From: Paludibacteraceae bacterium
Lineage (GTDB): Bacteria > Bacteroidota > Bacteroidia > Bacteroidales > Paludibacteraceae
DNA length: 55,051 nt
Reading direction: 5' to 3'
NCBI GenBank assembly: GCA_024401555.1
Contig: JAKSKV010000020.1
Span: forward strand, 1-55,051
The notes beneath the pieces were generated by a model. That model did no database searches. It saw only the letters and a program-made list of their open reading frames with translations, and had not been told where the DNA came from. Shown in pieces: positions 1 through 55,051 of the stretch (position 1 is the first letter of the stretch; the number at the start of each line of letters is the position of its first letter). The translations under genes were made by a program, and so were the position numbers.

Positions 1-178
1 CCAAGGTATTGCCGAAGGACGAGTCGAGGGAAGAGCTGAGGGAAGAGTAGAAGGATTAGCGGAAGGTCGTAAAAAGGAAGCGATACGAATGGCCAAGGAG
101 ATGAAATCTAACGGAATCGACAAAAAACTGATTACCCAAATCACCCGACTCTCCCTTTCTGAAATAGAGTCCATCTGA
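1..178 (+). CDS. Rpn-type nuclease / putative transposase, C-terminal end (partial)
   Basis: The window opens inside this gene; the reading frame starts at base 2 and ends at TGA 176-178. The visible tail is a run of EGR/AEG repeats (VEGRAEGRVEGLAEGR) followed by a helical end (KKEAIRMAKEMKSNG...LSLSEIESI). Such tails are typical of the Rpn family of recombination-promoting nucleases (PD-(D/E)XK transposase-like proteins), whose catalytic domain would lie upstream of the window. The family call rests only on this tail, and the nuclease core cannot be checked here. A strong terminator follows 15 bases after the stop. Confidence 0.55.
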   Translation, partial: QGIAEGRVEGRAEGRVEGLAEGRKKEAIRMAKEMKSNGIDKKLITQITRLSLSEIESI

Positions 179-193
179 TTCATTATCACAAAC

Positions 194-237
194 AAAAGCC
201 CCTCGATGACCGAAGACCGATGATCGAGGGGCTTTTT
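194..237. terminator. Bidirectional intrinsic terminator
   Basis: The 11-bp arms AGCCCCTCGAT (197-207) and ATCGAGGGGCT (223-233) are perfect complements, with a T run after the right arm and an A run before the left. It sits between the convergent Rpn tail and the alpha-2-macroglobulin gene and can serve both. Confidence 0.85.
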
Positions 238-260
238 ATTACCATTTCAATTGCTTTCCA

Positions 261-3200
261 CTACTCCTGGACTTTTATCCTGACACTACCCGTGTTCGAT
301 AAGAACTCAGGCGCATAGAGACATTGCGCAGAGGTGATGCCATTGCTGAAATCACCCGCATGGGTAATCCACAGCGGATATTCGAAGACATAAGTACCCT
401 TCGCCAAATGGTCGAAGAAATAGTACATCGCAGCGTCTTTCGGTGATTGATAGAAACAAGTGCCTTGACCGCATCGGTAGCCTGAAAGTTGTTGCGTAGG
501 CTCCAAACAACTTGCGCGCTGATCCTTTAACGAGACATAATCCATATCCCTATCGGTGCGCAATGTCACACGAACCACCAATTTGTCGCCCACTTTCAAA
601 GACGTTTTCTCGTCGATCTTTTTCAAGACCTCCTCGCCTCCTTCTCTGACCGCCAACATCACCATCTTCTCCACATGAAGGGCAGTTTTATTCTTCCATA
701 CCTTATCGATCTCCTCCTCGAATTGCCAATAGAGGGCTCCCCAAGAGATGTTACCACCCTGCTCGCTCTTCAACTCCACACGACCCATGGATGGTTTCAC
801 CTTCTCTCCCATCACATATTGGGTGAAATAACCGGTTCCCACCTCCTTGTTCTCTGGAGTCACCACTTCGTCGCCCATCTTAATGGTTACATGATTGTCG
901 GTGGAGAGCCAGTCGGACCCGCTCAATAGAAGGGCATTCAAAGCATCCACATTCGCAATGATATTATCCCAGTTTTGTGTACGCTTCTGGTTGAGCAACC
1001 AAAGGCGCATTTCGTCTTGCTCCTCCCGTTTCGGATCGACCGTCTCAAAGGCCTCCATGATTCGGGTATGGGTGGAGATAGCGGCGTCTTGCCATAGATA
1101 ACCACTCACATTCTTTTGCCAGAACATTCCCATCTCATCGGTTGTTGTAGAGAACTCCCTAAGCGACTCTATCACTGTTTGGGCCAACGACTTGTCTCCA
1201 CCACGATACAGTGCAATAGCCGCCATCGCCTTGCCACCGAGCGACAAATCCTTCCATTGGCTCTTCATCAATCCATAGTAGAAATCGAACGACTCCTGGG
1301 CCTCCTTCGCCACCTTCACCTCTGGGAAGAGGCTATGGACTTGGAAGAGATACAATTCGTACATACCCACATGGGCATGTTTCTTATAATCCTTGTCGTA
1401 ACGTTTCATCGTCTCGAAGGATCGTTGGAGTTCCTTGTCCAGATAGTTCAACGAGGCGGCGTATCCAGCCTTTTTCAAAAAGACGTCATCCACGATGCCC
1501 GACTTGCGCAATCTGCCGAAGTTATCCAGTACGAAGAGCGTCGTGTGCTGGCTTGGATACATACCTTTGAACCATGAATAGGCACCACTCTCCAAACGGA
1601 ATTCCATCAATTTATCGAACCAGGTGTTGCTCTTTCCCTGCAAATCGTTCACATCGAACAGGGTGGAGAGCCGCTGCTTCATTTCCGTTTCACTCTTCGC
1701 CTCCAATACCCACGGAGACTCATTGAGCAGAAGATTTTTCACATCCTGGTTCTTCTCCAAATTGGAAAGAAGCGTCTGCTTATCCCCGCTCTGTTGTTTC
1801 CAGAGTTCTATCACCTTAAAGATCTTCGGATTGGAACGGGCAATATGCTCCGACATCAAGGAGGCGAAATGAGCCGCCGAATAGCTGAGCGCATTCTCAT
1901 GCTCCACCGCCGCCACGGATGGCAAAGCCTGCACCGCATACCATATCGGATTGGTGGCGAACTCCAACTTCAAGAAACGATGGGTAAGCGTCTCGGATTG
2001 GTTCTCCAATAAATTCCTAAAAGTATATTCCTTGGTGGCCCCGCCACGCACATAGAGCGGCAATGATTGCGTCACCACCATACGGTCAGACAAGATAGGT
2101 ACCAGCGATTGCTCCGCATCGGAGAAGTTGTCGGCCACAGCGGAGGTACGCACCAAAACAGCATCCACCTCTCTCGGCACCTTAAACGAACAGGTCACTG
2201 CCCCGGTCTTCCCTGCCTCCACAGAGAAACTTGCCTGCTCTTTCGCAATCACTTTCTCAGTCATCGGATCCATCAACAGCATCTCGACCGAACCCTTTTG
2301 GCGCGTTTCAGAGAGGTTGATTACCTTGGCGGAGAGTACGCATTGGTCACCCTTGCGCAAGAATCGAGGCAAATTAGGCGATACCATGAAATCCTTTTGC
2401 GTCACCACCTGTTCCGACAGCTGCCCATAAAAGAGATCCTTGGTATGGGCCAACGCCTTGAAATTCCATCGGGTAAGGCTCTCCGGCATCTCAAAGGAGA
2501 GCAGCACATTACCCTCCTTGTCGGAACGGAGCTGCGGATAGAAGAAGGCCGTCTCGGAAAAATTGGTTCGGATCTGAGGTTCAGCCACTTGAGACGGTAC
2601 TTCACTTACATCGTTGTCCACCGTCACCATATCACTCTCCTCAGAATCCGCCATAGTATTACCCATCGATTTACGCATCTTCATAGCTGCCATAGGAGCC
2701 ACTGCGTTCTTAGTGGCGGCTTTCGAGAAAACCATCTCCTCATCAGCCGCCATCTCCTCTACTTCAACATCTCCCACAGAAAGGCTGTACGCAGCTCTCG
2801 AACCGTATATATACACTCTTTTGCGACCATTCGGGAAATCGATGAATCGATCGAACCACCACCCTGTCGGATGATTACGACTGTTAAACATATAATACAA
2901 TGAACCTTTGGACCATTGACATGCAGACCAATAAGGGAAATTAACATGCCGACTATAATCTGGATGAAATGACCAACCATGTGATCGGATTTGATCCAAC
3001 GACGCGTCATACATCGCAGCCAAGAGCTCCGCTTCCCTATCTTTCGGCAAAGAGAGCGTCCATGTCTCTTTCGAACCTGGCATCATTTTATCCCTAAAGA
3101 CAGCCAATTTCAAGGGCAAAGCCTTCGATTCATGTTTCAGTGTAATGTGGAAACTCTCCTGGTGGAGCTTTCCGTCACGAATCAGATAGAGGTTGATCCG

Positions 3201-6032
3201 CTTCTCCTCCCCGCTCTTTTTCTCCAAAGAGAAGGTGAACGTTTTGATCTCATCACTCAAATCCACCCAACGGCGATCCTCTTCCCCCTGTTCACTCTCT
3301 TCAATGATCAACAAATGGGCATCCTTCAAAGAGGAACCCACCCGAATGGTATGGCTCTTCCCATAAGCCAGTTGGACACTATTCATATTCTCAGTCCAAA
3401 GGATGGTCTCCACAGGCGGACGCGTATCCGTCTCTCGATAAAGAACCACTTCGTAAGAGGCTGTCACCTCGCGCTCTTTGGCGTCCTTCGCCCTCAACGA
3501 AACGACGTACTTGCCAGACCGCCAACCGTCGGTCTCCGTCTGGATGATGAAATCACCCTTCGCGTCAGACATCACCTCTCCCGACTTCACCACCACACTG
3601 TCACGGAGAATCTCGTAGGAGACGTTCACCACTTGCCCCTCTCCGTTCAAATTGGTGATTTGGTATTTGATGGAAGGGAACTGGCTCATCAACTCACGCG
3701 CTCCCACTGATGACGAGAAGAAGAGCGAGCGGTCTCCGACGGAGAGATAGATGCTCTGCTCGTGCGTCTCTCCATTGGCATCCGTCACCTTCGCATAGGC
3801 CGCATATTGATAGAATGCCAGATCCGTATCCTCCTCCTCCTTCATCGCCTTAAACGGAATCGAGAAAGAACCATCCTCCTTCATCACCGTCTCACCCTCC
3901 ACAAGGGTCTTCGACTCCCGGCTTGTAAATCTTGGAGACCACCACCAAGGTGACGGAGTCCGTACCACACGATATTCCACCTTCGCCTCAGAGAGCGGCG
4001 CACCCATCAAATAATTGGCCTGCCCCTTCACCTCGATGGAATCGCCAAAGGAGAAGATACCCGTCGGACGAGTCATCTTCACCTCGAAGGTAGGTCGTTT
4101 GTACTCCTCGACCGAGAAATATTGCTGTCCCGATCCATATTTTGAGCCACGAACCGCTATCGAATAATTGCCCGACAAACCATTGGCTGGCAAGACAAAG
4201 GAGGAGGCGACAGAACCATATTCATTGGTCGTCAACTTCTGCTCGGCGACCACCTGACTATTGGCGTCGTAAAGGGTTATCTTGACATTCGTGTTCGGCA
4301 AGACAGCAGATCCTTCACGTTGCAAATGGTAATAAATAACTTTATAATGGACCGTCTGGGAGGGACGATAGATGGAACGGTCGGTGAAAATAGCGACATA
4401 ATTTCCACTATTGTCCGACACATTCGATTCCCGTTCATACTGATAGGTGCCGTAGTCGTCCGGGGTAAGGAAGCGGTCCCTGCCCTCCTCGACATAGGTG
4501 TTTATTTGGCTACGTTTTCCCCTCGCATCCAACCCGATTTGGGCGAAACCCTTCTCATTGGTCGTTGTTTGCGAAAGAGGTTGCTCTTCATAACTATAGT
4601 AATTCTTTATTTTCCAAGCCGTCAACTTCACCCCGGATTTTGGAGCACCGCTCTTGGCATCGACCACAATATAGTTGGAGCACAAAGGATCCGAGAGAGC
4701 CGTGGTACGGAGGTAATAGAGATTGGACACTTCAAATTCCAAACTTCTGTCGCCATTATAGACAATACGGTATATACCAAAGTCGAGAGCCGGTATCTCC
4801 ACCACCGTATCCTCTGGAATAACATAATTACTCTTTTTCAAAGGGAAGGAGAAATCCGCGACCTTACTCTTCTTCGCATCCCTCACACGTTCCCTGAAAT
4901 AGGCTATCGGCGTGACATCCAAACGGTAGAGGGAACATTTCAGCTCGGAGAGATTAGCATAATGCAGCTTCAGAGATATTTTGTCGGAAGTATGTGGTTT
5001 CTCATTTTCGATGGAAATCTGAACAAAAGCGGTCTGCATCTCATCCACAAGACTCTTCAGTAGGTTGATTTTCACATAATTCGGATAGGCCTTGATACCC
5101 TCCTGACAACAATCTATGATGCGTTGAGGAAGTTTGGAATCCTTGGGTAAATGTTCGAAATCTACACCCTGCTTCCAAGCATCGCAAAGGGCGGCACGTA
5201 CCAAAACAGAGGCGCCACTCGCCTTCTCCTCTTCCAACAACCGCTCCAACTGAGCGATCTTGTCATCTTGGTTTTTCTTCCCCTTGTGGATATAATCAAG
5301 CAACGTCAATTTCGCCTTCACATAAGCGTCACGCTCTTGGTCCTTTGCGTGGAACGTCACCCATTGGTTCAGATATTTCAGACGTTCATCGCCCCTATCA
5401 TCCATCTTTTCACCCAATAGGTTCATGGAGTTAGCGTTTTCGAACATATCAAAGAGGATCAAATCATACAAGGTCGGATAAAAAATACGGCTATCCTTTC
5501 CCAATGACAATATAGGTCCATAATCGGCTGACGCCACCTTTTTCAAACTTTCGTTGGAGAGTGCCTCCACACTGCACTTGCGGTATTGGTCCATAAAAAT
5601 ATTGGTACTCCACTCATCCATATTTTCAGGCACCTCATCCACCAACTTGGTCCGCTGGTCAATGGCCCAACGGTCTCCCTTGTAGTAACTCATATAGAGC
5701 TTTCCGATCAAATAGGTGGCAACGGAGCGCGCCACGCCATCTTTTGTGTTGGATTGAAATGCGGTCAACTCCGCCATACACCCCACGAAAGCGGAATCCT
5801 CTATCTCCTGCCTCAAGGTGCCTCGCTTGACGATGCAACGCAACTGCTGAGGCTGGTTGGACTCCTTCACCGCCTGCTTCTCTATGGCGTCTATTTTCGA
5901 GATGGCGGTTTTAGGATTACTCCTCTCAATTTTTCCTACGGCTTCCCACTCCGTCGCATACTCAAATGATGAAAATAATCCCCACATGGCTACTGATATT
6001 AGCGTAAAACAATATGATTTAATTTTTCCCAT
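261..6032 (-). CDS. Alpha-2-macroglobulin family protein, large, without thioester
   Basis: A 1,923-aa secreted or periplasmic protein. The start is ATG at 6032; an in-frame TTG two codons upstream is less likely. A hydrophobic N-terminal segment (SYCFTLISVAMWGLF) serves as signal peptide, without a clear lipobox. The macroglobulin MG2 signature IYRPSQTVHY lies near residue 556, the A2M domain (TAFFYPQLRSD...LTRWNFKALAHT) near 1160, and a helical thioester-type domain near 1375-1690. At the place of the thioester motif CxEQ the sequence reads VEHENALSYS, so no covalent trap can form. Family members guard the cell envelope against proteases; thioester-less forms probably act by conformation. 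No penicillin-binding protein 1C gene lies next to it. It stands alone, with its 3' end facing the terminator at 194-237. Confidence 0.88.
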   Translation of the reverse strand: MGKIKSYCFTLISVAMWGLFSSFEYATEWEAVGKIERSNPKTAISKIDAIEKQAVKESNQPQQLRCIVKRGTLRQEIEDSAFVGCMAELTAFQSNTKDGVARSVATYLIGKLYMSYYKGDRWAIDQRTKLVDEVPENMDEWSTNIFMDQYRKCSVEALSNESLKKVASADYGPILSLGKDSRIFYPTLYDLILFDMFENANSMNLLGEKMDDRGDERLKYLNQWVTFHAKDQERDAYVKAKLTLLDYIHKGKKNQDDKIAQLERLLEEEKASGASVLVRAALCDAWKQGVDFEHLPKDSKLPQRIIDCCQEGIKAYPNYVKINLLKSLVDEMQTAFVQISIENEKPHTSDKISLKLHYANLSELKCSLYRLDVTPIAYFRERVRDAKKSKVADFSFPLKKSNYVIPEDTVVEIPALDFGIYRIVYNGDRSLEFEVSNLYYLRTTALSDPLCSNYIVVDAKSGAPKSGVKLTAWKIKNYYSYEEQPLSQTTTNEKGFAQIGLDARGKRSQINTYVEEGRDRFLTPDDYGTYQYERESNVSDNSGNYVAIFTDRSIYRPSQTVHYKVIYYHLQREGSAVLPNTNVKITLYDANSQVVAEQKLTTNEYGSVASSFVLPANGLSGNYSIAVRGSKYGSGQQYFSVEEYKRPTFEVKMTRPTGIFSFGDSIEVKGQANYLMGAPLSEAKVEYRVVRTPSPWWWSPRFTSRESKTLVEGETVMKEDGSFSIPFKAMKEEEDTDLAFYQYAAYAKVTDANGETHEQSIYLSVGDRSLFFSSSVGARELMSQFPSIKYQITNLNGEGQVVNVSYEILRDSVVVKSGEVMSDAKGDFIIQTETDGWRSGKYVVSLRAKDAKEREVTASYEVVLYRETDTRPPVETILWTENMNSVQLAYGKSHTIRVGSSLKDAHLLIIEESEQGEEDRRWVDLSDEIKTFTFSLEKKSGEEKRINLYLIRDGKLHQESFHITLKHESKALPLKLAVFRDKMMPGSKETWTLSLPKDREAELLAAMYDASLDQIRSHGWSFHPDYSRHVNFPYWSACQWSKGSLYYMFNSRNHPTGWWFDRFIDFPNGRKRVYIYGSRAAYSLSVGDVEVEEMAADEEMVFSKAATKNAVAPMAAMKMRKSMGNTMADSEESDMVTVDNDVSEVPSQVAEPQIRTNFSETAFFYPQLRSDKEGNVLLSFEMPESLTRWNFKALAHTKDLFYGQLSEQVVTQKDFMVSPNLPRFLRKGDQCVLSAKVINLSETRQKGSVEMLLMDPMTEKVIAKEQASFSVEAGKTGAVTCSFKVPREVDAVLVRTSAVADNFSDAEQSLVPILSDRMVVTQSLPLYVRGGATKEYTFRNLLENQSETLTHRFLKLEFATNPIWYAVQALPSVAAVEHENALSYSAAHFASLMSEHIARSNPKIFKVIELWKQQSGDKQTLLSNLEKNQDVKNLLLNESPWVLEAKSETEMKQRLSTLFDVNDLQGKSNTWFDKLMEFRLESGAYSWFKGMYPSQHTTLFVLDNFGRLRKSGIVDDVFLKKAGYAASLNYLDKELQRSFETMKRYDKDYKKHAHVGMYELYLFQVHSLFPEVKVAKEAQESFDFYYGLMKSQWKDLSLGGKAMAAIALYRGGDKSLAQTVIESLREFSTTTDEMGMFWQKNVSGYLWQDAAISTHTRIMEAFETVDPKREEQDEMRLWLLNQKRTQNWDNIIANVDALNALLLSGSDWLSTDNHVTIKMGDEVVTPENKEVGTGYFTQYVMGEKVKPSMGRVELKSEQGGNISWGALYWQFEEEIDKVWKNKTALHVEKMVMLAVREGGEEVLKKIDEKTSLKVGDKLVVRVTLRTDRDMDYVSLKDQRASCLEPTQQLSGYRCGQGTCFYQSPKDAAMYYFFDHLAKGTYVFEYPLWITHAGDFSNGITSAQCLYAPEFLSNTGSVRIKVQE

Positions 6033-6138
6033 AAGCAACTAAAATATGAATGCTAATATACAAAAATCTACTTGATCGCCTAACGGAGAGAACGCCTATT
6101 AACAAACCATTAAGATAAAATTTGTGAAAACCGCTCCC

Positions 6139-8436
6139 TTAGAATGGGTATCCCACCGCGAAATGCCAAGCGAAATTATCCTTGAAGACAGGATGGGTGA
6201 TTACCCACTTACTGGTATTTTGGGCACCTGGCAATGGATTGGCAGGATTATACAACTGCATGCCTGCGTCAAATCGTAAGATGAGGAAACTCAAATTCGG
6301 ACGGATACCCACTCCGACCGACCAACCCAATTCCTTGTAAAAATCCTTGATGTTGAATTGTCCATACGGTTGGTTTTTATAGGCTTTCACCGTCCAGATA
6401 TTACCCGCATCCGTAAAGGCGGCCAACTCCAAAAAGGAGGCGAGTTTGTAACGATATTCCAAATTGAAGACCAATTTCACATCGCCTGTCCGCTGCAGAA
6501 AATCCGATTTCATACCCGAATTATACTTTCCCGGACCCAAGGTACGGGTACTCCAACCCCTGACCGTGTTCGGACCGCCCGCAAAGAAACGTTGCTCGTA
6601 AGGCAAGACATCCGAATTGAGGTACGGACACGCCAAACCAAAGCCCGCATGCATCACGAATTGATTGTTACGCTTCGTCAGGAAGATCTTAGAGGCATCG
6701 AAGGTTCCCTTCACATATTGGGCAAAAGGCGTGTCAAATATCTTATACTTCTCCACCCGTTGCTCTTCATCCTCCGACACAACCTTCTTCTTCACCTTCG
6801 CCGCCTTGCAGACCAAGAAAGGAAGGGTGCCCGCCATATCGATGCCGCCACGCAGGGTATATCCATTCTCGGAAGCTTTACGATTACTGGTATAGACAAA
6901 CGAATAGTCGGTACGGGTAATGAACTGGTCCATATAACTCTCCTTCAACAAAGCATTTTTTCCCCTTTCCAAATACTCCTTGAACCACTCCGACATATCC
7001 CTCGTGATAACATAATTGATATTGTAAAGGTCAAAGTTATGGGCCATCCTCTGCCTATGGCTCTTCCAGCTATAACCCCAATTGAGTCCTAAGACACGAC
7101 GGTTGTACTCCGGACGGTTCTGCCAATGGATACTGGCGGAAAAGGAGGTGGCGGACCCCACTTGTTTGGTATATTTCTCCGGCAACAATCCAAAGATGAT
7201 ACGCGGGAACGAAAGGGAGAGCTCCGCACCATACTCGTAGAAATTATTGGAGAGCAACGTCACATCCTTATCATCCGATCCGCTGATATGCTCGTAGGAG
7301 CCATTCAGCCTCAACAGCAAGGTCTCAGACCCCTTGAATATATTCTTGTCGGAGAAGGTGACGTAGCTGGCCACACCCAAATCACCCGCATTATTCGTTC
7401 CGTCGATTCCGAACTGGAAATGGTAAATATTGGCCGGCGAGAGCGAAATCCGCGCATCCAACATCGTGCTATCCTCCGCAACCGGCGTGAAAGCCACTCC
7501 CACCTGATCCACCGCACTCAGGGAGTGAAGCGAATTGTAGGTCTTCTCCATCAACAAATCACTGTAAAAACGTTTGGAACGGATAAAGTTGTTGTAATAC
7601 AAAATGGAGGGGCGGATAAAAGTCTGCTTCCCCTTCACCACTCTGATTTTCTTGTAATCCACCGTATCCACTCCCGGGGAATAGGTGTTGGAGATGACCA
7701 CATCCCGGATACGGTATCTCCGCAAGGCGGGATCGAACCGCATGGTATCCACCCTCTTCGTAGGACGGTATTTCAGGGTGACATCCACTTGGTGGTTCCC
7801 CACCATTGTATCCACCAAGAAGTAGAAATTATCCTTATTCAGATAATAATAACCTTGGTTCCTCAATTGCGAAGTGATTTCAGCGGAGGCGTTATCCAAT
7901 GTCGCCGCCTTAAATGGCTCATTTTTATCAAATTCCAATGAACGATGGATCGCGGCGAAATCAATCAGCGACCTCAATTCAGAGGGATCGACACCATTCT
8001 CGGAGTGGCGGATGGTGTAACGGTCTTTGGCCCGCACACAATAGGTGACCGCCATTTTTTTACCACGTTGGTTCAGGCAAGAACCCACCTCGGCATTGAG
8101 ATAACCCAGATTATGCAACTCCTTTCGGATTTGGGAGACACTTTTGGCGGTCAATTCCGAATCATATATCACAGGCTCGCTACCGATCTTCCGCAAGACA
8201 CGGTTGATCCATTTGGTGGTATCCCTTCCCGAAAGAGAATAGATATGGAGACCAATCTTGGCGTTGGGCTTCTGCCGAAGCAATGGCGTGAACTGCCCCT
8301 CATACATATTGTTGTCGAGCACCTCGATCTTCACCTTATCCAAGAGATAATCCCCCTCCGACACATACTTCGTGGCGCTACAAGCCGAAAGGAGCACCAT
8401 CAGCAACCAACCTAAAACATACCTACTTCTTCGCAT
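6139..8436 (-). CDS. tamL: TamL: lipoprotein BamA/TamA-type outer membrane assembly protein
   Basis: 765 aa from ATG 8436, chosen because it gives a lipoprotein signal (MRRSRYVLGWLLMVLLSAC, lipobox LSAC) and has a strong AGGAGG ribosome site 9 bases upstream. An N-terminal periplasmic part with POTRA-like repeats runs to about residue 400, followed by a C-terminal beta-barrel of the BamA/TamA type; the conserved barrel turn VRGW (GGPNTVRGW) is near residue 622. In Bacteroidetes the TamA partner of TamB is this lipidated form, named TamL. The start overlaps the end of tamB by 14 bases, so the two are translationally coupled. It probably inserts or exports outer membrane proteins, or helps lipid traffic, together with TamB. 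Confidence 0.88.
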   Translation of the reverse strand: MRRSRYVLGWLLMVLLSACSATKYVSEGDYLLDKVKIEVLDNNMYEGQFTPLLRQKPNAKIGLHIYSLSGRDTTKWINRVLRKIGSEPVIYDSELTAKSVSQIRKELHNLGYLNAEVGSCLNQRGKKMAVTYCVRAKDRYTIRHSENGVDPSELRSLIDFAAIHRSLEFDKNEPFKAATLDNASAEITSQLRNQGYYYLNKDNFYFLVDTMVGNHQVDVTLKYRPTKRVDTMRFDPALRRYRIRDVVISNTYSPGVDTVDYKKIRVVKGKQTFIRPSILYYNNFIRSKRFYSDLLMEKTYNSLHSLSAVDQVGVAFTPVAEDSTMLDARISLSPANIYHFQFGIDGTNNAGDLGVASYVTFSDKNIFKGSETLLLRLNGSYEHISGSDDKDVTLLSNNFYEYGAELSLSFPRIIFGLLPEKYTKQVGSATSFSASIHWQNRPEYNRRVLGLNWGYSWKSHRQRMAHNFDLYNINYVITRDMSEWFKEYLERGKNALLKESYMDQFITRTDYSFVYTSNRKASENGYTLRGGIDMAGTLPFLVCKAAKVKKKVVSEDEEQRVEKYKIFDTPFAQYVKGTFDASKIFLTKRNNQFVMHAGFGLACPYLNSDVLPYEQRFFAGGPNTVRGWSTRTLGPGKYNSGMKSDFLQRTGDVKLVFNLEYRYKLASFLELAAFTDAGNIWTVKAYKNQPYGQFNIKDFYKELGWSVGVGIRPNLSFLILRFDAGMQLYNPANPLPGAQNTSKWVITHPVFKDNFAWHFAVGYPF

Positions 8437-11400
8437 CGCGTCCCCTCCTTTCCGTACGCACCGAATCACGCGGCGCCAATAAATTCGTTCCATGCTCATC
8501 CTTTCCGAACGGGAGAAGGCCCCGAAGTGTCTTCGACTCCTTCACAAAGACCACTCCCACACCTTGCGTGTTGTTGGAGTTTCGGTAGTAATCGTTGTTG
8601 GTATGGTTATAAGCCTTTATTCTCAACACCTTCTTCTTACCCAATAGATACTCCGCATCAAAATCACCCAAAAACGAAGCCTCGTTCTCTTCGCCGGAGG
8701 CCTGCTTCTGGTATCCCAAATTGGTACTCAACAGCAATCGGTCGTTGAGCAATTTTGTCGAAACGGAGAGATTCATCTCCACATCGGAGAAATCCTCGTC
8801 AGAGGTGCTGAAACCTGTTCCGATCGTCACCTTGTCCTTCAAGACGGAGGAGAGAGCGTTGTTCAACGCGGCCGAAAGGGAGGAGGAGGCCAAGGAGGTG
8901 AGCATCTCGTCGCCTTGTGTCTGCCCGTCAGGCGCATAGAACATACCCAGTCCGATCAAGTAGGCGAACTCGCGGATGCGGATATCGTCCGTCGTAATGA
9001 TGCTATTCATATGCTGCGTCACATTGTCGGCGGCCTTCGGAAGGGTGATGTCATAGGAGAGGTTCATCTCCGAAAGCGATCCGGAAGCCTTCGCACTGCA
9101 ACGAACCGGCTGGCGCGTGGATCCCAATCCCATACCCGTGAAATTCTTGCTTAGCGTGGCGAGATCGGCCGTCACATCGTAGCAGGCGGTCGCATCAAAT
9201 TGCAGTTTCATCGGATCTCCATTAAATTGCACATAAGCCCCCTCTTGGATCGTGAATTTCTTCGCAGGGATCTCAGACAACTTGATCTTCACATATCCGC
9301 TATTGACGGTGTAACGATCATATATAGAGACCGTTTCCTCCTTATAGGTCACACGAAGGTTACCATTTCCATTGACCATCGCACCATCCGCCACATTCAC
9401 ATAGAAGGTCGCCTCATCCGTCAGCCTCACGGAGATGTCCGCATCGATATCCAAAGGCATCTCAAGGTTCTCGGCCACCGTATCCGCCACCTCATAACCG
9501 GCAGGCTTCACATAGACGATGTTGTCATAATTCTGCACCTCGGTCACCGTTTCAGGCAAGATGATGTTCAAGGTGGTCTTATCACCGTTGCTGAACTCAC
9601 CCCGTACCTTCACATGGGTATCGGTTCCCTGCACCGTCAAATTCTTCGCATTGGCGTAGAAGGTGCCAGAGACCGTATTGGACTTCGCCTTAGGATTGTT
9701 CAACAATAGGAAATTATCCATATTGACCATCAAATCATAATTAAACTTTTTGAAATCTTCGTGGGAGACATTTCCCTTCAAGGTCAATAAACGGCCATTG
9801 TCGTCCCGCAAACGGAAGTGGTCCACACGCACCCTGTTTTTTTCAAACTTAATGGTGTCGGATATGGTATAGCCCACGCCTGTGTAATTGATCCTCGCAT
9901 GAAGATCTTGGAAGAAGAGCCTACCCTCCAAAGCCACATTGTCGAACTTTCCCTCCGCTAAAATATTGGCCCCCACATTTCCCCTCAACTCGCTGACAAA
10001 ATCCGAGGAGAAGGGAATAAACCGATCTACGGGAAGGGAATCCAAAGTCATCACCATCTTCAAGGTCTGATCGACCGGTTTCACCACACCTTGAATCAGT
10101 GCGGTACGACGTCCTTCGTTGGTCAAAACCATTTTGGAGAGTACACCCTTCCGCTCATTGTTCCAACGCATATCCACCGCTAAATCACCCCAATGGACGC
10201 CCTCATAAACGATGGAATCGAAGCGCAAGTTATTGGTTTTGAAACGCATCGCCTCGCCCATCAAGGCATAACCATACAGGTCTCCATCCAAAGAGCATTG
10301 CAACGGAACATGTTTACGGGCCAAGGCCGAGACAATCGGTTCAAGGTTCACCCGATCGAAACGGACATTCATCGTGTCGCTCAACAAATCAGAGGCGACG
10401 CCATCAACGCTCAACAAGACGTTGTCATCCAAGGAGATTCCTATATTTTTCACAAAAATCTTCTTCCCCATTTGATGGATTTCCGCAGGTGATGTGCCAA
10501 ACTGGTAACCCACCAGGGTCCAATCAGCCGCCTGCGTCGTCAGGTTCATATTCACCTTGCCCGCCGAATCCACGGTGGAGTAAACCACAAACGGCAAGGA
10601 ACCCTTGATAAAGGTGGAGTCAGGGAATGTGTTCGCATAGGCTACGCCCTCCATCTGATTATGGGTGACAACGGAATTGAGTCTGACACGCATCATCTCC
10701 GTCGCACCAGAGGCGGATGTATCGGCCACGACATTAGCGGAGAGTTTCACCTTTGTGCCATCCGCACTGAGCCTCAACGAAATATCGCTGACCTTCCTAT
10801 TCTCCCAACTAAGGGAAGGTAGTTCCAATTTTAGACGCATCGCACGCTCCGGCACGGAGATATTTCCATTGAGGGAGGCCCCCATTGGCAACGCAATGCT
10901 CTTGCCGAAGAGTTGCGCCCACTCTTCAACACGCTTCACCTTCACACTGAAATCAAAAGAGTCGGCTATGGCCAAATCCCCCACCTCCATCTGATCCAGG
11001 ACGTCCGGCCAATAGGGTTGGAGCGTCTTTATCACCGCCGGATAGAGATCTACAAACTCATAGACACCCGCCATTTCGGCGTCAACAGCTGGAGAGGATA
11101 ACGACAAACGTCTTGTCCCATCCGCCATCTGACGATGCGTGAGCAAAAGAGGTTCTTGCCAGTGAATTCCAGCAGAGTCGCCCGAAACGCGAAGTGAATC
11201 GACCGTCACTTTGCCCAACAATTGGTTGAAATCGGTTAGCTCCGCAGAGAGGCGTGTCGCCACCCGCATATCACCCAACGAGTCCACCAAATGGGTAGCC
11301 TTCGGAGAAAAATCGTCCAATTGAGCCTTCGCTAAGAGGCGAGGCTGCTCTCCGGTCAGACCTCCCCCCTCCAACCATACCACACCTCTCAGATTGGGAT

Positions 11401-12862
11401 CACCGATATCTACCCGCGAAGAGATTGAGTCGGAGGAGAAATAATGCGCCACAAGACGCAAGGTGTCATATGCATAGCCACGATAGGAGAATTGGGGCAG
11501 AAAACCGCTGAACCGAACATCAGGCATCTGTTCCATCCGCCACTCGACCTGAATGTCGGAATTCATCGTGACCTTTTTAAAGTCGTCGGATTTTAGGATA
11601 GAGTCTAAGGCAACATCATTTAACTGGGCGGAGAGATTACACCCCAGATAATTCTCGGTATGGCGATAGCGCAAATCACCATCAACCTTCAACGATCCGA
11701 AAGGCACGGCGAGCTCCGCCATCACCTTGCCACTCGGCAAACTTCCCTTGTAGGTGAAATTTGTGGTCAATGGAAAATAATCAGCCCACTGCTTGCCCTG
11801 CTCACTACCCACTACCTTCAAGATACGGTCGGCGCCCATCTTCGTGACGCACAACTCCTTTACCCACAGATCATAACCCGTCTCCTCCCAAGCCATACAA
11901 TCATCCATTTTCACCCGCGGTGCCTCCAGCCTCAACAGAGAAGGATAATTGATCGATAAATCCTTCACATCAACCGACGGGAATACACCCGACGCCGCGA
12001 GGGAGAGCGACATAGAATCGGTCAACGATGAGAGTTGCGGAGCAAAACAGCGCAAATCCGCCAAGGAGAGAGAATCCGCGTGAAGAATCAAATTGTATTG
12101 CCCATTATCCAAGGCATAGTCTCCCCGCAATGCGACGACACTCTTAGGGAGCGACAACGTCAGGCTCGGCAAAGAGAGCTGGTTATCCTTCAAACAGACT
12201 TCACTCGCCATATCCTCAATCCGCAGTCCTGACTGCTCACGGAAGGAGAGATGTTCCACCTCCACATTAAGTTCTCCGGCAGGCGACATCGCAAAGGCCG
12301 CCTCCATCCGCAAATCAGAGCAATCAATATGCGACGCGTTAAAAAGGCCATCCGTTTGGGGGGCATCCTCCACATCGTAAGTCGCACGACCGTTACTCAA
12401 ATAAATGGCATTGATTTTCAAACCGAATGGTTTACTCGGTTCATCAGCAGACTTTTCCTCCGAAGCGAAAGCGTCAAGAAGGAACTGGTAGTTAAAGTCA
12501 ATGGAATCGGAGCTCTTGTCGATATGCACGACGAAATCATCCAATTCCACTCTTTTTATTTTCAAATAATTTAGGTCCAACAGCGCCCGAAGGCTCATAT
12601 CGGCCTTCACAGATCCAGCGTACAACAGCGTATCGCCCTTCAAATCCTCCACATAGAGGTTTTCAAGAGATAGCCCCCGCAGGAAATCGAAGCCTACATA
12701 CCCTATGGAGAGTTCCGTTCCCGTCTTCTCTTTCAGCCAATCCTCCCCATAAGAGCACAGCCTGTTTTGCACACTTTTGTTGCTCAAAATAGCCACCAAC
12801 AGAATATTCAGCAAAAGAATTACCGCGATGGCCAGCAACAATATGCGCAGCGCTCTCTTCAC
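8423..12862 (-). CDS. tamB: TamB: translocation/assembly module, AsmA-like lipid bridge protein
   Basis: 1,479 aa. One N-terminal transmembrane helix (ALRILLLAIAVILLLNILLVAIL) anchors it in the inner membrane; the rest is a long repetitive beta-rich periplasmic stretch ending in the TamB (DUF490) domain around residues 1000-1440 (e.g. YDITLPKAADNV, DRLLLSTNLGYQ). The start is GTG 12862, placed directly after the TAG of the upstream lipoprotein gene. In proteobacteria TamB and its AsmA-like relatives span the periplasm and carry phospholipids to the outer membrane, besides aiding autotransporter assembly. The next gene, tamL, encodes the outer membrane partner. A lipid kinase gene opens the same operon, consistent with a lipid-related role. 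Confidence 0.9.
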   Translation of the reverse strand: MKRALRILLLAIAVILLLNILLVAILSNKSVQNRLCSYGEDWLKEKTGTELSIGYVGFDFLRGLSLENLYVEDLKGDTLLYAGSVKADMSLRALLDLNYLKIKRVELDDFVVHIDKSSDSIDFNYQFLLDAFASEEKSADEPSKPFGLKINAIYLSNGRATYDVEDAPQTDGLFNASHIDCSDLRMEAAFAMSPAGELNVEVEHLSFREQSGLRIEDMASEVCLKDNQLSLPSLTLSLPKSVVALRGDYALDNGQYNLILHADSLSLADLRCFAPQLSSLTDSMSLSLAASGVFPSVDVKDLSINYPSLLRLEAPRVKMDDCMAWEETGYDLWVKELCVTKMGADRILKVVGSEQGKQWADYFPLTTNFTYKGSLPSGKVMAELAVPFGSLKVDGDLRYRHTENYLGCNLSAQLNDVALDSILKSDDFKKVTMNSDIQVEWRMEQMPDVRFSGFLPQFSYRGYAYDTLRLVAHYFSSDSISSRVDIGDPNLRGVVWLEGGGLTGEQPRLLAKAQLDDFSPKATHLVDSLGDMRVATRLSAELTDFNQLLGKVTVDSLRVSGDSAGIHWQEPLLLTHRQMADGTRRLSLSSPAVDAEMAGVYEFVDLYPAVIKTLQPYWPDVLDQMEVGDLAIADSFDFSVKVKRVEEWAQLFGKSIALPMGASLNGNISVPERAMRLKLELPSLSWENRKVSDISLRLSADGTKVKLSANVVADTSASGATEMMRVRLNSVVTHNQMEGVAYANTFPDSTFIKGSLPFVVYSTVDSAGKVNMNLTTQAADWTLVGYQFGTSPAEIHQMGKKIFVKNIGISLDDNVLLSVDGVASDLLSDTMNVRFDRVNLEPIVSALARKHVPLQCSLDGDLYGYALMGEAMRFKTNNLRFDSIVYEGVHWGDLAVDMRWNNERKGVLSKMVLTNEGRRTALIQGVVKPVDQTLKMVMTLDSLPVDRFIPFSSDFVSELRGNVGANILAEGKFDNVALEGRLFFQDLHARINYTGVGYTISDTIKFEKNRVRVDHFRLRDDNGRLLTLKGNVSHEDFKKFNYDLMVNMDNFLLLNNPKAKSNTVSGTFYANAKNLTVQGTDTHVKVRGEFSNGDKTTLNIILPETVTEVQNYDNIVYVKPAGYEVADTVAENLEMPLDIDADISVRLTDEATFYVNVADGAMVNGNGNLRVTYKEETVSIYDRYTVNSGYVKIKLSEIPAKKFTIQEGAYVQFNGDPMKLQFDATACYDVTADLATLSKNFTGMGLGSTRQPVRCSAKASGSLSEMNLSYDITLPKAADNVTQHMNSIITTDDIRIREFAYLIGLGMFYAPDGQTQGDEMLTSLASSSLSAALNNALSSVLKDKVTIGTGFSTSDEDFSDVEMNLSVSTKLLNDRLLLSTNLGYQKQASGEENEASFLGDFDAEYLLGKKKVLRIKAYNHTNNDYYRNSNNTQGVGVVFVKESKTLRGLLPFGKDEHGTNLLAPRDSVRTERRGRDAKK

Positions 12863-13495
12863 CTATTTTTTCTCGAAATTACTTCCTGTAATGACAACGT
12901 CAAACCATCCTTCTCCGGATAAGCGCGACTGATCCCTACGACCATCACGAGGCTTCACGGAATCCGTCTCCGGGAAGAGATCCTCCACATCGTACTTAAA
13001 ATCGAAAAGGCCCGACAAGAAGAGGGAGTTTCTGTCGCCATCCAGACCAATCAATTTGGCTCTGGTAAAGGTCAACGATCCTGAACGGACATTCAACGTA
13101 TCGGTCTTGTAATCTTTTTTCCACTCCACCAAACAACTGTCCTTGCTCTTCAAGTCAAGATCGAGGGAATCCAACGCGACCAAGTCGAAAAAGTGCTTAA
13201 TCTTCATAGAGTCCATCGGAAAGGTAAAGGAGAGTGTGCGGCGATCCCACTTGTTTTGCCAGTCGTTTCGGGCGCGCACATCACCGTGCAACGAGAAGGT
13301 GACGGTACTATCGGTCACAACGACGCTGGCTGGTTCTGAGGTGTGGCGCTCCGTGAACTTACAATCATCGATGTTGGCCTCGAATTTATCACTTCCACAC
13401 TCCATTCTTTCACTCAATAGATCATCTTCCCACACGTGGCAAGCCACTGGCAAGGTCAGCAAAGAGATCCATACTATCTTATTTATCAGCTTCAT
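12863..13495 (-). CDS. Hypothetical lipoprotein in the TamB operon
   Basis: 210 aa from ATG 13495 (a TTG nine bases upstream is the other candidate). The N-terminus MKLINKIVWISLLTLPVAC is a lipoprotein signal with lipobox LPVAC. The body is rich in charged residues and alternating beta-like segments, with no catalytic motif I recognise. It lies 12 bases after the beta-barrel gene and its stop codon abuts the tamB start, so it is clearly part of the operon. Its job is unknown; an envelope accessory to TamB/TamL is the natural guess. Confidence 0.7.
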   Translation of the reverse strand: MKLINKIVWISLLTLPVACHVWEDDLLSERMECGSDKFEANIDDCKFTERHTSEPASVVVTDSTVTFSLHGDVRARNDWQNKWDRRTLSFTFPMDSMKIKHFFDLVALDSLDLDLKSKDSCLVEWKKDYKTDTLNVRSGSLTFTRAKLIGLDGDRNSLFLSGLFDFKYDVEDLFPETDSVKPRDGRRDQSRLSGEGWFDVVITGSNFEKK

Positions 13496-13507
13496 AACAT
13501 TCAATTT

Positions 13508-14344
13508 TTAGAAATCCTCCGTAGGCATAGCCTTTTCTGTTTGAATATCGGTATCATAAGTGGACTCCACCTTGGTCACCTTCTCTCCGGAAGGGCCGAC
13601 AGGGAATTGGAAGGAGACCTTCAATCCACCACCCACTCTCATTTCGTCCAGATCAATGAAAGAAACAGGCGATTTGCCCAATTCGAATCGAGGGAAGATC
13701 ACCTCCGGATTCACATAAAAATGGTGACATCTGATACGAATACCGCCTGATGCGGAAATGGATGAATGGAATACGTCCGGCTTACCGACCGCCTCCAAGA
13801 CATCCCGCTCGTATAACGTCGCCATACGGCTGTTTATAATCGAAACAGTGTTGTTGGTCGCCACCTTGAAATCAAAACTGGCATCCACCTTCACATAGGG
13901 CCTTACCCTACATTGGTAGGGAGCGAAGAATACACGCATCGCCAAAGGAATACCCACATATAAGTTGCGTTGTCCCAGGGCGTTAAGGGAGATATAGTCA
14001 TTCGTGGTGGCACTCTCTTTCACCAACCAGTAGAAGTCGTGCCATCCATTCTCCACCATAGCGGAGTGGCTCACCAGTCGAACACCTGTCGCAAGCGAGA
14101 ACCTTTCGTTGCAGAAGAAAAATTCAGAGGTCACACCCAAATGCCAAGAGAGGTATTCAGCAGTGGCCACATTGGCTTCGCGGCTCAACAATTTAGGCAA
14201 ATTCGTCTCCTTCTCATCCGGGAAGATAAGCCCGTAAGAGACGCCCAAATTCACTCTCGTAGGCACCGCCTCTTCGCTTGACTGAGCGAACATCGGCATA
14301 GCGAACATCGCCAACAAGAGAGTCAATAAAGAAAAACGCTTCAT
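13508..14344 (-). CDS. Outer membrane beta-barrel protein
   Basis: 278 aa with a clear Sec signal peptide (MKRFSLLTLLLAMFAMPMFAQ). The mature part alternates polar and hydrophobic residues in strand-like units (VNLGVSYGLIF, LYVGIPLAMRVFF, SGGIRIRCHHFYVNPEVIF), the pattern of Bacteroidales small outer membrane barrels (PorT/OmpW-like). It lies 13 bases after the lipid kinase gene and 12 before the lipoprotein gene. The substrate or function cannot be told from sequence. Confidence 0.72.
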   Translation of the reverse strand: MKRFSLLTLLLAMFAMPMFAQSSEEAVPTRVNLGVSYGLIFPDEKETNLPKLLSREANVATAEYLSWHLGVTSEFFFCNERFSLATGVRLVSHSAMVENGWHDFYWLVKESATTNDYISLNALGQRNLYVGIPLAMRVFFAPYQCRVRPYVKVDASFDFKVATNNTVSIINSRMATLYERDVLEAVGKPDVFHSSISASGGIRIRCHHFYVNPEVIFPRFELGKSPVSFIDLDEMRVGGGLKVSFQFPVGPSGEKVTKVESTYDTDIQTEKAMPTEDF

Positions 14345-14357
14345 ATGTTTTTTAAAT

Positions 14358-15227
14358 TTAAATTCTAACCTTTAATGAGAGTGGATCGATCTCCACTTTG
14401 ATCTCCTTACCCATCGTGATAGGGTCGCCATCAATATGGAACTCGCCCTCTCCCTTACGGGTAAGCAACACCTCCCTCGCGGTCAACGAAGTGACGTGTC
14501 GGCTTTGGTCAAATGTCTTTCGGAAAAGACGGAAAGCCAAAAATGGCGCCGAGTAGATCGGGAAGGTGGAGAGGATGCAGATATTCAACAATCCGTCCCT
14601 GGTGCTGGCGTGAGGCGCGATATAGGCCATATTTCCCCACTGCGCCGCATTGGCGAAGGTGATCAGGAAGGCACGTCTGCGCAAAGTGAAGGAGGGGCCG
14701 ATCAATTTGTAGTAGTCAGGCTTATATTTCAAATACTCCCGCAACACCACCTTCAAATAGGTCATGAAGCCACGTTTACCTTCCATGGAGAATGATTGGC
14801 TGATATGCGCATCGAATCCAGTTCCGCAAGTGCAGAAGAAGCGGTGTCCGTTAGCCAAACCGCTATCGATGACATGCTCCTTTCCATTATGAATCTGCGC
14901 CAAAGCCTCCCTGGCATGCATGGAGAAGCCCAAATGGCGGGCCAATCCGTTACCCGAACCGAATGGCACAATGGCGAAAGCGGTCTCGGTATGCACCAAC
15001 GAAGAGGCCACCTCATTCATCGTTCCATCACCACCACAAGCGACCACCACATCGTATCCCTCTTCGGCAAACTGTTTTGCCAGTTCCCTTCCGTGGCCGG
15101 CATATTCTGTTTTTACGATAGTCGTCTCCCAATCTTCCTTAAACATCTCCTGTATCATCTGCGGCAAGGCCTTTTTGTCCGCCGTACCTGAGATAGGATT
15201 TATGATAAAAGCTATTCGTTTTGACAT
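14358..15227 (-). CDS. Diacylglycerol/lipid kinase family protein (YegS/DagK-like)
   Basis: 289 aa, close to the usual ~300 of the family. The nucleotide-binding start (FIINPISGTADKK) is followed by the kinase signature VVACGGDGTMNEV and FGSGNGLARHLG, both diagnostic of DAGK-type soluble lipid kinases. The C-terminal part (DGLLNICILSTFP, FHIDGDPITMGKEIKVEIDP) matches the beta-sandwich domain. It phosphorylates a lipid such as diacylglycerol or a sphingoid base; the true substrate is unknown. It is first in the operon that leads to tamB and tamL. A weak -7 box (TTACTTTG) lies at 15249-15256. Confidence 0.88.
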   Translation of the reverse strand: MSKRIAFIINPISGTADKKALPQMIQEMFKEDWETTIVKTEYAGHGRELAKQFAEEGYDVVVACGGDGTMNEVASSLVHTETAFAIVPFGSGNGLARHLGFSMHAREALAQIHNGKEHVIDSGLANGHRFFCTCGTGFDAHISQSFSMEGKRGFMTYLKVVLREYLKYKPDYYKLIGPSFTLRRRAFLITFANAAQWGNMAYIAPHASTRDGLLNICILSTFPIYSAPFLAFRLFRKTFDQSRHVTSLTAREVLLTRKGEGEFHIDGDPITMGKEIKVEIDPLSLKVRI

Positions 15228-15248
15228 AATATTACAACTTTAATTCCG

Positions 15249-15256
15249 CAAAGTAA
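15249..15256 (-). promoter_or_regulatory. Possible -7 box for the lipid kinase-tamL operon
   Basis: On the minus strand this reads TTACTTTG followed by C, one mismatch from TAnnTTTG, 21 bases before the start codon. No convincing -33 box is seen. Confidence 0.35.
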
Positions 15257-15373
15257 CTAAAAAAATCGAGATATTAGCCATATTTCGCCCTTTAAAAATG
15301 GTTAAACTAATACGAACGGAACATAGAAGAAAGCGATAAAAGCGAGGATGCCGCTCAATCTAAAAATAAATCG

Positions 15374-15381
15374 TAAATTCG
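15374..15381 (+). promoter_or_regulatory. -7 box for folA
   Basis: TAAATTCG fits the Bacteroidetes -7 pattern with the common C variant. It lies 44 bases before the folA ATG and downstream of the longer in-frame start at 15348, which argues against that longer start. Confidence 0.5.
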
Positions 15382-15425
15382 CGGCAAATCGGGCTGCCGA
15401 AATGGGGCCTCCAAAGGAAACGTTT

Positions 15426-15920
15426 ATGGAATATACAATCATCGCCGCCGTAGCGGAGAATCTTGCGATAGGCAGAGACAATCAGTTGATTTGGCACCTC
15501 AATGCCGATATGAAACACTTCAAGAGCCTCACCACAGGACACACTGTCTTGATGGGCCGCAACACCTACCTCTCCATCGGCCGGCCGTTGCCCAACCGCC
15601 GCAACATCATCCTCTCCCGCACCATGCAGGCGGAGGATGCACCAGGCTGCGAAATCATCCGCGACCTCTCCGAATTGGAGAGTGATCCTACCCTCAAAAA
15701 GGAGGAGATCTTCGTGATGGGTGGCGGACAAATCTACCAAATGATGATGCCTTTGGCCAATAAACTTTGCCTCACCTTGGTCCACACAAGCCCAGAGGCG
15801 GATACCTTCTTCCCCGCCTATCCCGAAAGCGAGTGGCAGGAGTATTCGCGCGAAAGTTTCACCGCGGACGAGAAGAACGACCACGATTATGAATTCGTGA
15901 ATTATTTGAGGAAAAGATAA
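15426..15920 (+). CDS. folA: Dihydrofolate reductase
   Basis: 164 aa from ATG 15426. An in-frame ATG at 15348 would add 26 residues that fall before the family's conserved start and upstream of a promoter-like box. The family pattern is complete: TIIAAVAENLAIGRDNQLIWHL at the N-terminus (split here for substrate and NADPH binding), MGRNTYLSIGRPLPNRRN in the middle, FVMGGGQIYQ for the cofactor, and a C-terminal TFFP segment. It reduces dihydrofolate to tetrahydrofolate for thymidylate and purine synthesis; its metabolic partner thyA lies 26 kb downstream rather than next to it. Its 3' end faces a short ORF, with a perfect palindrome in the 40-base gap. Confidence 0.96.
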   Translation: MEYTIIAAVAENLAIGRDNQLIWHLNADMKHFKSLTTGHTVLMGRNTYLSIGRPLPNRRNIILSRTMQAEDAPGCEIIRDLSELESDPTLKKEEIFVMGGGQIYQMMMPLANKLCLTLVHTSPEADTFFPAYPESEWQEYSRESFTADEKNDHDYEFVNYLRKR

Positions 15921-15936
15921 CAAACATAATTCGGAC

Positions 15937-15964
15937 GTAGAGACGTTGTGCACAACGTCTCTAC
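15937..15964. repeat. 28-bp perfect extragenic palindrome (copy 1)
   Basis: Two 14-bp arms GTAGAGACGTTGTG and its exact complement meet at the centre GTGCAC. It lies between convergent genes. On the minus strand its first bases (GTAG) supply the TAG stop of the neighbouring ORF. It shares the GTGCAC centre and the CGTCTCTAC end with the palindrome at 35638-35661. Confidence 0.85.
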
Positions 15965-16290
15965 CATAATTTCACCACCTTACACAAGGACAGATCCGCA
16001 GGAATCTCCTTGTCAGAAAAGAGTCCTGGATATTCCAACAGCCAATAGTGGGAAAATGTTTTTTCTTGAGGGAATTGCCTCAACAGTAGATCTTTCAAAG
16101 TTGTAACACATTGTAAATTGGGTTCAAAAGGGAGGATTACCCCATCAACAAAGGTCGTGGCAGGAGGTTCTGTTCCCTCCAATTCCATCAACGAACAACT
16201 TGCGGTCTCCTCATCCACCATCAGGACCGCGTTCCGCATCCAAGTGTCGGGAGAAGTATATATTCTGCGTGAGAGATAGCCTTTTCGCAT
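15961..16290 (-). CDS. Hypothetical 109-aa protein, possibly truncated
   Basis: 109 aa, last gene of the dksA-like/lspA operon, 11 bases after the DUF4296 gene, with a strong AGGAGG site 9 bases before ATG 16290. The N-terminus (RRIYTSPDTWMRNAVLMVDEE...FVDGVILPFEP) faintly recalls the beta-sandwich that begins amidohydrolases of the TrzA type, but the metal-binding barrel is absent. The stop codon is provided by the palindrome at 15937-15964, so the gene may have been cut short by its insertion. No function is assigned. Confidence 0.55.
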   Translation of the reverse strand: MRKGYLSRRIYTSPDTWMRNAVLMVDEETASCSLMELEGTEPPATTFVDGVILPFEPNLQCVTTLKDLLLRQFPQEKTFSHYWLLEYPGLFSDKEIPADLSLCKVVKLW

Positions 16291-16301
16291 CGCGTCGCCT
16301 C

Positions 16302-16658
16302 CTATTCGCCACCCGCCTCCTTGGCCACGATCGGCGTTATCGAGTCCTCCTTGGCCTGCAAACGCTCCATGACCTCTTCGTAAACCCGCTCATAAACATC
16401 CAAATGGGCAGAGTACCAGACTATGGCGGAATCAAATTCAGCCTCCGTGCAGTGATGTTTCTCCAACAATTGATTGTAAAAATAGGTAGGCATATCATCC
16501 GAAGGGCCTCCTTTTTGGGCGAAAGCCGACTGCATAATGTACTGATCCGTCAAAATTTCCACCATCTTCTTTTCGGGAATAATAGGCCGAGAAGAGTCGG
16601 GCGAACAAGCCGCCAGCAACACCAACACCATTCCGAAAAAATAACTCAAACCTCTCAT
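16302..16658 (-). CDS. DUF4296 family lipoprotein
   Basis: 118 aa from ATG 16658, preceded by AAGGAG; an upstream in-frame extension would overlap lspA and lacks a signal. The N-terminus MRGLSYFFGMVLVLLAAC is a lipoprotein signal (LAAC). The body (KKMVEILTDQYIMQSAF...TYFYNQLLEKHHCTEAEFD) matches DUF4296, a Bacteroidetes domain of unknown function commonly encoded beside lspA. It lies 19 bases after lspA, which makes the signal peptidase that matures lipoproteins. It probably acts as a small periplasmic helical protein. Confidence 0.8.
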   Translation of the reverse strand: MRGLSYFFGMVLVLLAACSPDSSRPIIPEKKMVEILTDQYIMQSAFAQKGGPSDDMPTYFYNQLLEKHHCTEAEFDSAIVWYSAHLDVYERVYEEVMERLQAKEDSITPIVAKEAGGE

Positions 16659-16677
16659 ACTTTCTCCTTTCAGGTGT

Positions 16678-17310
16678 TTAATCTTCATCCTCTTCCGGAG
16701 CGATGCAGTCTCTATACCAGATGAGCACCACAAATATACTGACCGTTATCGCGGAATCCGCGATGTTGAATACCGGAGAAAAGAATGTACCGGACGATCC
16801 ACCCACCCAAGGCACCCACTCCGGCCATGTATATGAGAAGAGCGGAAAGTGAAGCATATCGACCACCCTACCATAGAAAAGCGGTGCGTAACCGCCTCCC
16901 TCCGGCATGAAATGAGCGATCTGATGTAGGCTGGAATCGAAGCAGTATCCATAGAAGACACAATCAATGATGTTGCCGAGGGCACCCGCCATGATGGCGG
17001 CCACACAGAGCAGATAACCCATCTTTTCGCCCTTTTTCACCAAATGATAGAGATAATAACCCAGGCCACCCACGGCCAAGATTCTCAACAAGGTGAGGAA
17101 GATCTTATTGCGGAAAATCTCCATACCGAAGGCGATTCCATTGTTTTCAACAAAACGAATGTAGAACCAATCCGTAACCGTCACACTCTCACCTAAGTAA
17201 AAATGCGTCTTCACATAAATCTTCACGATCTGATCCAGGAGCACAATGCCCAAGATCAGAGCGGAAGAAATCAATATCTTTTTTTTCTGTTCAGATTGCA
17301 CAGTAATCAT
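16678..17310 (-). CDS. lspA: Lipoprotein signal peptidase II
   Basis: 210 aa from ATG 17310, which overlaps the stop of the dksA-like gene (TAATG). Four transmembrane helices are visible, with the family motifs FVENNGIAFGM, GALGNIIDCVFYG and VFNIADSAITVS; the aspartates in NIID and NIADS are the catalytic pair. It cleaves the signal peptide of diacylglyceryl-modified prolipoproteins in the inner membrane. It is longer than E. coli LspA (164 aa) because of an inserted periplasmic loop between the two catalytic motifs (FDSSLHQIAH...PFLFSYTWPEW region), usual in Bacteroidales. A DUF4296 lipoprotein gene follows. Confidence 0.95.
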   Translation of the reverse strand: MITVQSEQKKKILISSALILGIVLLDQIVKIYVKTHFYLGESVTVTDWFYIRFVENNGIAFGMEIFRNKIFLTLLRILAVGGLGYYLYHLVKKGEKMGYLLCVAAIMAGALGNIIDCVFYGYCFDSSLHQIAHFMPEGGGYAPLFYGRVVDMLHFPLFSYTWPEWVPWVGGSSGTFFSPVFNIADSAITVSIFVVLIWYRDCIAPEEDED

Positions 17311-17690
17311 TATTTCACACCATTTTTCTTGGCATCGATACACAATGTCGCATGAGGTACCGCACGCAATCTCTCCTTCGGAATGAGTTTACCGGTCTCG
17401 CGGCAAATTCCGTAAGTTTTATTCTCTATACGAATCAATGCGGCTTGTAGGTGCTGGATGAACTTCATCTGTCTTTGCGCCAAACGGCCAGCCTCCTCCT
17501 TGGTCATGGTCTCGGCGCCCTCCTCCAATACCTTGAACGTAGGGGAAGTATCCTTCACGTCATTGCCGTCCATATTCGCCAAACTTGCCTTCAATGATTC
17601 ATAATCTCTTTGAGCGGCGGCCAATTTCTCCAAAATCAACTCTTTGAACTCTGCCAACTCAGCATCTGAATATCGTGTTTTCTCTGCCAT
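17310..17690 (-). CDS. TraR/DksA family zinc-finger-type protein
   Basis: 126 aa. An N-terminal coiled-coil (ELKELILEKLAAAQRDYESLKASL...) and the C-terminal finger region YGICRETGKLIPKERLRAVPHATLC match the DksA/TraR family that binds in the RNA polymerase secondary channel. Only two of the four zinc cysteines remain (GIC and TLC), as in other Bacteroidales members, so zinc binding is doubtful. It is first in the operon with lspA, DUF4296 and the short ORF, and has a good promoter. Confidence 0.85.
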   Translation of the reverse strand: MAEKTRYSDAELAEFKELILEKLAAAQRDYESLKASLANMDGNDVKDTSPTFKVLEEGAETMTKEEAGRLAQRQMKFIQHLQAALIRIENKTYGICRETGKLIPKERLRAVPHATLCIDAKKNGVK

Positions 17691-17726
17691 AATCCATTAG
17701 ATTTAATGTGATACTTTTTACATTTG

Positions 17727-17758
17727 CGAAAGTAGATAAATGAGAGGGTTTATCCAAA
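17727..17758 (-). promoter_or_regulatory. Promoter of the dksA-like/lspA operon
   Basis: On the minus strand TTTG (17755-17758), 20 bp, then TACTTTCG (17727-17734). This matches the Bacteroidetes -33/-7 layout with one mismatch in the -7 box, 36 bases before the start codon. Confidence 0.65.
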
Positions 17759-17817
17759 CCTTTTATCCTACGAATTATCAACAATGAAAAAAAATGTTAA
17801 AGTTTTCCATCAAGGGC

Positions 17818-18543
17818 TCAATCGAAAATTTCGTATAGCACAGGAAGCGTCTTCAAATCGCCAAATCCCTGCAAATGAATGGCGTAGTATTCGATTATGT
17901 GGTCGATAAGTGCCCTACGTTCATCTCGTGAGAAGGTGAAATAGGACAAATTACGGTAATTGATTCGACACAGTTGCTGAAGGAAACGGGCCTCCTGGTG
18001 GGCGACATACTGGGTATGATCGGGACGCACAGCCGTGTATTCCGCCTGCCGAAAATCAAAATAGGGAGAATCCGACCAATCGCAGATATTGGGGCCAAAT
18101 CCTAAAAAGGAGGCCAACCGCACCAAAAAGGCGATGTGAAAATTGGGTACGCCCCGTTCCATATTTTCCAACCGAATCACCGACTCATACAAGAAACGGA
18201 AGAGGTACTCATCCTGCTCGCTGGTCTTCAACGCATGCGAAAGCACCTCCGCCAAAAAGAAGAGAATCGTGCTTTTATATGGATCAAAAAGGGAATCGTA
18301 GAGGGGATGGAGCGGCTTGATCTCCTTGATCACATGGAGCTCCCTGCTGTTTCGGACATCGCTGTCGATCTGGACCAATGAGAGGGGCTGCAAGAGGGAG
18401 AATCCCTTCCCGCCACGCTTGCTTCCCGCCCCATACAGCAAGAAGGTGGACCTTCCCAACTCACGGGTATAAAGCGTCAGCATCGTCGCATTGTCCCTAT
18501 ACTTCTTATGGTTCAGCACGATGGCGTCCGTCTTGACATACAT
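17818..18543 (-). CDS. recO: DNA repair protein RecO
   Basis: 241 aa. The N-terminal OB-fold (YVKTDAIVLNHKKYRDNATMLTLYT) is followed by LYGAGSKRGGKG and the helical C-terminal domain, in which the zinc-binding cysteines of some RecO proteins are not conserved (one Cys at NICDW). RecO loads RecA with RecR and anneals single strands in gap repair. It is the last gene of the GNAT/DUF5715/recO group, 16 bases after DUF5715. Confidence 0.9.
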   Translation of the reverse strand: MYVKTDAIVLNHKKYRDNATMLTLYTRELGRSTFLLYGAGSKRGGKGFSLLQPLSLVQIDSDVRNSRELHVIKEIKPLHPLYDSLFDPYKSTILFFLAEVLSHALKTSEQDEYLFRFLYESVIRLENMERGVPNFHIAFLVRLASFLGFGPNICDWSDSPYFDFRQAEYTAVRPDHTQYVAHQEARFLQQLCRINYRNLSYFTFSRDERRALIDHIIEYYAIHLQGFGDLKTLPVLYEIFD

Positions 18544-18559
18544 AACTGTGATTCAGTGA

Positions 18560-19306
18560 TTATTGGATGACCGTAATGTGGAAACAGAACTGTCCGCTCT
18601 CCTTGATGACAAGAAGCTTCTTCTCGTTCCGCATCTCCCCTACCGTCTTGGAGAGGATGTTCTGGATATGCTTATAACTATACGCCCTGCCGTTCGAGAC
18701 ACGGATAAATTCCCAGTAGGAAATATCGAACGACGCACCGTAAAGGTGGCTGGTCGTATCCTTGGTGGCGTTCCGATTTCCCTTGCGGAGACGCTTTTGG
18801 CTCTCCTCGGTACGCAAACAGGAGGTGAGGTAGAGCTTGTAGGCGGGCTGCCTGCGCTCTTTGAGTTTTTGCTGGAAACGCTCACTGATCTCATTCAGCA
18901 CCTTATAGGCCTCCGGCGTCAAATAGGGATAGGAGTATTTGGCCGATTTTTTTCGGTAGCCGGTGGTATCGTTCACATAGACCAATGTGCCGCTCGCCAA
19001 CAAGGAATCCTTCACCGCCAAGAAATCGGCGTTTTTACGGAAAGGCGCATTCAAGCCGACCGCCTTGCCCGCCGCCACATGCAACTTGTTGGGGTCACGG
19101 AGAAATCGGCATCGGCCTAATGTGTGCAACTCATCCCAATGCCTGGTCGTGTGCGTCTTCTCGCCAGGTTCACTCAACGGATCGTCAGGAAAGAGGTCAA
19201 CATCCGGCGACGCATTAGCGAAGAATTGGTCCATAATGGCATCGCATCCTTGGCAGATCATCAGCAAAGGAAGCAACAATAACCATATTGAATTTCTAAA
19301 ATTCAT
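18560..19306 (-). CDS. DUF5715 family lipoprotein, M15 peptidase-like
   Basis: 248 aa from ATG 19306 (a GTG just upstream is less likely). Lipoprotein signal with lipobox (LMICQGC). The C-terminal half carries the pattern of D-Ala-D-Ala peptidases of the M15/VanY fold: SCLRTEESQKRLRK, then SHLYGASFDISYW and FCFHITV, supplying His, Asp and His ligands for zinc. It probably trims peptidoglycan cross-links in the periplasm, but DUF5715 has no firm experimental role that I can cite. Neighbours are a GNAT-type acetyltransferase upstream and recO downstream. Confidence 0.78.
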   Translation of the reverse strand: MNFRNSIWLLLLPLLMICQGCDAIMDQFFANASPDVDLFPDDPLSEPGEKTHTTRHWDELHTLGRCRFLRDPNKLHVAAGKAVGLNAPFRKNADFLAVKDSLLASGTLVYVNDTTGYRKKSAKYSYPYLTPEAYKVLNEISERFQQKLKERRQPAYKLYLTSCLRTEESQKRLRKGNRNATKDTTSHLYGASFDISYWEFIRVSNGRAYSYKHIQNILSKTVGEMRNEKKLLVIKESGQFCFHITVIQ

Positions 19307-19330
19307 CACCCGACTCTAACTGCTAACTTT

Positions 19331-20449
19331 TCAAATCTCTTTTGAATAACAACGACGTCTGATATAAGGAGTCTGATCATAATTGCGCCAAATACGGACC
19401 GCATTGATATTGCTCTCCAACTGCGGATTGGTGATCGCGTACTTGAAGCCCGCGTCTATATAGGCCTGTGTCAACTTCGTGTAATACAAGGCGTGGATTC
19501 CTCGGTTCTGCCACTCCGGCAAGACACCGTTGAGGTAGAGGTCGATCGTCTCCCGCTGGCGCAAAGCCTTGAGGATATGGACAAATCCGAACGGCAAAAC
19601 CTTTCCCTTCGCCTTTTGGAATCCCTTCGACAACGAAGGCATACTGACACCAAAGCCCACCACATCGTCGTGCTCGTCCAGGACGAAACAGACGAACTTT
19701 GGGTCGATGAAGGAGAAATAGGTGCTGATCAACGATTCGATCTCCTTCTCGGAGAGTTCGGCATAACCATATAGGTTCTTGAACGCTTCGTTCAGGGTAC
19801 GGAACATTGACTTTCCATATTTCAAGACATCCTTCTTCTTGTCGAATATCACCGCCCTCACATTGTACCTTCTGGCCAACCCTTCGCTGACGGCCTTCAC
19901 CTTCTCCGGCACATCGGTCACCCTAATGATATATTGTAGCCAATCCTCGTCTTTATGGAAGCCCAACTCCTCCAACATGGTCGGATAGTAGGGGTGGTTG
20001 TAGATATTGGCTATGGTAGGGAGTTTGTCGAATCCCTCGACAAGCAATCCCTCCTTGTCCATATCATTGAATCCGAGAGGACCCTGGATGATGGTCATAC
20101 CTCGCTGACGTCCCCACTCGATCACCTGATCGATAAGCGCGCGGAGCACCTCTATGTCCTCTATGAACTCCAACCATCCGAAACGAACCTTGCCGCCCCA
20201 CTTTTCGTTGGCCACCTTGTTGATGATAGCCGCCACACGTCCGGCCAGCTTGCCATCCTTATAGGCCAACCAATAATCGGCCTCACAATGGTCGAACGCC
20301 GGATTTTTATCCTTGCGCAAGACATTCATCTCATCAAACTCCAAAGGGGGAACCCAATATGCGTTTCCTTTATATAATTCGTACGGGAATCTGACGAATG
20401 CCTTCAAATCCCTTTTTGAATCAACTCTCTTTAATTCTATATTTGCCAT
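19331..20449 (-). CDS. GNAT-like N-acetyltransferase family protein
   Basis: 372 aa from ATG 20449 (MANIELKRVDSKRDLKAFV), the start that fits the family; a longer in-frame start lacks support and would overlap the promoter. The C-terminal part NGVLPEWQNRGIHALYYTKL and FKYAITNPQLESN is the acyl-CoA binding region of a GNAT fold. The N-terminal half (FPYELYKGNAYWVPPL...IQGPLGFNDMDKEGLL) is typical of large uncharacterised Bacteroidetes acetyltransferase-like proteins. The substrate is unknown. It begins the unit leading to DUF5715 and recO. Confidence 0.75.
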   Translation of the reverse strand: MANIELKRVDSKRDLKAFVRFPYELYKGNAYWVPPLEFDEMNVLRKDKNPAFDHCEADYWLAYKDGKLAGRVAAIINKVANEKWGGKVRFGWLEFIEDIEVLRALIDQVIEWGRQRGMTIIQGPLGFNDMDKEGLLVEGFDKLPTIANIYNHPYYPTMLEELGFHKDEDWLQYIIRVTDVPEKVKAVSEGLARRYNVRAVIFDKKKDVLKYGKSMFRTLNEAFKNLYGYAELSEKEIESLISTYFSFIDPKFVCFVLDEHDDVVGFGVSMPSLSKGFQKAKGKVLPFGFVHILKALRQRETIDLYLNGVLPEWQNRGIHALYYTKLTQAYIDAGFKYAITNPQLESNINAVRIWRNYDQTPYIRRRCYSKEI

Positions 20450-20471
20450 ACAGTGCACTAAAACTATCGCA

Positions 20472-20503
20472 CAAAAATACAATTCTTAATTGACTTTGCC
20501 GAA
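20472..20503 (-). promoter_or_regulatory. Promoter of the GNAT/DUF5715/recO unit
   Basis: On the minus strand TTCG (20500-20503), 20 bp, then a perfect -7 box TATTTTTG (20472-20479), 22 bases before the start codon. It is divergent from the HU promoter. Confidence 0.6.
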
Positions 20504-20574
20504 CTATCGTTTCTTAAATCTTATTTCTTCACTAAAAAATTGGTTTTAAGATTTTTTTAATCAGTGAAAATGAG

Positions 20575-20582
20575 TATATTTG
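20575..20582 (+). promoter_or_regulatory. -7 box for the HU/mini-protein unit
   Basis: TATATTTG is a perfect TAnnTTTG box, 51 bases before the HU start codon. The -33 region is only T-rich. Confidence 0.6.
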
Positions 20583-20633
20583 CACCCCGAAATTAATAGA
20601 AAAGTAAGTTATTATAAACAAAGTATTTTTGAG

Positions 20634-20936
20634 ATGACTAAAGCAGATATCGTCAACGAAATTTCAAGGACGACAGGAATAGAGAGAGAAGATGTTTTGA
20701 AAGTGGTAGAATCTTTCATGCGTGAAGTGAAGAGATCTTTGTCAAAGAGCGAGGACGTTTACTTGAGAGGATTCGGTTCCTTCATCGTTAAGGCAAGAGC
20801 TGAGAAGACTGCACGCAACATTTCAAAGAAGACTTCAATTATCATCCCAGCGCACAATATCCCAGCGTTCAAGCCAGCGAAGACCTTCATGAACGACGTG
20901 AAGAAGACAACAGTGAAGGACGCTAAGAAGAAATAA
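20634..20936 (+). CDS. HU family DNA-binding protein
   Basis: 100 aa from ATG 20634 (MTKADIVNEISRTTGIERED). The HU/IHF fold is complete: helical N-terminus, VYLRGFGSFIVKARAEKTARN for the beta-arm base, and a basic C-terminal extension (KTFMNDVKKTTVKDAKKK). It binds and bends DNA as a nucleoid protein. The start 18 codons upstream in the same frame lies on the -7 box and is excluded. The next genes are a 29-aa ribosomal mini-protein and RNase E/G, an order common in Bacteroidales. Confidence 0.93.
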   Translation: MTKADIVNEISRTTGIEREDVLKVVESFMREVKRSLSKSEDVYLRGFGSFIVKARAEKTARNISKKTSIIIPAHNIPAFKPAKTFMNDVKKTTVKDAKKK

Positions 20937-20972
20937 TTTTTTATATATTAGTAATCTTAAATTTTAACAACT

Positions 20973-21062
20973 ATGCCAAGCGGAAAGAAGAGAAAAAGAC
21001 ATAAAATGTCTACTCACAAACGCAAGAAGAGACTGAAGAAGAATCGTCATAAGAAGAAGTAA
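20973..21062 (+). CDS. AURKAIP1/COX24-domain ribosomal mini-protein (mS38/bS22-like)
   Basis: A 29-aa gene easily missed: MPSGKKRKRHKMSTHKRKK followed by RLKKNRHKKK, TAA. Eighteen of the 29 residues are Lys or Arg. The pattern KRKRHKM-x-THKRKKRLKKNRHKKK matches small basic proteins with the AURKAIP1/COX24 domain, related to mitochondrial mS38 and mycobacterial bS22, which sit on the small ribosomal subunit. It lies 36 bases after the HU gene and probably shares its transcript, which ends at the terminator at 21091-21129. Confidence 0.85.
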   Translation: MPSGKKRKRHKMSTHKRKKRLKKNRHKKK

Positions 21063-21090
21063 CAGTCTTAGTTGCGAAAAGAAAACGAAA

Positions 21091-21129
21091 GAACAAACTC
21101 GAGGTCATGCTTGGGTTTGTTCTTTTTTA
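21091..21129 (+). terminator. Intrinsic terminator after the mini-protein gene
   Basis: GAACAAAC (21091-21098) pairs with GTTTGTTC (21115-21122), followed by TTTTTT. It separates the HU/mini-protein unit from rng and may attenuate read-through into rng, for which I see no separate promoter. Confidence 0.75.
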
Positions 21130-21148
21130 TGTAACAAATTTTTTAATT

Positions 21149-22753
21149 ATGAATAGCGAATTAGTTATTGACGTTCAAGCATCGGAAATATCCATCGCCC
21201 AACTCGACGACAAAAAGTTGGTGGAGGTGAACAAGGATAAGCGCGATAGCAAATTCTCCGTCGGCGACATATACCTCGCCAAGGTGAAGAAGCTGATGCC
21301 AGGGCTCAATGCGGCATTCGTTGACGTAGGCTACGAGAAGGGAGCATTCCTCCACTACCAAGACCTTGGGCCACACTTCCTGACGCTCAATTCGTTCATG
21401 AAGGACGCCCTCAGCGGAAAGAAAAAGGGACTCACCCTCTCTCGCTACCAAATTCAAAAGGAGATCCAGAAGGGCGGACAGATCACCGATTTGCTCCAGA
21501 CCGGACAAGAGGTGCTCGTACAGATCGCCAAAGAACCGATCTCCACAAAAGGTCCAAGACTTACAGCGGAAATCTCCATCGCCGGCCGTTTCTTGGTCTT
21601 GATCCCGGGTGCGGACAAGGTATTTGTCTCCCAAAAGATCAAATCCAACGAGGAGCGCAACCGTATCAAGCAAATCGTCAGAAGCGTGAAACCTAAAAAC
21701 TTCGGTGTCATCGTACGTACCGTAGCGGAGGGAAAGAGCGTGGAGGATGTCAGCGCCGAAATCCAAATGTTGGTCGGCCGCTGGGAAGCTGGAGTCAAGA
21801 AGATGAGCAGTGAAGGCAAATTGCCGAAACTGATCCATGAGGAGTTGGGCCGTACCGTCTCCATCCTCAGAGACATCTTTAATCCTTCATTCGAGAGCAT
21901 CCACGTAAACGACAAGACCGTTTACAACGAGGTGCTTGAATATGTGGGCGAGATCGCACCGGAGAAGAAGGGAATTGTCAAACTATACAATAACGACACC
22001 CCTATTTTCGACCATTTCGGTGTAACCAAGCAGCTGAAATCGCTCTTCGGCAGAATAGTCTCTTTCAAGAACGGAGCCTATCTCTACATCGAAAAGACAG
22101 AGGCGATGCACGTCGTGGATGTCAACAGCGGTAACAAGTCCAAAGCAGGCAATGACCAAGAGGCCAACGCCATCGAGGTAAACCTCGCCGCAGCCGACGA
22201 ATTGGCAAGACAATTGCGTTTGAGAGACCTTGGAGGCATCATCGTAGTCGATTTCATCGATATGCTCAAGGCGGAGAACCGCCAGGCCCTCTACGAGCGA
22301 ATGAAGGCAAACATGGCAAACGACCGCGCAAGACACAACATCTTGCAACTCAGCAAGTTCGGTCTGATGCAAATCACACGTCAACGGGTGCGTCCTGAGA
22401 TGCACATCAACACAGAGGAGGTTTGTCCGACGTGTATGGGCAAAGGTGTTGCCCAACCATCCATCTTATTCGTCGACACATTGGAGAGTAAGATCGATTA
22501 TTTAGTGAATGTCTTGGAAATCAAGAAGTTCAAACTTTATGTCCACCCTTATGTGGCGGCTTATATCAACAAAGGCTTCCCATTCTTCACCCTGAAATCG
22601 AAGTGGAGTCGCAAATACCATTGTTCGTTTAAGCTGGTAGAGTCACAAAATTTCCCGTTCCTTCAATATAAATTCTACGATGAAAAAGGCAACGAGGTGG
22701 ACTTGACAGAGGAGTCTGAAACGATGCGTGAGGTCGAGGACGACGAGGATTGA
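21149..22753 (+). CDS. rng: Ribonuclease E/G family endoribonuclease
   Basis: 534 aa from ATG 21149 (MNSELVIDVQASEISIAQL). The S1 RNA-binding domain lies near the N-terminus (GDIYLAKVKKLMPGLNAAFVDVG), then the catalytic DNase I-like region with HVVDVNSGNKSK and GGIIVVDFIDM, whose aspartates bind the metal, and the zinc link CPTCMGKG. It matures 16S rRNA and starts mRNA decay from 5'-monophosphate ends. The length is that of RNase G, without the long RNase E tail. The terminator just after the gene (22790-22825) is the first of three near-identical copies; the other two lie in the accessory island. Confidence 0.93.
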   Translation: MNSELVIDVQASEISIAQLDDKKLVEVNKDKRDSKFSVGDIYLAKVKKLMPGLNAAFVDVGYEKGAFLHYQDLGPHFLTLNSFMKDALSGKKKGLTLSRYQIQKEIQKGGQITDLLQTGQEVLVQIAKEPISTKGPRLTAEISIAGRFLVLIPGADKVFVSQKIKSNEERNRIKQIVRSVKPKNFGVIVRTVAEGKSVEDVSAEIQMLVGRWEAGVKKMSSEGKLPKLIHEELGRTVSILRDIFNPSFESIHVNDKTVYNEVLEYVGEIAPEKKGIVKLYNNDTPIFDHFGVTKQLKSLFGRIVSFKNGAYLYIEKTEAMHVVDVNSGNKSKAGNDQEANAIEVNLAAADELARQLRLRDLGGIIVVDFIDMLKAENRQALYERMKANMANDRARHNILQLSKFGLMQITRQRVRPEMHINTEEVCPTCMGKGVAQPSILFVDTLESKIDYLVNVLEIKKFKLYVHPYVAAYINKGFPFFTLKSKWSRKYHCSFKLVESQNFPFLQYKFYDEKGNEVDLTEESETMREVEDDED

Positions 22754-22768
22754 TCCTTAACCCCCTAT

Positions 22769-22826
22769 CGCAGCTCTACAGAAAACATCGGGCGGTGAAT
22801 CGAATGGTTCGCCGCCCTTTTTATTG
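22769..22826 (+). repeat. Terminator-containing direct repeat, copy 1 (after rng)
   Basis: Runs from CGCAGCTCTACAG to TTTTTATTG and contains the 10-bp hairpin GGGCGGTGAA/TTCGCCGCCC (22790-22799 and 22808-22817) with loop TCGAATGG. Copy 2 (26705-26761) differs by one T in the T run; copy 3 (27953-27996) keeps the last 44 bases. Confidence 0.9.
22790..22825 (+). terminator. Intrinsic terminator of rng
   Basis: A 10-bp stem with one G-T pair, 8-base loop TCGAATGG, and a T5 run. It is the left boundary of the accessory island. Confidence 0.85.
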
Positions 22827-22840
22827 GACCAGGAAAGAAC

Positions 22841-22927
22841 TGCACGGTCTATTGTGCAATATTTAACATATTTTGCATACTCCAATGTGCAGTTTTTTAA
22901 AGAAATTGCACACTGCATCGTGCAATT
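22841..22927. promoter_or_regulatory. Three-unit palindrome array at 33-bp spacing, before ATPase 1
   Basis: Three copies of TGCAY-N8-GTGCA start at 22841, 22874 and 22907, exactly 33 bp apart; the right half-sites start at 22854, 22887 and 22920. Unit 3 extends to a perfect AATTGCAC-N8-GTGCAATT (22904-22927). Spacer sequences are not conserved. The last core half-site ends at 22924, 6 bp before the -7 box, so a bound protein would cover the -33 region. The layout suggests cooperative operator sites on one DNA face. Confidence 0.75.
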
Positions 22928-22930
22928 GAC

Positions 22931-22938
22931 TATATTTG
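22931..22938 (+). promoter_or_regulatory. -7 box for ATPase 1
   Basis: TATATTTG, a perfect Bacteroidetes -7 box, 16 bases before ATG 22955, so the leader is very short. It lies 6 bp after the third palindrome. Confidence 0.65.
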
Positions 22939-22954
22939 CATATTAAATCAAAGG

Positions 22955-24139
22955 ATGGATATGAACAGACTCATTGAAACATATAGACTTTTATTAAACA
23001 GAGTAAACACTGATTTTGTACGTTATCTTCACGATAAGATCAATTGGGAGAATCGATTGGTCTCAATATTGGGCGCCAGAGGAACAGGGAAAACCACGTT
23101 GCTTCTTCAACACATAAAGATGTGCGACGATCATGCGACCTCGCTCTATGTAACTGCGGATGATTTCTACTTCACCACACATAGACTCTTTGATCTTGCA
23201 AAAGAGTTTTACCAAAGTGGCGGCAAGAAACTGTACATCGACGAGATACACAAATACAATGGATGGTCTTCAGAGATTAAGAACATTTACGATCTTTTGC
23301 CAGATCTTCGCATTGTCTATACAGGTTCATCCATTTTAGATTTGGAACAAGGCGGAGCTGATTTAAGCAGGAGAAAAGTAGAGTATCATCTGAAGGGCCT
23401 CTCCTTCCGAGAATACCTCAACATTACCTTGCACGAGAACCTTCCCTCGTATTCGCTGGAAGATGTATTAGCGGGGAAAGTTGCTTTCCCTTATGTGGAA
23501 CATCGTCCACTGGCACTTTTCAAACAATACTTAAAGATCGGATATTATCCCTATTTTATAGAATCGGACGACTATAGCCTTCGACTCAGAAGTGTTTTAA
23601 AGCAGGTAGTAGAGTTTGATATTCCATCGTTCGCGAAAATGAATATCACATCTAGCGCAAAACTCAAAAAATTACTCTATGTCGTAGCGCAGAGTGTCCC
23701 TTTCAAACCCAACTTCTCCGTTTTGGAAAGAGAATTGGGTATTTCCAGGAATATATTGCCTGATTATCTAATGTATTTAGAAAAGGCGCAACTAATCACC
23801 ATGATACGAGACAAGGCAACAGGGATAAAAATATTGCAAAAAATAGACAAGATATACTTGAACAACCCCAACCTATTTTATGTTCTTGCGGATGGAGAGC
23901 CAAACATTGGAACCATTCGGGAAAATATCTTCATTCAATTTCTACAGGATTTGTACCCCATCGTCTCCTCTCCGACGCAAGCGGATTTCGAGGTGAACGA
24001 TTACACATTTGAAGTGGGGGGAAAGAATAAAACCACCCAACAAATCAAGGAAATAGAGAACTCTTATCTTGTCAAAGATGACATTGAATATGCCACTTCA
24101 CGTGAGATTCCACTCTGGATGTTCGGATTTCTCTATTGA
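22955..24139 (+). CDS. AAA (AAA_14/DUF4143-type) ATPase 1
   Basis: 394 aa. Walker A GARGTGKT at residues 40-47 and Walker B LYIDE at 93-97 (KKLYIDEIHKYNGW), then a sensor-like YTGSSIL. The C-terminal half holds a winged-helix-like stretch (LERELGISRNILPDYLMYLEKAQLI) and a nuclease-fold-like end (ADFEVNDYTFEVGGKNKTTQQIKEI) as in DUF4143 proteins. These ATPases are abundant in Bacteroidales, vary in copy number, and have no settled function. It is the first gene of the island, with its own promoter and palindrome array. A paralogue with the same architecture but low sequence similarity lies at 28143. Confidence 0.85.
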   Translation: MDMNRLIETYRLLLNRVNTDFVRYLHDKINWENRLVSILGARGTGKTTLLLQHIKMCDDHATSLYVTADDFYFTTHRLFDLAKEFYQSGGKKLYIDEIHKYNGWSSEIKNIYDLLPDLRIVYTGSSILDLEQGGADLSRRKVEYHLKGLSFREYLNITLHENLPSYSLEDVLAGKVAFPYVEHRPLALFKQYLKIGYYPYFIESDDYSLRLRSVLKQVVEFDIPSFAKMNITSSAKLKKLLYVVAQSVPFKPNFSVLERELGISRNILPDYLMYLEKAQLITMIRDKATGIKILQKIDKIYLNNPNLFYVLADGEPNIGTIRENIFIQFLQDLYPIVSSPTQADFEVNDYTFEVGGKNKTTQQIKEIENSYLVKDDIEYATSREIPLWMFGFLY

Positions 24140-24272
24140 GTGAATTAAGCATTCCTATTTGCACATTACAATAATTCTCCCTAACTTGCGGGAAATAAAA
24201 CATTAAACGAAAAGAATTATAACAAAAGAGAATATTTTAAATTAACATATTATAAATTAAAGCATTAGCTAT

Positions 24273-24280
24273 TATTCTTG
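24273..24280 (+). promoter_or_regulatory. Possible -7 box for the structured RNA
   Basis: TATTCTTG, one mismatch from TAnnTTTG. Transcription from it would begin about 24287, just before the first pairing arm at 24292. No clear -33 box. Confidence 0.4.
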
Positions 24281-24286
24281 TCCAAA

Positions 24287-24471
24287 TCAAAAGCCTGCAA
24301 ACTGATGATTTAGCATTATCGGATAAACGCTAATCCACGGGAAGCGTGCGCTCTCGTATCACTTGCTTAGAGTTGATGCTCATACCGTTTAGGTGTGGGC
24401 TAATCTAGCAAGTGAGCGGGGTTCTTGCAGGCTCCCCGTGGACAAGATAGAAAGGCTCGCACCTTTCTTTT
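24287..24471 (+). ncRNA. Candidate structured RNA with H-type pseudoknot
   Basis: The sequence supports one compact fold. Helix A pairs 24292-24300 with 24425-24433 (9 bp, perfect). Helix B pairs 24334-24341 with 24435-24442 (8 bp, perfect). B opens inside A and closes after it, so the two form a pseudoknot whose 3' strands are one base apart and could stack. Between A and B is a small hairpin (24310-24314 with 24329-24333). Between B and A' is a long arm: 24349-24352/24415-24418, 24360-24367/24407-24414 (8 bp) and 24378-24386/24392-24400 (9 bp, loop GTTTA). An alternative hairpin CGGGG/CCCCG (24417-24421, 24434-24438) competes with helix B, so a switch is conceivable. The RNA ends in an intrinsic terminator. 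It matches no family I recognise. It could be a free RNA or a regulatory leader of the methylase. Confidence 0.6.
24449..24471 (+). terminator. Intrinsic terminator ending the structured RNA
   Basis: AGAAAGG (24449-24455) pairs with CCTTTCT (24462-24468), loop CTCGCA, followed by TTT. It lies 49 bases before the methylase start and could act as an attenuator. Confidence 0.65.
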
Positions 24472-24484
24472 AGCCGATAGTGAA

Positions 24485-24518
24485 GATTGATAGTGTGATG
24501 TGAATAACGCTATCAATC
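24485..24518 (+). promoter_or_regulatory. Hairpin or operator abutting the methylase start codon
   Basis: GATTGATAG (24485-24493) and CTATCAATC (24510-24518) are perfect 9-bp complements and end one base before ATG 24520. A GATAGTG direct repeat (24476-24482 and 24490-24496) overlaps the left arm. It could hide the ribosome site in RNA or bind a regulator as DNA. Confidence 0.5.
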
Positions 24519-24519
24519 T

Positions 24520-25599
24520 ATGGCAGGAAATAAAAACCTTCATGCGGCGAACAAAGCGAAGAAGGATGAGTTCTACACGCAACTATCCGACATTGCCAAC
24601 GAGTTAAAACACTACAAACAGCACTTTGCAGGAAAGACAGTGTTTTGTAACTGCGACGACCCTTACGAAAGCAACTTTTTCAAATACTTTGCTCTCAACT
24701 TCAATGTTTTGGGACTGAAAAAACTGATTGCCACCTGCTACGACGGTTCGCCCGTAGCTGCAACACAAATGCTCCTTTTTGAACCTGAGGCACCATACGG
24801 CAAACAAGAAAAAACACGCATGCCACACAAAATAGTGATTACCGAAGTACGCGATGTGAACGGAGATGGAGCAACTGATCTTGCCGATGTGGAGTGGCTA
24901 ATCAAGAATGACAAAAATGTACTTACAACCCTGCAAGGTAATGGCGATTTCCGATCCAAGGAATGTGTTGAATTACTAAAAGAAGCCGATATTGTGGTTA
25001 CAAATCCGCCTTTCTCGTTGTTTCGTGAATATGTGGCGCAATTAATAGAGCATAATAAGAAATTCCTTGTTATCGGTAATCAGAATACAATTCAGACAAA
25101 AGAAATATTTCCATTGTTTAAGGAAAACAAAATGTGGCTTGGATTTGGTTTTAAGGGAGGAGCAGGGCATTTTTATAGTGTTTATGAAGATACGGCATCG
25201 GCCGGTGATCATCGTGAGGGTATGATTCGAGTTTCAGGTGTCAATTGGTTTACTAATCTTTCACACGATAAAAGAATTGAGCATCTTGACTTATATAAAA
25301 CATATTCTCCTGAAGAGTATCCCAAATACGACAACTACGATGCAATTAACATAGATAAAACAGCTGATATACCTGTTAATTACGATGGTATAATGGGTGT
25401 ACCTATTACTTTTTTAGATAAGTATTGTCCAGAACAATTTGAAATAATATGGCAAGCTACAGGAAACACACGGGCATGTGCTCCTAAAGAGATATTACAG
25501 GAATTGAACTATAAAAAGCACCCAGAAGATAGAGGAGGATGTCCTGTAATTAATGGGAAAAGACTATATGGGAGGATTTTAATCCGCAAAAAACAATAA
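24520..25599 (+). CDS. EcoRI-family adenine-specific DNA methyltransferase
   Basis: 359 aa. The N-terminus LHAANKAKKDEFYTQLSDIANEL and the central catalytic motif TNPPFSLFREY (NPPF at 162-165) match the EcoRI methylase family (PF13651), which uses S-adenosylmethionine to make N6-methyladenine. Further family segments are VIGNQNTI, FGFKGGAGHFYS and GVPITFLDKYCPEQFEI. No EcoRI-like endonuclease is present; the next gene, 4 bases on, is a DUF262-HNH nuclease that probably forms a restriction pair with it. The coding sequence is clearly more AT-rich than the flanking housekeeping genes, a sign of transfer. No promoter is visible between the upstream terminator and the start. Confidence 0.9.
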   Translation: MAGNKNLHAANKAKKDEFYTQLSDIANELKHYKQHFAGKTVFCNCDDPYESNFFKYFALNFNVLGLKKLIATCYDGSPVAATQMLLFEPEAPYGKQEKTRMPHKIVITEVRDVNGDGATDLADVEWLIKNDKNVLTTLQGNGDFRSKECVELLKEADIVVTNPPFSLFREYVAQLIEHNKKFLVIGNQNTIQTKEIFPLFKENKMWLGFGFKGGAGHFYSVYEDTASAGDHREGMIRVSGVNWFTNLSHDKRIEHLDLYKTYSPEEYPKYDNYDAINIDKTADIPVNYDGIMGVPITFLDKYCPEQFEIIWQATGNTRACAPKEILQELNYKKHPEDRGGCPVINGKRLYGRILIRKKQ

Positions 25600-25603
25600 A
25601 ATC

Positions 25604-26701
25604 ATGGAAATAACACTAACACCCATCCGCATCGGAGATTTATATGCGGGATTTAAAAATAGTGAAGAAGAAGGCGTATTTGGCTATGGTGGCAAACTGA
25701 ATATTCGCCCCAAGTACCAACGCGAGTTTGTTTACAGCGAAAAGCAACAAGTGGCGGTAATTGATAGTATCCGCAAAGGGTTTCCGCTCAATGTCATGTA
25801 TTGGGTAGAAAACGAGGATGGAACGTTCGAACTACTCGATGGTCAACAACGTACAATGAGTATCTGCGAGTTCTTGAGCGGTAACTTTTTTGTCGATTGG
25901 AACGGTACGCTTAAAAGTGGCGTAAACCTTACCCCTGACGAACGAAGAAAATTCGAGGATTATCAATTGATGGTATATATTTGTCGTAATGGTAGCGACG
26001 ACGAAAAAATCAATTGGTTCGAAACAATAAATATTGCAGGAGAAAAACTAACCAAGCAAGAGATTCGTAATGCAATATATTGCGGTGAATGGGTTACTGC
26101 AGCCAAACGCAAATTTAGCAAAACAGGCTGCGTGGCTTACAAAATCGGCAGCGATTATATGAGCGGTTCACCCATTCGTCAGGATTATCTGGAGACAGCA
26201 ATAGCGTGGATCAACAACGGTAAAATAAGAGAATATATGGCCATACATCAGCACGATAGTAATGCTGACGACCTATGGCTCTACTTTCAGAACGTAATCC
26301 AATGGGTACAAGCTAAGTTCTCCAAAAAACGTAGAGAGATGAAACAAGTGGCTTGGGGCGAACTCTACAACAAACACAAGGATGACAAGCTTGACGCAAC
26401 CGAGCTTGAGAAAAGAATTGCCGAGCTTATGAAAGATAGTGATGTGCAGAAAAAATCTGGCATCTACGCATACGTTTTGGACGGAGACGAGCACCACCTT
26501 GGCATCCGAGCTTTCGACGATAACACCAAGCGAGAAGTGTACGAGAGGCAGAATGGTATTTGCAAAAATTGTGGCAAGCACTTTGAAATCGAGCAAATGG
26601 AAGCCGACCATATCACTCCATGGAAAGAGGGAGGACGCACCATCGCCGAGAACTGCCAAATGCTCTGCCGCGAGTGCAATAGGCGGAAGAGTGATAAATA
26701 A
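25604..26701 (+). CDS. DUF262 and HNH endonuclease domain protein
   Basis: 365 aa. The N-terminal DUF262 (ParB/sulfiredoxin-like) domain has the signature LLDGQQRTMSICEFL (DGQQR at 79-83), which in GmrSD-type enzymes binds or hydrolyses nucleotide. The C-terminal HNH domain (about 310-365) has ICKNCGKHF, MEADHITPW and MLCRECNRRK, giving two CxxC pairs and the catalytic DH. This layout is found in modification-dependent or nucleotide-dependent restriction nucleases. It starts 4 bases after the methylase stop, so the two are co-translated. Its last codons are duplicated as a fragment at 29390-29454. A copy of the rng terminator follows. Confidence 0.88.
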   Translation: MEITLTPIRIGDLYAGFKNSEEEGVFGYGGKLNIRPKYQREFVYSEKQQVAVIDSIRKGFPLNVMYWVENEDGTFELLDGQQRTMSICEFLSGNFFVDWNGTLKSGVNLTPDERRKFEDYQLMVYICRNGSDDEKINWFETINIAGEKLTKQEIRNAIYCGEWVTAAKRKFSKTGCVAYKIGSDYMSGSPIRQDYLETAIAWINNGKIREYMAIHQHDSNADDLWLYFQNVIQWVQAKFSKKRREMKQVAWGELYNKHKDDKLDATELEKRIAELMKDSDVQKKSGIYAYVLDGDEHHLGIRAFDDNTKREVYERQNGICKNCGKHFEIEQMEADHITPWKEGGRTIAENCQMLCRECNRRKSDK

Positions 26702-26704
26702 CCC

Positions 26705-26761
26705 CGCAGCTCTACAGAAAACATCGGGCGGTGAATCGAATGGTTCGCCGCCCTTTTATTG
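26705..26761 (+). repeat. Terminator-containing direct repeat, copy 2 (after HNH gene)
   Basis: Same as 22769-22826 except for one T fewer in the T run. The hairpin arms are 26726-26735 and 26744-26753 with the same loop, so it also ends the methylase-HNH transcript. Confidence 0.9.
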
Positions 26762-26818
26762 CAGATAAATCGGACTCGTAATTTTTTCTCTCTACAGTAT
26801 TATTAAAAAGATTTTGCT

Positions 26819-26826
26819 TACTTTTG
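26819..26826 (+). promoter_or_regulatory. -7 box for the Fic gene
   Basis: TACTTTTG, a perfect TAnnTTTG box, 83 bases before ATG 26910. No palindrome array is found here, unlike before the two ATPase genes. The rest of 26762-26909 shows nothing clear. Confidence 0.5.
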
Positions 26827-26909
26827 AAAGCAAGTCAGGTCGGCACATATAAGAAATTTAATGTTGGCGACGAGACAATATTGTTGGATGGGATAATGAT
26901 GCGATTGGC

Positions 26910-27923
26910 ATGAGTAAAAAAAACAAAGAAATACTAGTTACCCTACTAAAACTGCATAAGGAGTTGGGTATTACGGAGCAGATAGACTATGAGAAGTTCT
27001 ATCTATACAGCATCATTACACATTCTACCGCTATAGAAGGAAGTACCGTGACAGAGGTGGAGGCTCAGTTACTGTTCGACGAGGGAATCACCTCAAGCAA
27101 AAGAACACTGATAGAACAGATGATGAACCTTGACCTAAAGACTGCTTATGACTACGGCAAAGAGTGGATACAAAAACACGAGGACATAACCGTAGATAGT
27201 CTTATTCTTCTTGCGTCAAAGGTTATGGCCCGCACAGGAGGAGAATACCATCCAATAGCAGGAGATTTCTCGGCAGCGAAGGGAGAGTTGAGAAAACTAA
27301 ATGTAACAGCAGGCCTAGGAGGAAAGTCCTATATGAACTACCAGAAAGTGCCAGCCAAATTGGAGTCGTTTTGTAAAGAGTTGAACAGACGCAGGAAGTG
27401 CATTGATGCCAATGATGTGACTGCAATATATGACCTAAGTTACTGGGCACATTTTGAGTTAGTGACCATTCATCCTTGGGCAGACGGCAACGGACGAACA
27501 TCCCGATTGCTGATGAATCTTCTACAAATGGAGTATGGAGTGTTGCCAACCAAGGTATTGAAACAAGACAAAGCAGACTATATTCAGGCTCTTATTGATT
27601 CGAGAGAGACAGAGGACATAGATATATTTCTTGATTGTATGAATTTGCTCCATTGTAAACACATACAACATGATATTGACAATTACAAGGAATCTGTCGG
27701 TGATAATATCGGCGATAAATCAGCAGGATTCAAGAAAATCGGTGATAAAAAAGCTGCAATATTGTCATTTATCGCCGATAACCCTAATGTCAAAGCAAGC
27801 GTTATCGCCGATCATGTGGGGTTGAAAGCATCCCGTACTCGAGACTACCTCGCGGAACTTGTGAAAGATGGCAAGGTGGCTACCGAAGGAGCGAACAAAA
27901 ACAGAACATATAAAATAATATAA
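26910..27923 (+). CDS. Fic family protein (AMP-transferase type) with C-terminal winged helix
   Basis: 337 aa. The Fic core motif HPWADGNGRTSR (188-199) keeps all catalytic and phosphate-binding residues; Trp replaces the usual Phe. The inhibitory helix motif STAIEGS (39-45) lies before the core, as in class II Fic proteins, whose glutamate blocks ATP binding until released. The C-terminus (LSFIADNPNVKASVIADHVGLKASRTRDYLAELV) is a winged-helix domain. Fic enzymes transfer AMP to hydroxyl groups of target proteins; the target here is unknown. It stands alone between two terminator repeats with its own promoter. It may be a toxin-like or defence-linked module, but no separate antitoxin gene is present. 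Confidence 0.9.
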   Translation: MSKKNKEILVTLLKLHKELGITEQIDYEKFYLYSIITHSTAIEGSTVTEVEAQLLFDEGITSSKRTLIEQMMNLDLKTAYDYGKEWIQKHEDITVDSLILLASKVMARTGGEYHPIAGDFSAAKGELRKLNVTAGLGGKSYMNYQKVPAKLESFCKELNRRRKCIDANDVTAIYDLSYWAHFELVTIHPWADGNGRTSRLLMNLLQMEYGVLPTKVLKQDKADYIQALIDSRETEDIDIFLDCMNLLHCKHIQHDIDNYKESVGDNIGDKSAGFKKIGDKKAAILSFIADNPNVKASVIADHVGLKASRTRDYLAELVKDGKVATEGANKNRTYKII

Positions 27924-27952
27924 GGTTTGCCTATGTAAACATGCACCTTATC

Positions 27953-27996
27953 AAACATCGGGCGGTGAATCGAATGGTTCGCCGCCCTTTTTATTG
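27953..27996 (+). repeat. Terminator-containing direct repeat, copy 3 (after Fic gene)
   Basis: Identical over 44 bases (AAACATCGGGCGG to TTTTTATTG) to the rng copy. Hairpin arms are 27960-27969 and 27978-27987. Bases upstream of 27953 differ, so the shared block is shorter than in copies 1 and 2. Confidence 0.9.
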
Positions 27997-28020
27997 TAAC
28001 ACATAGGTTATTTACGCCAC

Positions 28021-28107
28021 TTTATCGTCTATATTAGATAAAAACATAGTTGTTTTATCGTTTATATCCAATACAAAAGATTGAATTTTGTCGATTATAT
28101 TAGATAA
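28021..28107. promoter_or_regulatory. Three-unit palindrome array at 33-bp spacing, before ATPase 2
   Basis: Three units start at 28022, 28055 and 28088, exactly 33 bp apart. Units 1 and 3 read TTATC (TTGTC in unit 3) -N10-GATAA; unit 2 keeps TTATCGTTTATAT but its right half is degenerate (AATAC). The last half-site ends at 28107, 6 bp before the -7 box. Period, number and promoter distance equal those of the array before ATPase 1, but the half-site sequence is unrelated. Confidence 0.75.
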
Positions 28108-28113
28108 AATGAT

Positions 28114-28121
28114 TATTTTCG
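28114..28121 (+). promoter_or_regulatory. -7 box for ATPase 2
   Basis: TATTTTCG, the C variant of the -7 box, 21 bases before ATG 28143 and 6 bp after the palindrome array. Confidence 0.55.
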
Positions 28122-28142
28122 CACAAAAATAAACGGCAAATT

Positions 28143-29408
28143 ATGATAGACAAAAATACAGTCAAACGAATAATAATTGAAAATCAGCGTATTGCATCAA
28201 ATATCACACTCAACGAAAGAGAATATGACTTTGAGGATAATTTGAACTATGTGTTGATTGGACTCAGACGTGCAGGCAAATCCTATCTATTGTATCAAAG
28301 GATGCAGCAACTAATGAAGTCTGGTCATTCGGTTGACGAATTTCTATATTTTAACTTCGAGGACGAACGTCTTATTGGCATGATGGCCTCCGACTTGGAT
28401 ACTATTCTTTCATCTTATAGGGAGATGTATGACTACAAACCATTTGTGTTCTTGGACGAGATTCAAATAATAGACGGATGGGAGAAATTTGCTCGCAGAC
28501 TTGCCGATCAAGGGTATAGGGTATATATCACAGGCAGCAACGCGAAAATGTTAAGTTCAGAGATAGCAACAACGCTTGGCGGAAGATACCAAATAAAACG
28601 TGTGTTCCCTATGTCGTTCCGAGAGATGCTGAGGGCCAAAGGTGTTGATGTCGAAGATAAAAATTTCGAATTTAAGAACCAAGATTTGATCAATAAGTAT
28701 TTGGAGGAGTATTTTACATTTGGAGGTCTTCCTGAAATTGGCGGAGTGTTAGACAAAAGAGGTTGGCTTAGCGGTCTCTTTTCAAAAATTTTCTTCGGTG
28801 ACCTGATTGCCCGTTATTCCATACGAAACGACAAGTCAATTAAGTATGTGGTACAGAAGATTGCGGAAAGTGTAAAGCAACCTGTGTCGTACAACAGAAT
28901 TGCCAACATGGTGTCGAGCATAGGAAAAAAGATTTCTACAGATACAGTAATTGATTATTTGGATTATATGAACGAATCGTGGTTGCTTATCCCCATAGAG
29001 AATTTTACAGCCAAATTTGTAGAGAAAGCATCCAACAAGAAGTACTATTTCATAGACAATGGAATACTAAATTTGTTTCTGACTGATCCCAATACGAGTT
29101 TACTAGAAAATATGGTGGCTGTCAGCCTCTACAAGCAATATGGTGATAATGTCACTTTTTATAATACCAACATAGAAGTGGATTTTTATTTGCAGGATCA
29201 AAAGACCGCTATCCAGGTAAGCTATTCGCTCAAAGATGAGGAGACTCGCAAAAGAGAGGTTCGCGCACTTGAAAAATTATCTTCTACAGTTGAAATAGAT
29301 CATCTATTTATCATCACCATGTATGATGAAGAGGTAATAAATACCATCCATAGCGTAATTAACGTGCTTCCCTTGTGGAAGTGGCTTTTGAGGGTAAAAC
29401 TGTGCTGA
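28143..29408 (+). CDS. AAA (AAA_14/DUF4143) ATPase 2, altered C-terminus
   Basis: 421 aa. Walker A GLRRAGKS at 40-47, Walker B FVFLDE at 101-106 (DEIQIIDGWEKF), arginine-containing TGSNAKMLSSEIATTLGGR, then the DUF4143 domain (YSIRNDKSIKYVVQKIAESVKQPVSYNRIAN) and its nuclease-like end (NIEVDFYLQDQKTAIQVSYS). It belongs to the same broad family as ATPase 1. The natural end seems to be near PLWKWLL; the last residues RVKLC are read from a fragment of an HNH gene (29390-29454), so a recombination replaced the original stop. The protein is probably still functional. Its promoter carries the second 33-bp-spaced array. Confidence 0.87.
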   Translation: MIDKNTVKRIIIENQRIASNITLNEREYDFEDNLNYVLIGLRRAGKSYLLYQRMQQLMKSGHSVDEFLYFNFEDERLIGMMASDLDTILSSYREMYDYKPFVFLDEIQIIDGWEKFARRLADQGYRVYITGSNAKMLSSEIATTLGGRYQIKRVFPMSFREMLRAKGVDVEDKNFEFKNQDLINKYLEEYFTFGGLPEIGGVLDKRGWLSGLFSKIFFGDLIARYSIRNDKSIKYVVQKIAESVKQPVSYNRIANMVSSIGKKISTDTVIDYLDYMNESWLLIPIENFTAKFVEKASNKKYYFIDNGILNLFLTDPNTSLLENMVAVSLYKQYGDNVTFYNTNIEVDFYLQDQKTAIQVSYSLKDEETRKREVRALEKLSSTVEIDHLFIITMYDEEVINTIHSVINVLPLWKWLLRVKLC

Positions 29409-29454
29409 AAACCGAGAACTGTCAAATGCTCTGCCGCGAGTGCAACAGGCGGAA
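29390..29454 (+). pseudogene. Remnant 3' end of an HNH endonuclease gene
   Basis: In the frame one base off the ATPase, the sequence encodes EGKTVLKTENCQMLCRECNRR, the end of an HNH domain. From 29411 to 29454 it matches 26650-26693 of the intact HNH gene with about 3 mismatches in 44 bases. The remnant ends two bases before the stop codon of the EamA gene on the other strand, which marks the right edge of the island. Confidence 0.8.
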
Positions 29455-30357
29455 CTATCTCAGCGCCCCCAGCGTCAGCAACGCCACGCCACACAAGATA
29501 CCGCAAAGCAACAACCCCTTGAGCTTCAAATTCTTTTCACCTAAGAAGAGCGCACCGTACAAGAATGGCACCACCGCGCCTGAACGACGGATCGTGGAGA
29601 CAATGGATATCAAGGCATCCTCGGAAGAGAGGGCCCAGAAATAGACATAATCGGCGAATATCAAAAAGATAGAGATGCCCGCAATGCTCCACCGCCACTC
29701 GAAAGGAGTAGTCTTCTTGCGGTTCGGATACCACATCGTGAAGAGGATCACGAGCATCAGCAACGCTTGGTACATCGTGCTAAACACCTGTACCCCCACC
29801 CGATCGAAGGAACGCATCAAATGCTTATCATAGAGGCCGCTGGCCGCACCCAAGAGCGTCGCCAAGATGATCAGCCAGATCCACTTGTTCTTTTTCCAGG
29901 AGATACCCTCCTTCAACCCCGCCAACGAGAAGCAATAAAAGAAAAAGATGGTGACCACCACGCCCAGCGCCTGCAAAGGGGTCAAATGCTCCGAAAAGAT
30001 GAAGAAGGCCCCGATAACCGTCCACATCGGTTGGGTGGCGCGGATAGGCGAAAAGATGGTGATGGGAACATATTTCATACCGAAATAGGCTGAAATCCAA
30101 GAGCCTAAAACGATAGCGGATTTCAAGAAGATGCGCAAATGGGTGGAGAGATCCATCTTCGGCACATAGAAATAACTGCCCTCCATCACTTGCGGCGCAA
30201 AGGTCGATAGCAGGAGGAAGGGGGTGAAGATCACCGCCGAGATGAAGATGGAGGAGGCCAATACAGGAATGACCGCATTCTCCTTCAAAGAACGTTTCTT
30301 AAAAACGTCATAGATGCCCAACAGAAGGGCGGAACATAAGGCTAATAGAACCCACAC
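29455..30357 (-). CDS. EamA/DMT family transporter
   Basis: 300 aa from GTG 30357, with about ten transmembrane helices in two EamA repeats (e.g. WVLLALCSALLLGIYDVF, AIVLGSWISAYFGMKY, ISIFLIFADYVYFWALSS, LLCGILCGVALLTLGAL). DMT carriers export or import small metabolites; the substrate is not evident. It is third in a unit with the thioesterase and the Sua5-like gene, 19 bases after the latter. Its final codons touch the HNH remnant, yet the C-terminus looks normal, so the insertion probably did not damage it. Confidence 0.85.
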   Translation of the reverse strand: MWVLLALCSALLLGIYDVFKKRSLKENAVIPVLASSIFISAVIFTPFLLLSTFAPQVMEGSYFYVPKMDLSTHLRIFLKSAIVLGSWISAYFGMKYVPITIFSPIRATQPMWTVIGAFFIFSEHLTPLQALGVVVTIFFFYCFSLAGLKEGISWKKNKWIWLIILATLLGAASGLYDKHLMRSFDRVGVQVFSTMYQALLMLVILFTMWYPNRKKTTPFEWRWSIAGISIFLIFADYVYFWALSSEDALISIVSTIRRSGAVVPFLYGALFLGEKNLKLKGLLLCGILCGVALLTLGALR

Positions 30358-30376
30358 GGGAATTTTGAATTATAGA

Positions 30377-30988
30377 TTAATACTCCAACTCACCCTTTCC
30401 TTGACGGACAATGACTGGCTCATCACCTGTGCAATCGACCACTGTGGAGGGTTCCAAAGTGCCGTAACCGCCATTGATCACCACATCCGCGATGTGCTCA
30501 TATCGCTCGTGGATCAATTCCGGATCGGTAAAATATTCCAAGATCTCATCATCGTCATCCTTCACGGAGGTGGAGAGAATTGGATTGCCCAAACCCTTCA
30601 CCAACTCACGGATGATGTTGTTATCCGGAACCCTGATACCGACGGTCTTCTTGTTGCGGAAGAGTTTAGGCAAATTGCTGTTGCCATTCAAGATGAAGGT
30701 GAATGGACCCGGCAAGTTCTTCTTCATCAATTTGAAAGTGTTGTTGTCCACCTTCGCGTACTCGCTGATATGGCTCAAATCGCTACATATAAAGGATAGG
30801 TTGGCCTTTCTCGGATCGATGTTCTTCAATCGGCAAATCTTCTCCACCGCCTTGGCGTTGAAAATGTCGCAACCAAGACCATAAATGGTGTCGGTCGGAT
30901 AGACGATCAATCCTCCGTCGCGCAGGAACTGCACTACCTTTTCGATTTCCCTTTCGCTAGGGTTCTCCGGATAAATTCTAATCAGCAT
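30377..30988 (-). CDS. Sua5/YciO/YrdC family protein (threonylcarbamoyl-AMP synthase-like)
   Basis: 203 aa. The fold signature [17 protein letters not shown], followed by [28 protein letters not shown] and [10 protein letters not shown], is that of the YrdC/YciO family. True TsaC/Sua5 makes threonylcarbamoyl-AMP for t6A37 of tRNA; YciO paralogues are closely alike, and the sequence alone does not decide between them. No C-terminal Sua5 domain is present. It lies 40 bases downstream of the thioesterase gene. Confidence 0.88.
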
Positions 30989-31028
30989 TTTATTATCTTT
31001 TTAATCTTCCAAGCCTAATCAAGCAAAC

Positions 31029-31421
31029 CTAATCTTCCAAGAAATAGGTTATACGGTGCGGACGAGCCTTCTCATCCAACTGGATGAATGTATAGAGTCC
31101 GGTAAGGATGACACGACGCTTCTCACCGTCGGGATCCGCCACAGCCGTCAGTTCCATGATCATCTTCACAGGGCCCAACTCCATCGGTTTGGCGGTGACC
31201 TCCACCGTCTCGCCTAAATAACCCGGCGCGCGGAATCGGATCTTGTCGGCAGAAGCCGTGCAGGTGGTCTGATGGGTGAGTTCCACGGAGAGTTCATGAC
31301 CCACCTTATCCATCCAAGCCATCACCTCGCCACCAAAAAGCGTACCGTTGCAGTTCAACTTCGTCTCGTCCACCACATAGCGTTTCGACCAAGTACGTCG
31401 CATCAAATCTTCTGTCGTCAT
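31029..31421 (-). CDS. Acyl-CoA thioesterase, hotdog fold
   Basis: 130 aa. The hotdog pattern of the YciA/acyl-CoA hydrolase type is visible: LNCNGTLFGGEVMAWMDKVG with the central helix, then DKIRFRAPGYLGETVEVTAKP and GLYTFIQLDEKARPH. It hydrolyses acyl-CoA thioesters, chain length unknown. A -7 box is at 31441-31448. It begins the unit with the Sua5-like and EamA genes and is divergent from the xylanase gene. Confidence 0.87.
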   Translation of the reverse strand: MTTEDLMRRTWSKRYVVDETKLNCNGTLFGGEVMAWMDKVGHELSVELTHQTTCTASADKIRFRAPGYLGETVEVTAKPMELGPVKMIMELTAVADPDGEKRRVILTGLYTFIQLDEKARPHRITYFLED

Positions 31422-31440
31422 AATATTCCGATTTTCGTTG

Positions 31441-31448
31441 CAAATTTA
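31441..31448 (-). promoter_or_regulatory. -7 box for the thioesterase unit
   Basis: On the minus strand TAAATTTG, followed by C, a perfect -7 box 19 bases before the start codon. No clear promoter for the divergent xylanase gene was found in 31449-31543. Confidence 0.6.
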
Positions 31449-31543
31449 CAAATAAATACCTATATTAGCAGTTATCTAACGCGGGTTATTTGTACGAAAG
31501 GATTTTACAAACACATATTTATGAACTAATTAATCAGAAAACC

Positions 31544-33628
31544 ATGAATAAAAAGATTTTTACACTTATCACAGCCACACTCATGGGCATTGGCGTGGCA
31601 GACGCCCAATTGAACCAGAACACCTGCAAGTTCTTGGGAAACATCACCACCAACTACAAGATCCAGCCCGGTGTGGGCAATTTGAAATATGAAGAGTTGT
31701 GGGATCAGCTCACCTGCGAGAATGAGACAAAATGGGGATCCATTGTTAATTGCAAGGTGAACAGCGCACAGGAAGGCATCCAGAAGTGGAACTGGTCAAC
31801 TGCCGATTCGCACTACAACTGGTGCAAACAGAATGGCGTGCAATTCAAGTTCCATGCCCTTTTCTGGACCAGCCAATGGCCGCACTGCTTGGCGGAATGT
31901 TCACCTTCTGAATTGAGACAACAGGCGGAATACTGGGTAGAGGCTGTCTCCATCAAATACCCTGACTTGACTGTGATTGATGTGGTCAACGAGGCATTGA
32001 GTGGACATGCGGAGGGAACTGAATCCGAATGGAATAGCAGTAAAAAATATGATTGCAAGGCTTTCAAAAACCTGATGAGCCAAACGTTGGGTAACAGTAG
32101 CAACCCTTACGACTACAAATGGATTGTGGAAGCGTTCAAGATCGCCCGTAAATACTTCCCTGATGCCGTGTTAATCTACAACGACTTCAACACCTTCACT
32201 TGGCAAAAGGATGATTTCATCAACCTTGTCTCATCTTTGGTACAACAAGGTGCGCCTATCGACGCCTATGGGCACCAGAGCCACGACTTGGACGACTATT
32301 ACAGCAAATTCAATATCAATAACTTCGGCAACACTTTGAAGGAGATCCACAACGGCATCACACAAAAGGGCGGCAGGGAGCTACAATGCTATGTTACTGA
32401 GTACGATATCTCACAAGGCGATGAGAAGACCTTCGAGACCATTATGGAGAAGACCTTCAAACCCATGTGGGAGGCCGACTTCGTCTCCGGCATCACCTTA
32501 TGGGGATTCGTCAACGGCGCCACATGGAGAGATAACACCGGTTTGGTGACCAACACCGGCCAAGAGCGTAGCGGTATGAAGTGGTTGAAAAGCTACATGG
32601 CTACCGACGCCGCTAAAAACGCGAAAGCTAAATTCTGCGGTAAAGCAGCGGGAGGCGCATCCGTAAGCGTTGAAGTAAGCGCATCCACAATTATGCTTGG
32701 CAACAGCGTGGAGTTCACCGTGAAATTAAGCAATGACAAGAACGGTATCAAGAGCGTTGCCATCTACGATGGAAGCGAGAAGATCGGAGAGGGAGAAACC
32801 TTCACTTGGACACCTGAGACAGCAGGTAGCCACGACATCAACGTAGTGGTTATCACCAACAGTGGAGAAGAGGTGAAAGGATCCGCAATCGTGAAGGTGG
32901 TTGAACCAAACAAACCTTACGGAGGAACAGCGGCTGCCATTCCAGGAAAGATCGAGGCGGAGAATTACGACGAAGGAGAAGCTGGTATGGCTTACAGCGA
33001 CCAATCAGCAGGCAATGTTTGTGACGAGTTCACAGACTTCTACCGCAAAGACGACGTGGACATCAAGGAGATCGACGGCGGCGCCGCTGTCGGATCGTTC
33101 CAAGAGGGCGAGTGGATGTCGTACACCGTTGACGTTCAAGAGGATGGCGAATACAATGTGTCCATGCGTTTGGGCGAAGGAAACGATTCAGGCTCCCTAT
33201 CCGTGGAGCTCGACAAATCCAACGTAACCATCGACGTGAAGGTTGAAAAATTAGGCGCATGGGGCGTGTTTGAGGAGGTGAAACTGGATCCTGTAACACT
33301 CAAGCAAGGAGAGCAGACCATGTTGATCAAGAACACTGGAAGCTGGATTGACGTTGATTGGATCAAGTTCGAGAAAGTGGGTGGCGGAACCGGCATCAAC
33401 AATGTCGTAATCGCACCAATCACAATTGGTCCTAACCCAGCATCCTCAACCATCACAGTGTATGGTGACACCCCAATCAGCGTAGCGATCATCTCGCTTG
33501 ATGGTGTTGTCGTAAAGGAAAGCAATGAAAGCACTCTCTCCGTCGCAGAGATGCCAAACGGCAACTACATTGTCCGCATCATCACTGAGAACGGCGTGAC
33601 CATCAAGAAACTTGTCGTGGAGAAATAA
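31544..33628 (+). CDS. Secreted GH10 xylanase with Ig-like domain, CBM6 and T9SS sorting domain
   Basis: 694 aa from ATG 31544, giving a clean signal peptide (MNKKIFTLITATLMGIGVADA). Domain order: GH10 barrel about 22-360, with acid/base Glu150 in VIDVVNEA and nucleophile Glu286 in CYVTEYD; Ig-like domain about 375-452; CBM6 about 465-610 (GKIEAENYDEGEAG...SWIDVDWIKFE); T9SS type A sorting domain about 625-694, with GPNPASSTITVYG and the basic end KKLVVEK. It cleaves beta-1,4-xylan at or outside the cell surface. No SusC/SusD pair is nearby, so it is not part of a classical polysaccharide utilisation locus. A terminator follows. Confidence 0.95.
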   Translation: MNKKIFTLITATLMGIGVADAQLNQNTCKFLGNITTNYKIQPGVGNLKYEELWDQLTCENETKWGSIVNCKVNSAQEGIQKWNWSTADSHYNWCKQNGVQFKFHALFWTSQWPHCLAECSPSELRQQAEYWVEAVSIKYPDLTVIDVVNEALSGHAEGTESEWNSSKKYDCKAFKNLMSQTLGNSSNPYDYKWIVEAFKIARKYFPDAVLIYNDFNTFTWQKDDFINLVSSLVQQGAPIDAYGHQSHDLDDYYSKFNINNFGNTLKEIHNGITQKGGRELQCYVTEYDISQGDEKTFETIMEKTFKPMWEADFVSGITLWGFVNGATWRDNTGLVTNTGQERSGMKWLKSYMATDAAKNAKAKFCGKAAGGASVSVEVSASTIMLGNSVEFTVKLSNDKNGIKSVAIYDGSEKIGEGETFTWTPETAGSHDINVVVITNSGEEVKGSAIVKVVEPNKPYGGTAAAIPGKIEAENYDEGEAGMAYSDQSAGNVCDEFTDFYRKDDVDIKEIDGGAAVGSFQEGEWMSYTVDVQEDGEYNVSMRLGEGNDSGSLSVELDKSNVTIDVKVEKLGAWGVFEEVKLDPVTLKQGEQTMLIKNTGSWIDVDWIKFEKVGGGTGINNVVIAPITIGPNPASSTITVYGDTPISVAIISLDGVVVKESNESTLSVAEMPNGNYIVRIITENGVTIKKLVVEK

Positions 33629-33653
33629 ATTTCTCAAAAATAGCATTCATAGG

Positions 33654-33686
33654 AAAGCGGCTGCGGGACTCTTGCAGCCGCTTTTT
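33654..33686 (+). terminator. Intrinsic terminator of the xylanase gene
   Basis: AAAGCGGCTGC (33654-33664) pairs with GCAGCCGCTTT (33674-33684), 9-base loop, T run. Confidence 0.88.
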
Positions 33687-33933
33687 GTGCTTTCCACACA
33701 GTATGAAAAGGCCTCCTAGCGCAGCAAAAAAAGGCTGAAAACCGTCATTATTGCAAAGTGGTTAGTAAATAATTGTAAGAACCTTGTAAATTCCCCAAAG
33801 GTTTTTCTCTCAACACAGCGAATAATTAAAATATTTTATTAAATTTGCGTGATGAGTAAATATGGCTTGTTAGGGCCAATTCCATTAAGATTAGAGAATT
33901 TATTAACAACAATAATTGATTAAAAAAGTTAGC
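33687..33933 (+). promoter_or_regulatory. Leader region of pckA with -7 box
   Basis: The 305-base gap between the xylanase and pckA holds the terminator and, at 33840-33847, a perfect -7 box TAAATTTG. The start site would leave about 80 untranslated bases before ATG 33934. No -33 box and no riboswitch-like structure is evident. Confidence 0.55.
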
Positions 33934-35535
33934 ATGGCAAACTTAGATTTATCAAAGTACGGCATCATTGGTTCTACCGTGATCGCACACAACCCTTCGT
34001 ACGAGGAGCTTTTCAAGGCAGAGATCAATCCTGCTCTTGAGGGTTATGAGAAAGGTCAAGAGACTGAGCTTGGCGCAGTAAACGTAATGACAGGTGTCTT
34101 CACTGGCCGTTCTCCTAAGGATAAGTACATTGTAATGGACGCTAAGTCAAAGGACACTGTATGGTGGACTTCTGACGCATACAAGAACGATAACCACCCA
34201 ATGTCTGAGGATGTTTGGGCTCAAGTAAAAGACATCGCTAAGAAGGAGCTTTCTAACAAGCAACTTTACGTGGTTGACGCATTCTGCGGCGCTAACAAGG
34301 CAACTCGTTTGGCCGTTCGTTTCATCGTAGAGGTGGCTTGGCAAGCACACTTCGTAACAAACATGTTCATCCAACCTACGAAGGAGGAGTTGGCTAACTT
34401 CGAGCCAAACTTCGTTATCTACAACGCTTCTAAGGCTAAGGTGGCTAACTACAAGGAGTTGGGATTGAACTCTGAGACTTGCGTTGCTTTCAACGTAACT
34501 TCTCGTGAGCAAGTTATCATCAACACTTGGTACGGCGGTGAGATGAAGAAGGGTATGTTCTCTATGCAAAACTATTACTTGCCATTGCAAGGTATCGCTT
34601 CTATGCACTGCTCTGCTAACTGCGATATGGATGGTAAGAACACAGCTATCTTCTTCGGTTTGTCTGGTACTGGTAAGACTACTTTGTCAACTGACCCTAA
34701 GAGAAAGTTGATCGGTGACGACGAGCACGGATGGGACGACGAGGGCGTATTCAACCTGGAAGGTGGATGCTACGCTAAGGTTATTGGTCTTAGCAAGGAG
34801 CACGAGCCAGATATCTACGGCGCTATCAAGCGTAACGCTTTGTTGGAGAACGTAACAGTTGATGCTAATGGTAAGATCGACTTCGATGATAAGAAAGTGA
34901 CAGAGAACACTCGTGTTTCTTACCCTATCAACCACATCAACAACATCCAACCAGGTTCTTCTGCACCTGCTGCAAAGAACGTTATCTTCTTGTCTGCTGA
35001 TGCATTCGGCGTGTTGCCTCCTGTATCAATCTTGACTCCAGAGCAAACTAAGTACTACTTCCTTTCTGGATTTACTGCTAAGTTGGCTGGTACTGAGCGT
35101 GGTATCACTGAGCCTACTCCAACATTCTCTGCTTGCTTCGGTCAAGCATTCTTGGAGTTGCACCCAACTAAGTACGCTGAGGAGTTGGTTAAGAAGATGG
35201 AGAAGAGCGGTGCTAAGGCATTCTTGGTTAACACTGGATGGAATGGTACTGGCAAGCGTATCTCTATTCCTGATACTCGTGGTATCATCGACGCTATCCT
35301 TGATGGTTCAATCTTGAAGGCTCCAACTAAGAAGATCCCTTACTTCGACTTTGAAGTTCCAACTCAACTTAACGGTGTTGCTTGGGGTATCCTTGATCCT
35401 CGTGATACTTATCAAGATCGTGCTAAGTGGGAGGAGAAGGCTAAGGATTTGGCTGCTCGTTTCATCAAGAACTTCGAGAAGTACACAACTAACGAGGCTG
35501 GTAAGGCTTTGGTTGCTGCTGGTCCAAAGTTGTAA
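33934..35535 (+). CDS. pckA: Phosphoenolpyruvate carboxykinase (ATP)
   Basis: 533 aa from ATG 33934 ([17 protein letters not shown]). The kinase P-loop [13 protein letters not shown] and the metal-binding [13 protein letters not shown] are complete, with the substrate motif [15 protein letters not shown] near the N-terminus and [14 protein letters not shown] further on. It interconverts oxaloacetate and PEP; in succinate-producing Bacteroidales it usually works in the carboxylating direction, fixing CO2 and making ATP. Codon choice differs sharply from its neighbours (GCT, GGT, CGT, AAC, AAG dominate), which indicates very high expression. Confidence 0.97.
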
Positions 35536-35557
35536 TCTAACGATTCACAATCATAGA

Positions 35558-35587
35558 GAAGGGCATTCCTCAAAGGGATGCCCTTTT
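35558..35587 (+). terminator. Intrinsic terminator of pckA
   Basis: AGGGCATTCC pairs with GGGATGCCCT (one T-G pair), 5-base loop, followed by TTTTT. Confidence 0.88.
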
Positions 35588-35637
35588 TGTTTGCTCATCA
35601 AATGACAGAATGCGTGGATGACGCATGGACAAAAAAA

Positions 35638-35661
35638 AGACGGTGTGCACACCGTCTCTAC
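35638..35661. repeat. Extragenic palindrome (copy 2)
   Basis: AGACGGTGTG and its exact complement form a 20-bp perfect palindrome (35638-35657) centred on GTGCAC. The right side continues CTAC, giving CGTCTCTAC as in copy 1; on the left an A run replaces the matching GTAG. It lies between convergent pckA and folB. Confidence 0.8.
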
Positions 35662-35681
35662 AAGGTAACATCTATCTGGAT

Positions 35682-36041
35682 CTACTCTTTTTCGTAATGC
35701 AACACCACCGCGGAGGCAGCCATTTGGTAAGGCACAGGGGGATGGATTTTCCGCACGGTAGTCTCCAACGTCTCAATCATCGGATAGCCCGCTACAATGG
35801 CCTCTTGTATCCTCCAGGCGACGTTTTCTATCAGTTTGGAGGGTTGCATCATCTCACGCTTAATAAGGTCGCAGATCTCCGCATAATTGATGGCATCGTT
35901 GATGTCGTCGCTCTGCGCCGCCTTTGAGAAATCGTAACCAATCTTTAAAGAGACACTATATTCACCACCTACTATATTCTCCGTAGGAATCACACCATGG
36001 AAGGCGTGGATGCGCAAATCATCTACAATCAAATAGTTCAT
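35682..36041 (-). CDS. folB: Dihydroneopterin aldolase
   Basis: 119 aa, the usual length. N-terminal LIVDDLRIHAFHGVIPTENIVGGEYSVSLKIG and the later NYAEICDLIKREM and KLIENVAWRI match FolB, with the catalytic Glu in LIENVA. It cleaves dihydroneopterin to the hydroxymethylpterin precursor of folate. The start overlaps the rsmD stop by 4 bases (ATGA). It is last in the unit pseudopilin-like, DUF3822, rsmD, folB. Confidence 0.93.
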   Translation of the reverse strand: MNYLIVDDLRIHAFHGVIPTENIVGGEYSVSLKIGYDFSKAAQSDDINDAINYAEICDLIKREMMQPSKLIENVAWRIQEAIVAGYPMIETLETTVRKIHPPVPYQMAASAVVLHYEKE

Positions 36042-36580
36042 GCCTCCTCCTTCTGAAAGAATGTGAAATTGACATGGCCATACTTCCTATGCTCCAGGAA
36101 TTGCGGATGAGACTCGAACGAGAAATCCTTCGGATGTTCCAAGATGAGCAATCCACCAGGGTTCAGCAATTCATTCTGGAAGATCAAATCAGGCACATCC
36201 TTTAACCTCGGATGGTCATAAGGAGGATCCGCAAAGATCATATCAAACTTGGCGGAACACTTCTCCACATACTTGAAGGTGTCTCCCTTGATAGCATTGA
36301 TCTCTTCCGCCTTCAACTCCGTGACCGTCTTCTTGATGAAGGCGTAATTGGTGGAATTCATCTCCAACAAAGTGACGCTTGGACAACCTCTCGAAGCGAA
36401 CTCCAAACTGATACTGCCTGTGCCTCCAAACATATCCAAGACACGAGTCTCCTCGTAATCGATACGGTTGTTGAGGATATCGAACAACGCCTCTTTCGCC
36501 ACATCCGTGGTGGGACGGGCTTTGAGATTCTTAGGCGGGGAGAAATGTCTCCCCTTGTATTTTCCGCTGATTATTCGCAT
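36038..36580 (-). CDS. rsmD: 16S rRNA (guanine966-N2)-methyltransferase
   Basis: 180 aa. N-terminal MRIISGKYKGRHFSPPKNLKARPT is diagnostic, followed by the SAM-binding VLDMFGGTGSISLEFASRG and catalytic FADPPYDHP. It methylates G966 of 16S rRNA. It overlaps the DUF3822 gene by 10 bases upstream and folB by 4 downstream. Confidence 0.95.
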   Translation of the reverse strand: MRIISGKYKGRHFSPPKNLKARPTTDVAKEALFDILNNRIDYEETRVLDMFGGTGSISLEFASRGCPSVTLLEMNSTNYAFIKKTVTELKAEEINAIKGDTFKYVEKCSAKFDMIFADPPYDHPRLKDVPDLIFQNELLNPGGLLILEHPKDFSFESHPQFLEHRKYGHVNFTFFQKEEA

Positions 36581-37407
36581 TGGGGCAATTCAAATAAGAT
36601 ATTCTGTTGTTGACAGAGATTGGATTTGGCGAAAGCCTTCCCCCACCCTGAATGGGACTTCGGTTCCACCTGAACATGGTTGACATATTTCGAGAAGACC
36701 GATACGACGGAACTCTTCTCCGTCACATCGCCACTCATTATGAATTGGGCTTTATAGGGATCAATCTTCAACTGATCAAGCACATTCAACGTGAAATAAA
36801 GGAACTCCTCATCATTGTTGTTCGAGAAGGTATTGACCATCTGCAACACGCCCTCCTTAACCACCACAAGGTCGAAGAAATCCTCTCCCACGAAGACTCC
36901 AACGGTCTCCTCTCCCGACTTCTTGTTCTGCACCATCGCCTTCGTCACCAACAGACTTTGACGGTGACGATACTTCACGGAAGGGAATCGTTCTGCCATA
37001 CGCTCCGCGATCACCTTAGGCACGCCATGCAACAACGTGGCGTCGCAAAAATCCAATTGGTCCTGCACAATGCGGACACCATCAGGATTGCCATTGGTAC
37101 AGAATTTCCAATAGGTCATCATATCCGCCTCGTCGAAGGTGGCAGATGGCATCAGCGTATAGGATCGGGCATCATTCAAAAAAGAGACCTCACTGTACTT
37201 ACGACGCAACGAATCCAACTTATTGAATTGTTCCGTGAACTGCTGGACCACGCTCTTCCCCTCTTCCGCGATTTGACAAAAGTAGAGCGGACGTCGCTCC
37301 GATAGGGAAGCCACGACAAAACAAAATCCATCCGGTAGAAGCCGAATGGATAATGTATGGTTGGGCGAATTCGCCGGGTCAAAAGATGACTCCGCTATTT
37401 CTATCAT
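36571..37407 (-). CDS. DUF3822 family protein
   Basis: 278 aa. This Bacteroidetes family has an actin/hexokinase-like fold by general description and is commonly encoded before rsmD, as here. Visible segments are LSIRLLPDGFCFVVAS, HRQSLLVTKAMV and VGVFVGEDFFDLVVVKEG. Its function is unknown. The gene starts 2 bases after the stop of the pseudopilin-like gene and overlaps rsmD. Confidence 0.85.
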   Translation of the reverse strand: MIEIAESSFDPANSPNHTLSIRLLPDGFCFVVASLSERRPLYFCQIAEEGKSVVQQFTEQFNKLDSLRRKYSEVSFLNDARSYTLMPSATFDEADMMTYWKFCTNGNPDGVRIVQDQLDFCDATLLHGVPKVIAERMAERFPSVKYRHRQSLLVTKAMVQNKKSGEETVGVFVGEDFFDLVVVKEGVLQMVNTFSNNNDEEFLYFTLNVLDQLKIDPYKAQFIMSGDVTEKSSVVSVFSKYVNHVQVEPKSHSGWGKAFAKSNLCQQQNILFELPQCE

Positions 37408-37408
37408 A

Positions 37409-38095
37409 TTACTCCCAGTTACCAGAGTTGTTGTTAGGCGAGGTTACATCACCCACCTTCAAACCTGCATACTTACCAAGAGTATTAGCCTTCTCGTTGA
37501 GGTTGATGATCTCTTGCTTGTTCAAGCCCTTCAAATATACATCATAAGGAATGCAAGCCTCAAACAAAGGTACTTCCACATTTGAAGAGGTCATAAACTT
37601 ATTGTTGGTGGTCATCAAGAACTCTTGACCCTCTCCGAAAGGAACCACCGCAATGCTCTTCGCATCGAAGTTCGCATCGTGGAACACCTTCTCCTTCACA
37701 CCTACCAAAACGGTATCACGACGGAAGTTCTCAACAAACGAGTCGTAATTGCCGATACCATACTTAGCAGCATCCTCAGGAAGCAATCTGATAGCGAGCT
37801 CCTCAGTCAAACCAGCCTTCATTTGGTCATCAGTCAACTCACCCTTCTTTACGATATTAGGAATTGATCCCTTATCGACAAACTTGACAAGTTGCTTCAT
37901 GCTGGTAGCATACTCTCCAGTAGCCTCCTTGTGAGCGATTTGAGCCTTACGGATATTAACCAATTGCTCAATCACCGCCTTGTCACGGATTGCCTTTTGT
38001 TCCGCGAACTCAATAGGATTCATCACGCTTCTATAGCACATGTAGGCCAAAAGAATCGAAGCTACAGCCAAAAGGCCTATAAATACGTTTTTCAT
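37409..38095 (-). CDS. Membrane-anchored protein with pseudopilin-like N-terminus
   Basis: 228 aa from ATG 38095; an upstream in-frame extension overlaps the -7 box and is rejected. One N-terminal transmembrane helix (NVFIGLLAVASILLAYMCY) is followed by a helix and EQLVNIRKAQIAHKEATGEYATSMKQLVKFV, which resembles the stalk and first strand of type II secretion pseudopilins, but no prepilin cleavage site is seen. The rest is unfamiliar. It leads the operon DUF3822, rsmD, folB. No function is assigned. Confidence 0.7.
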   Translation of the reverse strand: MKNVFIGLLAVASILLAYMCYRSVMNPIEFAEQKAIRDKAVIEQLVNIRKAQIAHKEATGEYATSMKQLVKFVDKGSIPNIVKKGELTDDQMKAGLTEELAIRLLPEDAAKYGIGNYDSFVENFRRDTVLVGVKEKVFHDANFDAKSIAVVPFGEGQEFLMTTNNKFMTSSNVEVPLFEACIPYDVYLKGLNKQEIINLNEKANTLGKYAGLKVGDVTSPNNNSGNWE

Positions 38096-38140
38096 ATCGT
38101 TTAAATAATTATTTTTGTTTCGTATTATACATTCAAAGCA

Positions 38141-38148
38141 CAAAAATA
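38141..38148 (-). promoter_or_regulatory. -7 box for the pseudopilin-like/rsmD/folB operon
   Basis: On the minus strand TATTTTTG, a perfect box 45 bases before the start codon, preceded by a long T run instead of a clear -33 box. Confidence 0.55.
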
Positions 38149-38200
38149 AAAAAAAAGGTTTTATGAAGTGCCTAAACGGATGTAAAATTTAATAAATGTG

Positions 38201-39595
38201 ATGAAACATTTTCTTTCGGATAAAATAAAAAGCGCTTTTTCGCATCAACCCACCACCCAACAGGCGGAACTGATTGATGCGCTCAGTTCATTTATGGTGG
38301 AGGGGTTGGACCATGTTTTTCTCTTGAAGGGATACGCCGGAACGGGTAAGACATCGGTCGTTTCCGCCCTGATCCGCACCATGGACGAATTGGAACAGCC
38401 CGTCGTGCTACTTGCGCCCACGGGTAGAGCCGCCAAGGTGTTGGCCTCCTACTCCGGACACACCGCGCTCACTATCCATAAGAAAATCTATCGTCAACGG
38501 GTGGGCGGAAGCCTCGAAAGCGACTTCTCCATCAACGTCAACCTTCATAAACACACCCTATTCATCGTGGATGAGGCCTCCATGCTTGCCAACGCGGGGG
38601 ATTCCGTCTTCGGTACAGGAAACCTTTTGGACGACTTGATGTCTTATGTCTATGGAGGCGACGGATGCCGTATGATTCTTGTGGGCGACACCGCCCAATT
38701 ACCGCCCGTGGGGCAAGACGAGAGTCCCGCATTGTGTGCGGAATATATGGAGGGATATGGATTCCCCATCGACCAATATCTGCTTACCGACGTAGTCCGC
38801 CAAGCGGATGAATCGGGCATTCTATACAACGCCACCAGCCTTCGCCTCATGCTGATGCAGGGAAGAGAGGGGGAGAAACCTGATGTGGACACTGACTTCC
38901 CCGACGTGAAGAAGGTGTCGGGCGAGGAACTAATCGAGGAGATCTCCACCGCCTATAACCGCGACGGAATGGACGAGACAATCATCATCTCCCGATCCAA
39001 CAAACGGACCAACATCTTCAACGAAGGAATACGCAACCGCATCCTCTACCGCGAAGAGGACCTTTCGACCGGCGACATGGTCATGGTGGTGAAAAACAAT
39101 TATTACTGGACCAAACAGGCGGAAGCCGACGGCAAACTGGATTTCATCGCCAACGGCGACATCGCGGAAATCAGACGGGTAAGACGGCGCACGGAGCTCT
39201 ATGGGTTTCACTTCGCGGAGGCGACGCTCCACTTTCCCGACTACGATATGGACTTGGACGTCAAAATCCTACTCGACACGCTTCGCAGCGAATCACCCTC
39301 CCTTACCTACGAAGAGAGCAATCGCCTCTTCCAGGCTGTGCAAGAGGACTATATGCACATCGGCAACAAAAGGGAACGGATGAAACAGATGCGGGAAGAC
39401 CCGTTTCTCAATGCCTTGCAACTAAAATTCGCTTATGCGGTCACCTGCCACAAAGCCCAGGGCGGTCAGTGGCAAAACGTCTTCTTAGACAAGGGATATA
39501 TCACTGACGATATGATCAACACCGACTACCTCAGGTGGCTCTACACCGCCTTTACCCGCGCGACGGGAAAACTCTATCTGATCAACTGGGATTAG
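38201..39595 (+). CDS. RecD-like superfamily 1B DNA helicase
   Basis: 464 aa from ATG 38201. Walker A GYAGTGKTS near residue 45, motif Ia LLAPTGRAAKVLA, Walker B FIVDEASML, motif III LVGDTAQLPPVGQ, and the C-terminal UvrD-like part with AVTCHKAQGGQW and LRWLYTAFTRAT. This is a short stand-alone helicase of the RecD/Pif1 type that unwinds DNA 5' to 3'; no RecB or RecC is nearby. It is divergent from the pseudopilin-like operon. A long palindrome lies directly after its stop. Confidence 0.9.
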   Translation: MKHFLSDKIKSAFSHQPTTQQAELIDALSSFMVEGLDHVFLLKGYAGTGKTSVVSALIRTMDELEQPVVLLAPTGRAAKVLASYSGHTALTIHKKIYRQRVGGSLESDFSINVNLHKHTLFIVDEASMLANAGDSVFGTGNLLDDLMSYVYGGDGCRMILVGDTAQLPPVGQDESPALCAEYMEGYGFPIDQYLLTDVVRQADESGILYNATSLRLMLMQGREGEKPDVDTDFPDVKKVSGEELIEEISTAYNRDGMDETIIISRSNKRTNIFNEGIRNRILYREEDLSTGDMVMVVKNNYYWTKQAEADGKLDFIANGDIAEIRRVRRRTELYGFHFAEATLHFPDYDMDLDVKILLDTLRSESPSLTYEESNRLFQAVQEDYMHIGNKRERMKQMREDPFLNALQLKFAYAVTCHKAQGGQWQNVFLDKGYITDDMINTDYLRWLYTAFTRATGKLYLINWD

Positions 39596-39615
39596 ACAAC
39601 AATATATGGGGCGTA

Positions 39616-39650
39616 TGCCGTGGGGGCGTATGCAATACGCCCCCACGGCA
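39616..39650. repeat. Extragenic palindrome (copy 3), probable shared terminator
   Basis: GCCGTGGGGGCGTAT (39617-39631) and its exact complement (39635-39649) with a 3-base loop; one more T-A pair outside. It fills the 59-base gap between the convergent helicase and CTP genes. The GGGGCGTAT arm repeats just upstream (39609-39616) as GGGCGTAT. Confidence 0.82.
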
Positions 39651-39654
39651 CACA

Positions 39655-41241
39655 TTATTTCTTCATTCTGTTTATTGCCTCCTGTACAACAGGATCCTTC
39701 TCGTAATAGACTGAATAGAAGGCGTTTTCGCCATAGATATTCCGCAACACATAGGCACGCACCATCTGAACAACCTTATCCTTCGTGCGTTGGGATTGCG
39801 GCAAATCACTCTTCACATTCTTTCCTTTAGCGAACTCAACAACCGCCTCGTAGAGGTTTTGTCTCTTCAGGAATTCATCCGCCTTCCTATAATCGGCGAA
39901 CTCATACAGCTGGTCACGGTGATTATCCGAGTAGCGGAACGAGAAGTCATAAAGCACACTGGTGTTGACCAATTTGTTGTAGAACGGTGAGGTGAATGTC
40001 GTGTCATAAGGGACAAACACATCCGGCATAATACCTCCACCTCCGTAAACCACCCGTCTGCCTACGGTATAATATTTCACCGTATCGGCGCTCGCCTTCA
40101 CACTATCCTGGCTATACAACTCACCATTGACATAGCGTTCGTAAACCTCCTGTTGGTAATCGCTCTTATTGTCGTATGGCTTCTGAATGCAACGACCGGA
40201 AGGCGTGTAATAACGAGCCACCGTCAAACGGACAGCGCTACCATCGTTCAAAGGAATCTGGCGTTGTACCAAACCCTTTCCAAAGGATCTTCTTCCCACC
40301 ACGATCGCCCTGTCGTTATCCTGCATACAACCCGCAAAGATCTCACTGGCCGAAGCCGACCATTCATCAATCAAGACCGCCAATGGATAATCCTGAAACT
40401 CACCCGAACCATCCGCCTCAATATCCTGACGACGCTGCGCCTTTCCCTCGGTATAGACAATCAAAGAGCCTCTTTTCAAAAACTCATTGGTCATATAGAC
40501 GGCTGACTCCAAAAATCCGCCTGAATTGCCTCTCAAATCGACGATATAATTCTTAGCGCCCATCTCCTTGAGGTTCTCAAGGGCGTTGAAGAACTCCTCA
40601 TAGGTCTTGGCTCCGAATTTTCCCACTTTGACATAACCAGTGGTGCCTTGGATCATAAAATGCGCATCCACACTGTTCACAGGGACATCCCCGCGCACTA
40701 CGTCGAAAGAGAGCAACTCGGCGCTATTACGACGCTTGATGCCCAGTTTGACGTGCGTTCCCTTCGGGCCGCGCAATTTGTGCATCACCTTATTGTTGTT
40801 GATCGACTCGCCTACAAAAGAGGTGTCGTTCACCATCACGATGCGATCGCCTGGCAAGACACCCAACTTCTCGGAGGGGCCTCCGCTGATCACATCCACG
40901 ATCATCACCGTATCATTCTGAATGTTGAATTGGACACCGATGCCAGAAAAACTGCCCTCCAGATCGTCATTGACCATCTGAAGGTCCTTCGCCTCGATAT
41001 AGGCGGTATGGGGATCCAACTCCTCCATAATTTTAGGGATCGCCTTCTCCACCAAGGAATCCATATCCACCTCATCCACATATTGTAGATTGACAAGGTT
41101 GAGCAGCATATCGATTTTGCTGTCCATCTTGCGATGCGTCTGCGTAATGCGCTCATTGGAACGCTCCGTGATGACGCTACCGATGATGACGCCCAAGATA
41201 CCCGCCAATGTCACAATCAAAAGATTGAATATCTTATTCAT
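39655..41241 (-). CDS. C-terminal processing peptidase, S41 family
   Basis: 528 aa. One N-terminal transmembrane or signal helix (FNLLIVTLAGILGVIIGSVI), a PDZ domain about 85-165 (GIGVQFNIQNDTVMIVDVISGGPSEKLGV, given in part), then the S41 protease core with the Ser/Lys dyad: Ser in DEWSASASEIFAG and Lys in RSFGKGLVQ. It trims or degrades periplasmic proteins. The gene follows the dCMP deaminase gene by 10 bases, an order frequent in Bacteroidales. Confidence 0.93.
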   Translation of the reverse strand: MNKIFNLLIVTLAGILGVIIGSVITERSNERITQTHRKMDSKIDMLLNLVNLQYVDEVDMDSLVEKAIPKIMEELDPHTAYIEAKDLQMVNDDLEGSFSGIGVQFNIQNDTVMIVDVISGGPSEKLGVLPGDRIVMVNDTSFVGESINNNKVMHKLRGPKGTHVKLGIKRRNSAELLSFDVVRGDVPVNSVDAHFMIQGTTGYVKVGKFGAKTYEEFFNALENLKEMGAKNYIVDLRGNSGGFLESAVYMTNEFLKRGSLIVYTEGKAQRRQDIEADGSGEFQDYPLAVLIDEWSASASEIFAGCMQDNDRAIVVGRRSFGKGLVQRQIPLNDGSAVRLTVARYYTPSGRCIQKPYDNKSDYQQEVYERYVNGELYSQDSVKASADTVKYYTVGRRVVYGGGGIMPDVFVPYDTTFTSPFYNKLVNTSVLYDFSFRYSDNHRDQLYEFADYRKADEFLKRQNLYEAVVEFAKGKNVKSDLPQSQRTKDKVVQMVRAYVLRNIYGENAFYSVYYEKDPVVQEAINRMKK

Positions 41242-41251
41242 ACGATTAGTT

Positions 41252-41683
41252 CTATTCCGTTTTTAAAAATTCCACCTCGACGCCAGCGCGTTTAAGCAAC
41301 TCCACCCCATCCAATGTATGGTACTCCTCGGCATAAACCACACGACGAATGCCCGCCTGAATGATCAGTTTCGCGCACTCGATACAGGGAGAAGAGGTCA
41401 CATAGAGCGTAGATCCCTCGCTGCTGTTGGAAGACCTTGCCACCTTGGTGATCGCATTGGCCTCCGCATGCAACACATAGGGCTTCGTGCGGTTGTTTTC
41501 ATCTTCACAGACATTCTCAAAACCTGACGGCGTGCCATTATATCCATCCGAAATGATCATCTTATCCTTTACGATCAGCGCACCCACCTTGCGTCGCTCG
41601 CAGTAGGAGTTCTCCGCCCAGATCCGCGCCATGCGCATATAGCGTTTGTCGAACTGTATTTTCTTTGTTGAATTATCTTCCAT
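41252..41683 (-). CDS. dCMP deaminase family protein
   Basis: 143 aa from ATG 41683 (MEDNSTKKIQFDKRYMRMA). The zinc site HAEANAI and PCIECAK, with KVGALIVKDKMIISDGYNGTP before it, is that of cytidylate deaminases (ComEB-like). It makes dUMP from dCMP, feeding thymidylate synthase, whose gene is 0.5 kb away across rpsO. An in-frame TTG at 41701 lies within the -7 box and is rejected. First in the unit with the S41 peptidase. Confidence 0.92.
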   Translation of the reverse strand: MEDNSTKKIQFDKRYMRMARIWAENSYCERRKVGALIVKDKMIISDGYNGTPSGFENVCEDENNRTKPYVLHAEANAITKVARSSNSSEGSTLYVTSSPCIECAKLIIQAGIRRVVYAEEYHTLDGVELLKRAGVEVEFLKTE

Positions 41684-41698
41684 ATCCGCAAATTTTTC

Positions 41699-41706
41699 CA
41701 AAATTA
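41699..41706 (-). promoter_or_regulatory. -7 box for the dCMP deaminase gene
   Basis: On the minus strand TAATTTTG, a perfect box only 15 bases before ATG 41683, so the mRNA would be nearly leaderless. Confidence 0.55.
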
Positions 41707-41723
41707 CAAATTATGTATGATAA

Positions 41724-41755
41724 AAAGAAAGGGCGAACCGTTATGATCCGCCCTT
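41724..41755 (-). terminator. Intrinsic terminator of rpsO
   Basis: On the minus strand AAGGGCGG...CGCCCTTT with a 7-bp stem (41729-41735 and 41749-41755) and a TTTTT run downstream. Confidence 0.75.
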
Positions 41756-41779
41756 CCATCTCTAATCTCTTCAAGAAGA

Positions 41780-42049
41780 TTACTTACGAAGCTCCAAAGC
41801 CTTCACGATGGCACGATATCTTTCGATATCGATCTCCTTCAAGTAGTCGAGCAAGCGACGACGCTTACCAACCAAGGCCTTCAAAGATCTTTGTGTACTA
41901 TAATCCTTCTTATTTGACTTCATGTGCTCAGTCAAATGGGTAATACGGTATGAAAATAGCGCTATCTGAGCCTCAGGTGAGCCAGTATCGGTATTCGACT
42001 TTCCGTATTGTCCGAAGATTTCTTGCTTTTTAGCAGCATCTAAATACAT
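41780..42049 (-). CDS. rpsO: 30S ribosomal protein S15
   Basis: 89 aa, the exact usual length. GSPEAQIALFSYRITHLTEHM and KSNKKDYSTQRSLKALVGKRRRLLDYL (in parts) are the family signature. It binds 16S rRNA early in small-subunit assembly. It is a single gene with its own promoter and terminator and no pnp gene next to it. Confidence 0.97.
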   Translation of the reverse strand: MYLDAAKKQEIFGQYGKSNTDTGSPEAQIALFSYRITHLTEHMKSNKKDYSTQRSLKALVGKRRRLLDYLKEIDIERYRAIVKALELRK

Positions 42050-42081
42050 AACGTTTAAATTTTAGTTGTTAAAATCGGACG

Positions 42082-42089
42082 CAAAGGTA
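42082..42089 (-). promoter_or_regulatory. -7 box for rpsO
   Basis: On the minus strand TACCTTTG followed by C, a perfect box 32 bases before the start codon. Confidence 0.6.
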
Positions 42090-42142
42090 ATGAATATTTT
42101 CTTACACCCACCATTTCACGATGAAATTTATCATAAAAAAAT

Positions 42143-42150
42143 TATCTTCG
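42143..42150 (+). promoter_or_regulatory. -7 box for thyA
   Basis: TATCTTCG, the C variant of the -7 box, 29 bases before ATG 42180. A longer thyA frame starting upstream at 42066 would begin before this promoter and is therefore rejected. Confidence 0.5.
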
Positions 42151-42179
42151 CGTATCTTAATAAGCAAACAACAGATTAC

Positions 42180-42974
42180 ATGAAACAATATTTGGACCTT
42201 TTGCAACGTGTTTTGGACGAGGGCACCCAGAAGGGCGACCGCACCGGTACGGGTACCATCAGCATCTTCGGACACCAAATGCGCTTCAATTTGGAGGAGG
42301 GATTTCCGCTCCTCACCACCAAGAAACTACACTTGAAATCCATCATTTACGAACTGTTATGGTTTCTGCAAGGCGACACCAATGTGAAATATCTCCAAGA
42401 ACACGGCGTGCGCATCTGGAACGAATGGGCCGACGAGAACGGTGAATTGGGTCCTGTTTATGGTCACCAATGGAGATCATGGCCCGATTACAAAGGAGGC
42501 ACCATCGACCAAATAAGTAACCTGGTCGATATGATCAAGAACAATCCGAACTCCAGACGATTGATCGTCTCAGCTTGGAACGTGGCCGAAGTGGATAGCA
42601 TGGCCTTGCCTCCTTGCCACACCCTCTTCCAATTCTACGTGGCGGACGGACGCTTGAGCCTTCAGCTCTACCAACGCAGCGCGGATATCTTCTTGGGCGT
42701 GCCGTTCAACATCGCCTCCTACGCATTGCTGCTCCAGATGATGGCACAGGTCACAGGCCTGAAGGCGGGTGATTTCGTCCACTCTTTCGGAGACGCGCAC
42801 ATCTACACCAACCACTTGGAGCAGGTGAAGTTACAGCTCACCAGAGAGCCTCGCGCGCTGCCAAAGATGATCATCAATCCCGAGAAGAAGGATATCTTCT
42901 CCTTCGACTACGAAGACTTCACCTTGGAGGGATACGATCCACATCCGCACATCGCGGGTAAGGTGGCGGTGTAA
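42180..42974 (+). CDS. thyA: Thymidylate synthase
   Basis: 264 aa, the E. coli length, from ATG 42180 ([15 protein letters not shown]). [19 protein letters not shown] binds the substrate phosphate, [11 protein letters not shown] follows, the catalytic Cys lies in [11 protein letters not shown], and the C-terminus [10 protein letters not shown] closes the active site. It converts dUMP to dTMP with methylene-tetrahydrofolate and so depends on folA at 15.4 kb. The dCMP deaminase nearby supplies dUMP. Confidence 0.98.
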
Positions 42975-42994
42975 GACCTTCCAATAATAAAATA

Positions 42995-43032
42995 GAAAAG
43001 CCCAGGGGAATATATCTCTTGGGCTTATTTTT
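42995..43032. terminator. Intrinsic terminator after thyA
   Basis: AAGCCCA (42998-43004) pairs with TGGGCTT (43020-43026), followed by ATTTTTG; A-rich on the other side, so it may also serve the convergent membrane protein gene. Confidence 0.75.
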
Positions 43033-43039
43033 GCTTTCC

Positions 43040-43621
43040 CTACTCACTATCCTTATCAAAAAGAACCTCCAGCGACTTATATGCTTTATTGTGTGGATTC
43101 TCCATCTCACCCGCTTTAATCAGCAATATGTCATGCCGGAAAATGGTGTCATTCTTAAAAAAGATCGTGTCGTTCCTGCGGGAATAGGGGAACGTCTCGC
43201 GCACATATCCGTTCTCGTCTCTATATGCCAGCCGATACTCCACCATGCTGTCGCTTCGGAAAACAAAGGCCTCTCCACCACGCCATGCCTCCAGATCAGG
43301 CAAATAAGCGACCATGCGGACCTTGGGATTGTACCGACAAACCTCGTAGTTCGTGGGTCTGACAGGCAAAAAATGAGCGAAAAAGATCGTCAAAAACAGC
43401 GGGACCAATATCTTCTCCCACAAAGCAACCTTCTTCTTGGTGATGAGCTTGTAAAAGAAGTGGATAGACTTCCCTATCGAATAGAGAAGGAGGGGAAAGG
43501 TAAGTGCAACAATCATAAAGATAGCCAGATTATCCTCTATAAAATAGTTTCCCAAAACCAATATGGTCACCATCAAGGATAGTATGCCAAGGAATTCTAA
43601 AACAACATTTCTATTGCTCAT
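43040..43621 (-). CDS. Hypothetical membrane protein
   Basis: 193 aa. Three likely transmembrane helices in the first half (EFLGILSLMVTILVLGNYF, LAIFMIVALTFPLLLYSI, ILVPLFLTIFFAHFLPV) and a soluble C-terminal half (MVEYRLAYRDENGYVRETFPY...) predicted outside. I recognise no family. It is a single gene convergent with thyA; codon use is like its neighbours. Confidence 0.65.
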   Translation of the reverse strand: MSNRNVVLEFLGILSLMVTILVLGNYFIEDNLAIFMIVALTFPLLLYSIGKSIHFFYKLITKKKVALWEKILVPLFLTIFFAHFLPVRPTNYEVCRYNPKVRMVAYLPDLEAWRGGEAFVFRSDSMVEYRLAYRDENGYVRETFPYSRRNDTIFFKNDTIFRHDILLIKAGEMENPHNKAYKSLEVLFDKDSE

Positions 43622-43710
43622 GGGTTATCTCATAATGTCATCTCCGACCACTCATAAATATATCACAAACAAAAGTATCAATTATTTCACACATACCCTA
43701 AAATGCTCCA

Positions 43711-43754
43711 CAAAAAAGCGAAGGGGAGAACCTCAACGGTCATCCCCTTCGACT
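43711..43754 (-). terminator. Intrinsic terminator of the mannanase gene
   Basis: On the minus strand CGAAGGGGA (43743-43751) pairs with TCCCCTTCG (43719-43727), followed by a run of six T. The rest of the 187-base gap shows nothing else. Confidence 0.85.
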
Positions 43755-43808
43755 CCATCAAATAAAAAACTTAAACATAATCGTGTTGTCTATACTCGTC
43801 ACCTCCCG

Positions 43809-46526
43809 CTACTTGGCGATCTTCAATGAAACATTGTTCAACAAGACCACATAGTTGCCGTTTGGCAATGTATCGAGATGGATGACGCTATTCTTTTCTA
43901 CGATATTCACCGAGAGAACGGGGGCAGCGTTTAAATTGATAACCTGCAAAGTACCGCCATTCTCAGTTGTCACATACAAGGACTCCTCGTTTTGCGCGTA
44001 ATAGATGATATTAGCCTTATCAGAAGAGGCCACATCATTGACCTCCGTGCTGTCGCATGAATCCAAATTCGGCATCTTCGCCTCCGCCTTCCAAGCGTCC
44101 ACGATCTTCTTTCCCCACTCGCAAGATTTACCCTCCGCGGATTGCTCTGCCAACACTGGATTAGCGGATGCATCCTTCACAAGATCCAAATATTGGACAG
44201 GGCTACCATTGCCGTACCACGACCACGCCAACCAACCGACCTTCTTCTCTTGACAATAAGAGAGGATCAAATCCTCATCCACATCACCGTCGCTGTGGTA
44301 CCATCCGAACTCTCCGATACAGAGGGCAAGACCTTGGTTGATCACGCCGTCGATATTGGATTTCACCTTACTGCTATTTCCAGCCGTTCCATACATGTGG
44401 ATAGAGAAGAGTACATTGTTCTCCTCGTCAGCCGACAAGACATCCTTGCCGTAGGTGTGGATGGTAGCGGCACTCTGACCATATCCACCAGCATCCACCA
44501 TGATACAGTGACGAAGACCCGCCTTACGGATGATTGGAATGGACTTTACATATCCGTCGCGCCAGTTGGTAGCGGCTGATGAGTTGTGCCACTCATTGGC
44601 GATATTGATCATCACATACGACTCGGTACCCTTCAAGGTAGAGGCGAGATCCGCGAAATATTGAGCAGCACCCTCCAAATCACTGATCTTATCGCTTCCG
44701 GTCACATCGTGTACCTCAAGGATGGCCAACATACCATACTCCTTGCAAGCTTCGATCAACTTCTTCACCGAAGCGGCATTGTCGGCAGGAGAACCATACG
44801 CTTTACCATTGGTCAATACAATGCGCACCGTATTGGCGCCAGCATTGTGGATCGCCTTCAACTGATCGAAAGCGGAAGATTTGAACCAAGTGTAAGCCAT
44901 GTTGACACCACGCATCACAAACTCATTATCGCAACGGTCGAGCAACTTATTGCCACTCACCTTGAAACCATCCACATCGGAGGTCTTGAAATCGTAAACT
45001 GGGGCGTCATCGTCAGGTTCGATGCGAACATAATCCACAACAGCCCACGTCCAGATAGGCGTCAACTTCACTGTATTGTCACCAGCGGCAAGCTCAAAGG
45101 TTCCGACCAAAGTCTCACCACTCTTATCAGCCTTGGCAATGGTTTGAGACTCACCTAAATTGGCAGTACCGCTCACACCATTCACAGCACAATCAATTTG
45201 CTTGAAACCATATACAGTATTGTATCCCACATATACCTTGTAGGCACCCTTGGACTTCAAATTGATATTGATATTCACATAATCCGTGCTCTCCTTGAGG
45301 TTCAAACAACCAGAACCGGACTTGTCCTTCACAGTCTCAGGAGAAGCTGAATAATCAGAGGAGCACTCCACCTCGTAAATTCCTTTCTTCATGGACTCTG
45401 CACAAACAGGGTCCTCCACCTCCTGGTATGTGTTCCAACCTGGCATCTCATCCAATGTAATGATACGCTCGTCCGCCATGGCAGACTTCCACTCACTTTC
45501 TGAAGTTTGAGAAACATAGCCAGAACCCCAACTCTCGTACCAAGGCATCCACCAAGACCAAACAGCCTTGTCATTCGCCATCTTCGCAGGATCCATAATC
45601 GGTCCATTCTCGGTCACAGCCAACATCTTGTCGCTACCCATCTCGGAGATGATTTTATTATAAGACTCCACATTGGATTTATAATCATAAGCGGAATTAT
45701 AGATGTCAACACCTATCACATCCACCACATCATCACCCGGATACCACTTGGCGGACAATGCCTTGTAATCATATCCGATGGAAGGATCACGCTCAATGTT
45801 CCATACCCAAACTAGATTCTTCACGCCATTGGTATTCACCATACGATCATAAACCAAACGATAGAGCGCCTTGTAGGCTTCCGCACCTCGGCAACCCCAC
45901 CAGAACCAACCACCGGCAGCCTCATGGACAGGACGCCAAATAGCGGCGATGCCTTGCTCCTGCAATTTCAAGAAGTGACCAGACACCTTGTCAATGTCAG
46001 CCACCAAGAGTTTATAAGTTTCAGAAGAGGTGTTCCACTCAGTAGTTCCGCTCTTGAAACCCTTAGTAAAATCAAAATTGGTTTCAGACTTGCCTCCATT
46101 CTTACCGATGGCATAAAAAGCAGTGTCCTGGTCCACTTTCCAGTGCCAGCAAAAAGCAGGAATACCACCCTCTTTCCACAACTCGGTGGACAAAGTCAAT
46201 GTATTGTTGGTGTAGTCTTGGTACCAAGACTCATCACTGCCATAACCTGTAGCCATGATAAAATCGAAGCCCACTAAAGCGGGATTTTTACCACTTTTCT
46301 TTTTCACAGCCGCAACATCGGATTGAGTCGCCAAAGTACGACCATCCTGATCACCGGTCATTACACCAGAGATGGTTTTCTTTCCGTAATTATCATATAA
46401 GAACTTATACAATAGAGTCGCTCCCTCCGTCGCGTCTTTTGTCACCGGAGAGGTGCTGATGGCCGCTACTGCATTACCCCCAAGCAATAGCAACGCAAAA
46501 AGTAGAATGGATAGTTTTGTTTTCAT
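43809..46526 (-). CDS. Secreted bimodular mannanase GH26-CBM-GH5 with T9SS-type C-terminus
   Basis: 905 aa from ATG 46526 with signal peptide (MKTKLSILLFALLLLGGNAVA). GH26 about 25-370: acid/base Glu202 in WRPVHEAAGGW and nucleophile Glu306 in LAVTENGPI. A CBM35/CBM6-like beta-sandwich about 380-505 (GIYEVECSSDY...AVVDYVRIE). GH5 about 520-815: acid/base Glu645 in MINIANEWHNS and nucleophile Glu739 in LCIGEFGWYHSDGD. A C-terminal sorting-like domain about 835-905 ends LPNGNYVVLLNNVSLKIAK. Both enzymes attack beta-mannans, so one chain carries two mannanase activities, probably outside the cell through T9SS. Divergent from a propeller-AraC regulator that likely controls it. No clear -7 box found for this gene. 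Confidence 0.9.
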   Translation of the reverse strand: MKTKLSILLFALLLLGGNAVAAISTSPVTKDATEGATLLYKFLYDNYGKKTISGVMTGDQDGRTLATQSDVAAVKKKSGKNPALVGFDFIMATGYGSDESWYQDYTNNTLTLSTELWKEGGIPAFCWHWKVDQDTAFYAIGKNGGKSETNFDFTKGFKSGTTEWNTSSETYKLLVADIDKVSGHFLKLQEQGIAAIWRPVHEAAGGWFWWGCRGAEAYKALYRLVYDRMVNTNGVKNLVWVWNIERDPSIGYDYKALSAKWYPGDDVVDVIGVDIYNSAYDYKSNVESYNKIISEMGSDKMLAVTENGPIMDPAKMANDKAVWSWWMPWYESWGSGYVSQTSESEWKSAMADERIITLDEMPGWNTYQEVEDPVCAESMKKGIYEVECSSDYSASPETVKDKSGSGCLNLKESTDYVNININLKSKGAYKVYVGYNTVYGFKQIDCAVNGVSGTANLGESQTIAKADKSGETLVGTFELAAGDNTVKLTPIWTWAVVDYVRIEPDDDAPVYDFKTSDVDGFKVSGNKLLDRCDNEFVMRGVNMAYTWFKSSAFDQLKAIHNAGANTVRIVLTNGKAYGSPADNAASVKKLIEACKEYGMLAILEVHDVTGSDKISDLEGAAQYFADLASTLKGTESYVMINIANEWHNSSAATNWRDGYVKSIPIIRKAGLRHCIMVDAGGYGQSAATIHTYGKDVLSADEENNVLFSIHMYGTAGNSSKVKSNIDGVINQGLALCIGEFGWYHSDGDVDEDLILSYCQEKKVGWLAWSWYGNGSPVQYLDLVKDASANPVLAEQSAEGKSCEWGKKIVDAWKAEAKMPNLDSCDSTEVNDVASSDKANIIYYAQNEESLYVTTENGGTLQVINLNAAPVLSVNIVEKNSVIHLDTLPNGNYVVLLNNVSLKIAK

Positions 46527-46640
46527 GTGTACCAATCTTTTTAGTTTTTCGATAATATATGCTTTTAATACAAATTACTTACACCGCAAATATCCGAAAT
46601 CAAACGGTTCCATTAGTTATCCATCCGTTTCAAAAAGATA

Positions 46641-46648
46641 TATATTTG
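46641..46648 (+). promoter_or_regulatory. Additional -7 box in the mannanase-regulator gap
   Basis: TATATTTG, a perfect -7 box on the plus strand, 162 bases before the regulator start. It may be a second upstream promoter. Confidence 0.35.
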
Positions 46649-46744
46649 TGCCATATCGCCCTATTTTCCTGTGCTTCAACAAGAAGGCATGATGTTCTTA
46701 TGTGTCAAATATCACTTTTATTAACATACACTTTTGTTTCATTC

Positions 46745-46775
46745 TTTGTATTCACCGAGAAAAAAAGTATCTTTG
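46745..46775 (+). promoter_or_regulatory. Promoter of the propeller-AraC regulator gene
   Basis: TTTG (46745-46748), 19 bp, TATCTTTG (46768-46775), a textbook Bacteroidetes promoter, 34 bases before ATG 46810. Confidence 0.75.
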
Positions 46776-46809
46776 TAGGAATTGAATAATATGGGGACTG
46801 AATAATTTT

Positions 46810-49572
46810 ATGTGTTTTAGGAATTACATACTCGTTCTTTTCTTATTCGCTTGCCACCTCGCGTACGCAAGCGAAAACTTGTGCTTCGACCACTACACCA
46901 CGAAGAACGGCGTGTGTTGCGACTTCATCCTAAACATCAACCAAGACAAAAACGGATTCATCTGGATCGCCACCAAAGACGGTGTCAGCCGATTCGACGG
47001 AACCAACTTCAAAAACTATTCGAAGAAGCAAGGCGGCCTAATGGAGAATGAGGTGCTCTGCATCCAACGCGGACAAGACGACCAGCTCTACGCCGGCGGC
47101 AACAACGGTATGTTACAAGCATACGACGCACAAAGCGACCAATTCGTCAGCCGCCAGTTTCCCGATCTGACCGGGAAATACGCCAAAACCGTACTTAACA
47201 TATCACGCGACCGAAAAGGCCACGATATCCTATTGACCACGAGCGGAATCTTCTCCTACGACTCCACAAGCCAGACCTTCGGCAAAGAGCCGTTTCTCAG
47301 CGACTCCACCTACCATCTTCTTGTCAACGGATTCTATCAAGACAAGAATGATCTTTATTGGGTAGGCGCATTCGACGGACTTCATATTTTGGACAAAAAA
47401 GGAAAGGAGATGGGCTTTTATAGCCTTTCCAAAGACAAGGCTCCCGTATCGTCTATCTTAGAAGTTGACTCCGCCAATGTCTTGGTAGCGACCAACATGG
47501 GCGGTGTGTGGTTGTTCAAGGTGGGTGATGGCCTGCCACAAGCGTCATTGCTGCCAACACCTTTCAAGAACGTCTCCGTGATGATGAAGGACAGCAAAGG
47601 GTTCGTCTGGTTGGGCACTTGGGGCGACGGTCTATGGCGAATGGAGCGCATGGGCGCATTTACAGAGATAAAATCATACGGCAACGAGGATGACCTCCAA
47701 AAAACCCACACGCTCTTTGAGGACACCAACCACAATATTTGGATAGGAACACAGGTGAATGGATTGTTCCGTCTCCAAACGGACAACGACACCAAGATAC
47801 TCCACTCCTCCGAGATGGGTTATCCCAAGGTGGACGCCTCCTGCTTCATCGAGCGGGGCGATGGCGACATCTATGTGGGTTCGGATGGATCAGGAGCCTT
47901 TTTGGTCTCTCCGGAGGGAAGAATGAAGCAGAATCTCCAACAACATTTCAGTGTCATGGGGGCTAGTCTCCTCTCTTTCTGCAAAGGAGAAAAAGATAAT
48001 CTACTCGTATCTTCCTGGTTCGGAGGCATCGGCGAAATCTCGGCCGACGGCAAGGTCACCCCCATAAAATACGAGGGTCTCAACAATACCACCAACAGTT
48101 CCAAGAGCGTCCGTCTCATGCAAAACGGCGAACTTTGGGTTGCCACCCAAGGAGACGGTGTCTATGTCAGGAACAAAGAGGGCAAGTGGTCGAAACATGA
48201 ACTGGTGGTCAACGAGGATGTGAAGGATCGTTGGATCGATGATATGGAAGAGGATGCGAACGGCATCAAATGGATGCTCTCTAACCAAATTATCTGGCGC
48301 TACGACGGAGAAAAACTCCGTATGTTCAACGCCGCGGACTCCACCCAAACAGCAGAACCGTGCAAATTCACAGACTGCGTTTGCGATGCGGAAGGAAATC
48401 TCTACATCGCCACCAATTACGGCATCGCCCGCATCGTCAAGGAGAGTAAAAAGATCGAGTTTCTCGATTATACTCCCGTCGCCAAATTCTCTTCCGTCAA
48501 TTTCGACAAGAATGGCTATTTATGGTGCAGCGGCGAGACAGGCATCCACCGCGTCAACATCCAAAAGAGCACCTACAAGACGATTCCTCTCCCTACCGAC
48601 AAATACGGTAAACTCTACTTCCAGCCAAGAGCGATTTACGAAAGTTCCAAAGGCACCCTCTTCTTCGGATGCTCCAACGGATTCATCGTACTCGACCCAA
48701 GCAAATTAGGGGTGGCGAACGCTGTGGACTATGCGGCATGGGCCCAAGCGCAATGCAAAATGGAGGACGGGGAGGTACAACTCCTTGACCTGCAAAAAGA
48801 GAGTGTCAAGATCGGTTACAATAACGATGAGACACGGATCCAATTCGATGTTGTCTCTCTCACCGGACCAGATGTGATCTGCCGCTACCGCATCGGAGAG
48901 CAAGACGATTGGCACAATTTGGGAAGCGCACGAGAAATCGTTCTTAACCACCTATCATCGGGCAAATACAATTTGGAACTAATGGCCTTCAAGGATGGTG
49001 GTGAGGCCAATGCAATTACCCTACACAAACTCATCAAGGTGGAGCGACCATGGTGGTTGTCCTGGTGGTTCATTACCCTTTCGATCCTTGCGTTAGGAGG
49101 TTTGGGTTATGCCCTCTACCTCCGTAGGAAAAGGGAGAAGGAACGGGAAGAACAGGCAAGAAAAGAGTACGAAGAGAAGTTGGCAGCCGCTGCCACCCTC
49201 CAAGAGAGTGAGCAAACAAACAACGAGGGAGACCTTCCTAAGAAACCGGAGATACACCCATTCATGGCGCAAGTGTTCGAAGTGATTGAACACAACTACG
49301 AAGATCCTGATTTCTCCGTAGAGGAGTTGGCCAAGGAGTTGAATACCAGCAAATCAACCCTCATCCGCAAATTGAAACCACTCACGGAGCAAACCCCAAT
49401 CGAGATGATCAGCGAATTCCGCTTGAAGAGGGCTGATGAAATGTTGCGGACCATGGACCTGCCAGTAAAAGAGGTCGCCTTCAAAACTGGCTTCAACAGT
49501 CCATACTATTTCAGCCGTAAATACAAGGAATTCTTTGGATTCCCGCCTTCTCAGATCAAGGAGAAGGAATAG
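46810..49572 (+). CDS. Membrane sensor-regulator: Reg_prop propeller, Y_Y_Y domain and AraC output, no kinase
   Basis: 920 aa. Signal peptide, then a periplasmic beta-propeller (about 20-650) of two-component regulator repeats (e.g. DKNGFIWIATKDGVSRFDG, SKGFVWLGTWGDGLWRME), a Y_Y_Y domain about 655-740, one transmembrane helix about 745-768 (WWFITLSILALGGLGYALYL), a coiled linker (RRKREKEREEQARKEYEEKL), and an AraC HTH about 815-920 (FSVEELAKELNTSKSTLIRKL, VKEVAFKTGFNSPYYFSRKY). The histidine kinase and receiver domains of hybrid two-component systems are missing, so the glycan signal must pass straight across the membrane to the DNA-binding domain. It faces the mannanase gene. Confidence 0.9.
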   Translation: MCFRNYILVLFLFACHLAYASENLCFDHYTTKNGVCCDFILNINQDKNGFIWIATKDGVSRFDGTNFKNYSKKQGGLMENEVLCIQRGQDDQLYAGGNNGMLQAYDAQSDQFVSRQFPDLTGKYAKTVLNISRDRKGHDILLTTSGIFSYDSTSQTFGKEPFLSDSTYHLLVNGFYQDKNDLYWVGAFDGLHILDKKGKEMGFYSLSKDKAPVSSILEVDSANVLVATNMGGVWLFKVGDGLPQASLLPTPFKNVSVMMKDSKGFVWLGTWGDGLWRMERMGAFTEIKSYGNEDDLQKTHTLFEDTNHNIWIGTQVNGLFRLQTDNDTKILHSSEMGYPKVDASCFIERGDGDIYVGSDGSGAFLVSPEGRMKQNLQQHFSVMGASLLSFCKGEKDNLLVSSWFGGIGEISADGKVTPIKYEGLNNTTNSSKSVRLMQNGELWVATQGDGVYVRNKEGKWSKHELVVNEDVKDRWIDDMEEDANGIKWMLSNQIIWRYDGEKLRMFNAADSTQTAEPCKFTDCVCDAEGNLYIATNYGIARIVKESKKIEFLDYTPVAKFSSVNFDKNGYLWCSGETGIHRVNIQKSTYKTIPLPTDKYGKLYFQPRAIYESSKGTLFFGCSNGFIVLDPSKLGVANAVDYAAWAQAQCKMEDGEVQLLDLQKESVKIGYNNDETRIQFDVVSLTGPDVICRYRIGEQDDWHNLGSAREIVLNHLSSGKYNLELMAFKDGGEANAITLHKLIKVERPWWLSWWFITLSILALGGLGYALYLRRKREKEREEQARKEYEEKLAAAATLQESEQTNNEGDLPKKPEIHPFMAQVFEVIEHNYEDPDFSVEELAKELNTSKSTLIRKLKPLTEQTPIEMISEFRLKRADEMLRTMDLPVKEVAFKTGFNSPYYFSRKYKEFFGFPPSQIKEKE

Positions 49573-49597
49573 AAGATATTTTCTAGTTTTTCTAGTT

Positions 49598-49605
49598 TAT
49601 TTTTG
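49598..49605 (+). promoter_or_regulatory. -7 box for the four-helix-bundle gene
   Basis: TATTTTTG, a perfect box 34 bases before ATG 49640; no clear -33 box. Confidence 0.45.
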
Positions 49606-49639
49606 AATACTATTTTTATTAACTAAAATACTATTTGTT

Positions 49640-50206
49640 ATGCTTGCAGACAATAAGTTTCTTAGAGGGAACGGCGATTGCCGCAACACCTATTTCTACA
49701 GAAAATCACAAGTAATCTATGATTTAACATTCCATTTCGCTCACAAATATCTTCATAGTTATAAAGACCGTACATTAGATCAAATGATCCAAGCCGCTCG
49801 CTCAGGAAAACAAAATTTTGTCGAAGGAATGTCCGATGGAGTAACATCCACAGAGATGCAAATCAAGCTCCTAAATGTTGGCAAAAGTAGCCTCCTTGAA
49901 TTACGGGAGGATTTTGAGGATTACATCCGCACTCGAAAATTATCATTATGGGATGAAACACACGAACGTTATTCCAATATGGTAACCTACTGTAAATACC
50001 ACAACGACCTTAGCGACTATCAGCCATTTTTCGAAATATGGGACGATGAGGAACTGGCCAATGTGGCACTAACGCTTATTCATCAGACCGACCGAATGCT
50101 ACATAGTTTCATCAGGAAACTTGAGGACCAATTTGTCCAAACTGGTGGTTTGCGAGAGGCTATGACCAAAGCCCGGATTGAAGCACGAAAGGCCGCTCCA
50201 AGATAA
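49640..50206 (+). CDS. Four-helix-bundle suffix domain protein (S23/IVP-like)
   Basis: 188 aa. Helical throughout, with FYRKSQVIYDLTFHFAHKYL, DRTLDQMIQAARSGKQNFVEG and SLLELREDFEDYIRTRKL, the pattern of the S23-ribosomal/four-helix-bundle family that is also encoded in 23S rRNA intervening sequences; this is the longer 'suffix domain' form common in Bacteroidetes. It probably forms an oligomer and binds nucleic acid, but the role is not established. The downstream genes run the other way. Confidence 0.82.
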   Translation: MLADNKFLRGNGDCRNTYFYRKSQVIYDLTFHFAHKYLHSYKDRTLDQMIQAARSGKQNFVEGMSDGVTSTEMQIKLLNVGKSSLLELREDFEDYIRTRKLSLWDETHERYSNMVTYCKYHNDLSDYQPFFEIWDDEELANVALTLIHQTDRMLHSFIRKLEDQFVQTGGLREAMTKARIEARKAAPR

Positions 50207-50217
50207 CAAAAGCCTCA

Positions 50218-50580
50218 CTACGCATCCAACTCCTGCTGTGCCTCCTTCAAAGAGGAAATCGCCCCCTCCACCCACTTTGCGGCGAGGGCATCTAAAATGG
50301 CATAGCGCTTTTCAGTACGGAAGTTACGATTTGAGTCATTGTCTAAACTCTCCGCCAGCTCACCAAAATCGAGGTTTTCCTCCAAAATACGAGAGACGAT
50401 TTCAGTTTTTATCTCCTTTTCAGTAATCTCCTCTTCATCAGAAGCCTCACCCACGATCTCGTCATCATAGCTATCATCCTCCAAGTCCTCCATAACCTCT
50501 CGTCTGATTACCTTAAAATCGCCACGGAAGGTGGCAATACCCTCCAACGACCGTTCCAACTCTTCGTAAGACAACTCCAT
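50218..50580 (-). CDS. Hypothetical acidic protein
   Basis: 120 aa, strongly acidic in the middle (EVMEDLEDDSYDDEIVGEASDEEE) and helical at the end (RYAILDALAAKWVEGAISSLKEAQ). No signal peptide and no motif I recognise. It follows the 4HBT thioesterase gene by 3 bases and is likely co-transcribed with it. Confidence 0.6.
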   Translation of the reverse strand: MELSYEELERSLEGIATFRGDFKVIRREVMEDLEDDSYDDEIVGEASDEEEITEKEIKTEIVSRILEENLDFGELAESLDNDSNRNFRTEKRYAILDALAAKWVEGAISSLKEAQQELDA

Positions 50581-50583
50581 GAC

Positions 50584-50988
50584 TTATTCCTTTTTAGCGG
50601 CGAACAAAGCTTTGTCCACAGACTCCGCAATGCCTAATCTGCCATTTATTTTCGCAACAATCTCAAATCTTCCCTTGGTGCACAATTTGTTGTCGGAGAG
50701 GCGGTAAATATCCTCATAAAAAATATAGCGGATACCCTCTTTCTCTACATTGAGTCGACAAACGAACTCATCATTGCTTCTCAACGAGTCCTTGTATTGC
50801 AACTCCGCCTTGGCCACCACCAAGATGATGCCTGCATTGGTCAACTCCATGAAATCCAAATTCACCGTTTGGATAAAACGATGTCTGGCATGCTCCATGT
50901 AATGTTGGTAATTGGCGTTATTGACGATTCCTTGGGCATCGCACTCATAGTCACGCACCTCGAACTTATATTCAAATATATATTCCAT
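50584..50988 (-). CDS. 4HBT/YbgC-like acyl-CoA thioesterase
   Basis: 134 aa from ATG 50988 (MEYIFEYKFEVRDYECDAQG), preceded by AAGGA; a longer in-frame start overlaps the promoter. The catalytic segment RDYECDAQGIVNNANYQHYMEHAR has the Asp (DAQG) and hotdog helix of 4-hydroxybenzoyl-CoA thioesterase-like proteins. It hydrolyses an acyl-CoA of unknown chain; membership of the envelope-linked YbgC group is possible but no tol-pal genes are present. Confidence 0.87.
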   Translation of the reverse strand: MEYIFEYKFEVRDYECDAQGIVNNANYQHYMEHARHRFIQTVNLDFMELTNAGIILVVAKAELQYKDSLRSNDEFVCRLNVEKEGIRYIFYEDIYRLSDNKLCTKGRFEIVAKINGRLGIAESVDKALFAAKKE

Positions 50989-51011
50989 TCCTTCTCTATT
51001 TTGTTGTTTTA

Positions 51012-51043
51012 CAAAATTAATCGAAATATTGTTGCTATGCAAA
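51012..51043 (-). promoter_or_regulatory. Promoter of the thioesterase/acidic protein unit
   Basis: On the minus strand TTTG (51040-51043), 20 bp, TAATTTTG (51012-51019), 23 bases before the start codon. Confidence 0.7.
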
Positions 51044-51062
51044 ATAGTTTCGTTCCACTTAC

Positions 51063-51093
51063 TTTGCCCAATATCGTTTTATTCTTACCTTCG
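51063..51093 (+). promoter_or_regulatory. Promoter of the CapA-like gene
   Basis: TTTG (51063-51066), 19 bp, TACCTTCG (51086-51093), 20 bases before ATG 51114. It is divergent from the thioesterase promoter. Confidence 0.65.
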
Positions 51094-51113
51094 TAGAAAA
51101 GAGCACGGATCAA

Positions 51114-52397
51114 ATGGTATGCGCAAAATCTCATGGGAAGATAGGCAAATGGGTGACATGGGTGGCCCTACTACTCTTCGCATGTTCAAGAGGGAGCAAC
51201 CTCGAAGAGCATACCACATCGTCCGAAACGGTGCAGTGCGACTCCTCAAACATTCGCCAGGAAGAGATCGACTCTATCACTAACTGCCCTATCCAACGCC
51301 TTAGAATCAGTGCGGTCGGCGACATCATGCTCCACGATTATCAAATGAGGAAAGCCTACCGTAACGATACCGACACCTTTGATTTTAGCCCTGTCTTTCA
51401 ACAAATCCAGCCCTACTTGGATGAGGCGGATCTACTCATCGGCAACTTGGAGACTGTGTTCGGAGGCAAGAAGAAGGGAAGAGACACCTCGGTTTATGGT
51501 TACGGAACATTCCCCTATTTCAATGCGCCAGATTGCTTCGCCACTACCCTATCGGAGGCGGGATTCGACTGGCTGGCTACCGCCAACAACCATATACTGG
51601 ACGCATACCCCGCAGGCATCACCAGAACTCTCAATCTCCTCGACTCGCTCGGCATCGCCCACCACGGCACATCACGAGACTCCACGGAGAGGCAAGCGTT
51701 GAGCATCATCGAGAAGAACGGCATCAAGGTGGGACTTCTCAGTTATACCCATAGCCTCAACGGCATCCATCTCAAAAAAGAGCACTCATTCATGGTCAAC
51801 GAATACAGAAAATACGACTCCACCAAGGTGAGTGAAATGTGCGCAGTGGCACGCCGCCTCAGAGAGGCCGGGGCCGATTTCACCATCGCCTACCTTCACT
51901 GCGGTACGGAATACCAACGTACGCCCAACCGTTACCAACGACGTATGGCGGATTCTTTGCATAAGGCGGGATGTGATCTAATCCTTATGTCGCACCCCCA
52001 TATCCTCCAACGCCTGGAAATAATTCCCCCAACAGAGGAACAGAGAGGTTCCCTTGTGGCTTACTCCTTAGGCAACTTTCTCTCTTCACAAGTATATTCC
52101 GACAGCATCCCCAAAGATATTGGCGCCATACTGGAGGTGACCATCCGAAAGGATTCATGCGGCACAGCCATCGATCAAGTGTCGGTAGTGCCTACCTATA
52201 CCTATTGGCGGAAAAGCCACATAGGCATACTCCCCGTCATCCAGGCTTATAACCATCCAGATTCGCTCTTCCACCTCTACAAAAGAGACAAAGAGAGGGT
52301 GAAGGATGCCTTCTCAAAGACACTCATCACCCTCCGTGGAAAAATGGATAGCACCCTTTGGAGCATCGATGATGATCGATATCTCCTCAAATGGTAA
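51114..52397 (+). CDS. CapA family (poly-gamma-glutamate synthesis-type) lipoprotein
   Basis: 427 aa. N-terminal hydrophobic segment with lipobox (VTWVALLLFAC). The CapA metallophosphatase-like fold is clear: ISAVGDIMLHD, DLLIGNLETVFGG, WLATANNHILDA, VGLLSYTHSLNG, TIAYLHCGTEYQ, LILMSHPHILQ and AYSLGNFLSSQ hold the metal-binding Asp, Asn and His. In Bacillus CapA takes part in polyglutamate capsule formation; most CapA-like proteins elsewhere have unknown substrates, and no capBC genes are here. Its 3' end faces the small lipoprotein gene, 3 bases away. Confidence 0.88.
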   Translation: MVCAKSHGKIGKWVTWVALLLFACSRGSNLEEHTTSSETVQCDSSNIRQEEIDSITNCPIQRLRISAVGDIMLHDYQMRKAYRNDTDTFDFSPVFQQIQPYLDEADLLIGNLETVFGGKKKGRDTSVYGYGTFPYFNAPDCFATTLSEAGFDWLATANNHILDAYPAGITRTLNLLDSLGIAHHGTSRDSTERQALSIIEKNGIKVGLLSYTHSLNGIHLKKEHSFMVNEYRKYDSTKVSEMCAVARRLREAGADFTIAYLHCGTEYQRTPNRYQRRMADSLHKAGCDLILMSHPHILQRLEIIPPTEEQRGSLVAYSLGNFLSSQVYSDSIPKDIGAILEVTIRKDSCGTAIDQVSVVPTYTYWRKSHIGILPVIQAYNHPDSLFHLYKRDKERVKDAFSKTLITLRGKMDSTLWSIDDDRYLLKW

Positions 52398-52400
52398 AGG

Positions 52401-53063
52401 CTACAACTCTACCCTCAACATCTTGGTCAGCGTCTTGCCACCCTCGAAGGAGATGGTAACCGTGAGATTGTGGGACGCCGTCGGCACAACCGGTAATTCA
52501 AATTCAATACATCCATACCACAGGCACTTTTCCGCATCAGTCAGTTCCGTATATGGTTTGTTAATGTATGGCGAAAAATTATCACTCTCATCAAATCGAT
52601 AACCATTCAACACAAACTTGCCCAAAGAAATGCCATGAAATATGGAATAGTCGCACAAGTTGCACCCTGCGGGATATTGTTCACCATAGTCCATGTCCGA
52701 AACGATGGATACCGTCGTGATAGGGAATGCAACAACCCGATTTGATTCCTCACCAGAAATCTCACCTTTGTAATGATCATCATGGTACAAACCGGAGATG
52801 GAATCAAACAATTCGTGACGAGACCCGCTACTAATCTTTTCCCCCGAGGAGACCAATTCTCCATCCACAGAAAATGCCACATGGAAACTTCCGTCATCTA
52901 CCATCTCGTACCTGAGATAGATAATCGAATCGGGGAGAACATAATCATTCACCCTATGTGAGGAGCGATAACAAGATAATGTGTCTTCACCGTCTCCACA
53001 CGAGTTAATCAATAGGGCCATTGCCATCGCCACCCAAACAAAAATGTTTCTTTTCTTTCTCAT
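52401..53063 (-). CDS. Hypothetical lipoprotein next to the C10 peptidase
   Basis: 220 aa. Lipoprotein signal with lipobox (VAMAMALLINSC). The mature part is beta-rich with several cysteines (CYRSSHRV, GCNLCDY, CLWYGCIEFELP) and no known motif. It follows the C10 peptidase gene by 22 bases and is probably co-transcribed. By position it could be a partner or inhibitor of the peptidase, since some C10 genes are accompanied by small inhibitor genes, but sequence similarity to those was not recognisable. Confidence 0.65.
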   Translation of the reverse strand: MRKKRNIFVWVAMAMALLINSCGDGEDTLSCYRSSHRVNDYVLPDSIIYLRYEMVDDGSFHVAFSVDGELVSSGEKISSGSRHELFDSISGLYHDDHYKGEISGEESNRVVAFPITTVSIVSDMDYGEQYPAGCNLCDYSIFHGISLGKFVLNGYRFDESDNFSPYINKPYTELTDAEKCLWYGCIEFELPVVPTASHNLTVTISFEGGKTLTKMLRVEL

Positions 53064-53085
53064 ACTATCTATTACTATTTACAAG

Positions 53086-54516
53086 TTATCGCCAAGCCGT
53101 ATGAATCTTTAGATCATACTTATAATCAAATGTATCTGTTCCTTTTTTTGTGTCATACTGGACAGCCCTCTGCACATCGAAACACCCAGCAGAAAAATAT
53201 CCATTGTTGATTCCGCCCCATCCCCAGTTGATATGCAGCAAAGGATTGGAATAGGAGGTGCTGATAAGTATATTTGTGGAGGTGCCAGTTTCCGTGTTTA
53301 GACGATAGTTGTAATACTCTACTATAGAAGCTGAATAGCCATCCACTACCCAAGCATGACCACCGTACTTGACAAACAGGATTTTCTTTTTGTCACCCGT
53401 CATCAAAACAGGGCGCTTTAGATCCAATTGTCCCTTAACTTTCTCGAAAGAGTAATCCGATGTGGCACAACTAGCGTAACCAATACTCTTCAAGTAGGAC
53501 ATAACATTCTTGTCCTTCGCACCGCTTCCATCACAATCATAGTCCATTCCAACATTTTTCCCCACAAGGGCAAAAAGCTGCGACAAATTTTGACGATCTC
53601 TCCCTACCAAAAGATTGGCACTTGTAAAATTGGTCAACATATCCCAATCCAAATCTAGAGTCATTCCATTGCCAGAAAGAATCTTGGGATATTGATAGTA
53701 CCCCATCAACTGCGCCACAGCCACCGCCCAACATCCTGCCGGCGCATGACCACTCGGTTTTGACTTACACGTTTTCATCAAATCATTATAGGGAGAACCG
53801 CTTTGCGCCCATGTGGTAGTCAACAGTGGAGTCACCTCCTCCTTGCCTTTCAACAACTTAAAGGATCCGGTAGATACGCTCCTCAATGATGCGCCCTGAT
53901 CGGAACCATCTTCCTCCAACAATCTCTCTGCCATCTCCCTCAACGACTCTTTCTTCGCCTCAAACGTCAAGAGCGACTCCTCCATATATTGTTGGGCATT
54001 TTCAAGGAAAAGAGCTACTCCTGGGTTATCAATCGAGTCGCCAAGCGTTCCCCTCTCCACACAGGCCAACACCGGACATCCCACACGGTCGTCCGCACAG
54101 ATAACAGCGAAACCAGCGCTATCGGCGAAATTACAGATATAGGCCATCGTATCGGGCAAATCGACCTGCTCGCCACCAGCCCGCAAAGCAGCGGATCTAC
54201 GCTCCAACACCCTACCGCCATTCACCATCCGCCTCGCACCTGAACTTCGCAACTGACTCTCTCCCTCCTGCGGGAAATAGAGCGCCGCTGCATCCTCCGC
54301 CAAGGCGACGGCATCCTCCCAACTCATCGTATGGTGGGTGGAATAAATCGCTTTGTAATTGATGTTCTCCTGTGATTGGTCTTGTTTCTCCATTCTCGGC
54401 TTTTCTGTTAATAGACTCTCCCTCTCGCAACTGGAGAAGAGAACAATTTGATAAACCACTAATGCGGAGAGAAAATCGCTCCCCAAACGTTTCCTAACAA
54501 TTTTTTTGTCAAACAT
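53086..54516 (-). CDS. C10 family (streptopain-like) cysteine peptidase, lipoprotein
   Basis: 476 aa. N-terminal hydrophobic segment with lipobox (VVYQIVLFSSC). A pro-region about 60-220 contains FAVICADDRVGCPVLAC as in C10 propeptides (Inhibitor_I69-like). The catalytic domain begins LLTTTWAQSGSPYND, with nucleophile Cys in APAGCWAVAVAQLM and the His in YGGHAWVVDGY, followed by HINWGWGG. It is a secreted, surface-held protease made as a zymogen. Related enzymes in Bacteroides and streptococci cleave host or competitor proteins. Confidence 0.93.
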   Translation of the reverse strand: MFDKKIVRKRLGSDFLSALVVYQIVLFSSCERESLLTEKPRMEKQDQSQENINYKAIYSTHHTMSWEDAVALAEDAAALYFPQEGESQLRSSGARRMVNGGRVLERRSAALRAGGEQVDLPDTMAYICNFADSAGFAVICADDRVGCPVLACVERGTLGDSIDNPGVALFLENAQQYMEESLLTFEAKKESLREMAERLLEEDGSDQGASLRSVSTGSFKLLKGKEEVTPLLTTTWAQSGSPYNDLMKTCKSKPSGHAPAGCWAVAVAQLMGYYQYPKILSGNGMTLDLDWDMLTNFTSANLLVGRDRQNLSQLFALVGKNVGMDYDCDGSGAKDKNVMSYLKSIGYASCATSDYSFEKVKGQLDLKRPVLMTGDKKKILFVKYGGHAWVVDGYSASIVEYYNYRLNTETGTSTNILISTSYSNPLLHINWGWGGINNGYFSAGCFDVQRAVQYDTKKGTDTFDYKYDLKIHTAWR

Positions 54517-54580
54517 AACAAGGTATTTTATAGTTAAACATTGATGGTTGGCTCACCCAACAACATCGTAATTGCAAGGG

Positions 54581-54588
54581 CAAATATA
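54581..54588 (-). promoter_or_regulatory. -7 box for the C10 peptidase gene
   Basis: On the minus strand TATATTTG followed by C, a perfect box 64 bases before ATG 54516. No good -33 box. Confidence 0.55.
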
Positions 54589-54674
54589 GTAATATTTTTA
54601 TTATTTTACTACATTTGCAATAAATAAATTATATTTATCAATTATTTCATATGCAAACAACGGATGCTATCCCA

Positions 54675-54716
54675 CAAAAAAAGGCCATCCAAGCCGAAAA
54701 AACGACTTGGATGGCC
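54675..54716 (-). terminator. Strong intrinsic terminator of the 3'-most gene
   Basis: On the minus strand GGCCATCCAAGTCG (54703-54716) pairs with CGGCTTGGATGGCC (54683-54696), 14 bp with one T-G pair, followed by seven T. Confidence 0.9.
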
Positions 54717-54740
54717 CACCATTTATTCACTTAAATCACA

Positions 54741-55051
54741 CTATTTGATTTCTATCTTGACAGACTCCTGCTCGTTGGAGAGGATATATACGCCACGATT
54801 GTAGCCTTGTCCCTTCAACTTCTCCGCAGCGCTTTCGCCCTCGGCGATGACCACGCTACCAAGAATCTTTCCTGTAATATCCACTACATTGAATGTGCCG
54901 CAAGGCATATTGGCGGATACCTCCACCACGCCAGTAGGGTCTGGGTGTTCTGCCTCGAAGTTGATCCAGTCGATGTTGGTGTAATTGCCATCGATATTGA
55001 TACGCATCACATGCTTACCCTCTTCGATGCGGGCTGTCTTGCCCGTTAGGG
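54741..55051 (-). CDS. C-terminal end of a T9SS-secreted protein with CBM6-like domain (partial)
   Basis: The frame is open to the window edge (last full codon ends at 55049), so the start lies beyond it. The visible 102 residues begin LTGKTARIEEGKHVMRINIDG and NYTNIDWINFEAEHP, the last strands of a CBM6-type beta-sandwich (compare SWIDVDWIKFE in the GH10 enzyme), followed by a T9SS-like sorting domain (TFNVVDITGKILGSVVIAEG...GVYILSNEQESVKIEIK). The missing upstream part is probably a glycoside hydrolase. It is the third putative T9SS cargo in the window. Confidence 0.8.
   Translation of the reverse strand, partial: LTGKTARIEEGKHVMRINIDGNYTNIDWINFEAEHPDPTGVVEVSANMPCGTFNVVDITGKILGSVVIAEGESAAEKLKGQGYNRGVYILSNEQESVKIEIK

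Follow-up and report, generated by a model that had tools for sequence, protein, structure and literature searches.

The window, a 55,051-nt stretch of DNA from a Paludibacteraceae bacterium, contains a potentially structured RNA directly upstream of a gene for an EcoRI-type DNA methylase. A sequence-only reading had confined this RNA to positions 24287-24471 and left two options, a free small RNA of a methylase-HNH defence module or an attenuating leader of the methylase gene. What, then, does this RNA do, and where does it end? Comparison of related loci showed that the conserved leader unit extends from 24261 to the ATG at 24520 (approximately 260 nt), starting approximately 25 nt upstream of the interval. 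The interval itself is probably the major part of a 5' leader of this length that precedes a predicted restriction-modification operon. Judging from sequence comparisons, there is also a better than even chance that we are dealing with a cis-acting RNA switch, likely in two steps, for restriction and surface-modification genes.

The operon of the window consists of two genes:

24520..25599, + strand: EcoRI-type adenine DNA methyltransferase (PF13651, E = 1.1e-144)
25604..26701, + strand: protein with GmrSD_N and HNH domains, predicted restriction enzyme (Pfam; PADLOC REase_II, 2.7e-124)

The pair corresponds to MTase_II and REase_II in PADLOC, and fits a predicted type II restriction-modification operon. 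A terminator-like 53-nt perfect direct repeat (22769-22821 and 26705-26757), flanks the island made up of the AAA gene, the RNA, the methylase and the HNH protein; its first copy stands behind gene 21107-22753, which we take to encode a ribonuclease G/E. Since this repeat bounds the island and a third copy of 44 nt (27953-27996) is located behind a Fic gene, the arrangement suggests stepwise insertions at one spot. Downstream of the restriction operon are a Fic-domain protein with a winged-helix end (26910-27923) and a second AAA_14/DUF4143 ATPase (28143-29408), perhaps a defence-island setting.

The interval folds with an energy of -78.9 kcal/mol, versus -52.4 kcal/mol in dinucleotide shuffles (z = -5.98), and 0 of 200 shuffles were as stable. 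The two interleaved helices from which a pseudoknot had been proposed (P1 and PK below) are perfect complements, as is the hairpin suggested to compete with the second one (24417-24421/24434-24438), and the interior arm of 8 bp plus 9 bp is present as P4 and P5 (24378-24386/24392-24400). The core elements are listed below, with z values from a swap test in which the duplex energy of a leader's own strands is compared to that of strands exchanged between leaders. The test was performed on 94 leaders less than 85% identical and on 25 leaders less than 62% identical, sets that were thinned by identity and ignore phylogeny.

24276..24283, + strand: 5' strand of P0, pairs with 24440-24447 (z = -18.6, 94 leaders; 99.6% of cells paired, for the five pairs within the model range)
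24440..24447, + strand: 3' strand of P0, of which 24440-24442 are common to the 3' strand of PK
24292..24300, + strand: 5' strand of P1, the 9-bp helix of the sequence-only reading (perfect; z = -23.8, 94 leaders)
24425..24433, + strand: 3' strand of P1, pairs with 24292-24300
24302-24309/24315-24322, + strand: P2 hairpin (82.4% of cells paired, 13 members)
24334..24341, + strand: 5' strand of the pseudoknot helix PK, the 8-bp helix of the same reading (perfect; z = -12.4, 94 leaders)
24435..24442, + strand: 3' strand of PK, pairs with 24334-24341
24360..24367, + strand: 5' strand of P4, pairs with 24407-24414 (z = -29.2; both-side changes at 8 of 8 pairs)
24407..24414, + strand: 3' strand of P4, pairs with 24360-24367

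In a structure-blind MAFFT alignment of 13 members, the helices jointly displayed changes on both sides at 18 of 50 pairs, versus 12.0 +/- 1.7 in shuffles. These 13 members, aligned blind to structure, were also the source of a covariance model, R1, to which 99 distinct leaders were aligned. P0, PK and a third pairing described below (b:c), none of which is part of R1, carried both-side changes at 23 of 24 pairs, with 91.6% of cells paired; for P1, P4 and P5 the value was 91.3%, and the alignments of P5 and of the local terminator-like hairpin lean on the model. In the 25-leader set, 0 of 10000 permutations reached the observed value for P0, P1, PK, P4 and the pairings a:b, b:c and 5'E:l introduced below. 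Chance structure is ruled out by the both-side changes relative to shuffles, by the swap tests and by the covariation of helices absent from R1. Both helices of the earlier observation are real, and that observation is incomplete, not wrong. Family members have a shorter PK than the window does: 63 of 99 leaders lack the innermost pair (24341/24435), and the five inner pairs occur in 78.9% of cells. For the competing hairpin, the paired fraction is 86.4% of cells, with weak covariation. We note that P0 and PK both contain 24440-24442, and thus cannot both be complete.

The sequence-only reading had found no RNA family that fits, and a comparison with Rfam, which reportedly includes the families from a study of 224 candidate RNAs, agreed with this. 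The window gave 0 matches at the gathering score, the best sub-threshold match within 24140-24530 had E = 0.99, and in 18 loci with relatives only RNase P and two tRNAs were detected; on the strength of these three scans a known RNA family is ruled out. Homologues do exist elsewhere. Among the best 80 of 377 loci with methylase relatives (genome contigs), 12 showed blastn similarity to the leader immediately before the methylase gene, in one case weakly. The window's own genome contains a second copy of the leader. R1 matched directly before the methylase in 45 of the 80 loci (E <= 0.0044). All 45 are among the 62 loci titled Bacteroidales or subgroups. A few loci have absent or short upstream sequence (e.g. 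L071, L078). The 18 EcoRI-type methylase loci titled Clostridia, Lentisphaeria, Kiritimatiellae, Opitutales or Saccharibacteria gave no full-length match before the methylase; in three of them, a short stretch not adjacent to the gene partially matched the P5 region.

Whole genomes gave a similar picture, with R1 matches in 25 of 61 genomes of relatives (E <= 1e-3), in 84 of 250 genomes of the family sample and 21 of 344 of the order sample (E <= 1e-5), and in 2 of 345 phylum genomes, the second of which was weak (36.8 bits); the own genome is counted in each. In these samples, the RNA is found almost only in Bacteroidales and is nearly confined to this one order. A diverged copy (39 bits) occurs in the cultured strain Marseilla massiliensis An824 (L037). 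The own genome carries three copies (C73, i.e. the window, C1:122810-123011 and C92:24201-24413), and a nuclease homologue is present further downstream of the second copy. Blastn with the 380-nt window leader produced no match among phages or plasmids, and the leaders of two relatives none among plasmids. A core pattern search in viral contigs found no match; of three further motif patterns used in the phage and plasmid check, two had 0 matches and one had 2. Among 11 methylase loci on viral contigs, a weak match ahead of the gene was seen in one (L253, 23.9 bits). A phage or plasmid element was rejected, given the lack of blastn matches among phages and plasmids and of the core pattern in viral contigs.

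In order to identify the genes behind the leader, we considered the 112 distinct places of at least 48 bits in the family and order samples. Of these, 97 were fetched and, with three places of 43-48 bits, make up a set of 100; the window and 14 places that were not fetched again all have an EcoRI-type methylase. The first downstream gene was an EcoRI-type methylase in 52 of the 100 places (two with broken frames), and a homologous methylase-nuclease pair was present in 45 of 50 methylase-first places. Other restriction-modification genes came first in 16 places: MmeI type (4), N6_N4 methylases of type II/III (4), N6_Mtase of type I/IIG (3), D12 (2), Tsp45I (1), m5C plus Eco57I (1) and ResIII-HNH (1). 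Envelope enzymes accounted for 18 (EptA-like sulfatase fold 9, acyltransferase 4, glycosyltransferase 3, DUF2334 2), small proteins of 68-93 amino acids for 10, large proteins without any family for 2, and no or no recognised gene for 2. The 48 non-methylase places were assigned by Pfam in 30 cases, and otherwise by phmmer clusters or, for the small proteins, by eye. Of 10 restriction genes tried, PADLOC supported 9; the exception, L152, had no match. Three of the five small proteins run matched an HTH family, one of them below the cut-off; the match of glycosyltransferase L183 in Pfam was likewise below the cut-off. In NCBIfam, L174 was nearest to phosphoethanolamine transferases, far below the cut-offs, and L186 leaned weakly towards lipoteichoic acid synthase. 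In nineteen genomes, leaders precede genes of more than one category, and one of the genomes (G561) has five copies.

The RNA is thus not methylase-specific: the proposed link to a methylase-HNH module is not supported, since strong members also precede other restriction-modification, envelope-modifying and small HTH-like genes, and the EcoRI-type methylase loci of other phyla lack it. The same distribution bears on protein autoregulation, in which the methylase would bind its own leader. This would agree with the 52 of 100 places that precede the EcoRI-type methylase family, but 48 precede other genes or none recognised; we regard such autoregulation as extremely improbable and rejected it, the RNA not being limited to methylase genes.

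Some individual places merit description. Two leaders (L192, G264:C135; L190, G258:C16) stand before broken EcoRI-type methylase frames, perhaps decaying restriction systems, and a 254-nt leader match at L240 (G011:C291) has no clear reading frame directly behind it. L152 and L224 are related proteins of 829 and 772 amino acids behind a leader, without Pfam match and, for L152, also without NCBIfam or PADLOC match; they are possibly an undescribed restriction or defence protein.

The 3' half of the leader contains a strand with two possible partners:

24378..24386, + strand: strand a, the 5' strand of P5 (a:b z = -14.2; control a:c z = 0.1)
24391..24407, + strand: strand b, 24391-24400 plus extension 24404-24407, the partner of either a (P5) or c
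24448..24464, + strand: strand c, 24455-24464 plus terminator 5' arm 24448-24451, pairs with b and its extension
24449-24455/24462-24468, + strand: terminator-like hairpin (both-side changes at 6 of 7 pairs, in an alignment that leans on the model; swap z = -5.1)
24464..24471, + strand: U-run, seen in the sequence

Strand b, the 3' side of P5, can also base-pair with the terminator-like hairpin, namely with its loop and a portion of its 3' arm, and the extension of b pairs with the 5' arm of this hairpin. Over the 94 leaders, b:c reached z = -16.0 in the swap test; in the 25-leader set, the control a:c value was reached in 1837 of 10000 permutations, and that of the local hairpin in 3 of 10000. 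The b:c pairing was formed in 96.4% of cells and the extension in 90.7% (99 leaders). Thus a:b and b:c, which exclude each other and include the terminator region, both coevolve, as in attenuators. An intrinsic terminator had been predicted to close the region: the hairpin and U-run are present, whereas a strict scan for the consensus detected no terminator on the same strand of the window.

Because b:c occupies both arms of the short hairpin, and this hairpin also covaries, we read b:c as an antiterminator and the short hairpin as the terminator. The opposite polarity is a tentative alternative. Here the long b:c pairing would be the terminator stem, c would invade P5 via the unpaired extension of b, and the gene would be turned on by a sensor that keeps P5 together. 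Genes are switched on by a sensor-held hairpin in this manner in the ZTP and fluoride riboswitches. The median length of b:c is 17 pairs, with 9 or more pairs in 92 of 94 leaders; in 66 of 94, the 9 nt behind the stem contain at least 6 T. In 11 of 94 leaders, the local hairpin fails to reach -5.5 kcal/mol, a further point in favour of this polarity. Against it, the terminator loop would measure approximately 50 nt or more, and the local hairpin covaries too. The summed energies of the two states do not decide the polarity, since the figures cover different stretches. The reading of b:c as an antiterminator is retained below.

Three elements outside the core connect the RNA to its surroundings:

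24245..24252, + strand: A+T-rich element ACATATTA, a possible core promoter, which recurs upstream of most of the leaders inspected
24261..24279, + strand: 5' element (5'E), GCATTAGCTATTATT and neighbours, coevolves with 24482-24502
24482..24519, + strand: start-codon hairpin l:r (24484-24493/24510-24519), whose left arm and loop also pair with 5'E

The l:r hairpin reaches the start codon and coevolves (z = -11.6, n = 90); in 23 members with unusual arms, its energy is -8.4 kcal/mol, versus -5.6 +/- 0.5 kcal/mol. The pairing of 5'E with 24482-24502 (5'E:l), which in its canonical form includes a U-G wobble, gave z = -6.9 over 94 leaders, -4.8 over 33 leaders with an unusual 5' element, and -4.8 and -4.2 over sets of 52 and 25 distant leaders. 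Controls with a reversed 5'E yielded z = -1.4 for the 94 leaders and -0.3 and -1.7 for the 52- and 25-leader sets, the latter value being reached in 487 of 10000 permutations; a control with a more upstream segment gave 0.8 and 0.7. The 5'E:l effect is smaller than that of the other helices. As coevolution is seen both within the start-codon hairpin and between its left arm and the 5' end of the RNA, the RNA and the gene appear to share a transcript. Of the two original options, the attenuating leader is supported, both by the exclusive coevolving pairings at the terminator and by the pairing of the RNA 5' end with the start-codon hairpin.

An unlikely alternative is a trans-acting small RNA, free and approximately 210 nt long, that ends at the U-run. 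Its 5' end would pair with the start-codon hairpins of mRNAs of the family, the neighbouring gene being only one target. The terminator-like end would suit such an RNA, as would the complementarity of 5'E to start hairpins, the several copies per genome and the 32-nt start hairpin that is identical in two copies of the own genome. However, a constant distance of approximately 40 nt before unrelated genes and an exclusive pairing at the terminator are needs of a leader, not of a trans-acting RNA. In 92 of 94 leaders, the match is followed at 28-100 nt (median 38.5) by a reading frame on the same strand, its start being taken as the first ATG that lies at least 26 nt away and opens 60 codons. 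This fixed orientation is also at odds with an invertible DNA cassette, in which 5'E and l would be recombination sites. Restriction and surface genes are classic phase-variable genes, and the leader has imperfect inverted ends approximately 230 bp apart, but no inverted copy was seen among 100 places and the internal helices covary as RNA. We consider phase variation by such a cassette most improbable, and rejected it on the basis of the single orientation in 92 of 94 leaders and the lack of an inverted copy among the 100 places.

The 5' motif is nearly private to this RNA. In 24 genomes chosen as RNA carriers, GCATTRRCTATTATT occurs at 39 sites, and at 34 of them a model match follows after 2-3 nt. 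Among the five remaining sites, the first stands ahead of a diverged copy (G134:C9:22685, 15.0 bits). A second (G196:C10, L279) belongs to a leader copy of 10.8 bits without its 3' half, terminator included, that continues into a DNA-methylase-like frame, and is a possible natural always-on variant. Two sites (G134:C9:21608, L281, and C92:25374-25388 of the own genome, L265) precede short-leader genes without structured RNA, each approximately 1 kb before an RNA copy, and the fifth (G019:C29) is inside an apparent coding stretch. Because two short-leader genes carry the motif without the RNA, it may also serve as a promoter, operator or start region; ACATATTA is also found upstream of two genes without the RNA. 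The promoter signals of this phylum differ from those of sigma-70, according to a Bacteroides thetaiotaomicron transcriptome paper (PMC7366714), so that a sigma-70 scan of the window says little. It is conceivable, if improbable, that a single regulator binds 5'E and the start hairpin as DNA operators, with the intervening RNA being an element of its own. The motif before two genes without RNA and the small HTH-like genes among the targets would agree with operators. In diverged members, however, 5'E and the left arm change in concert, and the U-G wobble in the canonical pairing would be unneeded by a repeated DNA site.

For the two-step leader, which remains our preferred reading, we infer from these patterns a mechanism that covers transcription start, termination, read-through, the direction of control, sensing and the effect on translation. 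Leader transcription would start just before the GCATTAGC element. In the first step, whose pairings come from coevolution, a choice would be made between a transcription stop and read-through before the methylase gene. With b paired to a (P5), the terminator-like hairpin would be free and RNA polymerase would be halted at the U-run; with b paired to c, both terminator arms would be occupied and transcription would continue. The sensor that would bias the choice of b is predicted to lie in the P0/P1/PK pseudoknot and the P4-P5 arm; its signal could be a metabolite, a protein or the folding rate. In the second step, 5'E of the read-through RNA would pair with the left arm of the start-codon hairpin, which would free the right arm and the AUG. 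There is no clear ligand candidate, since the target genes share no pathway.

The envelope genes presumably serve phage resistance, and many of the genes behind the leader would likely protect the cell from viruses. A wider proposal, which we regard as speculative and rather unlikely, is a dedicated RNA-controlled defence regulon of Bacteroidales. One leader class would couple restriction systems of most types with enzymes that modify phage-exposed envelope sugars and lipids, and would sense infection or a common cell state. Each terminated leader would in addition use its 5' end in trans to target the start-codon hairpins of the remaining members, and all resistance layers of a cell would thereby switch together. 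Little is known about how restriction-modification systems are switched on safely, or whether different layers of phage resistance are controlled jointly. An RNA leader shared by most restriction types and envelope-modifying genes in one order offers a single handle on likely resistance genes. It could represent a new class of riboswitch, whose gene set would be unexpected, and is a candidate natural control element for Bacteroidales engineering.

Searches of open-access papers, judged by titles and abstract openings, revealed no RNA leader of restriction or envelope genes in Bacteroidales. ZTP/pfl and fluoride riboswitches are pseudoknotted leaders in which one strand is shared by an upstream hairpin and a terminator or antiterminator, with a U-run before the gene. 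The leader described here resembles them in these three respects, its terminator being a putative one, but differs from them in sequence and fold (no Rfam match), in its restriction, envelope and HTH-like targets, and in the additional pairing of its 5' end with the start-codon region. Invertible promoters are likewise short regulatory cassettes before surface and restriction genes of Bacteroidales; unlike these, the leader was seen in no inverted orientation, and its control elements covary as RNA. The Bacteroidales-1 and Bacteroides-1/-2 motifs are also candidate structured RNAs of the same order (PMC2864571); the interval produced no match to them in the Rfam scans. The word "restriction" is absent from the main text of that article (PMC2864571), as it is from that of the transcriptome paper (PMC7366714). 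In the literature covered, the shared regulator of restriction-modification systems is a protein, RptR, described as a repressor of restriction-modification islands (PMC12255303). As in the present case, one regulator class is common to restriction-modification systems in many genomes; however, RptR is a DNA-binding protein tied to type I systems in the abstract of that report (PMC12255303), whereas here an RNA leader precedes most restriction types as well as envelope genes.
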